Positions 1 to 64,000 of a stretch of 64,000 nucleotides of DNA are shown piece by piece (within the stretch, counting starts at the first letter, position 1; every line of letters begins with the position of its first letter). The notes beneath the pieces were generated by a model. It had not been told where the DNA came from. It did not search any database and saw only the letters and a list, made by a program, of their open reading frames with translations. The stretch is from Streptomyces sp. NBC_01237 (GTDB lineage Bacteria > Actinomycetota > Actinomycetes > Streptomycetales > Streptomycetaceae), in contig NZ_CP108508.1 in assembly GCF_035917275.1 (NCBI RefSeq), positions 1,612,001 to 1,676,000 on the forward strand, read 5' to 3'. A program made the position numbers and the translations under genes.

Positions 1-637
1 GTGAGGACCATCAGCGTCTCGGCGTTCAGCGCGGCGGCGAGCGCGGCGGCCGCGGTGTCGGCGTTGACGTTGTAGACGTGGTTGTCGTCGGCGGAGCGGG
101 CGATGGAGGAGACGACCGGGATGCGGCCGTCGTCCAGCAGCGCCTGGATGGCCCCGGTGTCGATCGCGGTGATCTCGCCGACCCGGCCGATGTCGACGAG
201 TTCGCCGTCGATGGTGGGCCGGTGCTGGGTGGCGGTGATGGTGTGGGCGTCCTCGCCGGTCATGCCGACGGCGAGCGGGCCGTGCTGGTTGAGCAGCCCG
301 ACGAGTTCGCGCTGGACCTGTCCGGCCAGGACCATCCGTACGACGTCCATCGCCTCGGGCGTGGTGACGCGCAGACCGGCCTTGAACTCGCTGACCAGAC
401 CCTGTTTGTCCAGCTGGGCGCTGATCTGCGGGCCGCCGCCGTGCACGACGACGGGCTTGAGGCCGGCGTGCCGCAGGAAGACGACGTCCTGGGCGAAGGC
501 GGCCTTCAGCTCCTCGTCGATCATGGCGTTGCCGCCGAACTTGATGACGACGGTCCTGCCGTGGTGCCGGGTCAGCCAGGGCAGCGCCTCGATGAGGATC
601 TGTGCCTTCGGCAGTGCGGTGTGCTTGCGGGCCGTAC

Positions 638-641
<4 letters not shown>
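1..641 (-). CDS. argB: acetylglutamate kinase, C-terminus cut by window edge
   Basis: Phosphorylates N-acetylglutamate, the second step of arginine synthesis, in the cytoplasm. The ATG is at 641 and 213 codons are visible; the family runs to about 300, so the C-terminal third is missing. Visible motifs are [10 protein letters not shown] near residue 32 (the phosphate-binding lysine and glycine loop), VVHGGGPQI near residue 65 and GRVGEI near residue 173. The ATG overlaps the argJ stop by 4 nt (ATGA), so translation is probably coupled within argC-argJ-argB. The family identification is secure. Confidence 0.96.
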
Positions 642-4777
<4,136 letters not shown>

Positions 4778-4838
4778 GCGCCCGGTCGCGGCCCGGAGGG
4801 CGGGACGCGCTCACCCTCCCGCCCTCCCTGTACGCCCA

Positions 4839-4878
4839 CGCCCGCCGCTTCCCGCGCACGCCGGGGAAGCGGCGGGCG
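4839..4878. terminator. hairpin between rox and the convergent maleylpyruvate-isomerase-like gene
   Basis: A 15-bp perfect stem: CGCCCGCCGCTTCCC (4839-4853) pairs with GGGAAGCGGCGGGCG (4864-4878) around a 10-nt loop. It lies between two convergent genes and probably serves both. Confidence 0.8.
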
Positions 4879-4889
4879 ACTCCGGAGGT

Positions 4890-5465
4890 CTAGCGGACCG
4901 TCGGCGGCACCGGGTCCCGTCCGAGGAACGCCACGAACCGGTCCATCGCCGACGCGTCCTCGGCCACGGGAACGATCTCGCCGAAGGCCATGCCCTCGCC
5001 CCGGAACTGCGGCGGCAGCGTGGCCTGCGCGCGGGCGAGGCCGGCCGTCGCCTCCTGCTCGGTGTACGGGACCGGCTGCCCGGTGGCGACCGCCAGGTCC
5101 CAGCCGTGGGTCAGGTACTCCATGAGGGTCATGTTGAACACCTGCCCGGCCGGCATCTCGCGGCCGGTGACGGGGACCTCGCGGTCGAAGCCGTACTTCT
5201 TCCATCCGGACACCACACCCGCCGCGGCCTGACGGAACTCGGCCGCCGGGTCGGCGCCGCAGCGGTGGTTCGCGGCGTCACCCTCGTACGTACGCCCGTG
5301 GCTGCCCGCCTCGAACACGAGGATCCATCCGCCGATGTGACGGATCAGCGTCCCGACGTCGTACTCGTCGCACGGGGTGGGGAGATTCAACTGGTCGGCG
5401 GCGACACCGCCGATGACATCGGCGGTCTTGGACAGGACACCTTCGAGCAGATCGACTTCGTTCAT
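4890..5465 (-). CDS. TIGR03086-type metal-binding protein (DinB / maleylpyruvate isomerase fold)
   Basis: 191 aa from ATG 5465. The N-terminal helices carry LPTPCDEYDVGTLIRHIGGW (residues 28-47), the typical TPCxxWxVxxLxxH pattern of mycothiol-dependent maleylpyruvate-isomerase-like proteins; the histidine would be one metal ligand. A second histidine pair follows in TLMEYLTHGWDLA (about 114-126). Most family members use a four-helix bundle to hold a divalent metal and some use mycothiol, but no substrate can be assigned here. It stands alone, convergent with rox. Confidence 0.75.
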   Translation of the reverse strand: MNEVDLLEGVLSKTADVIGGVAADQLNLPTPCDEYDVGTLIRHIGGWILVFEAGSHGRTYEGDAANHRCGADPAAEFRQAAAGVVSGWKKYGFDREVPVTGREMPAGQVFNMTLMEYLTHGWDLAVATGQPVPYTEQEATAGLARAQATLPPQFRGEGMAFGEIVPVAEDASAMDRFVAFLGRDPVPPTVR

Positions 5466-5714
5466 GTCCGGAGTGTAGGAGCGGACCCGGACGCCGACGC
5501 GGAGTTGACGGAACACGGCACGTACCGCCGGCGCCCGGACCCCGCGCGCCCGCGGCCCTGCCGCCGGTGGGGGCGAAATCAGGTGCACTCCCGGGACCCG
5601 TGCGGGAAAATGGCCCCTCCCGTGCGGCGGACCATCGCCCCGGCCTTCCCCTCAGGCCGTCCGGCCATGCGGCTGTGTGCGGTACGGGGCCCCTGAGCCG
5701 AGAAAGAGATCACC

Positions 5715-6572
5715 ATGACGTCCCTCCACGACCGGGCACTCCTGCTCCGCTCGCTGCACGTGCCCGGCAGGCCCCTCGTACTGCCCAACGCCTGGGACGT
5801 GGCCTCCGCGCGACTCGTCGAGGCGGCCGGAGCCGCGGCCGTCGCCACGACCAGTGCGGGCGTCGCCTGGTCGCTGGGATCGGCCGACGGCGACCGGCTG
5901 GAGCGCGATGCCGCCCTCGCTCTCATCTCCCGTATCGCCGCCGCGGTGAGCGTCCCCGTCACCGCCGACATCGAGAGCGGCTTCGCCCGTACCCCCGCCG
6001 AACTGGCCGACACCGTGCGGGGGGGGGTGCTCGACGCCGGTGCCGTCGGAGTCAATCTTGAGGACTCCCTCCGCTCCGGGGCACACCCGTTGCGACGGCC
6101 TGCCGAGCAGGCCGCCCCTATCACGGCCGCACGGTCCGCCGCGGACGCTGCGGGCGTACCGCTCTTCCTCAACGCCCGGATCGACACCCACCGGCTGCGC
6201 CCCGCGGATCGCGACTCCTGGCTCAAGGAGACCCTGGACCGGGCCCGCGTCTACGTCGAGGCGGGCGCGGACGGGGTGTTCGTCCTGGGGACCTTCGACG
6301 AGGCGACCGTCTCGGCCCTGGCCGACGGGGTACCGGGCCCGCTGAACCTGCTGACCGGGCCGGGCGCGCTCCCGGTCCCCACGCTGGCGAAGCTCGGCGT
6401 CGCCCGCGTCAGTGCGGGCTCGGCGATCGCCGAGGCCGCCTACGCCCTGGTCGACCGCAGTGCGCGCGAACTCCTCACCACCGGGACGAGCACGACGCTG
6501 GCGGACGGCCTCGACCACGGCACACTCAACGCCGCGATGCCGGGCGGGCCGGCCGCTCCCCCGCCGGCGTAG
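5715..6572 (+). CDS. isocitrate lyase / PEP mutase superfamily protein
   Basis: 285 aa from ATG 5715, preceded by GAGAAAGAGATCACC. It has the phosphoenolpyruvate mutase / isocitrate lyase barrel: LPNAWDVASARLVEAAG (residues 23-39), VTADIESGFA (79-88, replacing the usual DxDxGYG magnesium site), VGVNLEDS (113-120) and LFLNARIDTH (148-157). The usual active-site KKCGH loop of isocitrate lyase is absent, so it is more like the carboxyphosphonoenolpyruvate or oxaloacetate-decarboxylase type. The substrate is unknown. It has no operon partners. The 249 bp upstream show no recognisable element. Confidence 0.8.
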   Translation: MTSLHDRALLLRSLHVPGRPLVLPNAWDVASARLVEAAGAAAVATTSAGVAWSLGSADGDRLERDAALALISRIAAAVSVPVTADIESGFARTPAELADTVRGGVLDAGAVGVNLEDSLRSGAHPLRRPAEQAAPITAARSAADAAGVPLFLNARIDTHRLRPADRDSWLKETLDRARVYVEAGADGVFVLGTFDEATVSALADGVPGPLNLLTGPGALPVPTLAKLGVARVSAGSAIAEAAYALVDRSARELLTTGTSTTLADGLDHGTLNAAMPGGPAAPPPA

Positions 6573-6605
6573 CGCGCCCGGATCGCTCCCGGCGCGCACG
6601 GCCTC

Positions 6606-7121
6606 TCACACACCGAGGCTCCGGGCGGGAAAGCCCGCACGCGCCGCGAGCGCGGTCAGCTCCTCGGTCCGTGCGGCGCGCAGGCACACCACCGGATAGC
6701 AGTCCGACTCGATGTCGAGGACGGCCAGCGCAGCGCCGACCTCCCGGTAGTGGCGGCCGCAGGCGTCCAGGAACTCGGCGGTCGGCAGGAGCATCTCATG
6801 GGCGTCGAAGAGCACCCAGGGGTCCACGGACGGACGGGACGCGAGAGCGGTCAACCGGCCCCGTACCTCGGTGGGGTCCTCCTTCCAGTCGAACTCCGCG
6901 AGCAACCGGTGCTCGTCGAGCGCGTCGATGAGCGCTATCCAGGCGAGGTTGGGAACGGCCTCCTCGATACCCCGGTCCTCCAGCCGGTCCGCGTGGTCAC
7001 GCACATAGCCGTCGGGGTCGACGTGGGCGTGCCGCACCCGTTCGGCGACTGCCGGGCTGCCGGGCGCGAGCAGGGTGGCGATGGCTTCCAGGGACGTGGC
7101 GACGGCGTCGGTGCCGGACAT
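6606..7121 (-). CDS. DUF6630-like protein of unknown function
   Basis: 171 aa from ATG 7121, with GAAGGAG 7 nt upstream. It is soluble and acidic, with recurrent motifs WIALIDALDEHRLLAEFDWKEDP (residues 62-84, quoted in part as WIALIDALDE and FDWKEDP) and a C-terminal CYPVVCL. I recall this as a common Streptomyces family (DUF6630), but the label is uncertain and no activity is known. There is no signal peptide or membrane segment. It is convergent with the PEP-mutase-like gene 33 bp away. Confidence 0.65.
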   Translation of the reverse strand: MSGTDAVATSLEAIATLLAPGSPAVAERVRHAHVDPDGYVRDHADRLEDRGIEEAVPNLAWIALIDALDEHRLLAEFDWKEDPTEVRGRLTALASRPSVDPWVLFDAHEMLLPTAEFLDACGRHYREVGAALAVLDIESDCYPVVCLRAARTEELTALAARAGFPARSLGV

Positions 7122-7390
7122 GATGCGCACTCCTTCGACGGCCGCGCGACTGCGGCCGGTACACGGCTGCGGGCGCCCTGTTCGGCGTCCTTGTGGCACC
7201 CTCCCACGGGGGTACGACAACGGGCCGCGCGCCGCCGGACGGCAGGGGCGAAGGCCCCCCCGCGCGCGAAGGACGGACAAGGACGGACAGGGAGCGACGG
7301 CCGTCCGGAACACCGCGGGCGCGGGGGCGGCGGCGGGCACATGGCCGGTGTCCTGGCCGGGGCCGGGGCGGGGGGCGGAAGGTGCGGGCG

Positions 7391-7641
7391 TCGGCCTCAC
7401 GCATCACTATGCGTCCCCCGACGGTACGGAACTCGCCGGTACGGAACTCGCCGGTACGACGACGCTCCGCTTCCGGACCGAGGACGAGCTCCGCTCCTCG
7501 CTGCGGGCCGCGGGCTTCGAGGTCGTACGGATCTACGGATCTACGGATCTACGGATCTACGGATCTACGGATCTACGGATCATGGAACCGCGAGCCCGTC
7601 GGTGCGGGCGACGCGGAGTCCTCGTGCTCGCTCACCGGTAG
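7391..7641 (+). pseudogene. C-terminal remnant of a SAM-dependent methyltransferase, frame broken by an 8-bp repeat
   Basis: The frame reads HHYASPDGTE...TLRFRTEDELRSSLRAAGFEVVRIYG, the usual end of a class I methyltransferase. An 8-bp unit (ATCTACGG) is then present six times. With only one copy the frame would run on as GSWNREPVGAGDAE, a normal C-terminus, so five extra copies (40 nt) shift the frame. A missing base near 7617 after the GAG codon restores the original frame at VLVLAHR-stop (7641). A 15-bp duplication (7423-7452) adds an in-frame GTELA repeat. The N-terminal two thirds of the enzyme are absent from the 250 bp upstream. Confidence 0.7.
7531..7578 (+). repeat. 8-bp tandem repeat, six copies
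   Basis: Six perfect copies of ATCTACGG in a row, preceded by a partial GTACGG. The period is not a multiple of three, so each gain or loss changes the reading frame. It lies inside the methyltransferase remnant. Confidence 0.97.
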
Positions 7642-7738
7642 TGCGTGGTGCGGGGCACGGGGGGCCGGCCGAGGAGCCGGCCGACGTGTTCCGTCGGCCG
7701 GCCGGCTCGGCCGTGGGCCCGATAGGGTCCTGGACCGG

Positions 7739-8236
7739 TCAGAGCACGCCGCAGTCGGCGATGGTGACCTTCGCGCGGGTGCGGCCGTTCGGCGTGCCGA
7801 GGCTCTCGATCTTGCGGACGAGCTCCATGCTGTCGTCGCCGTCGACCTCACCGAAGACGACGTGCTTGCCGTCCAGCCACGAGGTCACGACGGTGGTGAC
7901 GAAGAACTGCGAACCGTTGGAGTTCGGTCCGGCGTTGGCCATGGACAGCAGCCCCGGACGGTCGTGCGTGAGCTTGAAGTTCTCGTCGGCGAACTTCTCG
8001 CCGTAGATGCTCTTGCCGCCCGTGCCGTCACCGCGGGTGAAGTCGCCGCCCTGCAGCATGAAGTCCGGGATGACCCGGTGGAAGGAGGAGCCCTTGTAGC
8101 CGAAGCCCTTCTCGCCGGTCGCCAGGGCGCGGAAGTTCTCCGCCGTCCTGGGCACGACGTCGTCGAACAGGTTGAAGTTGATGCGCCCTGCGGGCTCGTC
8201 ATTGATGGTGATGTCGAAGAAGACCTTGGTTGTCAT
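7739..8236 (-). CDS. cytoplasmic cyclophilin-type peptidyl-prolyl isomerase
   Basis: Catalyses cis-trans isomerisation of Xaa-Pro bonds during folding. It is 165 aa from ATG 8236, with no signal peptide. It is a complete cyclophilin domain: [20 protein letters not shown] (residues 52-71) contains the catalytic Arg and Phe-Met-Gln residues, followed by [17 protein letters not shown] (99-115) and [12 protein letters not shown] (119-130, the Trp that confers cyclosporin binding). It matches the small PpiA-like cyclophilins of Streptomyces. It is monocistronic, downstream of the degenerate serine hydrolase. Confidence 0.94.
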
Positions 8237-8319
8237 GGAGCCATCCTCACACTCCTGACAACCACAGGTGAAACCCGGGGATACCCGGTGAATCACAGCG
8301 CCGGGGGCCCGAGCCGGTC

Positions 8320-9471
8320 TCACGGGCGTCGGAGCGCCGCGCACGCCGCCTCGACCAGGGCCATTTTCCGCGGGTCGTCGGCGATGCCGGTACCCATCCG
8401 GTTCATGACATAGCCGAGGGCGATGCCGGACTCCGGATCGGCCGGGCCGCGGGATCCGCCCGCACCGTCGTGGCCGACAGCCCGGGGATGGGGACCGTAC
8501 GACCGGTTCGGGCCGCTCAGCCACACGCCGAGTGCGATCTCGGCGTCGTGTGCGAAGCCCCCGCCGACGACCAGGTCCCGGCAGCCGCCCTGGCCCTCGC
8601 GGACGCGTTCCGCCGCCTGCCGGGAGAGGATCCGGCGGCCGTCCAGGCTTGCCGTGCCCGGCCAGGACTCCGTACAGCGACGCGACCGCGCGGGCCGTTC
8701 CGTGGCCGTTGGCCGCGGGGATCTCGGCGGCCCGCCACTCGGGCGTATTGGCCACGGCCCGGCCCGTGGCGAGGTTGAGCGGCGGGGCGACGGCCACCGG
8801 CTCCAGGTGCGCCAGGAGCGCGGCCTGTGCGGCCCTCGCGGGCTTCGCCCGGACGAGTTCGGCGACGCGGTGCGTGTCCTTCTCCGGGAGGCCGCTCGTG
8901 AAGTCGATGCCGAGCGGTCCGGTGATCTCCTGCCGCAGGAACTCCCCCGGCAGCAGGCCGGTGATCCGGCGGACCACTTCGCCGACCAGGAATCCGAAGG
9001 TGATCGCGTGGTAGCCGGACCGGGTGCCGGGCTCCCACCAGGGTTCGGTGGCCGCCGGCCGGGTGCAGGTCAGCTCCCCGTCGTACAGCTCGGCCAGGCT
9101 GTGCGGCTGCCGGAGACCGGCCAGGCCGGAACGGTGCGACAGGAGGTGGCGTACGAGGACGGACTCCTTGCCCGCCCCGGCCAGTACCGGGCGACGGGTG
9201 CCTGGAGGTCGAGCAGCCCGCGGTCGGCCAGGATGTGGGCGCAGAGCGCCGTGGGGCCCTTCGTCGTGGACCAGGCGTGGACCAGGGTCTCCCGCTCCCA
9301 GGGGGCGGGTCCGGGCCTCGTCGGCCCAGCCGCCCCGGAGGTCGGCCACCGGTGCGCCGTCCAGCAGGACGGTGACGGCCGCGCCCAGCTCGTCGCGTTC
9401 GGTGACGTTCCGCCCGAACGCCTCACGCACCCCGCGAACCGTTCGCCGCAGTGACCGTGGATCCGCGGCAC
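8320..9471 (-). pseudogene. beta-lactamase-family serine hydrolase with several frameshifts
   Basis: Starting at GTG 9471, the EstB-like protein can be followed only by switching frame about four times: [14 protein letters not shown], then [16 protein letters not shown], then [19 protein letters not shown] (the Ser-x-x-Lys nucleophile), then [18 protein letters not shown] through [13 protein letters not shown], and finally [17 protein letters not shown] with a stop at 8320. At two shifts the change is one base: a G lost near 9430 and a C gained near 9303 in a C-run. Flanking genes are intact, which argues against poor sequencing. A working enzyme is unlikely. Confidence 0.85.
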
Positions 9472-9550
9472 GGTGGCCTCCTCGTCCCGGGCGCGTGCCC
9501 GTGGGAACCCTGACGCCCCGCAACATACCGACTGGTCGGACGGGCGGGAA

Positions 9551-9617
9551 GACGCCGGGAGCAGCGGCGGGAGTCGGCCGGGGCATCAGTGGGCGACGCC
9601 GGGAGCAGCGGTGGGGA
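9551..9617. repeat. two direct copies of a 22-bp sequence
   Basis: GACGCCGGGAGCAGCGGCGGG (9551-9571) recurs with one change at 9595-9615, in the short gap between the hydrolase pseudogene and the phosphatase-like gene. Confidence 0.7.
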
Positions 9618-9653
9618 GGCACTCGGGGAAGCAGTGGGCAGGTGCTGGGGGTA

Positions 9654-10229
9654 TCAGCGGATGCCCGCTTCGAGGTTCAGGCTCCAGTAGCCCGGCAGAC
9701 CGGTCAGCGTGAGCGTGGAGAGCGGGCGGACGTCCACGTTCCAGTACGCCGACGGCGGAGCGTTGAGCGCGTAGACGAGAGCGGCGCGGATCACCGCGGG
9801 TTCGGCGACCGCGACGATGGCGCCGTCGCGGACGGGGCGGGTGTCCAGCCAGCCCCCTATCCGCGAGATGAAGGCGAGCAGCGATTCTCCGCCGTGCGGG
9901 GCGTGGCGCGGATCGGCGAGCCAGGCGTCGACGGCACCCGGTTCACGGGCGGTGACCTCGGCCAGCGTCAGCCCCCGCCAGCGGCCCATGTCGCAGTCGC
10001 GCAGCGCGGGCTGCGCCATCGGGGCGTAGCCCAGCGCGTCCCTGGTGGCCCGGCTGCGCGGGGTGGGCGAGCAGTAGCGCAGTTCGGCCCCGCCGAGCGG
10101 CACCAGGGTGTGCGCGACGAGCTGTATCTCGTGCCAGCCGGCGTGGTCGAGCGGCCGGTCGTCGTCGAAGCGCTCGGCCAGCAGGGACGAGCTGCGGGCC
10201 GCGGCGACCAGGGAGACTCGAACACTCAT
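9654..10229 (-). CDS. histidine-phosphatase-fold protein lacking the catalytic histidines
   Basis: 191 aa from ATG 10229. The fold is recognisable from [17 protein letters not shown] (residues 51-67), [17 protein letters not shown] (78-94) and [19 protein letters not shown] (114-132). The N-terminal RHG motif that carries the phosphorylated histidine is replaced by [11 protein letters not shown], and the second histidine region reads [15 protein letters not shown] instead of a His-Gly pair. Phosphatase activity is therefore doubtful; a binding or regulatory role is possible. I recall similar degenerate members in other streptomycetes. It is 60 bp from the acetyltransferase gene on the same strand. 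Confidence 0.75.
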
Positions 10230-10289
10230 GGCGGCGATCGTGGGGCCGAACGTCACGCCGGTCAAGAGGGCGCCGCACGGGAATCCGGG

Positions 10290-10721
10290 TCAGGCCGGCC
10301 GCAGCGACATCCACCTCTCCGGGTGGTCCAGTCCGGTGAAACCGACCTTCTCGTAGACCCCGTGGGCATCGTCGGTGGCCAGCAGGAGCCGATGGACGCC
10401 GGTGGGGGCGAGATGGTCGCGGACTGCCTCGACGATCCGGATGCCGAGCCCGTGACCGCGGGCCGCCCGGTCGACGTACACATCGCAGAGCCAGGCGAAG
10501 GTGGCCAGGTCGGTCACGACCCGCGCGTAGGCGACCTGTTCGCCCGATGCCCTGTCGTACGCGCCGAAGTTCAGCGATCCGGCGATGGCCCGGTCCTGGT
10601 GTTCGCGGGTGCGCCCCAGCGCCCAGTAGGCGTCGGTGGAGAGCCAGTTGTGGATACGGGCCGGGTCGAGCCGGTCCGGGGCGGACGATATCTCGTAACG
10701 GTGCTCGGGCGTTTCGGTCAT
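10290..10721 (-). CDS. GNAT-family N-acetyltransferase
   Basis: 143 aa from ATG 10721. The acetyl-CoA loop is visible as VDRAARGHGLGIRIVEAVRDHL (residues 82-103, quoted as ARGHGLGIRIV), preceded by the beta-4 strand ATFAWLCDVYV. The ending YEKVGFTGLDHPERWMSLRPA is typical of a YdfG/PhnO-like single-domain acetyltransferase. The acceptor is unknown. Its start overlaps the stop of the upstream MocR gene by 4 nt (ATGA), so the two are probably co-expressed. Confidence 0.88.
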   Translation of the reverse strand: MTETPEHRYEISSAPDRLDPARIHNWLSTDAYWALGRTREHQDRAIAGSLNFGAYDRASGEQVAYARVVTDLATFAWLCDVYVDRAARGHGLGIRIVEAVRDHLAPTGVHRLLLATDDAHGVYEKVGFTGLDHPERWMSLRPA

Positions 10722-12193
10722 GCCCGGAGGCTATCGCCCCGGGGCGGCCCGGCGAAGAGTTCGTCGCAGGCCGCGCGCAGACGCCGTACGCCCTCCGCGA
10801 TCTCGGCCGGTCCGGAGACCGCGGCGAAGCTCAACCGGACGTGTCCTGCCGGGGGTTCGGCGCAGAAGTACGGCCGGCCCGGAGCGATGGCGACTCCCGC
10901 GCGCAGGGCCGCGGAGATCACGGCGGGCTCGTCGGCACCCGCGCCGTCCCCGGGGAGCCGCAGCCAGAGGCTGCCGCCGCCCGAGGGGACGAGCGGCAGC
11001 GCCAGCTCCGGCAGCACCTTCAGGAGCGCGGTGGTCATGGCGGTGCGACGGTTCCGCAACTCGGCCGCCACCACCCGCAGATGGCGCCCCCAGGACGGGG
11101 CGCCGACCAGTTCCAGCGCGGCTTCCTGGAGCGGGCGGGGGACGAAGAAGCTGTCGACGACCTGAATGGCCCGCAGCCGTTCCAGGACGGGGCCCCGGGC
11201 GGCCAGCGCGCCCACCCGGAGGTTGGGCGAGGTGGCCTTGGTGAGCGAGCAGACGTGGACGACGACCCCGTCCGGGTCGTCGGCGGCCAGCGGCGCCGGG
11301 AGCGGCCCCGCGTCCTCGTGGACGAGGCGGCGGGCGAAGTCGTCCTCGATGACGAACGCTCCGGCGGCGCGCGCGATCCTGACGACCTCGGGGCGTCGCC
11401 CTGCCGCGAGGACGGCGCCGCTGGGGTTCTGGAAGAGCGGCTGGCAGACGAAGACCCGGGCCCCGGTGGCCCGGAACGCGGCGGCGAGCAGATCGGGGCG
11501 CACCCCGTCGGAGTCCGCGGGCACGGGCACGGGGCGCAGTCCGGTGGCGCGGGCCACGGCGAGCATCCCGGGGTAGGTGGGCGATTCGACGAGGACCGGG
11601 GCGCCGGGCGGGGCGAGGGCGCGCAGGGCGGTGGCCAGGGCGCTCTGTCCGCCCGAGGTGATCAGGACGTCGGCGCCGGAGACGGCCGGGCCGATCTCGC
11701 GGGCGAACCAGGCGCGCAGTTCGGGAAGCCCGTCGGTGGGCGGCCTCCCCCAGGCGCCCGGCCGGCGCCCGGCCCGTGCCAGTGCGGCGGACAGCGCCCG
11801 CTCGGGCTGGAGCGAGGAGTGGAGATAGCCACCGTTGAACTCGATGACGCCGGGCGGCGGGGCGGCGAGGGTGACCAGGACGCCGGAGGCGTCGACGGTG
11901 CGCGGCACCACCTCCGGGCCGCCGTCTCCGCTCAGGGACACCTCCTGCCAGGAGGTGTCGCCGGGGGCGGGGACGGCACCGCGGGGCTCCGCCCGGAAGG
12001 CTCCGGAGCCGGGCCGGGTGACGACGAGCCCTTCGGCGGCGAGCTGGGCGATGGCCCGGGAGACGGTGACGGGGCTGACCCGGAAGCGCTCCACGAGGGC
12101 ACGACTGGATGGCAGTTTCCCACCGGGTGAGTAGCGGTTCAGCTCCCCCCGGAGGGAACCGGCCAGTTCGGCGACGCTGCTACGCTCTTGCAT
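10718..12193 (-). CDS. MocR-type regulator (GntR winged helix fused to PLP aminotransferase domain)
   Basis: 491 aa from ATG 12193. Residues 1-65 form a GntR winged helix (KLPSSRALVERFRVSPVTVSRAIAQLAAEG). The rest is a class I/II aminotransferase domain, with SLTKATSPNLRVGALAARG (about residues 320-338) holding the PLP lysine. MocR proteins sense an amino acid or vitamer through PLP and usually control a divergent neighbour. Here the neighbour is an EamA transporter whose start codon overlaps this one in a CATG. The leftward -10 TATCCT lies 14 bp upstream of the ATG, so the mRNA may be nearly leaderless. Confidence 0.9.
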   Translation of the reverse strand: MQERSSVAELAGSLRGELNRYSPGGKLPSSRALVERFRVSPVTVSRAIAQLAAEGLVVTRPGSGAFRAEPRGAVPAPGDTSWQEVSLSGDGGPEVVPRTVDASGVLVTLAAPPPGVIEFNGGYLHSSLQPERALSAALARAGRRPGAWGRPPTDGLPELRAWFAREIGPAVSGADVLITSGGQSALATALRALAPPGAPVLVESPTYPGMLAVARATGLRPVPVPADSDGVRPDLLAAAFRATGARVFVCQPLFQNPSGAVLAAGRRPEVVRIARAAGAFVIEDDFARRLVHEDAGPLPAPLAADDPDGVVVHVCSLTKATSPNLRVGALAARGPVLERLRAIQVVDSFFVPRPLQEAALELVGAPSWGRHLRVVAAELRNRRTAMTTALLKVLPELALPLVPSGGGSLWLRLPGDGAGADEPAVISAALRAGVAIAPGRPYFCAEPPAGHVRLSFAAVSGPAEIAEGVRRLRAACDELFAGPPRGDSLRA

Positions 12194-13331
12194 GACAGCA
12201 CAGGATAGCGCTACTGGAGCGACCTCGATAGCGGTCGCTCCCTCGATGTCGACGGGTGCTCCGGACGGCGCGGCCACCCGGCCGTCGGCCGCGGCCGACC
12301 CGTCGGTGGGCATACCGGCGGCCCCGGACCCCTCGGAGGCCCGCAGCGGCACCGTGCTCGCCGGGCTCGGCGTCGTCGCGTTCTCGCTGACCTTCCCCTC
12401 CACCGTCTGGGGGCTGGAGAGCTTCGGCCCCTGGTCCCTGGTCGCGCTGCGCAGTGTGCTCGCCGCACTGATCGCGGGCAGCGTGCTGCTGGCCGCCCGG
12501 GTCCCGCTGCCCGACCGCCGCCACTGGGGTCCGCTCGCGGTCGTCGCGGGCGGTGTGGTGGTGGGCTTCCCGCTGCTGACCACCCTTGCCCTGCGGACCT
12601 CCACCACGTCGCACGCCGCGGTGGTGGTGGGGCTGTTGCCGCTGACCACGGCGGTGTTCGCGTCGCTGCGTACCGGGGCACGCCCTTCCCGTACGTTCTG
12701 GATCGCCGCGCTGGCCGGGGCGGCCGTGGTGATCGCCTTCACGGTGCGGGAGAGCGGCGGGGCCGTGTCGTCCGGTGACCTGTACCTCTTCGGCGCGCTG
12801 CTGGTGTGCGCGGCCGGGTACACCGAGGGAGGCAGGCTGGCCCGGGTGATGCCCGGCTGGCAGGTGATCGGCTGGGCGCTGATCCTCTGCCTCCCCCTGG
12901 CGGTGGCGGGCGCAGCGGTCGCGCTGCCCTTCGAACCGGTGCACCTGACCGCGCACGGCGTCATCGGCCTGATGTGGGTGGCCGCGGTGTCGACCTTCCT
13001 CGGCCTGTATGTCTGGTACCGGGGCATGGCGGAGATCGGCGTACCCCGGGCCAGTCAGCTCCAGCTCGCCCAGCCGCTGCTGACGCTGGTGTGGTCGTTC
13101 CTCCTCCTCGGCGAGACGGTCTCGGCGGCGGCACCGGTCGCCGCGGTGGCCGTGCTCGTCTGCATCGCGGCCACCCAGCGGGCGGGCGGCCGACGGGGCG
13201 GGCGCACGGGAGACCGGCCCCGGGGGGGAACGCGGGGGCGAACAGAGGACGGGGCGGAGGGCCGCGCGGAAGCCGGGACCGAAGGCAGGGCGAAGGGCCG
13301 GGCAGGAGGCGAACCCGCCGTACGGTCATAG
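12192..13331 (+). CDS. EamA/DMT-family transporter
   Basis: A ten-helix drug/metabolite transporter in the cytoplasmic membrane; the EamA repeats span roughly residues 50-320 (VAFSLTFPSTVWGLESFGP at helix 1, ending LAQPLLTLVWSFLLLGETVS). It is probably an exporter of an amino acid or related metabolite, given the divergent MocR regulator. Residues 1-50 are low-complexity Ala/Pro/Ser/Thr, so the start is uncertain: ATG 12192 overlaps the mocR start, and ATG 12246 (MSTGAP) just after the inverted repeat is equally plausible. The last 60 residues are a charged Gly/Arg/Glu repeat, encoded by GC-rich slippage-prone DNA. Confidence 0.88.
   Translation: MTAQDSATGATSIAVAPSMSTGAPDGAATRPSAAADPSVGIPAAPDPSEARSGTVLAGLGVVAFSLTFPSTVWGLESFGPWSLVALRSVLAALIAGSVLLAARVPLPDRRHWGPLAVVAGGVVVGFPLLTTLALRTSTTSHAAVVVGLLPLTTAVFASLRTGARPSRTFWIAALAGAAVVIAFTVRESGGAVSSGDLYLFGALLVCAAGYTEGGRLARVMPGWQVIGWALILCLPLAVAGAAVALPFEPVHLTAHGVIGLMWVAAVSTFLGLYVWYRGMAEIGVPRASQLQLAQPLLTLVWSFLLLGETVSAAAPVAAVAVLVCIAATQRAGGRRGGRTGDRPRGGTRGRTEDGAEGRAEAGTEGRAKGRAGGEPAVRS
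12204..12241. promoter_or_regulatory. candidate MocR operator between divergent genes
   Basis: A perfect 9-bp inverted repeat, GGAGCGACC (12216-12224) and GGTCGCTCC (12233-12241), flanks an 8-nt core. Two direct GATAGCG words at about 12204 and 12226 are spaced 22 bp, close to two helical turns. MocR/GabR proteins commonly bind direct repeats, so either element could be the site. It lies inside the longer EamA reading frame, which favours the shorter EamA start at 12246. Confidence 0.5.
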
Positions 13332-13373
13332 ACTTGTCGACATGGACCGCCACCCGTGAGGAGGTCACTCCCG

Positions 13374-13580
13374 ATGGAGGCACACACCGGCGACCGGCTG
13401 CTGACGCACGGCAGGACCGTGGGGCAGCACGACCGCGTCGCGGAGATCATCGAAGTGCTCGGCGACGGGGGCGCGCCCCCCTACCGGCTGCGCTTCGAGG
13501 ACGGTCACGAATCACTGATGTCACCCGGGCCCGACAGCGTCGTCCAGCACACCGCGCAGAAGGACCGGGAGCCGTACTAG
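13374..13580 (+). CDS. DUF1918 domain small protein
   Basis: 68 aa from ATG 13374, with GAGGAGG 9 nt upstream. It is one SH3-like DUF1918 unit: GDRLLTHGRTVGQHDRVAEI (residues 6-25), then PYRLRFEDGHESLMSPGPD (36-54). The family is common in actinobacteria, and its members are small cytosolic proteins without known activity. It begins 42 bp after the EamA gene and ends at a strong terminator, so it may share the EamA transcript. Confidence 0.85.
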   Translation: MEAHTGDRLLTHGRTVGQHDRVAEIIEVLGDGGAPPYRLRFEDGHESLMSPGPDSVVQHTAQKDREPY

Positions 13581-13589
13581 CGAGCGGCC

Positions 13590-13628
13590 GGGGGCCGGGG
13601 CCGGGACATTCCTCCGGCCCCGGCCCCC
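13590..13628. terminator. strong hairpin terminator between convergent genes
   Basis: A 15-bp perfect GC stem: GGGGGCCGGGGCCGG (13590-13604), a 9-nt loop, then CCGGCCCCGGCCCCC (13614-13628). It lies between the DUF1918 gene and the convergent glycoside-hydrolase-like gene. Confidence 0.85.
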
Positions 13629-13638
13629 GTACGTCCGC

Positions 13639-14976
13639 TCAGTCCGGTGCACGTACCCGGCTGGGGTAGTGGTCGGCCACCACCCGCGCCAGGGCGCCGA
13701 TCCGGTCCGCCGTCACGGACCTGCCCGAGAAGAAGATGTGCCCGTCCACCTCGCCGTGGTCGCGGGCGAACGTGAGGTGCCGGGAGAGTTCGGCCGGGTC
13801 CTGCCAGGCGGCGGGCTGGGCCGGGTCACCCGCCTTGTACAGCGCCTCCCCCACGTACAGATCGACACCCGTGCCCCGGACGACCTCGTCCCACCAGGGC
13901 AGCAGCTTCGCGTAGTCGGCCGCGGCGAACCCGATGTTCCAGTAGATCTGCGGGCAGATGTAGTCGATCCAGCCCTCCTTGATCCACTTACGGGTGTCGG
14001 CGTACAGGTCGTCATAGGTCTCCACCCCGGCACGGGTGTCCGACCCGAGCGGGTCGCTCGCGACGTTGCGCCACACCCCGAAGGGGCTGATCCCGAACCG
14101 GACGTCCGGCTTGACGCTCCTGATCAGCTCGGCGGTCTCGCGCACCAGCCGGTCGGTGTTGTCACGCCGCCAGGCGGCCCGGTCCGGGAAGCCCGCGCCG
14201 TACCGCGCGTACGCGGCGTCGTCGCCGAAGACCTGGCCGGCCACCGGATACGGGTAGAAGTAGTCGTCCCAGTGGACCGCGTCGATGTCGTACCGGCGCA
14301 CGGCGTCCAGCATCGCGTCCTGGACGAAACGGCGGACCTCGGGCAGACCCGGGTTGTAGTAGAGCTTCCCGCCGTACGGCAGGACCCAGTCCGGGTGCAG
14401 CCGGGCCGGATGGGTGGCGATGAGCCTGGAGGGGTCGGTGTGGTTCGCCACGCGGTACGGGTTGAACCAGGCGTGCAGCTCCAGATCCCTCCGGTGCGCC
14501 TCGCTCACGGCCGTACCGAGCGGGTCCCAGCCCGGGTCCTGCCCCTGGACGCCGGTGAGGCACTGGGCCCAGGGTTCGTACGGCGAGGGCCACAGCGCGT
14601 CGGCGGTCGGCCGGACCTGGAGGACCACGGCGTTCAGCCGGAGCTCCACCGCCCGGTCCAGATACGCGATCAGCTGCGCCCGCTGCTCCGCCGCCGGACG
14701 GCCCGGCGCCGAGGGCCAGTCCAGGTTGGCGACGGTGGCGATCCACATACCGCGCAGCTCGCGCGCCACGGAGCCGTGACCGTGGCCGTGGCCCTTCCCG
14801 TGCCCGTGCCCGTGCCCGTGTCCATGGCCGCTCCCGTGACCCCTCGCGGAGCCCCGCGCGGAGTCGGCACCGCGCGCGGCCGCACCCGAGGACGCCACCG
14901 CGTCACCGGCCGCCGTCAGCGCGGCCACCACCCCGGCCGCGCCCGCCACAAAAGCTCTTCGACCCACCTGCGACAT
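13639..14976 (-). CDS. secreted glycoside hydrolase-like (GHL10/DUF187) protein with His-Gly tract
   Basis: 445 aa from ATG 14976. A twin-arginine signal (VGRRAFVAGAAGVVAALTAA, residues 4-23) predicts Tat export. A histidine-glycine repeat follows at about residues 47-68, mostly HG pairs with one KG. The catalytic-type barrel starts at ELRGMWIATVANLDWP and carries LHAWFNPYRV, YYNPGLPEVRRFV, DAVHWDDYFYPYP and FGISPFGVW, the marks of the GHL10 family (YngK-like, cell-wall or polysaccharide hydrolases). It is complete for the family. The HG tract could bind metal outside the cell. The substrate is unknown. Confidence 0.88.
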   Translation of the reverse strand: MSQVGRRAFVAGAAGVVAALTAAGDAVASSGAAARGADSARGSARGHGSGHGHGHGHGHGKGHGHGHGSVARELRGMWIATVANLDWPSAPGRPAAEQRAQLIAYLDRAVELRLNAVVLQVRPTADALWPSPYEPWAQCLTGVQGQDPGWDPLGTAVSEAHRRDLELHAWFNPYRVANHTDPSRLIATHPARLHPDWVLPYGGKLYYNPGLPEVRRFVQDAMLDAVRRYDIDAVHWDDYFYPYPVAGQVFGDDAAYARYGAGFPDRAAWRRDNTDRLVRETAELIRSVKPDVRFGISPFGVWRNVASDPLGSDTRAGVETYDDLYADTRKWIKEGWIDYICPQIYWNIGFAAADYAKLLPWWDEVVRGTGVDLYVGEALYKAGDPAQPAAWQDPAELSRHLTFARDHGEVDGHIFFSGRSVTADRIGALARVVADHYPSRVRAPD

Positions 14977-15166
14977 CTTCACCCACCCACCGTTTCGCTT
15001 CCTCTGTGTACGGCATCGGTAGCCGTGCGTGACGCTGATCATGCCCGCTCACGGCCGGATGACCCGCGGACCGGCGGGGCCGGATCGCGGAGTAACGTCG
15101 TGGGGTCGAGGCGGGCACCGGAATCACACGGGACCCTGCGATACGGAGAACAGCGAAAGGCACGAG

Positions 15167-16039
15167 GTGACGGACTCTATGGCCGACATTGCACGCGTCG
15201 GAGTGGTGGGCTGTGGCCAGATGGGCGCAGGTATCGCGGAGGTGTGTGCGCGCAGCGGCCTCGAAGTGAAGGTCGCCGAAACCACCGGCGAGGCGCTGGA
15301 GATCGGCCGCACCCGACTGCACAACTCCCTCTCCAAGGCCGCCGAACGCGGCAAGATCACCGAAGAGGAGCGCGACGAGACCCTCGGCCGCCTCAGCTTC
15401 ACCACCGACCTCGGTGAGTTCGCCGACCGCGATCTCGTCATCGAGGCCGTCGTGGAGAACGAGCAGGTCAAGACCGAGATCTTCCAGGTGCTCGACCAGG
15501 TGGTGACCCGGCAGGACGCGATCCTGGCCTCCAACACCTCCTCCATCCCGCTGGTGAAGCTGGCCGTCGCGACCTCGCGCCCGGACCGGGTCATCGGTAT
15601 CCACTTCTTCAACCCGGCCCCGGTGCAGAAGCTCGTGGAGCTGATCCCGGCGCTGACCACCTCGGACGAGACCATCGCGCGCGCCGAGGCCGTGGTCCAC
15701 GACGTGCTCGGCAAGCACGCGATCCGTGCCCAGGACCGGTCCGGCTTCGTCGTGAACGCCCTGCTCATCCCGTATCTGCTCTCCGCGATCCGGATGTTCG
15801 AGTCGGGCATCGCCAGCCGCGAGGACATCGACAACGGCATGGAACTCGGCTGCGCCCACCCCATGGGCCCGCTGAAGCTCGCCGACCTGATCGGTCTGGA
15901 CACGGTGGCCTCGGTGGCCGACTCGATGTACGCCGAGTTCAAGGAGCCGCTGTACGCCGCTCCCCCGCTGCTCCAGCGGATGGTCGACGCGGGCCGGCTC
16001 GGCCGCAAGACGGGCTCGGGCTTCTACCCGTACGCCTGA
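15167..16039 (+). CDS. 3-hydroxybutyryl-CoA dehydrogenase
   Basis: NAD-dependent oxidation of 3-hydroxyacyl-CoA (or the reverse), linking butyrate/PHB metabolism and crotonyl-CoA supply. It is 290 aa from GTG 15167 (VTDSMADIARVGVVGCGQMG); ATG 15179 with GAGGTGA upstream is the alternative. It has a Rossmann GCGQMGAGIAEV near residue 15, ASNTSSIPL near 121, IHFFNPAPVQKLVELIP near 143 (catalytic His) and the C-terminal HPMGPLKLADLIGLD. Length and motifs are standard. It is monocistronic with a terminator hairpin 20 bp after the stop. Confidence 0.94.
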   Translation: MTDSMADIARVGVVGCGQMGAGIAEVCARSGLEVKVAETTGEALEIGRTRLHNSLSKAAERGKITEEERDETLGRLSFTTDLGEFADRDLVIEAVVENEQVKTEIFQVLDQVVTRQDAILASNTSSIPLVKLAVATSRPDRVIGIHFFNPAPVQKLVELIPALTTSDETIARAEAVVHDVLGKHAIRAQDRSGFVVNALLIPYLLSAIRMFESGIASREDIDNGMELGCAHPMGPLKLADLIGLDTVASVADSMYAEFKEPLYAAPPLLQRMVDAGRLGRKTGSGFYPYA

Positions 16040-16058
16040 GCTGCGGAGCTGTCACCCC

Positions 16059-16090
16059 AAGGGCCGGCCGGGCACCCCCGACCGGCCCTT
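16059..16090. terminator. hairpin after 3-hydroxybutyryl-CoA dehydrogenase
   Basis: AAGGGCCGGCCGGG pairs with CCCGACCGGCCCTT across a 4-nt loop, with one mismatch in 14 bp. Confidence 0.75.
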
Positions 16091-16107
16091 CGCACACCCT
16101 CGGCGTA

Positions 16108-16170
16108 CCCGCCGCGCGGTCCCGTCTTCACCCGCCGCGCGGTCCCGTCTCCACCCGCCGCGCGGCCCCG
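16108..16170. repeat. 23-bp tandem repeat, 2.7 copies
   Basis: The unit CCCGCCGCGCGGTCCCGTC plus TTCA occurs at 16108-16130 and, with one base change, at 16131-16153. A partial third copy reaches 16170. It lies between convergent genes. Confidence 0.85.
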
Positions 16171-16190
16171 CGCGCATCCCGGCAGGGCTC

Positions 16191-16721
16191 TCACCCCAGC
16201 CGCACATGACGCAGCATCAGCAGCGCGGCGGCCATATTGGCCGCGGGCACCTCGCCCCGGGCGATCAGGTCCGGGATCAGCTTGAGCGGTATCCACTCGC
16301 GGCGCGAGGACTCGAAGCCGTCCTGCGGAGGGCCGGTGTAGTGGGCCTCCCGCGACCAGAAGAGGTGGTGCCGGGCGTCGGTGAGCCCGTTGGCCGGCTC
16401 CACGGTCATCAGCGGGTGCAGTTCGCCGGGGCGCCAGCCCGTCTCCTCCTCCATCTCCCGGGCGGCCGCCGCGGCGATGTCCTCGCCGTCCTCGACCACG
16501 CCCGCGGCGAGTTCCCAGCCCCAGCTGTCGGTGATGAAACGGTGCCGCCACAACAGCAGTACCTCATCGGCCTCGTTGACGACGGTGGCCGCGGCGACGG
16601 GTCTGAGCCGGATGACGAAGTGGTCGAGATGACGGCCGTCGGGGAGGACGACGTCCGCCAGGTTCACCCGGAACCAGGGATTCTCATACACATTCTGTTC
16701 GCTCGCGTTTGTCCACTGCAC
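16191..16721 (-). CDS. NUDIX hydrolase
   Basis: 176 aa from GTG 16721, with GAAAGG upstream. The Nudix box GVVEDGEDIAAAAAREMEEETGW (residues about 72-94) has all required residues: Gly, Glu, the REMEEE helix and the final Gly. The N-terminal YENPWFRV...VRLRPVAAATVVNE and HHLFWSREAHY resemble ADP-ribose pyrophosphatases, so a nucleoside-diphosphate sugar is likely. It follows the NsdA-like regulator on the same strand with an 86-bp gap. Confidence 0.9.
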   Translation of the reverse strand: MQWTNASEQNVYENPWFRVNLADVVLPDGRHLDHFVIRLRPVAAATVVNEADEVLLLWRHRFITDSWGWELAAGVVEDGEDIAAAAAREMEEETGWRPGELHPLMTVEPANGLTDARHHLFWSREAHYTGPPQDGFESSRREWIPLKLIPDLIARGEVPAANMAAALLMLRHVRLG

Positions 16722-16807
16722 AGTGCTGCCGCCTTTCGACACGTCGATGGCACATGGCAGCAGGGTCCGTCCCGCGGGGGAACGCACGGAGCGGTGTACG
16801 GGGGAGC

Positions 16808-18148
16808 TCACAGAGGCACGCGCAGTGCCCCGTCGATGACTTCGGCCGTCCGCGCCGCTTCGGCGCAACCGCTCGCCGTCAGCTGCTCCCGCACCGAGCG
16901 GAGCCGGTCGCGCAGCCGCCGGGAGTCCATCCCCCGGGCCCCTTCGGCCATTTCGGCGGCCGTGCGCGCGGCGCGGTCCGCCTCGCCCTGGAGCAGTTCG
17001 ATCTGGGTCAGCATCGCCAGCCGGTGCACCCTGCCCCGGTCGTGCGCCGGGGCGCGCACCGCCGAGACCGCGTGCTGCCGGGCGGCGGACACATCCCCGA
17101 GGGTGAGCAGCGCCTCCGCCACCTGTACGTCGACCAGCCCCGGCTGGACGTATCCCGTCTCGTCCGGCTCCCCGCCGGGCAGGACGCGGTCCGCCTCGGA
17201 CTCGGCACGGCGGATGCACGCCAGGGTGCTGGCGGAGTCCCCGAGCCGGGCGTACGCCTTGGCCTGCATGGCGTACAGATCAGCGGCCAGCGCCGGGGTG
17301 ATGTGCGCTCCGGCGGCCCGCAGCGCCGCCTCGGCGAAGGCGACGGCACGGCGGTGGTCGGCGAGGAAGAGCGACTGGTTGACCAGCAGGGCGATCACAT
17401 AGGCGCCCAGGCCCCGGTCCCCGCCGGCCTTGGCCAGGCGCAGCGCCTGGTGGAAGTAGCGCTGCGCCAGTCCGTGGGCGTCGGAGTCGTACGCGCAGAT
17501 GCCCGCGACGGCCACCAGCCCGGCCGTCGCCCGGTGCAGCCGCCGGCCCAGCTCGTCGCCGCAGCCGCCGCGCAGCAGGGGCGCGGCCCGGGCGTTGAGG
17601 AAGCCGACGACCCGGGAGCGGGTCGCGATGCCGCCCGCCTTGCGGTACATCTGCTCGTAGTGGTCGCGGGCCGCCCGGAGCGTCACGATGTCGGCCGTGC
17701 TCACCCGGGTCTGCCCCGGCCGGGAGACATCGGTGTCCTCCGGCGGGTTCTCCCACTCCCAGACCGGCATCACCGCCGTCGTTCCGGTGACCGCGGGGGC
17801 GGTGGCGAGGTGCGGGCGTCGCTGCTCGTCCCAGCGCCACAGCGTGGTGGCCCGGTCGACGAATCCGGAGAGCGACATGCTGTGCGCCGTGGCGTTCCCG
17901 CCGGACGCGCCCATGCCGATGTCGTCGAGGGCGACCGGGCGTCCCAGGCGGGTGCCGAGGACTTCGCAGATCAGATCGGGCACCTGGCCGCGCGGGCGCT
18001 GTCCCTTCAGCCACCGGGACACCGCGGTGTGTTCGTAGCGCAGGCACAGGCCGCGGGCCCGGCCCGCCTGGTTGATGTGCCCGGCGAGCCCCGCCCGGGA
18101 GACACCGGCCTCGTCGATCAGGGCTTCGAGCAGGATGTTGGGCTCCAT
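16808..18148 (-). CDS. NsdA/NsdB-like TPR transcriptional regulator
   Basis: 446 aa from ATG 18148. Residues 1-75 form a divergent DNA-binding helical domain (LIDEAGVSRAGLAGHINQ, then YEHTAVSRWLKGQRPRGQVP). The rest is alpha-helical with TPR-like repeats, for example RYFHQALRLAKAGGDRGLG and LYAMQAKAYARLGDSAST. This architecture is that of Streptomyces NsdA/NsdB-type regulators, which repress differentiation or antibiotic production; I cannot say which member it is. No ligand site is visible. The 450-bp upstream region is rich in hairpins. Confidence 0.75.
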   Translation of the reverse strand: MEPNILLEALIDEAGVSRAGLAGHINQAGRARGLCLRYEHTAVSRWLKGQRPRGQVPDLICEVLGTRLGRPVALDDIGMGASGGNATAHSMSLSGFVDRATTLWRWDEQRRPHLATAPAVTGTTAVMPVWEWENPPEDTDVSRPGQTRVSTADIVTLRAARDHYEQMYRKAGGIATRSRVVGFLNARAAPLLRGGCGDELGRRLHRATAGLVAVAGICAYDSDAHGLAQRYFHQALRLAKAGGDRGLGAYVIALLVNQSLFLADHRRAVAFAEAALRAAGAHITPALAADLYAMQAKAYARLGDSASTLACIRRAESEADRVLPGGEPDETGYVQPGLVDVQVAEALLTLGDVSAARQHAVSAVRAPAHDRGRVHRLAMLTQIELLQGEADRAARTAAEMAEGARGMDSRRLRDRLRSVREQLTASGCAEAARTAEVIDGALRVPL

Positions 18149-18180
18149 TGGCCCCCCCGTCGTGCGTCGCGATGAGCCTA

Positions 18181-18214
18181 AGGGCTGTCCCGTGATCCGC
18201 GGCGGGACAGCCCT
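18181..18214. repeat. 12-bp palindromic element upstream of the NsdA-like gene
   Basis: AGGGCTGTCCCG (18181-18192) and CGGGACAGCCCT (18203-18214) form a perfect stem with a 10-nt loop, 33 bp before the start codon. The sequence resembles GGGCTGTCCCG ends of Streptomyces IS5-type elements, and also generic streptomycete hairpins. It could be an excision scar, an operator or a leader hairpin. Confidence 0.6.
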
Positions 18215-18325
18215 AGTGGAGCACGATTCACACGGGGTGTGAACGGAATGCCCGAACCATCCTGCTGTGCACCCTGTCGCGCCGGTTCGCGTATCGGTTG
18301 ACTGGCCGTCTCGCAAGAGGCGGCC

Positions 18326-18419
18326 GGGTCGTCGGCTCCCCCTCGTACAGACGACGACCCGCACCCGCGCCGTCCGCCCTGCCGGCCTGCCCGACGCTCC
18401 GAGGCAGGGCGGACGGCGC
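18326..18419. other. two adjacent strong hairpins in a geneless region
   Basis: GGGTCGTCG/CGACGACCC (18326-18334 and 18352-18360) is followed by a 17-bp perfect stem, GCGCCGTCCGCCCTGCC (18367-18383) with GGCAGGGCGGACGGCGC (18403-18419). They lie between the NsdA-like regulator (leftward) and the pheT terminator. No reading frame there looks coding. This could be a structured leader or a small RNA; apart from these hairpins and the palindrome at 18181, I see nothing in 18149-18544. Confidence 0.5.
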
Positions 18420-18544
18420 CGGATCGCACGACCCACTGCCCAACGAAGAGGAGGGTGGCTGCGGATCGGAGTCCGGGACCGATTTCCTCCCGGTTCCGTC
18501 TCCGGGTTCCGCGTGCGGTCCCTCCGCCGTTCGGCGGGACATGA

Positions 18545-18579
18545 GGAGGGGCGTATCCGGTGACCGGATACGCCCCTCC
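18545..18579 (-). terminator. pheS-pheT terminator
   Basis: A perfect 16-bp stem: GGAGGGGCGTATCCGG, loop TGA, CCGGATACGCCCCTCC. It starts 24 bp after the pheT stop codon. Confidence 0.88.
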
Positions 18580-18602
18580 CCGCTGTGCCGGGTGCCTGGG
18601 TG

Positions 18603-21116
18603 CTACGCGCCGCGCAGCACCGCGCCGGTGCGCTCGGCGGCCAGCGCGACCGCGCTGTCGCGGGCGGCCGACGCCTCCTCGACGGTCAGCGTGCGGTCCG
18701 CGGCGCGGAACCGCAGCGCGTACGCCAGGGACTTGCGGCCCTCGCCGATCTGGTCACCGGTGAACACGTCGAACAGCCGCAGCGATTCGAGGAGTTCACC
18801 CGCGCCGTCGCGCAGGGAACGCTCCACCTCGGCGGCGGGTACGTCCTCGGCGACGATCAGCGCGACGTCCTGGGTCGCCACCGGGAAGGTGGAGATCCGG
18901 GGCGCCTGGAGCGCGCCGTCGACGGCCCGCTCCAGGACGTCGAGCTCGACCTCCATGGCACAGGTCCGCTCGGGCAGGTGGAGCTCCTTGATGACCCGCG
19001 GGTGCAGTTCGCCCGCGTGACCGAAGAGGGTCTCCTCGCCGTTCACGGTGACGAACAGCGCGGCGCAGCGGCCTGGGTGCCACGGCTCGTGCCGGTCGGC
19101 GCGGACGGTCAGCTCGACGCCCGCCTCACGGGCGATCGCGCGGGCGGCCTCGATGGAGTCGGCCCAGTCGGCGGGGCGGCCCTTGCCCCACCAGCCGGCC
19201 TGCTCGCGGGCGCCCGCGAGGACGACGGCGGCGCGGCGCGGCTGGCGCGGCAGCGCCGCGTCGAGTCCGGCGATCTCCTCGGCGGAGGGGCGCCGGTCGA
19301 CGGGCAGCCGTACGGCCTGTGTCTCATGGCCGGTCGGCCGGAAGACGAGCCCGGTCTCGAAGAGCGCGAGATCGTGGCTGCCGCGGCCGTCGTTGCGCCG
19401 CAGTGCACCGAGAAGGCCCGGCAGCAGCGTGGTGCGCAGCGCCGGCTCCTCGTCGGAGAGCGGGTTGACGAGCTTGACCGTGCGGCGGCGGGCGTCGTCC
19501 TCGTCCAGACCGAGCTGGTCCAGGACGGCGTCGCCGATGAACGGGTAGCTCAGCGCCTCGACGTAGCCCGCCCCGGCCAGCACCCGGCCGATGCGGCGGT
19601 GCAGCCGCTGGCGGTCGGTGAGACCGCGGCCGGACGGCGGCGTCGGCAGCGTGGACGGGAGGTTCTCGTAACCCTCCAGCCGGATGACCTCTTCGGCCAG
19701 GTCGTTCGGCTCGGCGAGGTCGGAGCGCCAGGACGGCACCGTGACGATCAGTTCGTCCTGCCCGTAGACATCGCAGCCGACCTGCTGGAGGCGGCGTACG
19801 ACGGTCTCGCGGCCGTACTCCACACCGGCGACCCGGTCGGGGTGGTCGGCGGGCATCGCGATGGTGCGGGGCGCGGAGGGCGCGCTGATCTCGGTGACGC
19901 CCGCCTCGGCGGTGCCGCCCGCGAGGAGCACCAGCAGGTCGACGGTGCGCTGCGCGGCAGCGGCGGCGGCCTGCGGGTCGACGCCGCGCTCGAAGCGCTT
20001 GGACGCCTCGGAGGACAGCCGGTGGCGGCGCGCGGTCCGGGCGATCGCGATCGCGTCGAAGTGCGCGGCCTCGATGACGACCTCGGTGGTGAGCGTCTCG
20101 CCGTTGCGGGCGTCGGCGATCTCCGTGTTGGCACCGCCCATGACACCGGCGAGGCCGATCGGCCCGCGGTTGTCGGTGATGACCAGGTCCTCGGCGTCCA
20201 GCACCCGCACGGTGCCGTCGAGCGTGGTCAGCTTCTCGCCCTGCTGGGCGCGGCGCACCCCGATCGGCCCGTCGACACGGGTGCGGTCGTAGGCGTGCAG
20301 CGGCTGGCCGAGCTCCAGCATCACGTAGTTCGTGATGTCGACGGCCAGCGAGATCGCACGCATCCCGGCCTTCTGCAGACGGCGCTGCATCCAGATCGGG
20401 GAGCGTGCCTCGGGCTGGAGGCCGGTGACGGTCCGCGCGGTGAAGCGGTCGCAGCCGATCGGGTCGGCCACCTTGACCGGGTAGCCGTAGGCGTTCGGCG
20501 CGGGCACGTCGAGGAGGGCCGGGTCGCGCAGCGGCAGCCCGTAGGCGATGGCCGCCTCGCGGGCGACGCCGCGCATGGACAGGCAGTAACCCCGGTCCGG
20601 TGTGACGGCGATGTCGAGGACCTCGTCGACGAGCTGGAGCAGCTCGATCGCGTCGGTGCCGACCTCGTGCTCCGGCGGCAGCACGATGATGCCGTGCGTG
20701 CCGTCGTCGCCCATGCCGAGCTCGTCGGTGGAGCAGATCATGCCGTGCGAGGTATGGCCGTACGTCTTGCGTGCGGCGATCGCGAAGTCGCCGGGCAGGA
20801 CGGCGCCGGGCAGGACCACGACGACCTTGTCGCCGACGGAGAAGTTACGGGCTCCGCAGACGATCTCCTGCGGCTCACCGGTGCCGTTGGCGGTGCCGAC
20901 GTCGACCGTGCAGAAGCGGATGGGCTTCTTGAAGCCCTCCAGCTCCTCGATGGTCAGGACCTGTCCGACGACCAGGGGGCCCTTGAGCCCGGCGCCGATC
21001 TGCTCGACGGTCTCGACCTCGAGGCCGACGGCGACGAGCTTGGCCTGTACGTCACGGCCGGTCTCCGTCGCCGGCAGGTCGACGTACTCCCGCAGCCAGG
21101 AAAGCGGGACGCGCAT
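18603..21116 (-). CDS. pheT: phenylalanyl-tRNA synthetase beta subunit
   Basis: 837 aa, the usual length. The N-terminal tRNA-binding (OB) domain lies around residues 40-150 ([13 protein letters not shown]). The B3/B4 editing domain contains [20 protein letters not shown] (about residues 225-245), followed by B5 and the catalytic-like core, and the C-terminal anticodon-binding (FDX-ACB) domain begins at [16 protein letters not shown] near residue 742. Its ATG shares one base with the pheS stop (TGATG), so translation is coupled. It forms the heterotetramer that charges tRNA-Phe. Confidence 0.97.
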
Positions 21117-22255
21117 CAGATCTCCATCCCGAACGGCCGGGTGAACCGGACGTCACCCTCGACCATGTCTCGCATGTCTTCGACGTTGTGGCGGAACATC
21201 AGCATCCGTTCGATGCCGAACCCGAAGGCGAATCCGCTGTACTTCTTGGGGTCGACGCCGCAGGCGATGAGCACCTTGGGGTTGACCATGCCGCAGCCGC
21301 CGAGCTCGATCCAGCCCTCGCTGCCGCAGGTGCGGCAGGGGCGGTCCGGGTTGCCGACGGACTCGCCGCGGCAGACGTAGCAGACCATGTCCATCTCGGC
21401 GGACGGCTCGGTGAACGGGAAGAAGTTCGGCCGCAGCCGGGTCTTCATGTCCGCTCCGAAGAGCGCCTGGACCATGTGGTCGAGGGTGCCCTTGAGGTCG
21501 GCCATGGTGAGGCCCTCGTCGACGGCCAGCAGCTCGATCTGGTGGAAGACCGGGGTGTGCGTGGCGTCGAGCTCGTCGGTGCGGTAGACCCGTCCCGGGC
21601 AGACCACGTAGACGGGCGGCTTGCGCTCCAGCAGGGAGCGGGCCTGGACCGGCGAGGTGTGCGTGCGCAGCACGATGCCGGACTCGTCGCCCGTGGTCGT
21701 CCTGCCGTCGGGCGTGGTGCCCTGGACGAAGAAGGTGTCCTGCGTCTGCCGGGCCGGGTGGTCGGGCACGAAGTTCAGGGCGTCGAAGTTGAACCACTCC
21801 GCCTCGACCTCGGGGCCCTCCGCGATCTCGTAGCCCATGGCCACGAAGACGTCCGCGACGCGCTCCATGATGGTCGTGAGGGGGTGGCGGGCTCCTGCCG
21901 GGGTGCGGTCGTAGGGCAGGGTGACGTCCACCGCCTCCTCGACCAGTACCCGGGCGTCCCGCTCGGCCTCCAGTTCCGCCTGACGGGCGGCGAGGGCCTT
22001 GGAGACGGCGCCGCGGGCCTGGCCCACGCGCTTGCCCGCCTCGGCCTTGGCCTGCGGCGGCAGAGCGCCGATCTCCCGGTTGGCGAGGGACAGCGGCGAG
22101 GTACCTCCGGTGTGCGCGGTCTTCGCCTGGGCGAGCGCGTCGAGGTCGCCCGCGGCGGCGAAGGCGGCGAACGCCTCGTCCCGCATGCGCTCGATCTCTT
22201 CCGGTTTCAGTGCCTCGACCTCGACTGGGTCGTACGACTTGTTCGGTGCCGACAT
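21116..22255 (-). CDS. pheS: phenylalanyl-tRNA synthetase alpha subunit
   Basis: 379 aa from ATG 22255, with GGGAAG upstream. The coiled-coil N-terminus (residues 15-110) precedes the class II core: motif 2 around [19 protein letters not shown] and motif 3 [13 protein letters not shown] near the C-terminus. An inserted CYVCRGES...CRTCGSEGW holds four cysteines, likely a zinc knuckle as in other actinobacterial PheS. It is the first gene of pheS-pheT. The leader contains a compact CCGGGGG/CCCCCGG hairpin (22293-22309), but no Phe-rich leader peptide or T-box was seen. Confidence 0.97.
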
Positions 22256-22454
22256 CTCTTCCCGTGCTTCCGATTGGCTGATACTGCTCTTACCGGGGGA
22301 TACCCCCGGACCCCCGTGGCCCCGCTCGACGCCTGGAGGACACAAAGGTGCCAAAGGTCGAGTCTAAGGGCCGCGGTGGGTGGAGGGGGCCGTGGGCGGC
22401 TCAGGGCCCGCCCGTCGCCCACCGACACGCTGCCCGATCGCTCCGCAGACCCAC

Positions 22455-23705
22455 TCAGTTCAAGTAGGCCGGCGCGCTCACGGGCAGAATAAATCGGAAT
22501 TCGGCGCCGCCGCCGGGTCCGCGGTCGACGGTGATCGTGCCGCCGTGGGCCTCGACGATTCCCTTGACGATATAGAGGCCCAGACCGGTCCCGCCGCGCT
22601 TGCTCCCCCGCCAGAAGCGGGTGAAGACGCGTCCCATCGACTCCTCGGGGATGCCGGGGCCTTCGTCGCTCACGGTGACTGCCGTTCCTGTTGCGTCACT
22701 CTTCGCCGGCGCGGGTGCGGGGGCAATGTCAATAGTGACGGTTCCCTCACCGTGCCGCACCGCGTTTTCGAGCAGATTGCCGAGCACCTGGTCGACCTTG
22801 TCGGGGTCGGCCCACAGGTCGGGCAGCGGCTGCCGGGTACGGACGAGGAAGCGGTCGGGCTCCTGCCCGTTCGCGGTGAGGGCCTGGATGTGGCGTTCGA
22901 CCGCGGCGGAGATGTCGACCGGCTGACGCCGCAGCTCCAGGCGGCCGGAGTCGATCCGGGAGATGTCGAGCAGTTCGGCGATGAGCCGGGTGACGCGGCC
23001 CGCGTCGGCGTCGACGGTCTCCAGCATCAGCCGCTTCTGGTCGTCGGTGAAGCGTTCCCACTTGGCCAGGAGCGTCGCGGTGAAGCCCTTGACCGAGGTC
23101 AGAGGGGAGCGCAGTTCATGGGCGACGGTGGCGATCAGCTCGGCGTGGCTGCGTTCGGTGCGCCGCCTGGCCTCGGTGCCGCGCAGCGAGACCACGACAC
23201 GGCGCACCGGCCCGGTCGGCCGCTCGCGTACGTACCGCGCGGAGACCAGGACCTCGCGGCCGCCGGGCAGCAGGAGGTTGCACTCGGGCTGTCCCACGCG
23301 GGTGGCGAGCCCGCCGTACGGGTCGGTCAGGGTCCACCAGCGCTGCCCCTTGAGGTCCTCCAGGGGCAGCGCGTGCTCCAGGGAACGGCCGAGTGCGGCG
23401 GCGCGCGGGGTGGCGGTGATCCGGGCGGCGGCGGAGTTGAAGCAGATGACCCGGCCGCTCGCGTCGGCGATGACGAGGCCGTCGGGAAGGTCGTCCGCGT
23501 CGATGCCGGGACCGACGTCGTCGAGGACGTCTCCGGCGGATTCCCGGCCGGTGGTCCCCCCGAGGTGCCGGCCGGCTTCCCCGAGCTGCCGGCCGGCGCC
23601 GTCCCCGCCCGTGTCCATGACGTCCGGACCCGTACCGTCCCGGTCCGCGGCAGTGCGTACGACGGCCGTGTGTGCCTGACGCGGACCGCTCATACCGACA
23701 GCCAT
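22455..23705 (-). CDS. PAS-containing sensor histidine kinase
   Basis: 416 aa from ATG 23705 (GTG 23720 and ATG 23693 are also possible). There is no membrane segment, so it is cytosolic. A PAS domain lies at about residues 68-175 (LPDGLVIADASGRVICFNSAA). The HisKA box is HAELIATVAHELRSPLTSVKG near residue 185 (phospho-His in AHELRSP), followed by the N box NLLENAVRHG, G1 VSDEGPGIPE and G2 GTGLGLYIVKGIVEAHGG. There is no response regulator next to it, so it is an orphan; its partner is unknown. Confidence 0.9.
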   Translation of the reverse strand: MAVGMSGPRQAHTAVVRTAADRDGTGPDVMDTGGDGAGRQLGEAGRHLGGTTGRESAGDVLDDVGPGIDADDLPDGLVIADASGRVICFNSAAARITATPRAAALGRSLEHALPLEDLKGQRWWTLTDPYGGLATRVGQPECNLLLPGGREVLVSARYVRERPTGPVRRVVVSLRGTEARRRTERSHAELIATVAHELRSPLTSVKGFTATLLAKWERFTDDQKRLMLETVDADAGRVTRLIAELLDISRIDSGRLELRRQPVDISAAVERHIQALTANGQEPDRFLVRTRQPLPDLWADPDKVDQVLGNLLENAVRHGEGTVTIDIAPAPAPAKSDATGTAVTVSDEGPGIPEESMGRVFTRFWRGSKRGGTGLGLYIVKGIVEAHGGTITVDRGPGGGAEFRFILPVSAPAYLN

Positions 23706-23910
23706 ATTCCCGTACCCCACCTCTCGAACCGGTGCAGTGGGCCCCCGAGTTCGTCACCCTACTAGTCGTCGGTGAGCCGGCGACACCCTGCGGGGGCGCA
23801 CTGCGCCGGTGCGCCGGTGGGACGGCTCACGCGGTGGCCGGTATCGGTCGGTGACCGGTGGCGCGCCCCGCGTCCACGGGCTGCCGGAGGGCGACGCCGA
23901 CCGGGGTGGA

Positions 23911-24750
23911 TCAGGCGGTACGGCGCGGGCGCTGCGCCCGCGCGGAGGCGTACAGGCAGACGGCCGCCGCGGTCGCGAGGTTGAGGCTCTCCGCCTTGCC
24001 GTGGATGGGGACGCGGACCACGGCGTCGGCCAGCGCACGGGTCTCCTCGGGCAGTCCCCACGCCTCGTTGCCGAAGACCCAGGCGGTGGGGCCTCCCATG
24101 GTGCCCGCGTCCAGCTCGTCGTCGAGGTCGTGGGCGCCGGCGCCGTCGGCGGCGAGGATACGTACCCCGGCGTCCCGCAGTCCCCGCACGGCCTGCTCGA
24201 CGGGGACTCCGACGGCGACCGGCAGATGGAACAGCGAACCGACCGACGCCCGCACGGACTTGGGGTTGTAGAGGTCCACCGAGGCATCGGTGAGCACGAC
24301 GGCGTCGGCACCCGCCGCGTCGGCGCAGCGCAGCACCGTGCCGGCGTTCCCCGGGTCCCGTACGTTGGCGAGCACGGCCACCAGCGTGGGCTTCGCGGCG
24401 AGGATCTGTTCGAACGGCGAGTCCAGGAAGCGGCAGACGCCGATCAGGCCCTGTGGAGTGACGGTCTGCGACACATCGGCCAGTACCTCGCTGTCGGCCA
24501 GATGCACCCGGGCGCCCGCCGCGTGGGCGGCGTCGATGATGTCGCCGTACCGCTCGGCGGCCTCGACGGTGGCGAACAGCTCGATGAGCGTCGGCTCACC
24601 GTCGCTGCCCCGGTGGCCGGCGGCCTCGCGCACGGCCTGCGGCCCCTCGGCGATGAACCGGCGCTCCTTGCCGCGGAAGTTTCGCTTGGCCAGCCGCCGG
24701 GCGGCGGTGACGCGCGGCGATCGCGGGGAGATCAGTTCGGGGGTGCCCAT
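23911..24750 (-). CDS. TrmH/SpoU-family RNA 2'-O-methyltransferase
   Basis: 279 aa from ATG 24750. The N-terminal substrate-binding domain (KERRFIAEGPQAVREA, residues 28-43) is followed by the knotted SPOUT domain with its three motifs: LANVRDPGNAGTVLRCADAAG (about residues 127-147), WVFGNEAWGLPEE (about 228-240) and VRVPIHGKAESLNLATAAAV (about 248-267). Such enzymes methylate ribose in rRNA or tRNA. It follows rplT 117 bp downstream in the same direction and may be an operon extension of infC-rpmI-rplT. Confidence 0.92.
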   Translation of the reverse strand: MGTPELISPRSPRVTAARRLAKRNFRGKERRFIAEGPQAVREAAGHRGSDGEPTLIELFATVEAAERYGDIIDAAHAAGARVHLADSEVLADVSQTVTPQGLIGVCRFLDSPFEQILAAKPTLVAVLANVRDPGNAGTVLRCADAAGADAVVLTDASVDLYNPKSVRASVGSLFHLPVAVGVPVEQAVRGLRDAGVRILAADGAGAHDLDDELDAGTMGGPTAWVFGNEAWGLPEETRALADAVVRVPIHGKAESLNLATAAAVCLYASARAQRPRRTA

Positions 24751-24866
24751 GGTCGGCGGCGAGCCTCTCTGCGTACGGAGGTGGGGATCAGGTGGCGCAA
24801 CGCACCGGACCCGCAGACGGCGTGCGCCTGCGGGTCCGGCTCAGATACCTGGAAGAGCGGCCTGGA

Positions 24867-25250
24867 TCAGGCGGCCTTCGGGGCGTTGACGTCGCTCGGG
24901 AGGGCCTTCTGGGCAACCTCGACGAGGGCGGCGAACGCGTTGGCGTCGTTGACCGCGAGCTCGGCCAGGATCTTGCGGTCCACCTCGATGTTGGCGGCCT
25001 TCAGACCCTGGATGAGGCGGTTGTACGTCATGCCGTTCTGGCGGGCAGCGGCGTTGATGCGCTGGATCCACAGCTGACGGAAGTCGCCCTTGCGCTTCTT
25101 GCGGTCGTTGTAGTTGTAGACCAGGGAGTGGGTGACCTGCTCCTTGGCCTTGCGGTACAGGCGCGAGCGCTGACCGCGGTAGCCCTTGGCGGCCTCGAGA
25201 ATTGCCCGGCGCTTCTTGTGGGCGTTTACTGCCCGCTTGACGCGTGCCAC
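24867..25250 (-). CDS. rplT: 50S ribosomal protein L20
   Basis: 127 aa from GTG 25250, with AAGGAG 7 nt upstream. Typical L20: [23 protein letters not shown] at the basic N-terminus, then [20 protein letters not shown] and [15 protein letters not shown]. It binds 23S rRNA early in 50S assembly, and in several bacteria represses its own operon. It is the last ribosomal gene of infC-rpmI-rplT. Confidence 0.98.
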
Positions 25251-25269
25251 TTGTTAACTCCTTGTAGCG

Positions 25270-25350
25270 GGGCCGTGGTTGTCCTCACACGGCCCGGAAA
25301 CGAATTGGTCCCGGTGTGATCGAGGTCGTGCCCCCGGGGTCACCGGGGGC
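25270..25350 (-). promoter_or_regulatory. two hairpins in the rpmI-rplT spacer
   Basis: Reading leftwards from the rpmI stop: GCCCCCGG/CCGGGGGC (25330-25350), then GGGCCGTG/CACGGCCC (25270-25295), which ends about 20 nt before the rplT GTG. Their place in front of rplT suits an L20-binding operator or an mRNA-processing site. This is inference from position only. Confidence 0.45.
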
Positions 25351-25356
25351 CGAACC

Positions 25357-25551
25357 TCACTTGCCGAGAAGCTTCTTGATCTTCTTGGCGTCGGCCGGAG
25401 CCACGACGACCGTGCCGGTCAGCGAGCGGGTCTTCTTGGACGACTTGTGCTCGAGCAGGTGGCGCTTGCCGGCCCTCTCGCGGAGCACCTTGCCGGAGCC
25501 GGTGATCTTGAAGCGCTTGCTGGCACCGCTGTGCGTCTTGTTCTTCGGCAT
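25357..25551 (-). CDS. rpmI: 50S ribosomal protein L35
   Basis: 64 aa from ATG 25551. It is entirely standard: [20 protein letters not shown] at the start, [16 protein letters not shown] in the middle and KKIKKLLGK at the end. It lies between infC and rplT in the conserved order. Confidence 0.98.
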
Positions 25552-25671
25552 CGCGCCGTTCTCTCCTCGTCAGTGGCGCCCCTCACGGTGCGGGCACCGG
25601 ACTGCAGGGGCGTCAGATCTCTATGGGATTCCGTGGGGACCCGGGGGCGCCTGGATGGCAGCCCCCGAGGA

Positions 25672-26334
25672 TCACGCCTCGGAAGGTGTCTCGGTCGGAG
25701 CCTCGGCGGCTGCGGCCGGAGCCTCAGCAGCCTCACCCTCGGACTCGGCGTCGGGCGCATAGCCCTGACGCTCCGCCTTGCGGGCGGCCTGGGCCTCGCG
25801 GGCCTCGGCCATGGCTTCGGTCTTCTTCTTGTGCGGGCCCAGAACCATGATCATGTTCCGGCCGTCCTGCTTCGGGTTGGACTCGATGAAACCGAGGTCC
25901 TCGACATCCGAAGCGAGACGCTGGAGCAGTCGGAAGCCCAGCTCGGGGCGGGACTGCTCACGACCACGGAACATGATCGTGATCTTGACCTTGTCGCCCT
26001 GCTTGAGGAACCGGACGACGTGACCCTTCTTGGTGTCATAGTCGTGCGGGTCGATCTTCGGCCGGAGCTTCATCTCCTTGATGACCGTGTGCGCCTGGTT
26101 CTTGCGCGCCTCACGGGCCTTCATGGCCGACTCGTACTTGAACTTCCCGTAGTCCATGAGCTTGCACACGGGCGGACGGGCGGTCGCCGCCACCTCGACC
26201 AGGTCGAGGTCGTACTCCTGTGCGAGCTCCAGGGCCTTGGCAAGCGGAACAATCCCGACCTGCTCGCCGCTGGGACCGACAAGTCGCACCTCGGGAACGC
26301 GAATCCGGTCGTTGATGCGGGGCTCGGCGCTGAT
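25672..26334 (-). CDS. infC: translation initiation factor IF-3, apparent AUC start codon
   Basis: Binds the 30S subunit, discriminates initiator tRNA and start codons, and prevents 50S joining. It is 220 aa if it starts at ATC 26334: GAGGAGG sits 4 nt upstream, followed by (I)[19 protein letters not shown], exactly where IF-3 normally begins. No ATG, GTG or TTG occurs in frame until TTG 26403, which lacks a ribosome site. A rare start codon is the known basis of IF-3 autocontrol in E. coli (AUU). The domains are complete, followed by an Ala/Glu-rich C-terminal tail (about residues 185-220) common in streptomycetes. Confidence 0.93.
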
Positions 26335-26722
26335 GGATCCTCCTCGGTAGCACCACGCGACCGCCTGGCGGACAGCCGCGTAACGTCTGTTTCGTGAGAC
26401 CAACCGAGCCGGAACGGCAAAAATGCCCCGGACGGGACACAGGCGGGGCTCCTGGAACTACCGGAACACCGCCGCGTCTACCGCGGGGCGCATCGGGCGG
26501 CTCCATCGTCCGTACGGAACGATGGTCGCCACCTGACCGGTGACCCGCCGTCCTCAAGGGACAGCCAGGTGGGAGATCGGAGCCTCCACTTGTGGGCCGG
26601 GCACATAGATGTCCGGCCGGTCGTTACACAAGGTTAGCAGCTTCTCCGGAGTGGCGCCGACCGGTGCGCGCAACGGGCTCCCGCGGACAGTGGCGTACGG
26701 GCCTGGCCTTATCGTGTGGGAC
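26335..26722 (-). other. infC leader and promoter region
   Basis: 388 bp without a gene, between infC and the divergent DUF1844 gene. Reading leftwards towards infC there is a dyad CCATCGT...ACGATGG (26502-26524) and then a small terminator-like hairpin at 26419-26449. No confident -35/-10 pair was found for infC. A TATCGT hexamer at 26710-26715 fits a rightward -10 for the DUF1844 gene. Confidence 0.5.
26419..26449 (-). terminator. attenuator-like hairpin with U-tract in infC leader
   Basis: On the leftward strand GCCCCG (26444-26449) pairs with CGGGGC (26425-26430) around a 13-nt loop and is followed by ATTTTTG. A run of five T is rare in this genome, so a rho-independent stop or pause upstream of infC is plausible. 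Confidence 0.5.
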
Positions 26723-27094
26723 ATGAGCGACGCGACCCCCAGCACCGATTCCGCCGGTTCCCCCGGCTTCGACGACATGGCCCGCGACATCGCGGAGGTC
26801 CCCGCGGTCGAGGTGATCGTGACGGTCGCCGTCAACCTGATGAGCGCGGCCGCCGTCAAGCTCGGCCTGACCGAGGAGGGCGAGGAGCACAAGGACCTGG
26901 ACGAGGCCCGCAAGCTGGTCCACGCGCTCGCCGGACTGCTGGACGCGAGCACCACGGAGATCAGCACCTTCCACGCCTCTCCGCTGCGGGACGGCCTGAA
27001 GTCGCTCCAGCTGGCCTTCCGCGAGGCGTCCCTCGTACCGGACGAGCCCGGCCAGGGCCCCGGCGAGAAGTACACCGGCCCGGTCTACGGCTGA
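26723..27094 (+). CDS. DUF1844 domain protein
   Basis: 123 aa from ATG 26723. DUF1844 core: DDMARDIAEVPAVEVIVTVA (residues 17-36), then NLMSAAAVKLGL and DLDEARKLVHALAGLLDA (about 58-75). It is a small helical protein found beside infC in many actinobacteria; its function is unknown. TATCGT at 26710-26715 ends 7 nt before the A of ATG, so the mRNA is probably leaderless. A strong terminator follows the stop. Confidence 0.88.
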   Translation: MSDATPSTDSAGSPGFDDMARDIAEVPAVEVIVTVAVNLMSAAAVKLGLTEEGEEHKDLDEARKLVHALAGLLDASTTEISTFHASPLRDGLKSLQLAFREASLVPDEPGQGPGEKYTGPVYG

Positions 27095-27118
27095 CCGCGC
27101 CTCCCCCGCACCCACCCC

Positions 27119-27160
27119 GCGAGCCCGCCGCCGGTGACACCGGCGGCGGGCTCGCGCTTT
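27119..27160. terminator. bidirectional terminator after DUF1844
   Basis: An 18-bp perfect palindrome: GCGAGCCCGCCGCCGGTG (27119-27136) and CACCGGCGGCGGGCTCGC (27138-27155), then GCTTTC. It separates the convergent DUF1844 and aquaporin genes. Confidence 0.88.
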
Positions 27161-27194
27161 CCGTTCCGGCCGGGGCCGGGTGTCCGCGCCGGGT

Positions 27195-27908
27195 TCAGGC
27201 GGTTCCGTCGAGCTGCGCGGGCTCCAGGGCCGGCACCGGATGGGTCAGCCGGTGCGCGTACGCCGCGATCACGCCGCCGACCAGTGGCGCCACGATGAAC
27301 AGCCACAGCTGGGAGAGGGCCGCACCGCCCGCGAACAGGGCCGGACCGAGGGAGCGGGCCGGGTTGACCGAGGTGCCGGTCAGCGGGATGCCCACCAGGT
27401 GGATCGCCGCGAGGGACAGCCCGATGGGTAGCCCGTCGAAGCCGATGACCGCGACCTTGTGGGTCACCGCCAGCACCACGAAGACCAGCAGGAAGGTCAG
27501 CACCACCTCGGCGAGGAACGCTCCGCCCAGGTTGATGCCGACGGCCGACCGGTCGTCGTAGCCGTTGCTCCCGAACGCTCCGCTCGTCTTCAGCCCCGGA
27601 ACCTGCTTGGCCAGCAGGAAGAGCAGGGCCGCACCCACGATGGCGCCGAGGAACTGGGCCACCCAGTACTCGATCGCCGTCCGGAGGTCGATCCTGCGGG
27701 CCACCAGCATGCCCAGCGTGACCGCCGGGTTCACATGGCAGCCGGAGACCGGCCCCAGCGCGTAGGCGAGCGCGAGCAGCATGAAGCCGAACGTGAGGGC
27801 GATGCCCACCGTTCCGATGTACTCGACGGCGAGCACCGCCGATCCGACGGCGAAGAAGACCAGCAGCAGCGTTCCCAGGAATTCCGACACCACTGTCCGC
27901 GTCTGCAT
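27195..27908 (-). CDS. aquaporin (MIP family channel)
   Basis: 237 aa from ATG 27908. Six membrane helices and both pore loops are visible: CHVNPAVTLG near residue 57 and SVNPARSLGPA near residue 180. The residue before the second NPA is Val-Asn, and the following Arg is the selectivity-filter arginine. The narrow-filter pattern suits water rather than glycerol (AqpZ-like), but this is an inference. It is monocistronic and convergent with DUF1844. Confidence 0.9.
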   Translation of the reverse strand: MQTRTVVSEFLGTLLLVFFAVGSAVLAVEYIGTVGIALTFGFMLLALAYALGPVSGCHVNPAVTLGMLVARRIDLRTAIEYWVAQFLGAIVGAALLFLLAKQVPGLKTSGAFGSNGYDDRSAVGINLGGAFLAEVVLTFLLVFVVLAVTHKVAVIGFDGLPIGLSLAAIHLVGIPLTGTSVNPARSLGPALFAGGAALSQLWLFIVAPLVGGVIAAYAHRLTHPVPALEPAQLDGTA

Positions 27909-28009
27909 ACAACCACCTCGCGAGATCTGGGGAGATCAGTCGGTTTGATCCGATTTCCCGCTCATTCTCATGGTGCGAGGCGAGATGCGCGCGTCGAGCA
28001 GAGCGGCGA

Positions 28010-28738
28010 TCAGCGAGTGAACAGCGGTTCACCCGGAGCGACCGCCCCGGCGGGCAGCAGCGCCAGATCGAGGCCGCGCACCAGCCTGGCCCGCAGCACC
28101 TCGCTGGCCGACAGGGCTTCGGCGACGCGGCGGGCCGCCTCGGCGGGCACGGCGTCCGGGGCCAGGACGAGTGCCAGCGTGCCGTCGGCCGGGCCCGGCC
28201 CGAGGTGGGCCCGGATCACGGCGGACTCGGCCGCCACCGTGTCCCGTACCGCCGCGACGACGGCCGGGTCCTGGAGCGGGTCCGTGCTGGTGCGGTTCTC
28301 GGCCACCGCCAGCAGGGCCGGACCGGTCAGCTCGAACGCGACGGGCCCGGCGAGGTCCAGCACCACCGTGTCGGCCTTCTCGTGCGCGGCGGCCTGGAGT
28401 GCCTGGTGCAGGGGTACGGCGACGGGGCGGGCCTCGGGGTCCCAGCGGGCCAGCGAAGCGGTCGAGGTGAAGGCGGGCAGCGCGCGCCGGTCACCGGCCT
28501 GGAGCGTGGGGACCGCCATGTCACTGGTCTTCTCGCGGCGAAGCCCGTTCTCGTCCTCCTCGACCTCGCCGAGAACGGCGACCACCGGAACGAGCAGCCG
28601 GGCGGTCCGAAGTGCTTCGAGGACCGGGCCCACCGCCGTCCGGTCCGCCGACCAGGCGGCGAGCGCCTCGGTCAGTGCGGGATCGGCCGTGCCGTCGTCG
28701 TCGGAGAAACCGGGGTCCGGAATGTTCTTGAGCGCCAC
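28010..28738 (-). CDS. SseB family protein
   Basis: 242 aa from ATG 28738. The N-terminal half carries the SseB pattern ALAAWSADRTAVGPVLEALRT (about residues 26-46), LLVPVVAVLGEVEEDENGLRREKTSDMAVPTL and ALPAFTSTASLARWDP. In enterics SseB-like proteins bind partners of secretion or envelope systems; in streptomycetes the role is not known. The final third (DPLQDPAVVAAVRDTVAAES) resembles SseB C-terminal domains. The 305 bp on the upstream side up to 29043 show no recognisable element. Confidence 0.8.
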   Translation of the reverse strand: MALKNIPDPGFSDDDGTADPALTEALAAWSADRTAVGPVLEALRTARLLVPVVAVLGEVEEDENGLRREKTSDMAVPTLQAGDRRALPAFTSTASLARWDPEARPVAVPLHQALQAAAHEKADTVVLDLAGPVAFELTGPALLAVAENRTSTDPLQDPAVVAAVRDTVAAESAVIRAHLGPGPADGTLALVLAPDAVPAEAARRVAEALSASEVLRARLVRGLDLALLPAGAVAPGEPLFTR

Positions 28739-29043
28739 GGGACGAGCGTAGTCCCTGCCCCTTCCCGCCCCGGCGACAGGTCGGGCACAGGCCGCGGCCC
28801 GGTGGGGTTCCCGGCGTCCGGACCGGGTGCCGGCACGGGTTGTGCCGTCGGTCCACCCGGTCCGCCCGGCGCCCGCGGCGGTGAGGGCCGTGGTGACCGC
28901 CGCGGTGCTGCCGGACCGTTCGACCGCCGGGGGCGCGCATCAGGTGGGTCGCGCGCCGGATGCCTCGCGCGGTGCCGTGGCCTCCGTATCGTCCGCCTCA
29001 CCGTCCGCCACACGGGCACCGGCGGCGGGGAAAGGAGGCCGAG

Positions 29044-29787
29044 GTGGATCTCGACGCGGAGCTGGCCTGGGTGGTCGCGCCCCTGATCGGTGACGCCCGG
29101 CTGTCGGTCGCGGTGCTGGACACCGGCAGTGGGACGGGTGCGGTGTACGGGGACGGGGCGGCGTACGACACCGCGAGCATCGTCAAGGTGGACATCCTGG
29201 CGGCACTGCTGCTGCGGGCCCAGGACGAGGGGCGCGGGCTGAGCGACGCCGAGCGGACGTACGCGGCCGCGATGATCGGGCGCAGCGACAATGCCTCGGC
29301 CACCAGGCTCTGGCGGGTGATGGGGGGCGCGGAGGGGCTCGACGCGGCGAACGTACGGCTCGGCCTGACCGGCACCGCCGCCGCGCGGGCCTGGGGGCTG
29401 ACACAGACCACCGCGGCGGATCAGGTACGGCTGTTGCGGGCGGTGTTCGACGGGAACGGCGACAGTGAATCCGCACAGGGGACCGCCGGGGTGTCCGTGC
29501 TCTCGCGGGCGTCCCGGGCCTATGTGCGGCGGCTGATGGGGCGGGTCGAGGCGGACCAGCAGTGGGGGGTCTCCGCGGCGGGCGACGCGTGGGCGCTGAA
29601 GAACGGCTGGATGCCGCGCACCACGACGGGGCTCTGGGACATCAACAGCATCGGGAGGGTACGGGCCGGCGGGCGCGACTGTCTGATGGCCGTGCTCTGT
29701 GACGGGCAGCCGACGAAGGAGGCCGGCATCACGCTGGTCGAGGCCGTCGCGAAGGCCGCGGTCGGCGTGGTCAGCGGCGCCCGGTGA
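29044..29787 (+). CDS. beta-lactamase-like serine hydrolase
   Basis: 247 aa from GTG 29044, with AAAGGAGG 5 nt upstream. Penicillin-recognising motifs are present: the SxxK nucleophile ASIVKVDILAAL (about residues 43-54), SDN in MIGRSDNASATRLW (about 77-90) and KNG in ALKNGWMP (about 182-189) in place of KTG. There is no signal peptide, so it is either cytosolic or exported by another route, which is unusual for a class A-like fold. Its 3' end overlaps the convergent mycosin gene by 17 bp. The substrate is unknown. Confidence 0.85.
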   Translation: MDLDAELAWVVAPLIGDARLSVAVLDTGSGTGAVYGDGAAYDTASIVKVDILAALLLRAQDEGRGLSDAERTYAAAMIGRSDNASATRLWRVMGGAEGLDAANVRLGLTGTAAARAWGLTQTTAADQVRLLRAVFDGNGDSESAQGTAGVSVLSRASRAYVRRLMGRVEADQQWGVSAAGDAWALKNGWMPRTTTGLWDINSIGRVRAGGRDCLMAVLCDGQPTKEAGITLVEAVAKAAVGVVSGAR

Positions 29788-30949
29788 GCCTCCGGCCCCG
29801 CCACAGGACGACGGCCAGGCTCAGCAGGACGGCGCCGAGGCCGCCCGCCGCCGGGGCCAGCCAGTTCGCCGGGGCCTCGTCCCTGTCCGGCGGGGTGGGT
29901 CCCGGGCCGAAGTACTGCTTGCGGTAACCGGTCACGGCGGACTGGGCGCCGAGGTCGGCCGGGCGCATCCGGGACCCCGTCTCGATGGCCTCGGCCGGGT
30001 CGACGACGCCGTAGCCGCGGGAGTCGTCGCGGCCGTCGGCCGGGGCGTCGCGGGCGGTGTCCGCGAGGAGCTTCTTGATCTGGGCGGGGGTGAGGCCGGG
30101 GTGGGCGGCGCGGACCAGGGCGACGGCTCCGGAGACGAAGGCCGAGGCCGCGGAGGTGCCCCACTCGATGTAGTACTTGCGGTCGGGGTTGGCGACGACG
30201 ATGTCGACGCCGGGCGCGCTGACGGTGGCGTACCAGCGGCGGGTGGAGAACGAGGCGTGTGTGCCGTGCTTGTCCACGGCGGCGACCGCGATCACGCCGG
30301 GGTAGGCGGCGGGGTAGGAGACCCGGTCCCCCTTCTCTCCCCCGTTGCCCGCCGAGGCGATGACGGACACGCCCTTGGCCAGGGCGTACTGGATGGCGGC
30401 GTCCTCGCCCGGTTCGGGGTGGGCGGACTTGCTGTCGTCGCCGAGCGAGAGGTTGATGACGTCGGCGCCGTGGTCGGTGGCCCAGCGGATGCCGTCGGCG
30501 AGCGCGGTGCCGCGGGACTTGCGGGCCTTGGCGCGGGAGGGGTCGTTGGACTCCAGGATCACCCGGACCGGGAGGATCCTGGCCTCGGGAGCGATGCCGA
30601 GGATGCCGTCGCCCCGTCCCGTGCCGCTGCCGCGGCCGGCGATGATCCCGGCCATCGCGGTGCCGTGCAGGGCCCAGGCCGCATCGCCCCGCCCGGCGCC
30701 GAAGCCGATGAGGTCCTTGCCGGGGAGCACTCCGCCGGCCAGGTCGGGGTGGGTGTCGTCGACCCCGGTGTCGAGGACGGCGACGATGATGCCCTTGCCC
30801 TTGGTGGTCTGCCAGGCCCGGTCGGTGTGCAGGGCCCCCAGGCCCCACTGCTGGTCCCGGATGGCGTCCGCGTGGGCGGGGGCGGCGGCGGTGAGGGCGA
30901 GGACGGCGGCGGCGCAGACCGCGGCGAGGGCACGGTGTCCGCGGCTCAT
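29771..30949 (-). CDS. mycosin-like subtilase (type VII secretion-associated serine protease)
   Basis: 392 aa from ATG 30949. The Sec signal peptide (residues 1-27) ends at AHADA. The subtilisin triad is visible: Asp in VAVLDTGVDDTHPDL (about residue 60), His in ALHGTAMAGIIAG (about 95) and Ser in GTSAASAFVSGA (about 268). A C-terminal membrane anchor (about residues 362-382) is followed by RGRRLTGRR, as in MycP proteases, so the catalytic domain faces outwards. No EccB/C/D/E genes are nearby. Its ATG overlaps the stop of the Pro-rich membrane gene (ATGA), implying joint expression. Confidence 0.9.
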   Translation of the reverse strand: MSRGHRALAAVCAAAVLALTAAAPAHADAIRDQQWGLGALHTDRAWQTTKGKGIIVAVLDTGVDDTHPDLAGGVLPGKDLIGFGAGRGDAAWALHGTAMAGIIAGRGSGTGRGDGILGIAPEARILPVRVILESNDPSRAKARKSRGTALADGIRWATDHGADVINLSLGDDSKSAHPEPGEDAAIQYALAKGVSVIASAGNGGEKGDRVSYPAAYPGVIAVAAVDKHGTHASFSTRRWYATVSAPGVDIVVANPDRKYYIEWGTSAASAFVSGAVALVRAAHPGLTPAQIKKLLADTARDAPADGRDDSRGYGVVDPAEAIETGSRMRPADLGAQSAVTGYRKQYFGPGPTPPDRDEAPANWLAPAAGGLGAVLLSLAVVLWRGRRLTGRR

Positions 30950-32454
30950 TCCGGCTTCTCCGTGAGGTCGGTGACGGTCCTGCGCAGGCCGCGCTCCACC
31001 CGGTCGGCCATGCCCTCGGCCTCGTGGCCGAGCCCGGCCTGGGCGGCGGGCGTCGTCGCACCGGCGGCCATGGCCGCGGCGGCGGGCTGCGGGTCGGCGA
31101 CGGTACGCCCGTCGGCGAAGCCGGAGACGGCGAACACGACGACCGGGACCTCGGTGAGTACATGGACCGTCCAGCTGGCGCGCTGCGCGTCGCCGAACGT
31201 CGCGGCGACCGTCCCTTCGACGGCGTACGTGCGCGGCATGAGGTCCTTGCGCGTGGCGAGGCGCTGCTCGGTGAAGCGGCTGCTGAGCGCGCGCATGCCC
31301 TCCTCGGCCGCCTCGGTGAAGATCATTCCGACGGTGGTGACGCTGCTCCGTGTCGCGTCGGTGTAGGTGGCCCGCACCATGCGTTCGCAGCCGACCGGGC
31401 GGAGTGTTCGAAGGAGCAGCGGGTCGAGGCCCTTGGCGCAGCCGCTGTCGGCGGCGACCGCGACCCGCGTCCATACCCGGCCCGCGGCGCCGGGTCCCGC
31501 GCCGTCGCCCTTGAGGGTGCGCGGGAAGAGGGTGTCGACGGGGACGCTGTGCCAGAGGGTCCGGCCCGTGGTGTAGGTGCTGCGGGTGCCGGGTTCGGCC
31601 GAGGAGTCGCCGGTGAGCCAGGTGCCGGTGACCGCGCCGCCGATCAGCCCGAGACCGAGGACGACGCAGGCGGCGGCCGCCGCGGTCCGGCCCCGGTGCC
31701 GCGGCCGGACCGGGCGCAGCCGGGTGGTGGTCTCCACGGGCGTCTCGGGGAAGCCGTAGCGGTGCGGGACCGGGTAGGGGCCGGGGTACGCGCCCGGGGG
31801 CGCGGGCTGCGGTCCGGGGCGGGGCGCCGTACCGGGGAGGGGCGTGAGGTCCACCGCGCCGACGGGTCTGCGCCGGGTCGCGGGAGGCGGCGGCACGGCG
31901 GGGGGTGCGTTCGGCGCGGGCGGCGGGGACTGCACGACCGGCGGGTACTGCGGCGACTGCGTGGACGACGGAAGCGGCGGGGTCTGCGGGCCGGTGGTCC
32001 CGGGGGCGGACGGCGGCACGGGGCGCAGCCGGGCGGTCGTCTCGGCGGGAGTGTGTCCGGCGGGCGGGTTCACGGCGGGGGTGGCAGGGCGCGGGGGCGC
32101 GGCGGGGGCCCGGCGGGTGGGCGCGGGGGGCGCGACGGGCGCGGGAGGGGCCTGGCGCGCGGGTGCGACGGGGGCCGCCGGTGCGGGAGGGGCCTGGTGG
32201 TTCGGTGCGCCGGGCGGGGGCTGCGGGGCCGGTGCGCCGGTCGGCCGCTGCTGCGGGGCCGGTGCGCGCGTCGGCTGTGTCTGCGGCTGCGGGGCCGGTG
32301 TGCGCGTCGGCTGTGTCTGCGGCTGCCGCTGCGGTCTGTGCGGGGCCTTCGTCGCGGGGGGCGTGGGAGGCACGGCGGGCGGCGGTCCCGCGGGGTGGGG
32401 CGGCGGGGTGGTCGGGCGGGGCGGCACGGGAGCGCGTTGCGCTTCGGTACTCAT
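30946..32454 (-). CDS. proline-rich single-pass membrane protein
   Basis: 502 aa from ATG 32454. Residues 1-270 are a cytoplasmic Pro/Ala/Gln tract with internal repeats such as QTQPTRTPAPQPQTQPTRAP. One membrane helix follows (TAAAAACVVLGLGLIGGAVTG, about residues 280-300), then an extracytoplasmic domain of about 200 residues with two cysteines (SGCAKGLDP and PVGCERM) that may form a disulfide. I do not recognise the outer domain. Translational coupling to the mycosin suggests it is a partner or substrate of that protease. Confidence 0.8.
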   Translation of the reverse strand: MSTEAQRAPVPPRPTTPPPHPAGPPPAVPPTPPATKAPHRPQRQPQTQPTRTPAPQPQTQPTRAPAPQQRPTGAPAPQPPPGAPNHQAPPAPAAPVAPARQAPPAPVAPPAPTRRAPAAPPRPATPAVNPPAGHTPAETTARLRPVPPSAPGTTGPQTPPLPSSTQSPQYPPVVQSPPPAPNAPPAVPPPPATRRRPVGAVDLTPLPGTAPRPGPQPAPPGAYPGPYPVPHRYGFPETPVETTTRLRPVRPRHRGRTAAAAACVVLGLGLIGGAVTGTWLTGDSSAEPGTRSTYTTGRTLWHSVPVDTLFPRTLKGDGAGPGAAGRVWTRVAVAADSGCAKGLDPLLLRTLRPVGCERMVRATYTDATRSSVTTVGMIFTEAAEEGMRALSSRFTEQRLATRKDLMPRTYAVEGTVAATFGDAQRASWTVHVLTEVPVVVFAVSGFADGRTVADPQPAAAAMAAGATTPAAQAGLGHEAEGMADRVERGLRRTVTDLTEKPE

Positions 32455-32642
32455 CCGGCCCGCCCCCTGGTTCACGTCCTCGTACCGCCCGCGGATCAGC
32501 GTCACAGGCAGGCCCGTTGGTCCTCGCGTGCCCTTTACTCTACGGGCTGGGGGGCCGCCGAGGGGAACGGGCCGCCGCGGCCGGGGGATCTGCCCCGATC
32601 GTCCCCCTACCCAGCGGTACGGGTGTCTGGCAAGCTGCGGCC

Positions 32643-33845
32643 ATGACTGCCCGCGCCGCTGACCGGACCCGTTACAACCGGGCCACCGCCCATCTCGACG
32701 CCCCGATCGCCGTGGTCGATCTGGAGGCCTTCGACGCCAACGCCGACGATCTCGTCGGCCGGGCCGCGGGGAAACCGATCCGGGTGGCGAGCAAGTCGGT
32801 GCGCTGCCGGACCCTGCTGGAACGGGTGCTCGCGCGTCCCGGGTTCGCCGGGATCATGTCGTTCACGATGGCGGAGTCGCTGTGGCTGGCGCGCGCCGGT
32901 TTCGAGGACGTGCTGCTGGCCTACCCGTCGGCCGACCGCGCCGCGTTCGCCGAGCTGGCCGCCGACCCGAAGCTGGCCGCCGCGGTGACGGTGATGGTCG
33001 ACGACTTGGCGCAGTTGGAGCTGATCGACGCGGCGCGGGCCGGTGGGAGTGAGGAGATCCGGGTCTGCCTGGAGCTGGACACCTCGCTGCGGCTGCTGGG
33101 CGGCCGGGTCAGGATCGGAGCGCTGCGTTCCCCGCTGCGCTCCCCCGTCCAGCTGGCGGAGCTGGCCCGCTCGGTGGCCCGCAGGCCGGGATTCCGGCTG
33201 GTGGGCCTGATGGCGTACGAGGGTCATGTCGCCGGGGTCGGCGACTCGATCGCGGGACGCCCGCTGCGCTCCCGGGCGGTCCGGCTGATGCAGTCCGCGG
33301 CCCGCAAGGAGCTGGCGACACGCCGGGCCGAGGTGGTGCGGGCGGTACGGGCGGTGGTGCCGGACCTGGAATTCGTGAACGGCGGCGGTACGGGCAGCGT
33401 CCAGCACACCGCGGCCGAGCACGCGGTGACGGAGATCGCGGCCGGGTCGGGGCTGTACGTTCCGCGGCTGTTCGACAACTACACGTCGTTCACCGGCCGT
33501 CCGGCGGCGCTGTTCGCGCAGCCCGTGGTGCGCAGGCCCGGGGTGGGCGTGGTGACGGTGCTGGGCGGCGGCTATCCGGCGTCCGGAGCGGCCGGTGCGG
33601 ACCGGCTGCCCGTGCCGTATCTGCCGGAGGGACTGCGCTACGACCCTCAGGAGGGCGCGGGCGAGGTGCAGACTCCGCTGCTGGGCGCCCCGGCGGACGA
33701 TCTCCTGATCGGCGACAAGGTGTGGTTCCGGCACGCCAAGGCCGGTGAACTGTGCGAGCGGTTCGACGAGTTGCACCTGATCGAGGGCGACCGGATCACG
33801 GCGACGGTACCGACGTACCGGGGCGAGGGCCGCACCTTCCTCTGA
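32643..33845 (+). CDS. PLP-dependent amino acid deaminase/aldolase (alanine-racemase fold)
   Basis: 400 aa from ATG 32643. The alanine-racemase N-terminal barrel carries APIAVVDLEAFDANADDL (residues 20-37) and the PLP lysine in IRVASKSVRCRTLLERVL (about 46-63). The C-terminal part LLIGDKVWFRHAKAGELCERF resembles D-threonine aldolase/dehydratase proteins with a metal-binding His and Cys. The substrate is not predictable. It is divergent from the Pro-rich membrane gene. Confidence 0.85.
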   Translation: MTARAADRTRYNRATAHLDAPIAVVDLEAFDANADDLVGRAAGKPIRVASKSVRCRTLLERVLARPGFAGIMSFTMAESLWLARAGFEDVLLAYPSADRAAFAELAADPKLAAAVTVMVDDLAQLELIDAARAGGSEEIRVCLELDTSLRLLGGRVRIGALRSPLRSPVQLAELARSVARRPGFRLVGLMAYEGHVAGVGDSIAGRPLRSRAVRLMQSAARKELATRRAEVVRAVRAVVPDLEFVNGGGTGSVQHTAAEHAVTEIAAGSGLYVPRLFDNYTSFTGRPAALFAQPVVRRPGVGVVTVLGGGYPASGAAGADRLPVPYLPEGLRYDPQEGAGEVQTPLLGAPADDLLIGDKVWFRHAKAGELCERFDELHLIEGDRITATVPTYRGEGRTFL

Positions 33846-33880
33846 TCCGGCGGCCCCGGAGGGCTCCGGTGTGGCTCCGG

Positions 33881-33948
33881 GCGTTCGCGCGGGCACTGCC
33901 TTCGCGCGGGCACTGTCTTCACGCGGGCCGTGTCTTCACGCGGGCCGT
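33881..33948. repeat. 17-bp tandem repeat, four copies
   Basis: Four contiguous 17-mers: GCGTTCGCGCGGGCACT, GCCTTCGCGCGGGCACT and two identical GTCTTCACGCGGGCCGT. The array ends one base before the stop codon (33950-33952) of the DUF2510 gene on the opposite strand, so it may have altered that gene's 3' flank. Confidence 0.92.
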
Positions 33949-33949
33949 G

Positions 33950-34909
33950 TCAGGGAGCGACCGAGCTGCCCACCCCGCCGCTCGTCGCGCTGTCGCCCAC
34001 CGGACGGATGCCCCGGGTGATCGTGTCCATGAGGGAGAGCGGCAGCTCCCGGCGGCCCGCGTCGAAGGCGAACCTGACGAGGACCGGTGTCTCGCTGCCC
34101 ACCGCCGAGGGGAAGGCCAGTGACTGCACCACGCCGCCGGGGCCCTTCCCGGTGGTGACCTGCCAGCGCACCAGGTAGCCCGTCCGCCCGTCCACGCTCA
34201 CCGGCTCGGACTTCAGCACCTTGTGCGACACGATGCCGCCGTGGATGCGGTCGCCGACGATGTTCTCCTCGTACGCGTTGTCGGCGGCGGCTTCGATGTC
34301 CCGCTCGGCCAGCGCCTCGGGGGTGCCCGCGTCGGTACGGGCCGGGGTGTGGGTGGTGACCGTGCCGTGGTAGCAGAACGCGCCGGAGTCGCCGGGGCAG
34401 CTGTAGGAGGGGGCGGTGCGCATGGTGGGCACGTCCTCGACGGTGCTGCCGGGCTTCTCCCAGCCGGCGGGGACCGGAAGGGTGATCCCGTTGAGCTGAT
34501 CGGTGAGGAGGGCCGGGGAGCCGTCGGGGGCGGGACCGCTCGGGGAGGCGGTGGCCGGGGCCGTGGGGGACGCGGCCGTACCGCTGGGGTCCGCACTCGG
34601 CCGCGTACCGCCGTCGTCCCTGCCCAGCAGCACCGCACCGGTGACGGCGACGCCGACGACCACCAGTGCGGACAGCGCGACCGCCAGGACCCGGCCGCGG
34701 GACGTGCCGCCGCGGGGCATGCCGCTGCCGGTGCGCTGCTGGGGAAGCAGGGGCGGCCCGAACGACGGTGCCGTGTCCGGCTGTCGCGGTTCGGGGTGCC
34801 CGGCAGCGAGCGGGCGGGTGTGGACGGTCCAGGCCGTGCCGTCCCACCAGCGCTCGGTGCCGGGCGCACCCGTGTCCGGGTACCAGCCGGGCGGTGTCGC
34901 GAAGCTCAT
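33950..34909 (-). CDS. DUF2510 membrane protein
   Basis: 319 aa from ATG 34909. Residues 4-32 are a DUF2510 WW-like motif (PPGWYPDTGAPGTERWWDGT). A single helix (VLAVALSALVVVGVAVTGAVLL, about residues 74-95) is followed by a Ser/Thr/Pro/Ala linker and an outer domain with PSYSCPGDSGAFCYHG, whose two cysteines could pair. This architecture is common and uncharacterised in streptomycetes. It is convergent with the PLP enzyme gene. Confidence 0.82.
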   Translation of the reverse strand: MSFATPPGWYPDTGAPGTERWWDGTAWTVHTRPLAAGHPEPRQPDTAPSFGPPLLPQQRTGSGMPRGGTSRGRVLAVALSALVVVGVAVTGAVLLGRDDGGTRPSADPSGTAASPTAPATASPSGPAPDGSPALLTDQLNGITLPVPAGWEKPGSTVEDVPTMRTAPSYSCPGDSGAFCYHGTVTTHTPARTDAGTPEALAERDIEAAADNAYEENIVGDRIHGGIVSHKVLKSEPVSVDGRTGYLVRWQVTTGKGPGGVVQSLAFPSAVGSETPVLVRFAFDAGRRELPLSLMDTITRGIRPVGDSATSGGVGSSVAP

Positions 34910-34951
34910 GCCCCCACTCTAGGGTCCGGGCCGGGGGCCGCGGCGGGGCCG

Positions 34952-35740
34952 TCAGAGCGGGGTCACATAGGCCCCGGAGATGCCGCCGTCGACGAGGAAG
35001 TCGGTGGCGTTGACGAACGAGGAGTCGTCGCTCGCCAGGAAGGCGACGGCCGCCGCGATCTCGGTCGCCTCGGCGAACCGGCCGAGCGGGATGTGGACGA
35101 GCCTGCGGGCCGCGCGCTCCGGGTCCTTGGCGAACAGTTCGCGCAGCAGCGGGGTGTTGACCGGTCCCGGGCACAGGGCGTTGACCCGGATGCCCTCCCG
35201 GGCGAACTGCACACCGAGCTCGCGGGACATGGCGAGGACACCGCCCTTGGACGCGGTGTACGAGATCTGGGACGTCGCCGCCCCCATCCTGGCCACGAAG
35301 GACGCGGTGTTGATGATCGAGCCGCGGCCCTGGCGGCGCATGTAGGGCAGGGCGGCCTTGCAGCAGAGGTAGACGGAGGTGAGGTTGACGTCCTGGACGC
35401 GTTTCCACGCCTCCAGGCCGGTGGTGAGGATGGAGTCGTCGTCGGGCGGTGAGATGCCCGCGTTGTTGAACGCGATGTCGACGGACCCGTAGGTGTCGTA
35501 CGCGGCCTTGAAGAGCGCCTCGACCTGTCCGGGATCGGTGACATCGGCCTGGACGAAGGTGCCTGAGGCCTCCTCGGCGGCGGCCGAGCCCGCCGCCGTA
35601 TCGATGTCGGCGCAGACGACGTGGGCGCCCTCGGACGCCAGCCTGCGGGCGGTGGCCAGGCCGATGCCGCTGCCCGCTCCGGTGATCACGGCGGTGCGGC
35701 CGACCAGGCGGCGGCAGATGTTCTCGGTGTCGGTGGTCAT
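34952..35740 (-). CDS. short-chain dehydrogenase/reductase
   Basis: 262 aa from ATG 35740. Classical SDR motifs: TGAGSGIGLATARRL (residues 20-34), NNAG (about 92-95), catalytic Ser in INTASF and YTASK (about 160-164), and CPGPVNTPLL. It is the third gene of the leftward glnA4-aldehyde dehydrogenase-SDR unit, 6 bp after the preceding stop. In that context an alcohol-to-aldehyde oxidation of gamma-glutamylethanolamide is a reasonable guess. Confidence 0.88.
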   Translation of the reverse strand: MTTDTENICRRLVGRTAVITGAGSGIGLATARRLASEGAHVVCADIDTAAGSAAAEEASGTFVQADVTDPGQVEALFKAAYDTYGSVDIAFNNAGISPPDDDSILTTGLEAWKRVQDVNLTSVYLCCKAALPYMRRQGRGSIINTASFVARMGAATSQISYTASKGGVLAMSRELGVQFAREGIRVNALCPGPVNTPLLRELFAKDPERAARRLVHIPLGRFAEATEIAAAVAFLASDDSSFVNATDFLVDGGISGAYVTPL

Positions 35741-35746
35741 ACGGGT

Positions 35747-37183
35747 TCAGGCCTCCGTGCTGAGGAAGACGTTCTTGGTTTCGGTGAAGGCGGTGAGGGC
35801 GTCGGGGCCCAGTTCGCGGCCGAGCCCGGACTGTTTGTAGCCGCCGAACGGGGTCCAGTACCGGACGGCGGAGTGGGAGTTGACGGAGAGGTTCCCGGCC
35901 CGGACCGCCTGGGCGACGCGCAGGGCGCGGCCCACGTCGCGGGTCCAGAGGGAGCCCGCGAGACCGTAGTCGGTGGCGTTCGCGAGCCGGACGGCGTCGG
36001 CCTCGTCCTCGAAGGGAAGGACCACCGCCACCGGCCCGAAGACCTCCTCGGTGGCGACGGGCGCGTTGGGAGCGACATCGGTGAGGACGGTCGGCGGGAA
36101 CCAGAATCCGGGGCCCTCGGGGGCGCTGCCGCGCAGGGCCGCCGCGCCCTCGGGGACGTAGTCGCGGACCCGGCGCAGGTGGGCGCGGGAGATCAGCGGT
36201 CCCATCGCGGTCTTCTCGTCGGTGGGGTCCCCGACGACGACCGAGGCCAGTGCGGGGGCGAGCAGTTCCAGGAACCGGTCGTACGCGGACCGCTCGACGA
36301 GGATGCGGGTGCGGGCGCAGCAGTCCTGCCCCGCGTTGTCCAGGAAGGACATGGGGGCGGCGGCCGCGGCGGCCTCGATGTCGGCGTCGGCGAAGACGAT
36401 GTTGGGGCTCTTGCCGCCGAGTTCGAGGGTGAGCCGCTTCACACGGTCGGCGCACTGGGCCATGATCCGCTTGCCGACGCGGGTGGAGCCGGTGAAGACG
36501 ATCTTGGCGACGCCGGGGTGGGTGACCAGGGCGTTGCCCGTCACCTCGCCCGCTCCCGGCAGCACCTGGAAGAGGTCTTCGGGAAGACCCGCCTCCCGTC
36601 CGATCCGCGCCAGTCGCAGGGCGGTGAGCGGGGTGGTCTCGGCCGGTTTGAGGAGTACGGCGTTGCCCGCGGCGAGCGCGGGGGCGACGCCCCAGGCGGC
36701 GATCGGCATGGGGAAGTTCCACGGGGCGATCACCCCGATGACGCCGAGGGGTTCCAGGAGGGTGAAGTCGATTCCGCCGGGGACCGGGATCTGCCGGCCG
36801 CTGAGCCGTTCCACTCCCCCGGCGGCGAAGTCGAGCAGATCGCGCACATTGCCCGCCTCCCAGCGGGCGTTGCCGAGCGGGTGACCGGCCTCGGCCGTCT
36901 CCAGCCGGGCCAGGGACTCGATCTCGGCGTCGACCGCTGCCGCGAAGCGGCGCAGCAGACGGGCCCGGTCGGCCGGGGCCAGGGCGGCCCAGGTGCGCTG
37001 GGCCGACGCGGCGCGGGCCACGGCGGCGTCGACCTCGGCGGGGGTGGTGGCCGCGACGGTGGCGAGGTGTTCCTCGGTCGCCGGGTTGATCACGTCATGG
37101 GCGTCGGGGTGCACGGGCCGGTCCGCGCTCACGGGGTCGCTGACATCGGCGGGGTGGTGGTCGGCGGTCACAGGGTGCCTCAC
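35747..37183 (-). CDS. aldehyde dehydrogenase
   Basis: 478 aa from ATG 37183. Complete ALDH: GVIAPWNFPMP (about residues 147-157), FTGSTRVGKRIM (NAD fold), LELGGKSPNIV (catalytic Glu), NAGQDCCARTRILVE (catalytic Cys, here a Cys-Cys pair) and EEVFGPVAVV. It resembles the gamma-glutamyl-aminobutyraldehyde type. It overlaps the glnA4 stop by 4 nt and would oxidise the gamma-glutamyl aldehyde of the pathway. Confidence 0.93.
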   Translation of the reverse strand: MRHPVTADHHPADVSDPVSADRPVHPDAHDVINPATEEHLATVAATTPAEVDAAVARAASAQRTWAALAPADRARLLRRFAAAVDAEIESLARLETAEAGHPLGNARWEAGNVRDLLDFAAGGVERLSGRQIPVPGGIDFTLLEPLGVIGVIAPWNFPMPIAAWGVAPALAAGNAVLLKPAETTPLTALRLARIGREAGLPEDLFQVLPGAGEVTGNALVTHPGVAKIVFTGSTRVGKRIMAQCADRVKRLTLELGGKSPNIVFADADIEAAAAAAPMSFLDNAGQDCCARTRILVERSAYDRFLELLAPALASVVVGDPTDEKTAMGPLISRAHLRRVRDYVPEGAAALRGSAPEGPGFWFPPTVLTDVAPNAPVATEEVFGPVAVVLPFEDEADAVRLANATDYGLAGSLWTRDVGRALRVAQAVRAGNLSVNSHSAVRYWTPFGGYKQSGLGRELGPDALTAFTETKNVFLSTEA

Positions 37184-38541
37184 AGGCGTTCGAAGGAGCG
37201 GCGGAGCTCCCAGTCGGTCACCGCGGCGTCGAAGGCTTCGAGTTCGACGCGCGCCATGTTGCGGTAATGCCGCACGACCTCGTCACCGAAGGCCGCACGG
37301 GCCACCTCGCTCCGTTCCCAGAGGCCGGCGGCTTCCCGGAGGGTGGTGGGGACCTGCTCGTACCCGGCGGTGTAGGCGTTGCCCTCGCACGCCTCGGGGA
37401 GTTCCAGTTTCTCTTCGATGCCGTGGAGTCCGGCGGCGATGAGACCGGCGACCGCGAGGTGCGGGTTGACGTCGCCGCCCGGCAGCCGGTTCTCGAAGCG
37501 CATCGAACGGCCGTGGCCCACGACGCGCAGGGAACAGGTGCGGTTGTCGTGGCCCCAGGCGACCGCGGTCGGGGCGAAGGAGCCGGGCTGGAAGCGTTTG
37601 TAGGAGTTGATGTTCGGCGCGTGGAGAAGGGTGAAGTCGCGCAGGGCGGCGAGCTGTCCGGCGAGGAAGTGGCGCATCAGCGGGGACATGGCCCCGTCGT
37701 CGCCCGCCATGACGTTGCGGCCCTCGGCGTCCTGGAGCGAGAGGTGGATGTGGCAGGAGTTGCCCTCGCGCTCGTTGTACTTGGCCATGAAGGTGAGCGC
37801 GACACCTTCCTGCGCGGCGATCTCCTTGGAGCCCGTCTTGTAGACGGCGTGCTGGTCGCAGGTGACCAGGGCCTCGTCGTAGCGGAAGACGATCTCGTGC
37901 TGGCCGGGGTTGCACTCGCCCTTGGCCGACTCCACGGTGAGTCCGGCGGCGGCCATCTCGTTGCGGATGCGGCGCAGCAGGGGTTCGACGCGTCCGGTGC
38001 CGAGGACCGAATAGTCGATGTTGTACTGGTTGACCGGTGTCAGATCGCGGTAGTTGCGGTCCCAGGCCTGCTCGTAGGTGTCCTTGAAGACGATGAATTC
38101 GAGTTCGGTGCCGACATGGGCGGTGAGGCCGAGTGCGGCGAGCCGCTCCAGTTGGCGGCGCAGGATCTGACGGGGTGCGGCGACGACGGGCGATCCGTCC
38201 TCCCAGGCGAGGTCGGCGATGACCATGGCCGTCGCCTCGTTCCACGGCACCCGGCGCAGGGTGCTGAGGTCGGGGCGCATGGCGAAGTCGCCGTATCCGC
38301 GGTCCCAGGAGGACATCTCGAATCCGTCGACGGTGTTCATGTCGGTGTCCACGGCGAGCAGGTAGTTGCAGCCCTCGGTGCCGTGTTCCATGACCTCGTC
38401 GAGGAAGAACCCGGCGGCGAAGCGCTTGCCCTGCAGCCTTCCCTGCATGTCGGGGAAGGCGAGGACGACGGTGTCGATCTCGCCGCTCGCGACGAGGACG
38501 CGTAGTTCGTCGGTACCGAGCGGGGGTGTTCGCTCTGCCAC
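37180..38541 (-). CDS. glnA4: glutamine-synthetase-like gamma-glutamyl-amine ligase (GlnA4 type)
   Basis: ATP-dependent ligation of glutamate to an amine. It is 453 aa from GTG 38541, which has GGAGGAG 6 nt upstream; ATG 38556 lies within that ribosome site. The GS fold is intact: FPDMQGRLQGKR (residues 29-40), GTELEFIVF, AKGECNPGQHEI, NSCHIHLSL, NRTCSLRVVGHG and RFENRLPGGDVNPHLA. The S. coelicolor counterpart next to ALDH, SDR and a GATase is, as I recall, GlnA4 (SCO1613), a gamma-glutamylethanolamide synthetase. True GS residues for ammonia may be lost, but I did not verify each one. Confidence 0.85.
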   Translation of the reverse strand: MAERTPPLGTDELRVLVASGEIDTVVLAFPDMQGRLQGKRFAAGFFLDEVMEHGTEGCNYLLAVDTDMNTVDGFEMSSWDRGYGDFAMRPDLSTLRRVPWNEATAMVIADLAWEDGSPVVAAPRQILRRQLERLAALGLTAHVGTELEFIVFKDTYEQAWDRNYRDLTPVNQYNIDYSVLGTGRVEPLLRRIRNEMAAAGLTVESAKGECNPGQHEIVFRYDEALVTCDQHAVYKTGSKEIAAQEGVALTFMAKYNEREGNSCHIHLSLQDAEGRNVMAGDDGAMSPLMRHFLAGQLAALRDFTLLHAPNINSYKRFQPGSFAPTAVAWGHDNRTCSLRVVGHGRSMRFENRLPGGDVNPHLAVAGLIAAGLHGIEEKLELPEACEGNAYTAGYEQVPTTLREAAGLWERSEVARAAFGDEVVRHYRNMARVELEAFDAAVTDWELRRSFERL

Positions 38542-38566
38542 GGGATACTCCTCCATCGGCCGGCCG

Positions 38567-38596
38567 GGAGCCTTAAGGTATGGGATGGAACCATTG
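38567..38596. promoter_or_regulatory. operator A between glnA4 and the FadR-like gene
   Basis: Contains AAGGTATGGGATGGAACCATT, abbreviated as GGT (38577-38579), 10 bp, ACC (38590-38592). The full 30 bp match operator B at 39391 at 25 positions. TAAGGT (38574-38579) reads as a -10 hexamer for the rightward regulator gene, so a bound protein would block initiation. Confidence 0.7.
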
Positions 38597-38597
38597 A

Positions 38598-39353
38598 ATG
38601 AAAGGGAAGCGGAACGTGATCGAGGAATCCGGTGGGAGACCGGCGACGGCCCGCCTGCGGCCCGTGCTGCGCCCCGTCCGCGCGGGCAACGGCTTCGAGG
38701 AGGCCCTGGCGCAGATACTCCAGGTGATCCGGCTCGGCCTGGTGGCGGACGGCGAGCGGCTGCCCGCCGAGCGCGAGCTGGCCGAACTGCTCGGGATCAG
38801 CCGGGTCACCCTGCGCGAGGTCCTGAAGGTGCTCCAGGAGCAGGGCCTGGTGGAGAGCAGACGCGGGCGCTACGGCGGCACGTTCGTGACGCCACGCACC
38901 GGCACGCCCGGCGGGGACGAGCTGCGCCGCCGGGTGGCGGCGGTCGACATGGAGGACATCCTGCGCTTCCGCGAGGTCCTGGAGACCGGGGCCGCCGGAC
39001 TCTGCGCCGCGCACGGGCTGACCGGCGAGGGCGCTGACCGGCTGCGTACGGCACTGGCGGCGACACACGAGACACCTCTGCCCGACTACCGCAGGCACGA
39101 CACCCTGTTTCACCTGACACTGGCCGAACTTTCCGGATCACCGACGCTGACCGCCCAGTACGCGGCGGTCCGGGCCACGGTGAACGACCTGCTGGACTGC
39201 ATACCGCTGCTCGTGCGGAACCTGGAGCACTCCCAGCGTCAGCACGCGGCACTCGTCGGGGCGGTGCTGGACGGGGACGAGGAGGCGGCCCGCGCCGTGG
39301 CGCGCGAACACTGCGCGGGCACTGCGGCGCTGCTGCGTGGCTTCCTGTCCTGA
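38598..39353 (+). CDS. FadR/GntR-family regulator
   Basis: 251 aa from ATG 38598 (GTG 38616 with AAAGGGA upstream is an alternative). The winged helix is ERLPAERELAELLGISRVTLREVLKVL (about residues 53-79, quoted as LPAERELAELLG and ISRVTLREV). The C-terminal helical FCD domain follows, with FREVLETGAAGLCAAHG, HDTLFHLTLAELSG and HAALVGAVLDGD; the histidines and aspartates typically bind a metal and a carboxylate ligand. It is divergent from glnA4 and probably represses both units through operators A and B. Confidence 0.88.
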   Translation: MKGKRNVIEESGGRPATARLRPVLRPVRAGNGFEEALAQILQVIRLGLVADGERLPAERELAELLGISRVTLREVLKVLQEQGLVESRRGRYGGTFVTPRTGTPGGDELRRRVAAVDMEDILRFREVLETGAAGLCAAHGLTGEGADRLRTALAATHETPLPDYRRHDTLFHLTLAELSGSPTLTAQYAAVRATVNDLLDCIPLLVRNLEHSQRQHAALVGAVLDGDEEAARAVAREHCAGTAALLRGFLS

Positions 39354-39390
39354 ACGGACCCCGGCCCACGGACACTTGCACGACCACACC

Positions 39391-39420
39391 GGAGCCATAA
39401 GGTATGCGGTGACACCATTG
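39391..39420 (+). promoter_or_regulatory. operator B before the gamma-glutamyl hydrolase gene
   Basis: GGAGCCATAAGGTATGCGGT then GACACCATTG: the same GGT-N10-ACC dyad as operator A (GGT 39401-39403, ACC 39414-39416). It has a matching TAAGGT-like hexamer and lies 41 bp before the start codon. Confidence 0.7.
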
Positions 39421-39461
39421 GCTTCGGCCCGCCCGCAGCGGCCCACCGGAGGGAACGCACC

Positions 39462-40208
39462 GTGCCCGAACCTCTCGTCGGCATCACCACCTATCTGGAA
39501 CCCACGACCCGCTGGGGCGTCTGGGAGCTGCCCGCCGCCGTCCTCCCCGCCGCGTACCCGCGGCTGGTCCAGCGGTCCGGCGGCCTGGCCGCGCTGCTCC
39601 CGCCGGACGCGCCGGAGCGGGCCGCCGCCACCGTGGCCCGGCTGGACGCCCTCGTCGTCGCGGGCGGCGCCGATGTCGCGCCCGAGCTGTACGGGGCGGA
39701 GCGCGACCCCCGTACCGGTCCGCCGGCCCCTGAGCGCGACGCCTGGGAGAAGGCCCTGCTCGACGCGGCGCTGGCGTCCGGCATCCCGGTGCTCGGGATC
39801 TGCCGGGGCATGCAGCTGCTGAACGTGGCACTGGGCGGCACCCTGATCCAGCACATCGACGGGCACTGCGGTCCGCCCGGTACGACCGGGATTCTCGGCG
39901 AGCACTTGGTGACGCCGGTGCCCGGTACCCGGTACGCGTCGGTGGTCGCCGAGGCGTCCGTCGTACCGACCTATCACCACCAGGCCGTCGACCGGCTCGC
40001 GCCGTCACTGTCGGCCTCCGCCCACGCGGCCGACGGCACCGTCGAGGCGGTCGAACTCCCGGGGCCGCAGTGGGTACTGGGTGTGCAGTGGCATCCGGAG
40101 ATGGGTGACGACCTGCGCGTGACGCGGGCGCTGGTGGCGGCCGCGGCCACAAGGCGCGACCGGCACGGGGGCGGGGCCGTCCCGGTCCCGCCCCTCGCCC
40201 GGGCCTGA
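39462..40208 (+). CDS. gamma-glutamyl-amide hydrolase (class I glutamine amidotransferase, PuuD-like)
   Basis: 248 aa from GTG 39462, with GGAGGG upstream. Nucleophile Cys in VLGICRGMQLLNVALGG (about residues 106-122), His-Glu in GVQWHPEMGDD near residue 210, and VAGGADVAPELYG for the oxyanion side. PuuD-type enzymes release glutamate from gamma-glutamyl products. Here it would complete the GlnA4 route by hydrolysing a gamma-glutamyl acid (gamma-Glu-Gly if the amine is ethanolamine). Confidence 0.9.
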   Translation: MPEPLVGITTYLEPTTRWGVWELPAAVLPAAYPRLVQRSGGLAALLPPDAPERAAATVARLDALVVAGGADVAPELYGAERDPRTGPPAPERDAWEKALLDAALASGIPVLGICRGMQLLNVALGGTLIQHIDGHCGPPGTTGILGEHLVTPVPGTRYASVVAEASVVPTYHHQAVDRLAPSLSASAHAADGTVEAVELPGPQWVLGVQWHPEMGDDLRVTRALVAAAATRRDRHGGGAVPVPPLARA

Positions 40209-40235
40209 CACGCCACGAGGCACGAGCCCCCGTCC

Positions 40236-40307
40236 GGCCAGGACACCCACCGCGGGCCGGACCCCACACTCGGCCAGGACACCTACCGCAGGCCGGATCC
40301 CACGCTC
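40236..40307. repeat. 36-bp tandem duplication
   Basis: GGCCAGGACACCCACCGCGG... (40236-40271) is repeated at 40272-40307 with four substitutions, between convergent genes. It has no coding or palindromic character. Confidence 0.85.
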
Positions 40308-40352
40308 GGCCCGCCCACCGGCAGCCGGACGCCCCGGCCCGGCGGGGAGCGC

Positions 40353-41291
40353 TCAGACGCCCGGCGGGCGGGAGTCGCGCGCCGTCAGGGACAGCAGGTC
40401 GCGGGCGGGGCCGGTGGGCCGGTGGCCGGAGGGCCATACGGCGCGCAGCTGGCGGCGCAGGCGTACGCCCGCGACCGGGATCTTCACCAGGCGGCGGGCC
40501 GACAGCTCCTCGCCGAGTGCCAGTTCGCTGAGCACACAGGGTCCGGCACCGCTCTCCGCCGCACCCTTGACAGCGGTGGTCGAGGACAGCTCCAGCAGCG
40601 GCTGGGCCAGCCCGCCGTGCACCGCGAGCGCGGCGTCCAGGACCTGCCGGGTGCCGGAGCCGTGCTCCCGCAGGATCAGCGGGGTCGCGGCCAGCTCCCC
40701 GGGCAGGAGGGGCGTCCGGCGGCGGGCCCACGGATGGGACGGGGCGACCACGACGACCAGGCGGTCGTGCGCGATCACCGTGCCGTCCAGGCCCTCCGGT
40801 ATCGACAGGCCCTCCACGAAGCCCAGATCGGCCTCGCCGCCGAGGAGCCGCCGGGCCACCGCCGCCGAATTGCCCGCGAGCAGCGACACGGCGGTGTCCG
40901 GGCGCTGGGCGCGCAGCGCGATGAGCCAGCCCGGCAGCAGGTACTCCGCGATCGTCATGCTCGCCGCGACCCGCAGCCGCGAGTCGCGCCGGTCGCGCAG
41001 CGCCTGGGCACCCGCGTCGAACGCCTCGGCGGCCTCGATGATCCTGCGCGCCCAGTCGGTGACCAGGGCACCCGCGTCGGTGAGCCGGGAGCCGCGCGGG
41101 GAGCGGTCCAGGAGCGCGACACCGAGCTGCCGCTCCATCGACCGGATGCGGCTGGACGCGGCGGGCTGGGTGACACCGACGTCACGGGCCGCCCGCCCGA
41201 GGCTGCCGTGCCGGGCCACGGCGAGCAGCAGCTCCAGCGCCCCGAGGTCGGGGACCCGGTGGGACAGGGGCACATGTGCGTCGCTGGGCAT
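40353..41291 (-). CDS. LysR-family transcriptional regulator
   Basis: 312 aa from ATG 41291. Helix-turn-helix: LLAVARHGSLGRAARDVGVTQPAASSRIRSME (about residues 22-53, quoted as GSLGRAARDVGVTQPA). The ligand domain includes AGNSAAVARRLLGGEADLGFV and AHDRLVVVVAPSHPWA, like CysB/YeiE-type regulators. It is divergent from a TDT-family transporter, its probable target. Confidence 0.9.
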   Translation of the reverse strand: MPSDAHVPLSHRVPDLGALELLLAVARHGSLGRAARDVGVTQPAASSRIRSMERQLGVALLDRSPRGSRLTDAGALVTDWARRIIEAAEAFDAGAQALRDRRDSRLRVAASMTIAEYLLPGWLIALRAQRPDTAVSLLAGNSAAVARRLLGGEADLGFVEGLSIPEGLDGTVIAHDRLVVVVAPSHPWARRRTPLLPGELAATPLILREHGSGTRQVLDAALAVHGGLAQPLLELSSTTAVKGAAESGAGPCVLSELALGEELSARRLVKIPVAGVRLRRQLRAVWPSGHRPTGPARDLLSLTARDSRPPGV

Positions 41292-41301
41292 AAAGCCAGC
41301 T

Positions 41302-41313
41302 TATGACCTCATA
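41302..41313. promoter_or_regulatory. candidate LysR site
   Basis: TATGA-CC-TCATA, a perfect 5-bp dyad, 11 bp upstream of the lysR start and 49 bp upstream of the transporter. The short symmetrical form differs slightly from T-N11-A, so this is tentative. Confidence 0.45.
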
Positions 41314-41361
41314 GAGACGGACTCCCTGGTGGGGGACGGTGCCGCCGCCAAGAATCGTGGC

Positions 41362-42537
41362 ATGGCCATCTTTCCGCAGACCCAGCCCCGGACCGAGCCG
41401 CAGTCCCCGTCGTCCTTCGCCTCCCGCCCGGCCGCCCACCGGCTGCCGTCCCTGCGGCACATCGGCCCCAATTGGTACGCCTCCGTCATGGGGACCGCGA
41501 TCGTCGCGAGCGCGGGTGTCGCGCTCCCCGCGCACCTGCCGGGTCTGCGCACGCTGTGCACCGTCGTGTGGGCGCTCTCCGCGCTTCTGCTCGTCGCCGT
41601 CCTCGCGGCCCGCACCGGGCACTGGATCTTCCACCGCGACCAGGCCCGCGCCCACCTCCTCGATCCGGCCGTCGCCCCGTTCTACGGCTGTCTGTCCATG
41701 GCGCTGCTCGCCGTCGGCGGCGGCACCATGGTGGTCGGCAAGGACGTCATCGGGCAGCAGGCCGCGCTCGCGGTCCACACGGTGCTGTTCGTCGCGGGCA
41801 CGGTGGTCGGGCTCGTCGCCGCCGTCGCCGTCCCGTACCTGATGGTCGTACGCCACCGTCTCGAACCCGGTACGGCCTCACCCGTCTGGCTGCTGCCGTT
41901 GGTGGCGCCGATGGTCTCCGCCTCGCTCGGCGCACTGCTGGTGCCCGAACTGCCCGCGGGGCAGTGGCGCGGGGCGCTGCTGATGGCCTGCTACGGGATG
42001 TTCGGTATTTCGCTGCTGGCGACGCTGGTCGTGCTGCCGGTCGTCTTCGCCCGGCTGGTGCACCAGGGCCCCCTGCCGCTCGCGCTGACGCCGACGCTGT
42101 TCCTGGTGCTGGGGCCGCTGGGCCAGTCGACGACCGCGGTCAATCAGCTGGCCGATGTGGCGCCGGGTGCGGTCGCCGCGCCGTACGCCTCCGCCTTCGG
42201 TGCGTTCGCCGTGCTGTACGGAGTACCGGTGATGGGGTTCGCGCTGCTGTGGCTGGCGCTGGCCGTCGCGATGGTGGTCCGGGCGGTGCGGGGCGGCATG
42301 ACGTTCACGATGACGTGGTGGGGCTTCACCTTCCCGGTCGGTACGTGCGTGACCGGCGTCGCGGGACTGGCCAGGCACACCGGTCTCGATGTCTTCACCT
42401 GGCCGGCCGTCGCGCTGTATGTGTTCCTGGTGGCGGCCTGGGCCGTGGCCGGGACGCGCACGCTGCGCGGGCTGGTCAGCGGAGCGCTGCTCGCAGCGCC
42501 GAAGCCGCCGCTGCCAGTGACGGCCCGTACCACGTGA
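41362..42537 (+). CDS. TDT/SLAC1-family membrane transporter
   Basis: 391 aa from ATG 41362, ten membrane helices. It is of the tellurite-resistance/dicarboxylate transporter type: HIGPNWYASVMGTAIVASAG (about residues 33-52) and GPLGQSTTAVNQLADVAPG in helix 7. Members export sulfite, malate or chloride. The nearby LysR with its CysB-like fold would suit sulfite, but this is inference only. Its last 62 bp overlap the convergent BtuF-like gene. Confidence 0.85.
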   Translation: MAIFPQTQPRTEPQSPSSFASRPAAHRLPSLRHIGPNWYASVMGTAIVASAGVALPAHLPGLRTLCTVVWALSALLLVAVLAARTGHWIFHRDQARAHLLDPAVAPFYGCLSMALLAVGGGTMVVGKDVIGQQAALAVHTVLFVAGTVVGLVAAVAVPYLMVVRHRLEPGTASPVWLLPLVAPMVSASLGALLVPELPAGQWRGALLMACYGMFGISLLATLVVLPVVFARLVHQGPLPLALTPTLFLVLGPLGQSTTAVNQLADVAPGAVAAPYASAFGAFAVLYGVPVMGFALLWLALAVAMVVRAVRGGMTFTMTWWGFTFPVGTCVTGVAGLARHTGLDVFTWPAVALYVFLVAAWAVAGTRTLRGLVSGALLAAPKPPLPVTARTT

Positions 42538-43183
42538 GGTGGCGCCCGTCGACGAGTGCGGCGGGCAGCGCGGGGAACGCCTCGGGTCCGTCGTCGGCGG
42601 TGAAGCGGTACGGCTCGTCGGGCAGCACGACCAGTTCGGCTCCGGCCGCGTTCAGCTCGGCGAGCGGGATACGGGGATAGCGCTCGGCATGGTCCGCGTA
42701 GACATTGCGCACCCCGAGTCGGGCCAGCAGATCACCGGCGAACGTTTCGCGGCCCAGCACCATCCACGGTCTGCGCCAGACGGGCACGATCGCGGGGCGC
42801 GGAGTCCCCGGCGACGGGAGCGCCGCCCAGGCGGCCTCGGCCTCGTCCAGCCAGCGGGGCCGGGCGAGGCCGCACCCGGTGACCAGGACGCGTTCCAGTT
42901 CGGCGAAGGCCGCGTCGAGGGTGCGGATCTCGGTGACCATGACATCGAGTCCGGCCTCCCGCAGGGCGGCGAGGTCCGGTGCGCGGTTCTCCTCCTCGTT
43001 GGCGATGACCAGATCGGGGCGCAGCGCGACGACGGCCGCCACGTCGGGGTTCTTCGTGCCGCCGATCCGGGCGGCGGTGAGGTCCGGCGGGTGGGTGCAC
43101 CAGTCGGTGACCCCGGCCAGCAGCCCGGGTGCGGTGACGGCGACGGCCTCGGTGAGCGAGGGGACCAGGGAGACGACACGCAC
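42476..43183 (-). CDS. BtuF-like helical-backbone metal receptor
   Basis: 235 aa from ATG 43183. Typical periplasmic-binding-protein class III start MRVVSLVPSLTEAVAVTAPG, then VTDWCTHPPDL (residues 25-35), IGGTKNPDVAAVVALRPDLVIANEEEN (about 40-66) and LVVLPDEPYRF. There is no signal peptide or lipobox, so it is presumably cytosolic, which is known for this subfamily in actinobacteria. No BtuCD permease is nearby. The cobalamin label is family-based. Confidence 0.82.
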   Translation of the reverse strand: MRVVSLVPSLTEAVAVTAPGLLAGVTDWCTHPPDLTAARIGGTKNPDVAAVVALRPDLVIANEEENRAPDLAALREAGLDVMVTEIRTLDAAFAELERVLVTGCGLARPRWLDEAEAAWAALPSPGTPRPAIVPVWRRPWMVLGRETFAGDLLARLGVRNVYADHAERYPRIPLAELNAAGAELVVLPDEPYRFTADDGPEAFPALPAALVDGRHLTWYGPSLAAAASALRAALR

Positions 43184-43333
43184 GGGCGGGCCTTTCGGTG
43201 ACGTACGGCAGCTGCGGAGGCGGCGCGGGCTCGCGGCCCTCCGCGCCGGGCTCTCAGCGGCCGGGGCTGTCTGTGTCAGCGGCCCGAGGCGGCCTTCGGC
43301 AGGCAGCGGTCCTCGGTCGGCAGCCCGAGGCGG

Positions 43334-43879
43334 TCAGCGGCGGGAGTCGTACGTGGCGTCGATGTTCTCGGCCACCGCGACGAACAGGAGCCGGGTCTCC
43401 GGCACGGTGGCGCGCCAGCGGTGCCGTACGCCGCCGGACAGGAAGAGCGTGTCGCCGCGCTCCAGCCGGTACGCCTGCCCCTCGGCCTCCACTTCGGCGG
43501 CGCCCTCGACGACGTACATCACCTCGTCGTTCCGGTGCTGGAACTCGCGCCCGAGGTCCTGCTCGCCGGTGAACTCCAGGGCGCTGAGCTGGTGGCGGCC
43601 GCGCACCACGCGGCGTACCCCGTCGCCCTCACCCGCCCGTACGACGTCCACCGAGCGTGCCGAGTCGGCGGCGGCGCGCAGCCGCGCGGTCGTGGTCTCC
43701 AGCGCTTCGGCGACGCGGTCCAGGGACCGGGGACTGGGGCGGGCGCGCTCGTTCTCGATCTGGCTCAGGAAAGGCACGGACAGTCCGCTGCGCGCGGCGA
43801 CCGAGGCCAGCGTCAGCCCCAGGGTTCTGCGCCGTCGGCGGACCGCGGCACCCACTCGCGGTGCTTCCTTCTCGTCCAT
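43334..43879 (-). CDS. XRE regulator with C-terminal cupin
   Basis: 181 aa from ATG 43879. The HTH is LGLTLASVAARSGLSVPFLSQIENERARPS (about residues 20-49, quoted as SVPFLSQIENERARPS). The cupin beta-barrel follows: FQHRNDEVMYVVEGAAEVEAEG and LERGDTLFLSGGVRHRWRA. Such regulators sense small acids or amines. It lies upstream of, and divergent in function from, the betaine transporter unit, but both are leftward with a terminator between them. Confidence 0.88.
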   Translation of the reverse strand: MDEKEAPRVGAAVRRRRRTLGLTLASVAARSGLSVPFLSQIENERARPSPRSLDRVAEALETTTARLRAAADSARSVDVVRAGEGDGVRRVVRGRHQLSALEFTGEQDLGREFQHRNDEVMYVVEGAAEVEAEGQAYRLERGDTLFLSGGVRHRWRATVPETRLLFVAVAENIDATYDSRR

Positions 43880-44004
43880 GTCCGGGCTCCCTCCCGCCTG
43901 GCCATCCTCCCGGTTGCCAGCACACTACGCACATCGTTTGCCGAGATGGAGCACGGGCGAAGAAGCGGGAAACCTCCCCGGGGCGTTCTTTCGGCCATGC
44001 CGAA

Positions 44005-44039
44005 GGGGACGGCCCCGGTGCGACACCGGGACCGTCCCC
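44005..44039 (-). terminator. terminator of the betaine transport unit
   Basis: GGGGACGGCCCCGGTG with CACCGGGACCGTCCCC around a short loop (15 of 16 bp paired), 22 bp after the last stop. Confidence 0.8.
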
Positions 44040-44060
44040 CTCGTTGACGAGGCGCCGAGA

Positions 44061-46697
44061 TCAGCTGCCGACGGGCGTCAGCTTCTCCACCACGTCGGGG
44101 TTGGCGTCCATCCAGCGACGGGCGGACTCCTTCTCCTTGCCCGCGCCGCCCTTCTGGATCTCCACCTCCAGCGAGGCCAGCTGCTCCTCACTGAGCTTGA
44201 AGTCCTTCAGCCAGCCGGTCAGCTCCGGGAAGTCCTTCGCGAAGTCCTTCTTGGCGACCGTGTGGATCTCCTCGCCCTTGCCCCAGGCGCCCCTGGGGTC
44301 CTTGAGCTTCTTCAGGTCGTGCTTGCCGTAGGCCCAGTGAGGCGACCACAGGGTCACCACGACCGGCTCCTTCTTCTTGATCGAGCGGTTCAGCTCGGCC
44401 AGCATCGAGGACGTGCTGGAGGAGACGACCTTGTACTCGCCCTCCAGGCCGTACTCCTTGAGCACCTTGTCGTTGAGGGTGCCCATCATCCCGGCGCTCG
44501 ACTCGATGCCGATGATCTTGCCGTTGAACTTCTTGCCCTGGCCCTTGAGGTCATCGAGCGAGTCGATGCCCTTGACGTACGAGGGAACGGTCAGCTCCAG
44601 CGACGTCGGCCCGTACCACGAACCGAGGTCGGTGAGGTTGTCCTTGTACTTGTCCCAGTAGACCTTGTGCGTCGTCGGCAGCCAGGAGTCGAACTGGACG
44701 TCCATCTGGCCCTGCGCGAGCCCCGTGTAGAGCGGTCCGGGGTCGAGCTGCTTGACGGTCGTCCGGTAGCCGCGGTCCTCCAGCATGTTCTGCCACAGGT
44801 ACGTGCTCGCGATGGCCTCGTCCCACGGGAAGTAGCCCATGTTGACGGTCTTGCCCGCGTCCTTGCCCTGCTGCTGGGCGCCACCGGCGCCCTTGGGCAG
44901 CGGGGCGAGCTTGTCGACGAGGCCGGGGGACTTCTTGAGCCAGGCGCGTACGCCGTCCTGCTCCTTGCCCTGACCGGCGGTCTGGATCTCGTTCTCCAGG
45001 CTGGTGAGCTGCTCCTCGGTGAGCTTGAACTTCTTCAGCCACTCGGCGACCGGCGGCGCCTTCTTGGCGAAGCCCTTGTGGGCGACGGTGTGTACGTTCT
45101 CGCCCTTGCCCCAGGCGCCCCTGGGGTCCTTGAGCTTCTTCAGGTCGTGCTTGCCGTAGGCCCAGTGCGGCGACCACAGGGTCACCACGACCGGCTCCTT
45201 CTTCTTGATGGAGGCGTTCAGCTCGGCCAGCATCGAGGACGTGCTGGAGGAGACGACCTTGTACTCGCCCTCCAGGCCGTACTCCTTGAGCACCTTCTTG
45301 TTGAGGGTGCCCATCATCCCGGCACTGGCCTCGATGCCGATGATCTTGCCGTTGAACTTCTTGCCCTGGCCCTTGAGGTCATCGAGCGAGTCGATGCCCT
45401 TGACGTACGAGGGAACGGTCAGCTCCAGCGACGTCGGCCCGTACCACGAACCGAGGTCGTCGATCTTGGAGCTGTACTTGTCCCAGTAGTCCTTGTGGGT
45501 GGTCGGCAGCCAGGAGTCCGTCTGGAAGTCGATGTCCCCGCGGGCGACGCCGGAGTAGAGCGGACCGGCGTCGAGCTGCTTGATGTCGGTTGTGTAGCCG
45601 CGCTGCTCCAGGAGCTCCTTCCAGAGGAAGGTGGAGGCGATGCCCTCGTCCCAGGGGATGTAGCCCAGGTTGATCTTCTGGCCCTTGCCGACGTCCGCGC
45701 TGTCGCCCGCCTCGGCGTTCTTGCCGTCGTCCGAGCCGGCGATGTTGAGCCCGCCGGCGATCAGGGCGAGGACGACCACACCGATCATCGCGACCGCGGT
45801 GCCCGGCTTGTAGTGGGTGACCTTGAGGCCCCGCGCACCGGACGCGATCTTGGCCGCCGCGCGGCGGCCGAGCGGGGAGACCCGCTCGTTGAGCGCCCCG
45901 GTCATCCGGTCCAGGTACATGGCGAGGATGACGACGGCGATACCGCTCTCGGCGGCGAGACCGACCTGGAGCTGGGTGATCGCGGCGTACACCTTCTCGC
46001 CGAGACCGCCCGCGCCCGCCATGCCGCCGATGACCACCATCGACAGGGCGAGCATGATGACCTGGTTGATACCGGCCATGATCGTCGGCAGGGCGAGGGG
46101 CAGCTGGACCCGGGTCAGGGTGTCGCGGGGTGTGGTGCCGAACGCCTCGGCCGCCTCGACCAGCTCGCTGTCCACCTGGCGGATGCCGAGTTCGGTCATC
46201 CGGACGCCGGGGGGCATCGCGAACACGATGGTGGCGATGACACCGGGGGTGACGCCGACGCCGAAGAACATGACGCCGGGGATCAGGTAGACGAAGGCCG
46301 GCATCGTCTGCATGACGTCGAGCACCGGCCTGAGCGCGGCACTGACCTTGTTGTTCCGCGCGGCCCAGATGCCCGTGGGCACCGCGATCACGATGGTGAT
46401 GACGGCTGCCACGACGACCAGCGAGAGCGTGGCCATGGCCTCGTCCCACAGGGCGAGGGAGTCGATCAGGGCGAAGCCCGCGAAGGTGAGAACGGCCGGA
46501 ACCGCACCGCGCAGCCAGAACGCGATGACGGCGAAGATCGCGGCCATCAGCAGCGGCTCACCGCCGCCGAGGACGGCGTTGACGCCGTCGTACATCCCGC
46601 CGAGCACGGCTTTGATGGCGTCGAAGATCCAGGTGAGGTTCGACTGGAGCCAGTCGACCGCGTCCTCGACCCATTCACCGAAGGTGAACCTAGGCAC
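44061..46697 (-). CDS. glycine-betaine ABC permease fused to two tandem binding domains
   Basis: 878 aa from GTG 46697. Residues 1-310 are an OpuAB-type permease (helices around residues 50-330; coupling loop GMAGAGGLGEKVYAAI). Two OpuAC/QAT binding domains follow: the first from KINLGYIPWDEGIASTF (about residue 330), the second from TVNMGYFPWDEAIASTY (about residue 605), offset by 276 residues. Trp-rich ligand pockets (DSWLPTTHK, WSPHWAYGKH) recur in each. The two copies share a 360-bp stretch at 97.5 per cent identity but diverge elsewhere. It takes up glycine betaine or carnitine under osmotic stress; its start overlaps the ATPase stop. Confidence 0.92.
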   Translation of the reverse strand: MPRFTFGEWVEDAVDWLQSNLTWIFDAIKAVLGGMYDGVNAVLGGGEPLLMAAIFAVIAFWLRGAVPAVLTFAGFALIDSLALWDEAMATLSLVVVAAVITIVIAVPTGIWAARNNKVSAALRPVLDVMQTMPAFVYLIPGVMFFGVGVTPGVIATIVFAMPPGVRMTELGIRQVDSELVEAAEAFGTTPRDTLTRVQLPLALPTIMAGINQVIMLALSMVVIGGMAGAGGLGEKVYAAITQLQVGLAAESGIAVVILAMYLDRMTGALNERVSPLGRRAAAKIASGARGLKVTHYKPGTAVAMIGVVVLALIAGGLNIAGSDDGKNAEAGDSADVGKGQKINLGYIPWDEGIASTFLWKELLEQRGYTTDIKQLDAGPLYSGVARGDIDFQTDSWLPTTHKDYWDKYSSKIDDLGSWYGPTSLELTVPSYVKGIDSLDDLKGQGKKFNGKIIGIEASAGMMGTLNKKVLKEYGLEGEYKVVSSSTSSMLAELNASIKKKEPVVVTLWSPHWAYGKHDLKKLKDPRGAWGKGENVHTVAHKGFAKKAPPVAEWLKKFKLTEEQLTSLENEIQTAGQGKEQDGVRAWLKKSPGLVDKLAPLPKGAGGAQQQGKDAGKTVNMGYFPWDEAIASTYLWQNMLEDRGYRTTVKQLDPGPLYTGLAQGQMDVQFDSWLPTTHKVYWDKYKDNLTDLGSWYGPTSLELTVPSYVKGIDSLDDLKGQGKKFNGKIIGIESSAGMMGTLNDKVLKEYGLEGEYKVVSSSTSSMLAELNRSIKKKEPVVVTLWSPHWAYGKHDLKKLKDPRGAWGKGEEIHTVAKKDFAKDFPELTGWLKDFKLSEEQLASLEVEIQKGGAGKEKESARRWMDANPDVVEKLTPVGS
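44271..44630 (-). repeat. internal direct repeat, distal copy (second binding domain)
   Basis: 360 bp from CTCGCCCTTG to ACCGAGGTC, matching 45099-45458 with nine substitutions. It encodes the part from WYGPTSLELTVPSYVKG to DPRGAWGKGE. Confidence 0.95.
45099..45458 (-). repeat. internal direct repeat, proximal copy (first binding domain)
   Basis: Partner of 44271-44630, offset 828 bp (276 codons). The substitutions fall in small clusters, as expected from gene conversion. Confidence 0.95.
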
Positions 46698-47781
46698 CGG
46701 CGGTCACCTTCCTCACGTCGGACCGGGACGGGCCCACGGGCTCGACCCGCGGTTCCTCGCCGAGTGCGGCGAGCAGACGTGCGCGCGGCACGACACCGAT
46801 CACCTGACCCCGGTCACCGGTGACGGCAACGGCCGCACCACTGGTGGAACAGGGCGTGAAGAGCTCGGCGATCGGCGTCTCGGCGGACACGGTCGCGGGC
46901 GCCCCGGCGATCAGGTCCTTGTCCGAGCGGCCCTTCTCGGGCTGCTCCATGATCGAACCGGCGGTGAGCACCCTGGAGCGGTCGACGTCCTGGATGAACG
47001 AGGCGACGTAGTCGTTGGCCGGACGGACCAGGATGTCCTCGGCGGTGCCCTGCTGGACTATCCGCCCGTCGCGCATCACGGCGATCCGGTCGCCGAGGCG
47101 CATGGCCTCGTTGAGGTCGTGGGTGATGAAGACGATGGTCTTCTTGAGCCGCTTCTGGAGTTCGAGCAGCTGATCCTGCATGTCGCGGCGGATCAGCGGG
47201 TCCAGCGCACTGAAGGACTCGTCCATCAGCAGCAGGTCGGCGTCGGTGGCCAGCGCACGGGCCAGGCCCACGCGCTGCTGCATTCCGCCGGAAAGTTCGT
47301 CGGGCCAGGACTTCTCCCAGCCGGCCAGGCCGGTCAGCTCCAGCGCCTGGGCGGCGCGCTGCTCACGCTCGGCGCGCGGCACACCCTGCACTTCGAGGCC
47401 GTAGGCGGCGTTCTCCAGGACGCTCCGGTGGGGGAAGAGCGCAAAGTGCTGGAACACCATGCTGATCTTGGAGGAGCGGACGTGGCGCAGTTCACGGGGG
47501 CTCAGGGCGGTCAGGTCCTGGCCGTCGAACAGCACGCGTCCGGCCGTGGCGTCGAGCAGTCCGTTGAGCATCCGCAGCAAGGTGGACTTGCCGGAACCCG
47601 AGAGACCCATCACGACGAAGATCTGGCCGGGTTCGACCGTGAACGAGGCATCGATCACCGCTGCGGTCGTTCCGTCGGCGCGCAGCTCGTCGCGGCCGGT
47701 GCCGTTTTCGAGTTTCTGCACGGCTTGATCGGGTCGTCTGCCGAACACTTTGTACAAGTGGTCGGCTTGCAGCCTTGACAC
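46690..47781 (-). CDS. glycine-betaine/proline ABC ATPase with CBS half-domain
   Basis: 363 aa from GTG 47781 (GTG 47787 is possible). Walker A GLSGSGKSTLLRMLNGLL (about residues 59-76), Q-loop MVFQHFALFPHRSV, signature DELSGGMQQRVGLARAL, Walker B LLLMDESFSALD, and the GITHD-equivalent VFITHDLNEA. The C-terminus has a single CBS-like segment (AAVAVTGDRGQVIGVVPRARLLAAL), the ionic-strength sensor of OpuA-type ATPases. It is the first gene of the two-gene uptake unit. Confidence 0.93.
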   Translation of the reverse strand: MSRLQADHLYKVFGRRPDQAVQKLENGTGRDELRADGTTAAVIDASFTVEPGQIFVVMGLSGSGKSTLLRMLNGLLDATAGRVLFDGQDLTALSPRELRHVRSSKISMVFQHFALFPHRSVLENAAYGLEVQGVPRAEREQRAAQALELTGLAGWEKSWPDELSGGMQQRVGLARALATDADLLLMDESFSALDPLIRRDMQDQLLELQKRLKKTIVFITHDLNEAMRLGDRIAVMRDGRIVQQGTAEDILVRPANDYVASFIQDVDRSRVLTAGSIMEQPEKGRSDKDLIAGAPATVSAETPIAELFTPCSTSGAAVAVTGDRGQVIGVVPRARLLAALGEEPRVEPVGPSRSDVRKVTAGA

Positions 47782-47994
47782 ATACACCTCACGCGTTGAA
47801 CCGAAAACGGTCTGCCACCCCCTCCGGCAGACCGTGGAGCGGTGCGGATTCGGTCCGCACTGCACGCGCATTGGTTGAAAATGCGACGTGGTCCGCTCCG
47901 ATGGCGCGCCTGCCCGCACTTACGCACACCAAACACAAGAGTGATTCAGCTCACCTCTGAGCCGGTGTCAGTGGGGTGCGGCATCATCGGGGGT

Positions 47995-48918
47995 GTGACG
48001 CGACGCCTGATGCTCCTCGACACCGCTTCCCTCTACTACCGCGCCTATTTCGGCGTTCCGGATTCGGTGCGCGCACCGGACGGCACCCCGGTCAACGCCG
48101 TGCGCGGGCTCCTCGACTTCATCACCCGGCTGGTGCACGACCACCGGCCGGACGACCTGGTCGCCTGCTGGGACGCCGACTGGCGGCCGCACTGGCGGGT
48201 CGAGCTGATCCCCACGTACAAGGCGCACCGGGTGGCGGTGGAGACGGCGGAGTGGCTGGCCGACGAGGAGGACACCCCTGACACGCTGTCCCCGCAGGTG
48301 CCGATCATCGAGGACGTGCTGGACGCGCTCGGGATCGCCCGGGTGGGAGTCGCGCCGTACGAGGCGGACGATGTGATCGGCACGCTCACCGGCCTGGCGA
48401 CCGGCCCCGTCGACATCGTGACGGGCGACCGCGACCTCTACCAGCTGGTCGACGACGCCCGGCAGGTGCGGGTGCTGTACCCGCTCAAGGGTGTCGGGAT
48501 GCTCCAGATGACGGATGAGGCCTGGCTGCGCGAGAAGTACGGCGTGGACGGTTCCGGTTACGTGGATCTGGCTCTGCTGCGCGGCGACCCCAGCGACGGC
48601 CTGCCCGGTGTTCCCGGCATCGGCGAGAAGACGGCGGCCAAGCTGCTGGACACGTTCGGCGATCTGGCCGGGATCATGGCCGCCGTGGACGACCCCGCCG
48701 CGAAGCTCACTCCTTCGCAGCGCAAGCGGCTGGACGAGGCGCGCGATTACGTCGCCGTCGCGCCGAAGGTGGTCCGGGTCGCCGGTGACGTCCCGCTGCC
48801 CGACTTCGATCCGGCCCTGCCCGACGAGCCGCGTGACCCGGCAGCCCTTGAGGCGCTCTCGGACCAGTGGGGTCTGGGCGGCGCTCTGCAGCGGCTGCTC
48901 TCCACACTTCGGGCATGA
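47995..48918 (+). CDS. 5'-3' exonuclease (PolI N-terminal domain homologue)
   Basis: 307 aa from GTG 47995. PIN-like domain: MLLDTASLYYRAYFGVP (residues 6-22), WDADWRPHWR, YEADDVIGTLTGLA and VTGDRDLYQLVDD with clustered metal-binding acids, then the helix-hairpin-helix GLPGVPGIGEKTAAKLL (about 205-221). It trims 5' flaps and RNA primers independently of PolA. It is followed directly by an iron-controlled gene. Confidence 0.9.
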   Translation: MTRRLMLLDTASLYYRAYFGVPDSVRAPDGTPVNAVRGLLDFITRLVHDHRPDDLVACWDADWRPHWRVELIPTYKAHRVAVETAEWLADEEDTPDTLSPQVPIIEDVLDALGIARVGVAPYEADDVIGTLTGLATGPVDIVTGDRDLYQLVDDARQVRVLYPLKGVGMLQMTDEAWLREKYGVDGSGYVDLALLRGDPSDGLPGVPGIGEKTAAKLLDTFGDLAGIMAAVDDPAAKLTPSQRKRLDEARDYVAVAPKVVRVAGDVPLPDFDPALPDEPRDPAALEALSDQWGLGGALQRLLSTLRA

Positions 48919-48925
48919 GGTGCTA

Positions 48926-48944
48926 GCTTAGGTAAACCTAACTT
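48926..48944 (+). promoter_or_regulatory. iron box (DmdR1/IdeR type)
   Basis: GCTTAGGTAAACCTAACTT, containing the palindrome TTAGGTAAACCTAA (48928-48941). It matches the actinobacterial iron-box form TTAGGTnAnnCTAACCTAA. It lies 53 bp before the siderophore-interacting protein, which should be derepressed under iron limitation. Confidence 0.85.
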
Positions 48945-48996
48945 CTCCGGCCCGGTGGTAGCCGGGCCCCCGTACGTCCAGATCAGGGAGAACTTC

Positions 48997-49830
48997 GTGG
49001 CAGAGCGGCAGGCACCCAAGGCCCAGGGTGCGCAGGTCCTGCGTACCGAGCAGATCACCCCGCACATGGTGCGGGTGATCCTCGGCGGTGACGGACTGGC
49101 CGGCTTCGCGCTCTCCGGGTTCACCGATCACTACGTCAAGCTGTGCTTCGCACCCGAGGGCGCCGACTACGCGCACCCGTTCGACATGGAAGCGATCCGC
49201 GAGGCGTATCCCCGTGAGCTGTGGCCCACCACCCGCACCTACACGGTGCGCTCCTGGGACCCGGTGACCCGCGAGCTGGCCATCGACTTCGTGGTGCACG
49301 GCGACGAGGGCCTCGCCGGACCGTGGGCGGCCCGTGCGCGGCCGGGCGAGCAGGTGACGTTCCTGGGACCCGGCGGCGGGTACGGGCCGCGGGCCACGGC
49401 GGGCTGGCACCTGCTGGCCGGTGACGAGAGCGCGCTGCCCGCGATCGCCGCGGCGCTGGAGCAGATGCCCGCGGGCGCCCCGGTGCACGCGTTCATCGAG
49501 GTGCCGGACGCCTCGGAGGAGCAGAAGATCGTGACGCCCGACGGGGTGGCGGTGACCTGGCTGCACCGCGGCGACCGTCCGGTCGGGGAGGCCCTGACCG
49601 CGGCGGTGAAGGCGCTGGACTTCCCCGAGGGCGAGGTACAGGCGTTCGTGCACGGCGAGGCGGGCTTCGTGAAGGAGATCCGCCGCTATCTGCGACTGGA
49701 CCGGAAGATCCCGCTCCAGCAGCTGTCGATCTCCGGCTACTGGCGCCTCGGGAAGAACGACGACGCCTGGCGCGCGGTCAAGCGCGAGTGGAACGAGCAG
49801 GTGGAGCGCGAGCAGGAGAGCGCCGCGTAA
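48997..49830 (+). CDS. siderophore-interacting protein (ferric-siderophore reductase)
   Basis: 277 aa from GTG 48997, with AGGGAG upstream. NADPH-dependent FAD reductase of the ViuB/SIP family: ITPHMVRVILGGDGLAGF (about residues 20-37), RTYTVRSWDP (FAD-binding, about 84-93), FLGPGGGYGP, and LLAGDESALPAIAAALEQMP with YWRLGKNDDAWRAVK at the C-terminus. It reduces Fe(III)-siderophores in the cytosol. Regulation by the iron box is likely. Confidence 0.92.
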   Translation: MAERQAPKAQGAQVLRTEQITPHMVRVILGGDGLAGFALSGFTDHYVKLCFAPEGADYAHPFDMEAIREAYPRELWPTTRTYTVRSWDPVTRELAIDFVVHGDEGLAGPWAARARPGEQVTFLGPGGGYGPRATAGWHLLAGDESALPAIAAALEQMPAGAPVHAFIEVPDASEEQKIVTPDGVAVTWLHRGDRPVGEALTAAVKALDFPEGEVQAFVHGEAGFVKEIRRYLRLDRKIPLQQLSISGYWRLGKNDDAWRAVKREWNEQVEREQESAA

Positions 49831-49947
49831 CGCACGGTCGCGGTCACGCGCACTGCCCCGGTCGGGGACGGCCCCGGTCGCACGCCGCCCCCCGGCAGTG
49901 GCGGCGTGACCCGAGGACGGCGTGTGCCCCCTGACAGCTCGTACATG

Positions 49948-49987
49948 GACCCCGGTCGCCGTTTCCCGCGGTGACCGGGGTCTTCGC
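49948..49987. terminator. terminator between SIP and MerR genes
   Basis: GACCCCGGTC (49948-49957) and GACCGGGGTC (49973-49982) are perfectly complementary and followed by TTCG. The position between convergent genes fits a shared terminator. Confidence 0.75.
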
Positions 49988-50004
49988 CCGTCAGGCGCGC
50001 GGGC

Positions 50005-50898
50005 TCACCTCTGCGCCGCCGCGTCCCGCCCGCGCACGCCGTTCCGCTTCTCCCCCGCACCGTCCGGCGCCGTGTCCATGCCGTCCGGCGCCACGTCAGA
50101 AACCTCCGGCGCCCCGCCGGTGGCCTCCGGCGCTACGCCGAGAGTGCCCGGCGTCGCTTCGTCGGCAACGCCTGCCCCGTCCGCGTCCTCCGCCGAAGCA
50201 TCAGCGCCCCCGCCCTCCGCCGGCCCCTCCGCCGCACCGTCAGCACCCGCTCCCGCCGCGCCCTCCGCCCCCGTCTCCTCGTAGAGGCGGGCGGACGCGT
50301 CGACATGGGCCAGCCGTCGCAGCGCCCCGAACATCGCCTCACCGAGCACGGTGCCCACGACCACGCTCTCCACCAGGTCCTCGCGCGCCACGCGCCGCGC
50401 CACATAGTCGAGGTCGGCGCGGGCGACCGGCTCGGCCGCGTCCGCGTACACGTCCAGCAGCTCGGTGAATCCGCCGTGCCCGGCCCGCCGCAGCGCGACC
50501 AGCACCCCGGCCAGCGACTCCCCGGCCGTGCTCTCCTCCTCCACGTGCCAGCCCCGCCGCTCCAGCAGTTCGGCGACCTCGTCGCGGGCGTCCTCCAGCT
50601 CGGGCCCCGCCTCCTCGCCGTCCGTCGGCGTGACGCCCTCCGCCGCCGCGCCCAGCACCTTGTGCACCGGCTGCTCGGGGTCGTCGACAGCCTCCAGCAC
50701 ATCACCGATGGCGGACAGCGAGAGTCCCCCGACATCCAGCAGCGCCCGGATCAGCCGCAGTCTGCGCTCGTGCCCGGCGTCGTAACTCGCCTGGTTCGGG
50801 CTGGTCAGCTGCCCGGCGGGCAGCAGCCCCTCGCGTACGTAGTACTTGATCGTCGGCACCGGGACCCCGGACCTGCGACTCAACTCACCGATGCGCAC
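50005..50898 (-). CDS. MerR-family regulator with long Ala/Glu/Gly-rich tail
   Basis: 297 aa from ATG 50898. Winged helix IGELSRRSGVPVPTIKYYVREGLLP (residues 3-27), then HERRLRLIRALLDVGGLSL. The middle part (about residues 80-205) has helices ending DLDYVARRVAREDLVESVV. Residues about 215-297 are low-complexity Ala/Asp/Gly/Glu, encoded by tandem-like GC-rich DNA. It is divergent from a membrane-protein pair, its probable target. Confidence 0.88.
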   Translation of the reverse strand: MRIGELSRRSGVPVPTIKYYVREGLLPAGQLTSPNQASYDAGHERRLRLIRALLDVGGLSLSAIGDVLEAVDDPEQPVHKVLGAAAEGVTPTDGEEAGPELEDARDEVAELLERRGWHVEEESTAGESLAGVLVALRRAGHGGFTELLDVYADAAEPVARADLDYVARRVAREDLVESVVVGTVLGEAMFGALRRLAHVDASARLYEETGAEGAAGAGADGAAEGPAEGGGADASAEDADGAGVADEATPGTLGVAPEATGGAPEVSDVAPDGMDTAPDGAGEKRNGVRGRDAAAQR

Positions 50899-50943
50899 CG
50901 CGTGTCCGCCCTTTCGTACTTGCCAAATCCCGCCCTCATCATA

Positions 50944-50982
50944 GATAGTCCCTCTATCGGATAGCGGGGAGTCCTACTATCC
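50944..50982. promoter_or_regulatory. MerR operator cluster between divergent genes
   Basis: GATAG-N5-CTATC (50944-50958) is followed by GGATAG-N12-CTATCC (50959-50982). TATGAT (50938-50943, leftward) and CATAAT (50982-50987, rightward) flank them as -10 hexamers. Four GATAG words in 39 bp, in otherwise GC-rich DNA, point to regulator binding. Confidence 0.6.
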
Positions 50983-51011
50983 ATAATCGTTTGCTCTCCT
51001 GGGGGTTACCT

Positions 51012-51974
51012 ATGTCGACGTGGCGTTTATGGCACCGGCCGCTGGTCCTGTTCTCCGCCGCGATGGCCGTGATGGCGGTCGTCTCCGCGGTGGGTCTCGT
51101 GGCCGACGACCGGATGCTGGCGGGCGCGCCGATCTGGGCCAAGCCGTTCAAGTTCGCCGTGTCGTTCGTGCCGTACTGCATGGCGCTGGCCTGGATGCTG
51201 ACGCTGCTCACGCACGGCCGTCGCACAGGACGGTGGGCCGGCAACGTGGTCGTACTGGCCAGCCTGGGCGAGATGGCGATCATCACCGGGCAGGTCATCC
51301 GCGGGAAGCGCAGCCACTTCAATCACGAGACGCCGTTCGATACGAGGCTCTACGACGTGATGGCCTACACCGTCATCACCCTGTGGGCGGCCACGCTGGT
51401 GATCGCCATACTGCTGCTCCGCGCCCGCATCGCCGACCGCGCCTCCGCCTGGGCGATCCGCTCGGGAGTGCTGCTCGCCCTGGTGGGCGCGGGGTTCGGC
51501 TTCCTGATGTCGCAGCCGAGCGCGGGGCAGCGCGCGGCAGGTGACCTGGACACCGCCGACGTGGTCGGCGCGCACAGCGTCGGCGTACCGGACGGCGGCC
51601 CCTCCATGCCGATCACCGGCTGGTCGACGACCGGGGGCGATCTGCGCATTCCGCACTTCGTCGGCATGCACGCACTCCAGCTGATCCCCCTCTTCCTGCT
51701 CCTCCTGCTCCTGCTCGCGCCCCGGGCCGCCCGGCTGCGGGACCCGCGTGTGCGCTTCCGGCTCGTGGTCGTCGCCTCCGGCACGTACGCGGCGGTCGTG
51801 GCCCTGGTCACCTGGCAGGCGCTCCGCGGTCAGCCGCTGGTTCACCCGGACGGGTCGACCCTCGCGGCCGCGGGCATGATCCTGGCCGCCACCGCGATCG
51901 GCGCCTGGGCGGCGCTGCGGCCGGCACCCGCACGGCGGAACTCCGATTCCTACGACAAGGAGCTCGTGGCATGA
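51012..51974 (+). CDS. multi-pass membrane protein of unknown function
   Basis: 320 aa from ATG 51012. About seven to eight helices, beginning LVLFSAAMAVMAVVSAVGLVA (residues 12-32), with a cytosolic or outer loop ITGWSTTGGDLRIPHFVGMHALQLIP that includes two histidines. I do not recognise the family. It is translationally coupled (ATGA) to the ABA4-like gene and is divergent from a MerR gene. Confidence 0.8.
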   Translation: MSTWRLWHRPLVLFSAAMAVMAVVSAVGLVADDRMLAGAPIWAKPFKFAVSFVPYCMALAWMLTLLTHGRRTGRWAGNVVVLASLGEMAIITGQVIRGKRSHFNHETPFDTRLYDVMAYTVITLWAATLVIAILLLRARIADRASAWAIRSGVLLALVGAGFGFLMSQPSAGQRAAGDLDTADVVGAHSVGVPDGGPSMPITGWSTTGGDLRIPHFVGMHALQLIPLFLLLLLLLAPRAARLRDPRVRFRLVVVASGTYAAVVALVTWQALRGQPLVHPDGSTLAAAGMILAATAIGAWAALRPAPARRNSDSYDKELVA

Positions 51975-52459
51975 CCGGTGCACTCTTCGAGATCACGTTC
52001 TATCTGACGGCCCCCTTCTGGCTGCTCATGATCTTCGCGCCCAACTGGGCCACCACCGCGCGGATCGTCGCCTCACCACTGACCGTCCTGCCGGTGCTGG
52101 CGGTCTATCTCGTGCTGGCCGTACCGGTCTTCCCCGAGCTCTGGACGGCGGTGAGCAACCCCGACATCGATGCGTTCCGTGACCTGGCGGCCCTCGCGAA
52201 CGGGGCGGGAGCGCTGTGGGCGCAGGTGATCGCCTGGGATCTGCTGCTGGGTCAGTGGATGTTCCTCGAAGCGCGGAAGCTCGGGGTGTCGCCCCTGGTG
52301 ATGGGCCCGCTGCTGGTGCTGACGATCCTGCTGTCGCCGTTCGGACTGCTGATCTTCCTCACCCTTCGCGCGGTGCGGAAGGCGAAGAGCGCCGACGTGG
52401 CGACGCCCCGGCCCGGCGACGGGGTTCCCGGCCGGGTCGGGGACACGGCGGTGAGCTGA
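51971..52459 (+). CDS. ABA4-like (DUF4281) membrane protein
   Basis: 162 aa from ATG 51971. Four helices; the ABA4-like signature is LTAPFWLLMIFAPNW (residues 12-26), WAQVIAWDLLLGQWMFLEARKLG (about 84-106), ending SPFGLLIFLTLRAV. Plant ABA4 acts in neoxanthin synthesis; bacterial relatives are uncharacterised. The start overlaps the upstream stop, so the two membrane proteins likely work together. Confidence 0.85.
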   Translation: MTGALFEITFYLTAPFWLLMIFAPNWATTARIVASPLTVLPVLAVYLVLAVPVFPELWTAVSNPDIDAFRDLAALANGAGALWAQVIAWDLLLGQWMFLEARKLGVSPLVMGPLLVLTILLSPFGLLIFLTLRAVRKAKSADVATPRPGDGVPGRVGDTAVS

Positions 52460-52468
52460 CGGCCGACG

Positions 52469-52560
52469 CCCGGCGGCGCGGTCCCGGCGCGACTCCCGCA
52501 CGATCCGGGGCCGTCCCGGCGGCGCGGCCCCGGCGCGACTCGCGCACGATCCCGGGGCGG
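52469..52560. repeat. 46-bp tandem duplication upstream of the sigK promoter
   Basis: The unit beginning CCCGGCGGCGCGG (52469-52514) repeats at 52515-52560 with a few changes, ending about 40 bp before the SigK -35 region. Confidence 0.8.
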
Positions 52561-52602
52561 CCCCGGGGAGATCCGGCGGCGTGGAAGGATCGCGCGAGCT
52601 GA

Positions 52603-52630
52603 CCAATCCGCGCCGCCATCGGCTCCGAAT
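52603..52630 (+). promoter_or_regulatory. SigK-type promoter of sigK-rskA
   Basis: CCAATCC (52603-52609), 15 bp, CCGAAT (52625-52630). It is the same spacing and hexamers as two promoters at 58379-58468, and close to the mycobacterial SigK pattern CCATCC...CCGAAT as I recall it. It predicts autoregulation. Confidence 0.82.
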
Positions 52631-52667
52631 GACTCCTGGAACCGATGAGCGTCCTGGGAGGACCCGC

Positions 52668-53252
52668 GTGAAGGAAGCCGTACAGATCAGCGGAGTGCCC
52701 GTGCCGGGCCCCGATCTCCAGGAGCTTCTGGTCCTGGTCGCCCGGGGTGACCAGGACGCCTTCGCCTCGGTGTACGACGCCGTGTGCGGGCCGGTGCTCG
52801 GGGTGGTGCGCAGCGTGCTCCGCGATCCCGCCCAGTCCGAGGAGGTCGCGCAGGAGGTATGGGTCGAGGTGTGGCGGACCGCGCCCCGCTTCCAGCCGTC
52901 CCGCGGATCGGCCGTGAACTGGGTGCTGACCCTCGCCCACCACCGCGCGGTCGACCGGGTCCGCTCGGCGGAGGCCTCGGCTGCGCGGGAGCACCGGGCC
53001 GCGCTGCTGGAGCGGACGCCCGCGTTCGACGAGGTCTCCGAACAGGTCGAGACCCGGCTGGAGAGGGAACAGGTACGGCGCTGTCTGCGCAACCTGTCCG
53101 AACTGCAGCGCCAGTCGGTGACCCTGGCGTATTACCGGGGCCTGACCTATCGCGAGGTCTCGGAGCTCCTCGCCGTACCCCTGGGCACCATCAAGACTCG
53201 ACTGCGTGACGGCCTGATCCGGCTGCGCGACTGCCTGGGGGTGAGCACATGA
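52668..53252 (+). CDS. sigK: ECF RNA polymerase sigma factor SigK
   Basis: 194 aa from GTG 52668, with GGGAGG 7 nt upstream. Region 2 spans about residues 25-95 (DAFASVYDAVCGPVLGVV, then EEVAQEVWVEVWRTAPRF). Region 4 (about 130-190) has LSELQRQSVTLAYYRGLTYREVSELL and PLGTIKTRLRDGLIRLR. Its neighbours, a RskA-like anti-sigma gene and a UfaA1/DUF1295 operon, mirror Rv0445c of M. tuberculosis. The anti-sigma start overlaps its stop. Confidence 0.9.
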   Translation: MKEAVQISGVPVPGPDLQELLVLVARGDQDAFASVYDAVCGPVLGVVRSVLRDPAQSEEVAQEVWVEVWRTAPRFQPSRGSAVNWVLTLAHHRAVDRVRSAEASAAREHRAALLERTPAFDEVSEQVETRLEREQVRRCLRNLSELQRQSVTLAYYRGLTYREVSELLAVPLGTIKTRLRDGLIRLRDCLGVST

Positions 53253-54004
53253 GCACGGCCGAACTGCACACGCTGACCGGGGCCTACGCCCTGCACGCGC
53301 TGCCCGATTCCGAGCGCCACGAGTTCGAACGCCATCTGGACGACTGCGAGGCCTGCGCCCAGGAGGTACGGGAGCTGTCGGCCACCGCCGCCCGGCTCGG
53401 TCTCGCGGTGTCGGTGCAGCCACCCCATGAGCTGCGCGCCCGTGTACTGCGGGAGATCACGGCCGTACGACAGGAGTCGCCCGCCCACGCCCGCGGCAGC
53501 TCCGCCCGCGACGAGCGATCCGGCCGCACCGGCCGCTGGTCGGCGTACGCGCTCGCCGCCTGTGTCGCGGCTGCCGCCGCGTTCGGCGGCATCGCGGTGT
53601 GGCAGAACCAGGTGGCGCAGGACGCCCGGCACGAGGCCGACCACGCCCAGCGGCAGAGCGAACAGCTGGCCCAGGTGCTCTCCGCGCCGGACGCGAGGAC
53701 CAGTTCGGGCGAGCTGGCCGGGGGCGCCCGGGGCACTGTCGTCGTCTCGCAGAGCCGGGACCGCGCGGTGTTCCTGGCCTCGGGCATGGCCCGGCCGCCG
53801 GGCGGCAAGGTGTACCAGCTCTGGTTCAACGACAGCGGAACGATGCGCTCCGCCGGCCTGATGAACCCGTCCGCGACCGATGGGGCGGTACTGCTCGACG
53901 GGCCGGTCGACGGGGCGTCCGGCATGGGCATCACCGTCGAACCGGCGGGCGGGTCCGAGCGGCCCACATCGGATCCGGTGGCCCTGATGGACTTCCCCGC
54001 CTGA
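53249..54004 (+). CDS. rskA: anti-sigma-K factor RskA
   Basis: 251 aa from ATG 53249, overlapping the sigK stop as ATGA. The cytosolic anti-sigma domain keeps the zinc motif H29-x3-C33-x2-C36 (ERHLDDCEAC), which as I recall is lost in M. tuberculosis RskA. One membrane helix (about residues 96-117) is followed by an outer domain GGKVYQLWFNDSGTMRSAG and ITVEPAGGSERPT, typical of RskA. Regulated proteolysis would release SigK. Confidence 0.92.
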   Translation: MSTAELHTLTGAYALHALPDSERHEFERHLDDCEACAQEVRELSATAARLGLAVSVQPPHELRARVLREITAVRQESPAHARGSSARDERSGRTGRWSAYALAACVAAAAAFGGIAVWQNQVAQDARHEADHAQRQSEQLAQVLSAPDARTSSGELAGGARGTVVVSQSRDRAVFLASGMARPPGGKVYQLWFNDSGTMRSAGLMNPSATDGAVLLDGPVDGASGMGITVEPAGGSERPTSDPVALMDFPA

Positions 54005-54009
54005 CCGGG

Positions 54010-54045
54010 ACCGGCGTCACCGCCCGACGGGGCGGCGACGCCGGT
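54010..54045. terminator. hairpin after rskA
   Basis: ACCGGCGTC (54010-54018) with GACGCCGGT (54037-54045), plus inner pairs CCGCCC/GGGCGG. A 15-bp duplicate GACGCCGGTACGCGT follows at 54037-54066. Confidence 0.75.
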
Positions 54046-54133
54046 ACGCGTGACGCCGGTACGCGTGCCCCCTCCGCACGCTCACGCGGACCACCGGGGC
54101 ACCGCCACCACCGCCTTCGCCGTCACGCCAGTT

Positions 54134-54937
54134 TCAGTTCCCGCGCGGTGGCCATGGGAAGAATCCGCTGGTCCGGGCCGTGTAGTCGGCGTAACCGGGC
54201 CGTTGTGCCATGTGCCGCTCCAGCAGCGCCTTCCCGCTTCCCTTGATCAACAGGAAGCTCATCACCACCGGCGCCACGAGCGTCGCCCCCGCCACCGCGG
54301 GCTGTTCGCACACCAGCAGGAACAGCCCCCACCAGACGCAGAAGTCACCGAAGTAGTTCGGGTGACGGGTCCACGACCAGAGCCCCCGGTCCATGATCCG
54401 GCCCCGGTTGGCGGGGTCGGAGGTGAAGCGGGCCAGTTGGCGGTCCCCGACGGCCTCGAAGACGAGACCCACCGCCCACAGCGCCGTCCCGGCCCAGGTC
54501 CACCAGGTCGGCGGCCCCGTCAGGTACTGCGCGGCCTGCACCGGCAGCGAGATCAGCCAGACCAGAGCGCCCTGGAGGAGGTAGACCTTCCGCAGGGCGT
54601 ACAGCTCCCGACGGCCGGGGGCCTTGGCCAGCATCGCCTCGTAGCGCGGGTCCTCGCCCCGGCCCCGGCCGCGCCGGCCGATGTGCGCGGCGAGCCGCAG
54701 GCCCCAGACAACGGTGAGCACCGTCACCAGCAGCCGCCGCCCGTCGTCGCCCTCGCCCGCCGACAGGACGTACGAGACGAGTGCCACCGCCGCGAAGGCG
54801 ATCCCCCACGCGACATCCACGACGCGGTGCACGCCCTTCCCGAGCGCGATCAGGAAGGTGACCAGCATGACGGCGAGGGCGGCGGCCGCCGAGGCCGCGA
54901 GGCCACCGGCGAACGCCGCCCAGGGGAACCCGCTCAC
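54134..54937 (-). CDS. DUF1295 membrane protein (steroid 5-alpha-reductase fold)
   Basis: 267 aa from ATG 54937. Several helices and the C-terminal NADPH-type motif DRGLWSWTRHPNYFGDFCVWWG (about residues 185-206), then PGYADYTARTSGFFPW. It is the last gene of the leftward unit and the homologue of Rv0446c. It may reduce or isomerise a double bond of modified fatty acyl chains. A 124-bp gap separates it from the synthase gene. Confidence 0.9.
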   Translation of the reverse strand: MSGFPWAAFAGGLAASAAAALAVMLVTFLIALGKGVHRVVDVAWGIAFAAVALVSYVLSAGEGDDGRRLLVTVLTVVWGLRLAAHIGRRGRGRGEDPRYEAMLAKAPGRRELYALRKVYLLQGALVWLISLPVQAAQYLTGPPTWWTWAGTALWAVGLVFEAVGDRQLARFTSDPANRGRIMDRGLWSWTRHPNYFGDFCVWWGLFLLVCEQPAVAGATLVAPVVMSFLLIKGSGKALLERHMAQRPGYADYTARTSGFFPWPPRGN

Positions 54938-55061
54938 CGCTCCGGCTCCGTCGTGCCCCGGGACATCCGCCGGACCGCGGCCCGGCGCCCAGGCGGCGGC
55001 CCGGAGTGCGGCCGGGCGGCGCCGCGCGGGGCGGTCCTGCCGGGAGTTTCGGTGGAGGTGG

Positions 55062-56327
55062 TCACACGGTCTCCTCGCGGGTCAGAAGCAGTTGCTGCAC
55101 ATTGAGATAGCCGGAGCGGAAGCCCGCCTCCGAATAGGCGAGGTAGAACGTCCACATCCGGCGGAAGGTCGCGTCGAAGCCGAGGGCGTCGATCTCGTCG
55201 GTCCGTTCGGTGAACCGTTCCCGCCACAGGCGCAGGGTCTCGGCGTAGTGCGTGCCGAAGGGGGTGCGCTGCCGTATCCGCAGGCAGGTGTGGTCGGCGG
55301 TGACCCGTTCCACGGCCTGGGTGGAGGGCAGCAGGCCGCCGGGGAAGATGTACTTCTGGATCCAGGTGTACGTGGTGCGGCTGGCGCGCATCCGGTCGTC
55401 CGGCATGGTGATGGCCTGGAGGGCGATACGCCCGCCAGGGGCCAGGAGCCGTTCCAGGGTGGTGAAGTAGACCGGCCAGTACTCCTCGCCGACCGCCTCG
55501 ATCATCTCGACGCTGACGATCGCGTCGTACTCCCCGGTGATCTCGCGGTAGTCGCACAGCCGGACCTCGACCAGGTCCTCGAACCCGGCCTCACGGATGC
55601 GGGCCTCGGCCAGTTCGCGCTGTTCGGCGGAGAGCGTGACGGTGACGACACGGGCGCCTCGGCCGGCGGCCCTGATGGCGAGTTCGCCCCAGCCGGTGCC
55701 GATCTCCAGCAGAACGCTGCCGGGGCCGGCACCGGCCAGGTCCAGCAGACGGTCGATCTTGCGGTGCTGGGCGGCGGGCAGCAGCGAACGCTCCGCGGGG
55801 AAGCCGCGGAAGTACGCGGCGGAGTACGTCAGGGTCTCGTCGAGGAAGAGGGAGAAGAGGTCGTTCGACAGGTCGTAGTGGTGGCTGATGTTGTCGCGGG
55901 CGTGCTCGGGCGTGTTGGTGTGTCCGGCGGGCCGGCGCGCCGCCCACAGTCCGCGCAGCCGTTGCAGGGGGCGGGGGACCAGTTCGGCCGCGTTTGCGGC
56001 GAGCACGGTCAGCACGCCGACCAGGTCGGGCGAGTCCCACTCGCCCGCCATGTAGGACTCGCCGAAGCCGATGAGGCCGTGCGCACCGATCCTGCGGAAG
56101 AACCGCTCCGGTTCACGGATGTCCATGAGCGGACCGCCCAGGCCCAGGCTCTCGCCGTCGGCGAGCCGGGCCCGCAGCGGCAGCCGGGCCAGCGCGCTCC
56201 GGACGATCCGTTCAGCGAGGGCGGTCCGTGCCCGGGAGGTCCGGGGCGGCGTGACGATGTCGGGCCAGCGCTCCGGGTCGGGAGCGGGGGTGCGGTGCGC
56301 GGACAGCGCGGGTGTGGGCGCGTTCAC
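55062..56327 (-). CDS. cyclopropane-fatty-acid-synthase-type methyltransferase (UfaA1-like)
   Basis: 421 aa from ATG 56327. SAM-dependent addition of a methylene or methyl to unsaturated phospholipid acyl chains. N-terminal lipid-binding part (residues 1-135), then the Rossmann fold: DNISHHYDLSNDLFSLFLDE (about 143-162), LLEIGTGWGELAIRAAG (about 203-219; the usual Cys is Thr here), VSVEMIEAVGEEYW and QAITMPDDR. The homologue Rv0447c (ufaA1) was linked to 10-methyl fatty acids. Its ATG overlaps the DUF1365 stop. Confidence 0.92.
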   Translation of the reverse strand: MNAPTPALSAHRTPAPDPERWPDIVTPPRTSRARTALAERIVRSALARLPLRARLADGESLGLGGPLMDIREPERFFRRIGAHGLIGFGESYMAGEWDSPDLVGVLTVLAANAAELVPRPLQRLRGLWAARRPAGHTNTPEHARDNISHHYDLSNDLFSLFLDETLTYSAAYFRGFPAERSLLPAAQHRKIDRLLDLAGAGPGSVLLEIGTGWGELAIRAAGRGARVVTVTLSAEQRELAEARIREAGFEDLVEVRLCDYREITGEYDAIVSVEMIEAVGEEYWPVYFTTLERLLAPGGRIALQAITMPDDRMRASRTTYTWIQKYIFPGGLLPSTQAVERVTADHTCLRIRQRTPFGTHYAETLRLWRERFTERTDEIDALGFDATFRRMWTFYLAYSEAGFRSGYLNVQQLLLTREETV

Positions 56328-57046
56328 TGCATGCCTTCCTGTGTGCGGTGGGAGGGGCGGGGCCGCACGGGCAGCCCCCGCAGATACAGCCGGATTCCGT
56401 GCAGCCGGATCGCGGCGGAGACGAGAACGGTGGACCAGGGGTGACGCAGGGACAGCCGGAGCAGCTCGGCGGGAGTGGCTTCGCGCCGGGTGCCGCGTAC
56501 GGTCGCGGTGAACGGGCTTGTTCCGTCCCGCTCCAGACGGATGGTCAGGCCAAGGGCGGGGCCGGGCTCCGGCAACCGCATCCGATAGCTGCCGTCGACG
56601 GGGAAGAACGGCGATACGTAGAACTCCTTGGGGGTCTCCGCCCGGTCAGCCGCGTCCGGGCGGAGCAGATACCCGTGCCGCTCGCCGTAGGTGTTGTGCA
56701 CTTCGGCGACGACGCAGAGCGGGGTCCCGTCCCGGCGCCGGCACCAGTAGACGGTCAGCGGGTTGAACACATGGCCAAGGACGCGGGCCTGGGTGAGCAT
56801 CGTGACGGTGCCGTCGGCCAGGTCCACGCCGTGGCCGCGCAGGAAGCGTTCGAGGCCGGCGCGGATGGTGGGCGCGGTGCCGCCGAAGTGGTCGCGGGCC
56901 TCGAAACGGGCCAGCGGGCGCAGGACGCGCGGCAGCCGGGGCGGCCGATCGGGGTCGATGAACCACAGATGGGTGCGGTGGCGGAACGCGTACCGGCCGG
57001 GGATGGTCCGCACATGCGTGATCGTGCACGGGTAGAGGGCGCTCAC
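56324..57046 (-). CDS. DUF1365 protein
   Basis: 240 aa from GTG 57046 (GTG 57049 is also possible), overlapping the stop of the FAD oxidoreductase as GTGA. Family marks: VSALYPCTITHVRTIPGRYAFRHR (residues 1-24, quoted as HVRTIPGRYAFRHR), LWFIDPDRPP, VFNPLTVYWC and EVHNTYGERHGYLL. DUF1365 genes nearly always accompany this oxidoreductase/synthase pair. The activity is not established. It is the homologue of Rv0448c. Confidence 0.92.
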   Translation of the reverse strand: MSALYPCTITHVRTIPGRYAFRHRTHLWFIDPDRPPRLPRVLRPLARFEARDHFGGTAPTIRAGLERFLRGHGVDLADGTVTMLTQARVLGHVFNPLTVYWCRRRDGTPLCVVAEVHNTYGERHGYLLRPDAADRAETPKEFYVSPFFPVDGSYRMRLPEPGPALGLTIRLERDGTSPFTATVRGTRREATPAELLRLSLRHPWSTVLVSAAIRLHGIRLYLRGLPVRPRPSHRTQEGMQ

Positions 57047-58317
57047 CACGCCACCCCCAGCGCCGCGGCCGCCGCGGCCCCCGAACGGCAGCCGTCCTCG
57101 TGGAACCCCCAGCCGTGGTACGCCCCGGCGTAGGCGGTGACGGGTCCGGACAGTGCGGGAAGCCGGGCCTGGGCGGCCACCGATTCCGGGGTGTAGACGG
57201 GATGTTCGTAGACCATGCGGGCCCGGACCCGGTCCGGATCGACGCGGTCGGCGCCGTTGAGTGTGACGACGAAGGTGTCGGGGGCGTCCAGCCGCTGGAG
57301 CCGGTTCATGTCGTAGCTGACGGTGACCCGGTCGCTGTCGGCGGTGCAGGAGGGCATCAGGTAGTTCCATGAGGCCCGCGCGCCGCGGTTGCGGGGCAGG
57401 AGCGTCGTGTCGGTGTGGAGCAGGGTGGGGTTGCGGGAGTAGCGGAACGCGCCGAGGGTGCGGCGCTCCTCCTCCGTCGGGTCGGCCAGCAGCCGCAGCG
57501 CCTGGTCCGGGTGGGTGGCGATGACGACGGCGGCGTACGTGTGGGTGGTGCCGTCCTCGGTGAGGAGTTCCACGCCGTCGGCGTGGCGGCGCAGGGACCG
57601 CACCGGTGTGGAGGTGTGCACGGCGTTGAGCTGCTTGGCGACGCGGTCGACGTAGGTGCGCGAGCCGCCGGTGACCGTGCGCCAGACCGGGGAGCCGCCG
57701 ACCGTGAGCATCCCGTGGTGGTCCAGGAACCTGAACAGGTAGCGGGCCGGGTAGCGCAGTGCGGTCGCCGGGTCGCAGGACCAGACGGCCGAGACCATCG
57801 GGGTCAGGAAGTGGGAGTGGAAGTACGGCGAGAAGCGGGCGCGTGCGGTGAATTCGCCCAGCGTCATCTCGGGGGCCGCGGTGTCCGGCCGCGCGAGGAG
57901 GGCGCGGGCGGCCCGGTGGAAGCGCGGCACCTCGGTGAGCATCCGCAGATAGCGGCCGCGCAGCGCGGCGCCCGGCTGGGCGAACAGCCCGGCGGGGCCG
58001 CGGGCGCCCGCGTAGGCGAGGCCGCACCCCTCGCACCGTACGGACATGCTCATCTCGGACTCCTGTGTGGGGACGCCGAGTTCGTCGAAGAGGCGCAGCA
58101 GGTGCGGGTAGGTGCGCCGGTTGTGGACGATGAAGCCCGAGTCGACGCGGTGCGTCCGTCCGTCCGACCCGGTCAGGTCGTGGGTGTGCGCGTGTCCGCC
58201 GACGCGTTCATCCGCCTCGTACAGCGTCACGTCGTGGGCCTTGTGGAGGATGTGCGCCGCGGTCAGTCCCGCCACTCCGGCGCCCACCACGGCCATCCGC
58301 CGCCGCTCCCGTGCCAT
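57043..58317 (-). CDS. FAD-dependent amine-oxidase-type oxidoreductase
   Basis: 424 aa from ATG 58317, with GAGGAG upstream. FAD Rossmann fold: MAVVGAGVAGLTAAHILHKA (residues 8-27), then EADERVGGHAHTHDL. Other marks are SGFIVHNRRTYPHLLRL, VIATHPDQALRLL and the C-terminal AYHGWGFHEDGCRSG. Relatives (Rv0449c, and UfaD of Rhodobacter as I recall it) desaturate methylated acyl chains. It is the first gene of the leftward unit, about 55 nt downstream of its SigK-type promoter. Confidence 0.92.
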   Translation of the reverse strand: MARERRRMAVVGAGVAGLTAAHILHKAHDVTLYEADERVGGHAHTHDLTGSDGRTHRVDSGFIVHNRRTYPHLLRLFDELGVPTQESEMSMSVRCEGCGLAYAGARGPAGLFAQPGAALRGRYLRMLTEVPRFHRAARALLARPDTAAPEMTLGEFTARARFSPYFHSHFLTPMVSAVWSCDPATALRYPARYLFRFLDHHGMLTVGGSPVWRTVTGGSRTYVDRVAKQLNAVHTSTPVRSLRRHADGVELLTEDGTTHTYAAVVIATHPDQALRLLADPTEEERRTLGAFRYSRNPTLLHTDTTLLPRNRGARASWNYLMPSCTADSDRVTVSYDMNRLQRLDAPDTFVVTLNGADRVDPDRVRARMVYEHPVYTPESVAAQARLPALSGPVTAYAGAYHGWGFHEDGCRSGAAAAAALGVAW

Positions 58318-58378
58318 TGCCTGCTCCTCGGGTCCTTCTTCGCCGACCGGGGCGCTGCTGCGAAGCCCCTTTCCGTTG

Positions 58379-58406
58379 ATTCGTCGCCGTGGACGGGGCG
58401 GATTGG
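58379..58406 (-). promoter_or_regulatory. SigK-type promoter of the FAD oxidoreductase unit
   Basis: Read leftwards: CCAATCC (58400-58406), 15 bp, ACGAAT (58379-58384). Same spacing as the sigK promoter, with one change in the -10. Confidence 0.8.
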
Positions 58407-58440
58407 TCGGTCTTCGACTCTGACCCGATCGGGTGAACAA

Positions 58441-58468
58441 CCAATCCACGGACCGTTCCGTGCCGAAT
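58441..58468 (+). promoter_or_regulatory. SigK-type promoter of the molybdopterin oxidoreductase gene
   Basis: CCAATCC (58441-58447), 15 bp, CCGAAT (58463-58468). Transcription would begin about 7 nt later, at or next to the GTG 58476, giving a leaderless mRNA. Confidence 0.82.
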
Positions 58469-58475
58469 ACATGGC

Positions 58476-60104
58476 GTGAGGAAAGTTCAGAACGATTCGC
58501 GGACGCACGGCACCTCCGGGTCCCGCAGGTCCCGCTGGGCGCGTGCAGTCTTCGCCGCGCTCGGCGGTCTGATCGCCGGGTTCTGCGCCCTGTGCGTGGC
58601 CGAGCTGGTCGCTGCCGCCGTACGTCCCGAGGCGGGGCCGGTCACAGCGGTGGGCGGGGCGGTCATCGACCGCACTCCCCCGGCGCTGAAGGACTTCGCC
58701 GTACGGAATTTCGGCACCAACGACAAGCTGGTGCTCCAGCTGGGAATCCTCGTGCTGCTGGCGGTCTTCGCCATGGCGGTGGGGGTGCTCGCGCTGCGGC
58801 ACCGGCTGCTCGGTTCGGCGGCCGTTCTGGTCTTCGGTGTGGTCGGGGCGGTGGCGGCGACCACCCGGCCGGAGGGCGGGCCCGGCGACGCGCTGCCTTC
58901 GGTGGTGGGAGCCGTGGTGGCCGCGGGAGTGCTGTATCTCCTGATCGGGCGGCTCATCCGGGTTCCCGGCCCGTCTCCCGCGGCTGGGGAGACGGGCCGG
59001 GGGACGCCGGGCTCCTTCGACCGCCGCGGTTTCGTGATCGCGGCGACCGCGGCCGCGGCGGCCTCGGCAGGTGCGGGCCTGGTGGGACGGAGACTCACCG
59101 CGTCCGTACAGGCCGGGGCCTCCGCCTCACGCGCGGAGATCGTCCTCCCGGTGCCGGATTCGGCGGCGCCCGCCGTCCCGCGCGGCGCCGATCTGGGCAT
59201 CCGGGGTGTGAGCTCGTTCATCACCTCGAACAAGAGCTTCTACCGGGTGGACACCGCTCTGGTGGTGCCCCAGGTCGATGCCGACCGGTGGCGGCTGCGC
59301 ATCCATGGCAAGGGCGTCGCCCGTCCCCTCACCGTCACCTTCCGCGACCTGCTGGCGCGGGAGATCATCGAGCGCGACATCACCCTGACCTGTGTGTCCA
59401 ACGAGGTCGGCGGGCCCTACGTCGGCAACGCCCGCTGGATCGGCGTGCGACTGGCCGACCTGCTGCGCGAGGCCGGAGTGAAGCCCCCGTCGCGGGGCGG
59501 ACCCGCCGACCAGATCGTGTCGCGCTCGGTGGACGGCATGACGATCGGCACACCGGTCGAGGACGTCATGGACGGGCGGGACGCGCTCCTCGCGCTCGGT
59601 ATGAACGGCGAGCCGCTGCCCTTCGCGCACGGTTTCCCGGTCCGGATGCTCGTGCCGGGGCTGTACGGCTATGTGTCGGCCTGCAAATGGATCCAGGACA
59701 TCGAGCTGACGACGTTCGACGACTACGACGCCTACTGGGTCAAGCGCAGTTGGTCGCGCCGGGGTCCTATCAAGACCGAGTCGCGCATCGACACCCCGCG
59801 CCCCTTCGCGTCCCCCAAGGCGGGCACGGTGCCCGTCGCCGGTGTCGCCTGGGCCCAGCACCGGGGCATCGACCGGGTGGAGGTCCGGGTGGACGGCGGC
59901 GAGTGGCACCGTGCCCGCCTCGGCACGGAGGACAGCCGGGACACCTGGCGTCAGTGGGTGTGGGAATGGCCGGCCACGTCCGGCAACCACACCCTTGAGG
60001 TCCGTGCGACGGACCGCACCGGCGCCACCCAGACCGGCAAACGGGTCGGCACCGTCCCCAACGGCGCGACCGGCTGGCATTCGGTGGTGGTCAAGGTGCC
60101 CTGA
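58476..60104 (+). CDS. membrane molybdopterin-dependent oxidoreductase (sulfite-oxidase/YedY type)
   Basis: 542 aa from GTG 58476, no Shine-Dalgarno, consistent with a leaderless mRNA. Four to five N-terminal helices (residues about 20-165) precede an internal twin-arginine-like segment, FDRRGFVIAATAAAAASAG (about 185-203). The Moco domain has the ligand cysteine in ITLTCVSNEVGGPYVGNARW, and VRMLVPGLYGYVSACKWI. The C-terminal dimerisation domain (about residues 440-540) has VEVRVDGGEWHRARLG. Possible role: reduction of oxidised residues or lipids outside the membrane. Confidence 0.9.
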   Translation: MRKVQNDSRTHGTSGSRRSRWARAVFAALGGLIAGFCALCVAELVAAAVRPEAGPVTAVGGAVIDRTPPALKDFAVRNFGTNDKLVLQLGILVLLAVFAMAVGVLALRHRLLGSAAVLVFGVVGAVAATTRPEGGPGDALPSVVGAVVAAGVLYLLIGRLIRVPGPSPAAGETGRGTPGSFDRRGFVIAATAAAAASAGAGLVGRRLTASVQAGASASRAEIVLPVPDSAAPAVPRGADLGIRGVSSFITSNKSFYRVDTALVVPQVDADRWRLRIHGKGVARPLTVTFRDLLAREIIERDITLTCVSNEVGGPYVGNARWIGVRLADLLREAGVKPPSRGGPADQIVSRSVDGMTIGTPVEDVMDGRDALLALGMNGEPLPFAHGFPVRMLVPGLYGYVSACKWIQDIELTTFDDYDAYWVKRSWSRRGPIKTESRIDTPRPFASPKAGTVPVAGVAWAQHRGIDRVEVRVDGGEWHRARLGTEDSRDTWRQWVWEWPATSGNHTLEVRATDRTGATQTGKRVGTVPNGATGWHSVVVKVP

Positions 60105-60172
60105 CCTCTCGTCACCCATCGCCTATCGCCCATGACCAGCGTATTGATCACCACCCCATCCAGGAGAACACC

Positions 60173-60814
60173 ATGAACACCCTGCACTTCCGTCGCATCG
60201 CCGTCGCCGTGTCCGCCGCAGCCGTTCTGCCGCTGGCCCTGACGGCCTGTTCCTCCGACGACTCCAAGGACGCCGCAGCCGGTTCCACACCGAGCGCGGC
60301 GTCGTCGGCCGCCTCGGACGGCGACTCGATGAACATGGACGAGCCGTTCGGCCCGGCGTGCGCATCGGTGCCGAAGGACGGCGCGGGCTCGTTCTCCGGC
60401 ATGGCGAAGGACCCGGTCGCCACGGCCGCGTCGAACAACCCGGACCTCTCCACCCTGGTCACCGCCGTCAAGCAGGCGGGTCTGGTCGACACCCTGAACA
60501 ACGCGCAGAACATCACGGTGTTCGCGCCGACCAACGAGGCCTTCGCCAAGATCCCGAAGGCCGACCTGGACAAGCTGCTGGCGAACAAGGCCGAGCTGAC
60601 CAAGGTGCTCACGTATCACGTGGTGGGCGAGAAGCTGACGCCGAAGCAGCTGGAGAACGGGTCCTTCGACACCTTGGAGAAGAGCAAGCTGACGACGTCC
60701 GGTTCGGGGATGGTCTACACGGTGAACGACTCCTCGAAGGTCGTCTGCGGCAATGTGCCGACCGCCAATGCCACGGTCTACATCATCGACACGGTCCTGA
60801 TGCCGCCGAAGTAG
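60173..60814 (+). CDS. fasciclin-domain lipoprotein (MPT70/MPT83-like)
   Basis: 213 aa from ATG 60173, with CCAGGAG upstream. Lipobox LALTACSSD (Cys at residue 26). After a Ser/Ala linker comes a FAS1 domain: DPVATAASNNPDLSTLVTAV, ITVFAPTNEAFAKIP, LTYHVVGEKLTP and the C-terminal VYIIDTVLMPP. The pair of cysteines CASVP and KVVCGNVP resembles MPT70. It is 68 bp downstream of the Moco gene and most likely in the same SigK transcript. An adhesion or surface role is likely. Confidence 0.92.
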   Translation: MNTLHFRRIAVAVSAAAVLPLALTACSSDDSKDAAAGSTPSAASSAASDGDSMNMDEPFGPACASVPKDGAGSFSGMAKDPVATAASNNPDLSTLVTAVKQAGLVDTLNNAQNITVFAPTNEAFAKIPKADLDKLLANKAELTKVLTYHVVGEKLTPKQLENGSFDTLEKSKLTTSGSGMVYTVNDSSKVVCGNVPTANATVYIIDTVLMPPK

Positions 60815-60888
60815 TCCCGAAGCGGTTCGTGCGAGCCGTGACGGCCCCCGATGCGTGCGGGGCGTGCCGCCCGCCCTACCCTGGCCCG

Positions 60889-61905
60889 ATGAACCCGCTG
60901 GATCAGGTATCCCGCACGGCCCGGGTGTCGGGAGCCGTCGTCGGCTCGGCGGCCGGTGACGCGCTGGGGGCGCCGTTCGAGTTCGGCGCCGCCGGAGCGT
61001 TCACGGCCCGCTTCCCGGACGGCGTCGGCACGATGTGCGGGGGCGGCGGCTGGGATCCGGGCGAGGCGACGGACGACACGCAGATGGCGGTTCTCGTCGG
61101 GGAGTCCCTGCTGGAGCGCGGCGCCCTGGACCTGCCGGAGATGTTCGGCCGGTTCCGGCGGTGGGCGGCGGGCGATCCGAAGGACATCGGTCTGCAGACC
61201 GAGGACGTCCTGACGAGCGGTGATCCCTGGGACCTGGCCGCCGCGCTGCACTTCCAGGTCAACGGACGGGCCGCGGGCAACGGTTGCCTGATGCGGGCCA
61301 CCACCTCGGCGGTGTACTTCGCGGGGGCGGGCCGAGCGGCGACCATGGACGCGGCCCGCCGGATCGCGGCGCTGACGCATGGTGACCGGGCGGCCTGGGA
61401 AGGCACCGCCCTCTTCCACGAACTGGTCCGGGTGGCGCTGGCCGGCGGCGACCCGCTCGCCGCCGTACCCGACGTCCTGGAGCACGTACACGAGGATCAC
61501 CGTGCGCGGTGGGCCGCCAACCTGGCGCCCGGCTGGCACCCGGACAGGGCGACCGAGTTCAACGGTGCGGTGTGGCCGTGCCTGGGCACCGCGCTGTGGG
61601 CGCTGCGCACGACGGACTGCTTCGAGAACGCGCTGGTGGCGGCCGTCGACGTGGGCGGAGACACCGACACGGTCGCGGCGGTGACGGGCGGCCTCGCGGG
61701 CGCGGTGTACGGGGCCGCTGCGATCCCGGAACGCTGGACGGAGCCCCTGCACGTCCCCCTGCCCGGGTACGGGGACCGGGTACTGAGGACCGACGATCTG
61801 GTGTCGCTGGCGGAACAACTGGACGGCGGGACGGCAGGACGGCGGAACCGTTGGACGGCGGGACGACCCGGAAGACCGTGCCATGCCGGGTCCGACGGCC
61901 CGTGA
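60889..61905 (+). CDS. ADP-ribosylglycohydrolase
   Basis: 338 aa from ATG 60889. DraG family: AVVGSAAGDALGAPFEF (residues 16-32), TDDTQMAVLVGESLLERG with the dinuclear-metal TDDTQM (about 61-66), and DVGGDTDTVAAVTGGLAGAVYG (about 255-276) with the second metal site. It removes ADP-ribose from proteins or small molecules. TACCCT (60877-60882) ends 6 nt before the ATG, so a leaderless mRNA is likely. Confidence 0.92.
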   Translation: MNPLDQVSRTARVSGAVVGSAAGDALGAPFEFGAAGAFTARFPDGVGTMCGGGGWDPGEATDDTQMAVLVGESLLERGALDLPEMFGRFRRWAAGDPKDIGLQTEDVLTSGDPWDLAAALHFQVNGRAAGNGCLMRATTSAVYFAGAGRAATMDAARRIAALTHGDRAAWEGTALFHELVRVALAGGDPLAAVPDVLEHVHEDHRARWAANLAPGWHPDRATEFNGAVWPCLGTALWALRTTDCFENALVAAVDVGGDTDTVAAVTGGLAGAVYGAAAIPERWTEPLHVPLPGYGDRVLRTDDLVSLAEQLDGGTAGRRNRWTAGRPGRPCHAGSDGP

Positions 61906-62039
61906 CCGTACATCCGCCGACCGCACAGTGAGATAAATCTACGCATAAGGGAGAGATAAGAGCAGAATGGTATCTGCAGGCACTTTCCGCACACTCCCCA
62001 CAGCGGTCGGGCCTGTTGGACCGAAGGAGACGAAAACTC

Positions 62040-62480
62040 ATGAGCAACGTCTCACACACCCGGCGTGACCTGGCCGGTCACCCGGATGTCCCCGAAATGC
62101 GCGAGCGGTACGACCGTATGCTCGGTGGCCGCGACGTGGCGCTGGTGGACGGACCGGCGTTCCTCGTCGGTCTGTACTGCGCCGTCTCGCCGTGGGTGCT
62201 CCACTTCACCGCGAGCCAGCCCGCGCTCGTGACGCACAACCTCGTGATGGGTATCGCCATCGCCGTGCTGGCACTGGGATTCTCCGTCATGCCTGAGCGC
62301 ATGTACGGCCTGAGCTGGGCCATGTGCGCCATGGGTGCCTGGATCATCGTGTCGACCTGGGTCGTGGGCAGCAGCCCGGACACCGGGGTCATCATCAACA
62401 ACGTCGTCGTCGGTGGGCTGACCGTCCTGCTGGGACTGATCTGCGCGGGAACGGCGGCGAGGAGCCGCAGGAAGATCTGA
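62040..62480 (+). CDS. SPW repeat membrane protein
   Basis: 146 aa from ATG 62040, with AAGGAG 9 nt upstream. Four helices; the SPW motif is AVSPWVLHFT (about residues 53-62), and the second repeat has VSTWVVGSS. The family is found in streptomycetes and mycobacteria; the function is unknown. The upstream 61930-61975 is unusually AT-rich for this DNA but shows no promoter that I can assign. Confidence 0.85.
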   Translation: MSNVSHTRRDLAGHPDVPEMRERYDRMLGGRDVALVDGPAFLVGLYCAVSPWVLHFTASQPALVTHNLVMGIAIAVLALGFSVMPERMYGLSWAMCAMGAWIIVSTWVVGSSPDTGVIINNVVVGGLTVLLGLICAGTAARSRRKI

Positions 62481-62858
62481 CCGAGCCGCACCACGGGCGG
62501 GGGACCGTCGTGGCCGCGGGCTCTCGGACGAGGGCTGCGGCCACCACCCCTGCCCGCACCACGGGCCGCGTGTCCGGCGCCACCGGCCCGGTCCGCCCAC
62601 CGGCCCGGTCCGCCCACCGGCCCGGTCCGCCCACCGGCCCGGTCCGCCCACCGGCCCGGTCCGCCCACCGGCCCATGGTTGACGAGACACCAACACGCCT
62701 GTTCCACTGGGCGAATGCGCCCTCAGCTGCGGCTGGTCACCCGTGACCACATCGACTTCGGTCGAGTGTGGTCATCCTCGTGTCGTCCTTGACCGCTCCA
62801 CGTCACGGCATTCCCCGACACGACCGGTTTCCACCGCAGCACGAGATGAGGCTTCGCC
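62481..62858. other. intergenic region with 17-bp array
   Basis: 378 bp without a gene. It holds the tandem array at 62585-62669 and a dyad GGTCACCCGTGACC (62730-62743) upstream of the LLM gene. No promoter was assigned. Confidence 0.5.
62585..62669. repeat. 17-bp tandem repeat, five copies
   Basis: Five perfect contiguous copies of GGCCCGGTCCGCCCACC and the start of a sixth. There are no spacers, so it is not a CRISPR. Confidence 0.97.
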
Positions 62859-63959
62859 ATGCCCGTCGAGTTCCTCGGCATCGCAGCGACCAATGAAGGT
62901 TCCGAAGTGACCGCCCGCTCGGGGGCGTCCTTCGACAAGGAGTACACGCTCAAGCTGGCCCGCGCCCACCAGGACCACGGCTGGGACCGGGTGCTGTTCG
63001 CCTACGGCTCGGGCTCCCCCGACCCGTCCCCCGCCGCCGCGTACATAGCCGCCCGGACCGAGACCCTGCAGATCCTGGTGGCCCACCGCCCCAACGTCTC
63101 GTACCCCACCTTCGCGGCCAAGACCTTCGCGACCCTGGACCGGATCAGCGACGGACGCCTCGCCGTGCACTTCATCACCGGCGGGAACGACCACGAGCAG
63201 CAGCGCGAGGGCGACTTCCTCACGAAGGACGAGCGGTACGCGCGTACCCGCGAGGCCATCCAGATCATCAAGAAGGCCTGGACCTCGCACGAGCCCTTCG
63301 ACCACGAGGGTACGCACTACCGCTTCAACGACTTCGTGAGCGACACCTTCCCGGTCCAACAGCCGCATCCGCGCGTCTCGTTCGGCGGATCGTCGGCCGC
63401 CGCCTACGCGGCCGGAGGCGCCGAGGCCGACATCTACTGCCTCTGGGGCGAACCGCTCGCCGAGACCGCCGAACAGATCGAGTCGGTGAAGGCCGCCGCG
63501 AAGGCCGCGGGCCGCACGGACGTCCCGAAGATCCAGGTCGCGTTCCGCCCGATCATCGCGCCGACCGAGGAACTGGCGTGGGAGAAGGCACATCGCACGC
63601 TCGACCGCATCAAGGCCCGCAGGGCCGGCACCCCACCGGCCCGCCGCCACCCGTTGACGAACCCCGAGAACTCCGGTTCGCAGCGGCTGCTCAGAGTGGC
63701 CGCGCAGAGCGAGCGCCACGACCGGGCGCTGTGGACACCCACCGCGGCCGAGACGGGCGGCGGGGGCAACTCGACGGCGCTGGTGGGCACACCGGAAACG
63801 GTGGCGCAGGCGCTGCTCGACTACTACGACCTGGGCGTGGACATCCTCTCCGCCCGCGGCTACGACCTGCTGGACGACGCCATCGACTTCGGCCGGTTCG
63901 TGATTCCCCTCGTCCGCGAGGAAGTGGCCAAACGGGACGCGTCCAGGCAAGCGGCCTGA
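62859..63959 (+). CDS. LLM-class FMN-dependent monooxygenase (SsuD-like)
   Basis: 366 aa from ATG 62859. Bacterial-luciferase-like barrel: RVLFAYGSGSPDPSPAAAYI (about residues 44-63), PTFAAKTFATLDRISDGRLAVHFITGG (about 82-108), DHEQQREGDFLTKDERYART (about 111-130) and the C-terminal LVGTPETVAQALLDYYDLGVDILSARGYD. It resembles alkanesulfonate monooxygenase SsuD and would need a separate flavin reductase, which is not visible here. The substrate is inferred. Confidence 0.9.
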   Translation: MPVEFLGIAATNEGSEVTARSGASFDKEYTLKLARAHQDHGWDRVLFAYGSGSPDPSPAAAYIAARTETLQILVAHRPNVSYPTFAAKTFATLDRISDGRLAVHFITGGNDHEQQREGDFLTKDERYARTREAIQIIKKAWTSHEPFDHEGTHYRFNDFVSDTFPVQQPHPRVSFGGSSAAAYAAGGAEADIYCLWGEPLAETAEQIESVKAAAKAAGRTDVPKIQVAFRPIIAPTEELAWEKAHRTLDRIKARRAGTPPARRHPLTNPENSGSQRLLRVAAQSERHDRALWTPTAAETGGGGNSTALVGTPETVAQALLDYYDLGVDILSARGYDLLDDAIDFGRFVIPLVREEVAKRDASRQAA

Positions 63960-64000
63960 GCAACCCCGCCGCACCCGGCCGCGGGAAGGGGCGGGCAGAG

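Follow-up and report, generated by a model that had tools for sequence, protein, structure and literature searches.

The 64-kb window examined here (the whole stretch of DNA that was analysed) probably carries an autoregulated SigK envelope-stress regulon with three promoters, together with an operator for an Rv0880-like MarR regulator at the divergent outputs (Table 1). That all three sites are promoters which SigK would recognize, sigK's own included, is well supported by sequence comparison.

Table 1. Coordinates of promoters, dyad and genes of the SigK locus within the window
Feature	Position	Strand	Evidence and remarks
SigK promoter 1, CCAATCC-N16-CGAAT	52603..52630	+	Exact match; before sigK, leadered
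sigK, ECF sigma factor SigK	52668..53252	+	NF007228 above cut-off; 4nqw alignment
rskA, anti-sigma factor	53249..54004	+	Overlaps sigK end; RskA_N, RskA_C
DUF1295 protein, last gene of leftward unit	54134..54937	-	PF06966
CMAS-family fatty acyl methyltransferase (UfaM-like)	55062..56327	-	PF02353
DUF1365 protein (UfaO-like)	56324..57049	-	PF07103
FAD amine-oxidase/desaturase-like protein (UfaD-like), first gene of leftward unit	57043..58317	-	PF01593
SigK promoter 2, leftward	58379..58406	-	Exact match; leader to FAD gene ~60 nt (offset 58-62 nt in 30/55 FAD promoters)
Dyad TGACCCGATCGGGTGA, 16 bp, between two -35 elements	58421..58436		Proposed MarR operator
SigK promoter 3, rightward	58441..58468	+	Exact match; before molybdopterin gene
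Molybdopterin oxidoreductase, hydrophobic N-terminal part	58476..60104	+	PF00174; GTG start 7 nt past -10, predicted leaderless
Fasciclin-domain, lipoprotein-like protein (MPT70/MPT83-type domain)	60173..60814	+	PF02469

Results

Three exact copies of the motif at the sigK locus

The original prediction had placed three equally spaced motif copies at these coordinates and on these strands, and inspection of the sequence bore it out without a single mismatch, CCAATCC and CGAAT being separated by 16 bp in every case (N16, equivalent to N15 plus n in the earlier notation). CCAATCC occurs exactly three times on the two strands of the window, always within these promoter sites, and pairing it with CGAAT at any spacing from 10 to 25 returned only the same three pairs, all at 16. 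From base composition, 64 kb should hold 0.002 exact matches and the whole genome 0.33; pattern searches of the whole genome recovered three exact copies, all at this locus, and 10 sites in all with at most one mismatch, versus 1 for the reversed pattern. Spacings of 13-19 added two exact pairs elsewhere in the genome, at N15 and N17 (L009, L010). The regulon is not strictly local as had been proposed: every exact N16 copy lies here, but a variant site (CCCATCC) stands before a hydrolase gene far from the locus, at G000:C1:4326928, and close relatives have sites as well. Of the seven further genomic sites with one mismatch, L005 was retained because it has counterparts in related genomes, while L004, L006, L007 and L008 either lack a convincing target or fall within an ORF.

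The motif is conserved in relatives. Of 30 fetched sigK loci, the window's own included, 29 have it before sigK (19 exact, 10 with one mismatch), counts that, like all conservation counts given here, share ancestry and do not represent independent events; the remaining locus (L037) has no site within two mismatches. Forty relatives, picked for the most similar SigK, contain 94 exact sites versus 1 for the reversed control, with at least one site in 37 of them. When one mismatch was allowed in 20 fetched sigK regions, a site preceded the FAD gene in all 15 regions having that gene; for the molybdopterin gene this held in 10 of 11 regions. The site points towards the fasciclin gene in all seven fetched regions that have this gene and lack the molybdopterin gene. 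Four genomes whose fetched sigK region contains no molybdopterin gene (G112, G054, G064, G097) have that gene at another place, with an exact site 7 nt ahead of it. CCCATCC-N16-CGAAT is also found upstream of a DUF1365-sigK-rskA run in two members of the class (L281, L282). With the same element before sigK and before the target genes, and kept in relatives, the comparison supports the autoregulated SigK circuit that had been put forward.

At 293.1 bits, the sigma factor exceeds the cut-off of 226 of the curated SigK model NF007228; its best solved relative is the SigK of 4nqw (E 7e-47), and both of its late cysteines align as cysteine with that structure (C133 and C183 of Mycobacterium tuberculosis SigK, numbered after PMC7509140). 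Its start was taken as GTG 52668 rather than the longer ORF start at 52581. The adjoining anti-sigma gene encodes the N- and C-terminal domains of RskA (PF22618 and PF10099, both above gathering).

In light of these findings, a chance resemblance of the motif is scarcely credible. Admittedly, shuffled sequences also give three sites when two mismatches are tolerated (three in the window against an expectation of 2.38, a number also reached in 38 of 100 shuffles), a figure that pools mismatched sites and would not by itself support the motif; the support stems instead from exact matching, which yields three copies where 0.002 are expected, and from the conservation of the sites in relatives, the finding named as refuting chance. 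It is likewise very improbable that a different ECF sigma factor reads the motif in place of SigK. Streptomycetes have many ECF factors, and diverged SigK-like loci in other Streptomyces genomes carry the same motif, making cross-recognition possible, yet the window genome holds a single SigK match at E 1e-40 or better, and across the genus the motif is found together with sigK and lies upstream of sigK itself.

The two output units

The leftward promoter serves a unit in which the genes for FAD desaturase-like, DUF1365 and CMAS-type methylase proteins stand together (PF01593, PF07103 and PF02353). Judged by its domains, this operon resembles the furan-fatty-acid genes ufaD-ufaO-ufaM, the UfaM family being CMAS-type, and its products may accordingly perform furan-fatty-acid chemistry. 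Rhodobacter UfaO contains DUF1365, as given in the domain description of UfaD and UfaO in PMC7380195.

On the rightward side, GTG 58476 opens an ORF of 542 codons. The suggestion that it begins a leaderless mRNA gains support from other genomes, as the first in-frame start lies 7 nt after the -10 element in 34 of 36 molybdopterin promoters, and on the strength of this spacing we predict the rightward transcript to be leaderless. The fasciclin gene is probably co-transcribed with the molybdopterin gene.

A phased dyad between the divergent promoters

The picture of three SigK sites, accurate in itself, proved incomplete in that a conserved dyad within the divergent pair had gone unmentioned. 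The dyad lies 14 bp from the FAD -35 element and 4 bp from the molybdopterin -35 element, and is found at both divergent output promoters but not at the sigK promoter. Among 57 distinct two-sided SigK promoter pairs, 47 have a dyad matching at least 11 of 16 positions, compared to 1.4% of shuffled spacers; the 57, selected for having the two -10 elements at N16, were drawn from 130 distinct one-sided spacers of which many belong to unrelated bacteria or arose by chance. All ten pairs that score below 11 come from genera other than Streptomyces. The 46 Streptomyces pairs provide 92 dyad-to--35 gaps, with values of 4 (34 gaps), 13 (12), 14 (44), 15 (1) and 16 (1), and gaps of 5-12 are absent from these pairs (the search covered the spacer alone). 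The two gap classes are about one helical turn apart, and the dyad is in helical phase with both -35 elements. Oriented as FAD side and other side, the gaps include (4,4), (4,14), (13/14,4) and (14,14), with (4,14) resting on a single sequence, L194; for orientation, DUF1295 stood for FAD in L096, and pairs in which a single neighbour was recognized were oriented by that neighbour.

Fourteen extra spacers score at least 11 but fail the two-sided filter: those from streptomycetes (L088, L097, L106, L135, L139, L148, L187, L195, L210, L215 and L220) have gaps of 4, 14 or 15, those from Actinophytocola are dyad-like matches off the gap rule (L157, gaps 13 and 17; L189, gaps 6 and 13), and the one from Planctomycetaceae (L211) has gaps of 0 and 15. 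L160 from Actinomyces bovis (score 11, gaps 20 and 8) was rejected as a false dyad, with no FAD, molybdopterin or fasciclin match near it. Among one-sided Streptomyces pairs, the dyad scores 10 in L089, L134 and L222 and is absent from L110, L201, L203, L213, L219 and L232 (T-rich spacer, 29-30), as well as from L124 and L141. In six relocated molybdopterin promoters, it matches 13 of 16 positions in L062 and L064, only 8-9 in L061, L063 and L065, and is not recognizable in L076.

A candidate regulator for the dyad

We propose, from the distribution of the dyad, that it is a MarR operator co-controlling SigK output. An orthologue of the MarR gene is found in 61 of 61 genomes, and a dyad of at least 12/16 lies upstream of it in all 51 fetched loci, which are partly best-scoring orthologues (shuffles, 2.2%). 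A strict search returned 29 dyad sites in 12 genomes versus 0 for the reversed sequence, and in nine of these genomes a site lies 64-65 bp before the MarR gene. The dyad core is often GATC or GAAC at SigK pairs and often GTTC before MarR; judged by eye across genomes, the cores of the two kinds of dyad show no clear covariation. The best solved relative of this MarR protein is 4yif (E 2.2e-23), an Rv0880-type regulator, yet its 118 bits with the Rv0880 family model NF052438 fall below the cut-off of 220, so that it is not classed in that family. The MarR gene may correspond to SCO4122 of S. coelicolor, a MarR gene neighbouring a transporter. Two other readers of the dyad were considered and dropped, BldD because its operator core is 1 bp and not 4, and the streptomycete MarR protein SCO3205 because its operator differs, being given in PMC3737563 as TTnAAnnnTCAA. 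Topic searches of the open PMC literature turned up no account of the dyad, nor of SigK targets being controlled by a MarR protein.

Even with the SigK promoters as described, the MarR protein could be a plain repressor that holds both divergent promoters shut until a ligand arrives, the 10-bp steps reflecting tolerated insertions rather than polymerase contact, a reading to which we give somewhat less than an even chance. It would fit the statement in PMC3737563 that most characterised MarR proteins repress, and a dimer bound just upstream of the -35 elements could hinder entry; blocking, however, needs no helical phase, and gaps of 5-12 are missing from the 46 Streptomyces pairs. We consider it unlikely that the dyad serves a different regulator, one with the MarR gene also under its control, such as the MerR protein encoded at 50008-50898 or an HxlR-like protein whose gene lies near a CAP-domain gene bearing the dyad. 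Several genomes do have the dyad upstream of a secreted CAP-domain gene with an HxlR-like gene (assigned by eye) nearby, and the merR gene is close to sigK, but the fixed distance of the dyad from the MarR start in 9/12 genomes and its presence in 51/51 MarR loci speak against such a regulator. A search of the window for TNACYCGATCGRGTNA with one mismatch allowed also speaks against it, the only match being the one flanked by the divergent promoters, with no match at merR.

Discussion

In the autoregulated SigK circuit with MarR input that we favour, RskA would keep SigK inactive until a signal frees it, whereupon SigK-RNA polymerase would transcribe sigK-rskA from promoter 1, the lipid operon FAD-DUF1365-CMAS-DUF1295 from promoter 2, and from promoter 3 a leaderless mRNA for the molybdopterin oxidoreductase and the fasciclin protein. 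The dyad would serve as operator for an Rv0880-like MarR regulator whose gene lies elsewhere; we infer both that this protein binds the dyad and that it activates rather than represses. With the dyad present at the divergent outputs but not at the sigK promoter, outputs 2 and 3 would require SigK and also read the MarR signal, whereas the sigK loop would read SigK alone. More tentatively, and at somewhat less than an even chance, the outputs may form a phase-locked two-input switch, in which SigK polymerase would need the help of a MarR-type activator bound upstream, with its centre near -47 or -57. The signal relayed from the membrane by RskA would thereby be combined with a small-molecule signal received by MarR to switch on an envelope defence based on furan fatty acids, the molybdopterin enzyme and fasciclin. 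Evolution would have shifted the operator through roughly one full helical turn on either side, so that the two distances occur in all four combinations.

Akin to the mycobacterial SigK-RskA regulon (sigK, rskA, Rv0446c-Rv0449c, mpt70, mpt83), the locus combines a sigma/anti-sigma pair and both redox cysteines with the lipid set FAD-DUF1365-CMAS-DUF1295 (presumably equivalent to Rv0446c-Rv0449c), a fasciclin domain and autoregulation. Unlike in mycobacteria, sigK here is preceded by a SigK site of its own, the lipid operon forms one arm of a divergent pair, the regulon gains a molybdopterin oxidoreductase on a predicted leaderless mRNA, and the phased dyad is present. According to PMC7509140, mycobacterial SigK controls eleven genes including mpt70 and mpt83, autoregulates through the Rv0449c promoter and has sites that are highly conserved in Actinobacteria, and the signal activating SigK-RskA is an open question. 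The RpoE-ChrR regulon of Rhodobacter sphaeroides, with ufaD-ufaO (and ufaM), is alike by domains in its FAD desaturase-like, DUF1365 and fatty acyl methylase proteins, but has a sigma and anti-sigma factor of another family; there, these proteins make furan fatty acids and loss of ChrR raises the product (PMC7380195). The SigK-type fasciclin genes mpk83 and mpk70 of Mycobacterium kansasii respond to light (PMC9861118), which fits a photo-oxidative role. The 'SigK' of S. coelicolor, SCO6520, shares the name alone, as it is a SigB homologue and not this ECF factor (PMC9205884).

The mycobacterial SigK regulon includes major antigens, and the proposed link between SigK and furan-fatty-acid genes offers a concrete chemical hypothesis for the Rv0446c-Rv0449c type of operon. 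Promoters of ECF sigma factors are usually read as sigma-only, a picture that a phase-locked co-regulator site at an ECF output would, if true, change. A harmless Streptomyces that shares the core circuit, has a compact set of targets and is predicted to have a second DNA input may serve as a tractable model for signal, product and logic.

The proposed SigK circuit and its conservation

The motif of the original prediction, a CCAATCC (-35) and a CGAAT (-10) element separated by 16 bp, is exact at all three promoters where it had been placed. CCAATCC occurs only three times in the window, each copy lying within one of these sites and followed by CGAAT at N16 and at no other spacing among 10 to 25. 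From base composition, the window is expected to hold 0.002 CCAATCC/CGAAT pairs and the whole 10.19-Mb genome 0.33; the genome holds three, all in the window. Allowing up to one mismatch yielded 10 sites genome-wide (including the three exact ones) versus one for the reversed control pattern. The sigma factor scores above the cut-off of the NCBI SigK model, and its alignment to SigK of M. tuberculosis shows that neither redox cysteine has been lost; the following gene encodes RskA_N and RskA_C domains. The name shared with S. coelicolor 'SigK' (SCO6520) is misleading, as the latter belongs with SigB, being described in a passage of PMC9205884 as a SigB homologue.

Features of the SigK locus and related elements elsewhere in the genome
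Feature	Position	Strand	Description
SigK site 1	52603-52630	+	before sigK
SigK site 2	58379-58406	-	before FAD gene
SigK site 3	58441-58468	+	before molybdopterin gene
Dyad	58421-58436		TGACCCGATCGGGTGA, read in the window, between divergent -35 elements
Gap	58407-58420		14 bp, FAD -35 to dyad
Leftward unit	from 58317	-	FAD amine-oxidase-like, DUF1365, CMAS, DUF1295
Rightward unit	from 58476	+	molybdopterin oxidoreductase, fasciclin protein
Upstream of sigK	51015-52456 and 50008-50898		319-aa protein, ABA DEFICIENT 4-like protein (PF14108), MerR regulator
Possible fourth SigK target	G000:C1:4326928-4326955		CCCATCC-N16-CGAAT, before alpha/beta hydrolase gene (L005, L332)
Distant dyad	G000:C1:7226642		sequence as at strict sites L237/L250

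SigK-like matches at E 1e-40 or better were present in 124 of 150 Streptomyces genomes. Among the best 30 loci, the window's own included, the site before sigK was exact in 19, had one mismatch in 10 and was missing from one, and the spacing was 16 in all 29 sites, though 15-18 had been permitted. Forty genomes selected for closest SigK similarity contained 94 exact sites compared to one for the reversed pattern, with at least one site in 37/40. In a survey of 20 fetched sigK regions that tolerated a single mismatch, the site preceded the FAD gene in 15/15 regions having that gene, the molybdopterin gene in 10/11, and the fasciclin gene in all seven regions with fasciclin but without the molybdopterin gene. 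In four genomes (G112, G054, G064 and G097) no molybdopterin gene was seen within the fetched sigK region; there the gene is encoded at another place, with an exact site 7 nt upstream of it. That the site is kept when the gene relocates is strong evidence for function. G123 and G111 have a similar distal site and fall outside the relocation cases, their sigK regions being incomplete or outside the fetched set. Beyond the genus, the SigK family is present in 71 of 118 genomes of the class. Of 30 loci fetched from that search, about half carry a site with at most one mismatch, which need not stand upstream of sigK, and several have none; the evidence for the motif is thus firmest within this genus. 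To the extent that sequence alone can tell, the original prediction is borne out for the motif, the circuit and the leaderless start.

The circuit had also been called local, which is nearly so: the exact sites are confined to the window, and a variant precedes a distant hydrolase gene. Ten loci of this hydrolase, found by N-terminus query in 41 genomes, have the site with one mismatch in the window genome and G018, exactly in G004 (a sequence that also occurs in G054), with two mismatches in G028, and not within two mismatches in the other six.

The predicted leaderless mRNA at the GTG of the molybdopterin gene gains support from start positions: of 36 distinct molybdopterin promoters, 34 have their first in-frame start codon 7 nt after CGAAY, one at 8 nt and one at 1 nt. 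The leader measures 58-62 nt in 30/55 FAD promoters, the others being scattered.

Several neighbouring features were noted. The 319-aa protein upstream of sigK matched no Pfam or NCBIfam model; it and the ABA DEFICIENT 4-like protein adjoin sigK in many, not all, fetched relatives. In five relatives (L042, L045, L050, L051, L055) the CMAS and DUF1295 genes stand ∼1.3 kb further apart, leaving room for one more gene, absent from the window. In other streptomycetes (L066-L070, L078-L080) the same motif precedes an RskA-like gene, or lies next to SigK-like genes that have diverged, where the gene behind it looks by eye like DUF4331; cross-talk between SigK and these diverged loci is possible.

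A phased dyad between the divergent promoters

Scans of 295 Streptomyces genomes gave 30 with the divergent arrangement, and scans of one genome per species gave 116 stretches, many by chance; 57 distinct pairs remained once a -35 and a -10 element were demanded on each side. The 16-bp dyad scored at least 11/16 in 47 of these (shuffled spacers, 1.4%). After L160 was dropped as a chance case, the remaining 46 are all from this genus; they share ancestry and are not 46 independent trials. Their 92 gaps from dyad to -35 measure 4 (34), 13 (12), 14 (44), 15 (1) or 16 bp (1), and never 5 to 12. With pairs oriented by neighbouring genes and the FAD side given first, the classes are (13,4) in 12, (14,4) in 15, (14,14) in 13, (4,4) in three, and (14,15), (16,14) and (4,14) in one each: each side is shifted by about one helical turn, all four combinations being present, (4,14) once.

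All ten low-scoring pairs lie outside this genus (Nocardioides, Amycolatopsis, Catenulispora, Knoellia, Leifsonia, Actinophytocola, Streptosporangiaceae), which suggests that the dyad was added to an older SigK circuit. Under a looser filter requiring only one -10, 11 further streptomycete spacers match the same gaps and two Actinophytocola spacers do not; some streptomycete pairs passing it lack the dyad, and in six of these the spacer is T-rich, with a length of 29-30. The 70 bp upstream of 21 sigK promoters all scored 10/16 or less. The 14-bp gap on the FAD side, degenerate in the window, is often TCGATSATCGR-like in relatives, a putative second element.

A candidate MarR regulator

The strict form of the dyad (TCAYYCGWWCGRRTGA) occurs 29 times in 12 genomes, the reversed pattern not at all, and in nine of the 12 one lies 64-65 bp before one and the same MarR gene (PF01047). 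This gene was found in 61/61 genomes examined, and a dyad of at least 12/16 lies upstream of it in 51/51 fetched loci (shuffles, 2.2%), the core being altered in part of them, as in TCACTCATATGAGTGA. Among solved structures the protein is nearest to Rv0880, but it scores below the Rv0880 family cut-off. A secreted CAP-domain gene is a further recurrent location. On the simplest reading, the targets of the MarR protein would be the promoter of its own gene, the CAP gene and the two SigK output promoters. Two points weigh against a firm assignment: (i) dyad cores differ somewhat between MarR gene and SigK pair, with no covariation visible between genomes, and (ii) relocated molybdopterin promoters have a weak dyad in 3/6 and none in 1/6.

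At L086 and L245-L249 the dyad lies upstream of an apparent secreted CAP-domain gene (Pfam-confirmed in L248, by eye in the rest) with an HxlR-like gene nearby. Strict dyads also occur near genes resembling, by eye, DXP synthase (L237, G055) and a chaplin (L250, G018).

If transcription starts ∼7 nt downstream of each -10, the window's dyad would be centred near -47 relative to the molybdopterin start and near -57 relative to the FAD start. A protein in contact with polymerase would be expected to keep a fixed phase, which simple blocking does not require. We therefore favour MarR as a co-activator at the dyad, at roughly even odds; its acting as a repressor there is only slightly less probable. 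What is new beyond the original prediction is the dyad with its fixed phase, together with MarR as its candidate regulator.

Lipid and light analogies

The leftward operon has the same domain types as the Rhodobacter genes that, in the portion of PMC7380195 concerned, make furan fatty acids (UfaM, UfaD, UfaO): UfaO contains DUF1365, UfaD is FAD/phytoene-desaturase-like, and the product rises when the anti-sigma factor ChrR is lost. In M. kansasii, light is described in part of PMC9861118 as inducing SigK-type fasciclin genes. By analogy only, the regulon may thus have a role in photo-oxidative stress or lipid peroxidation.
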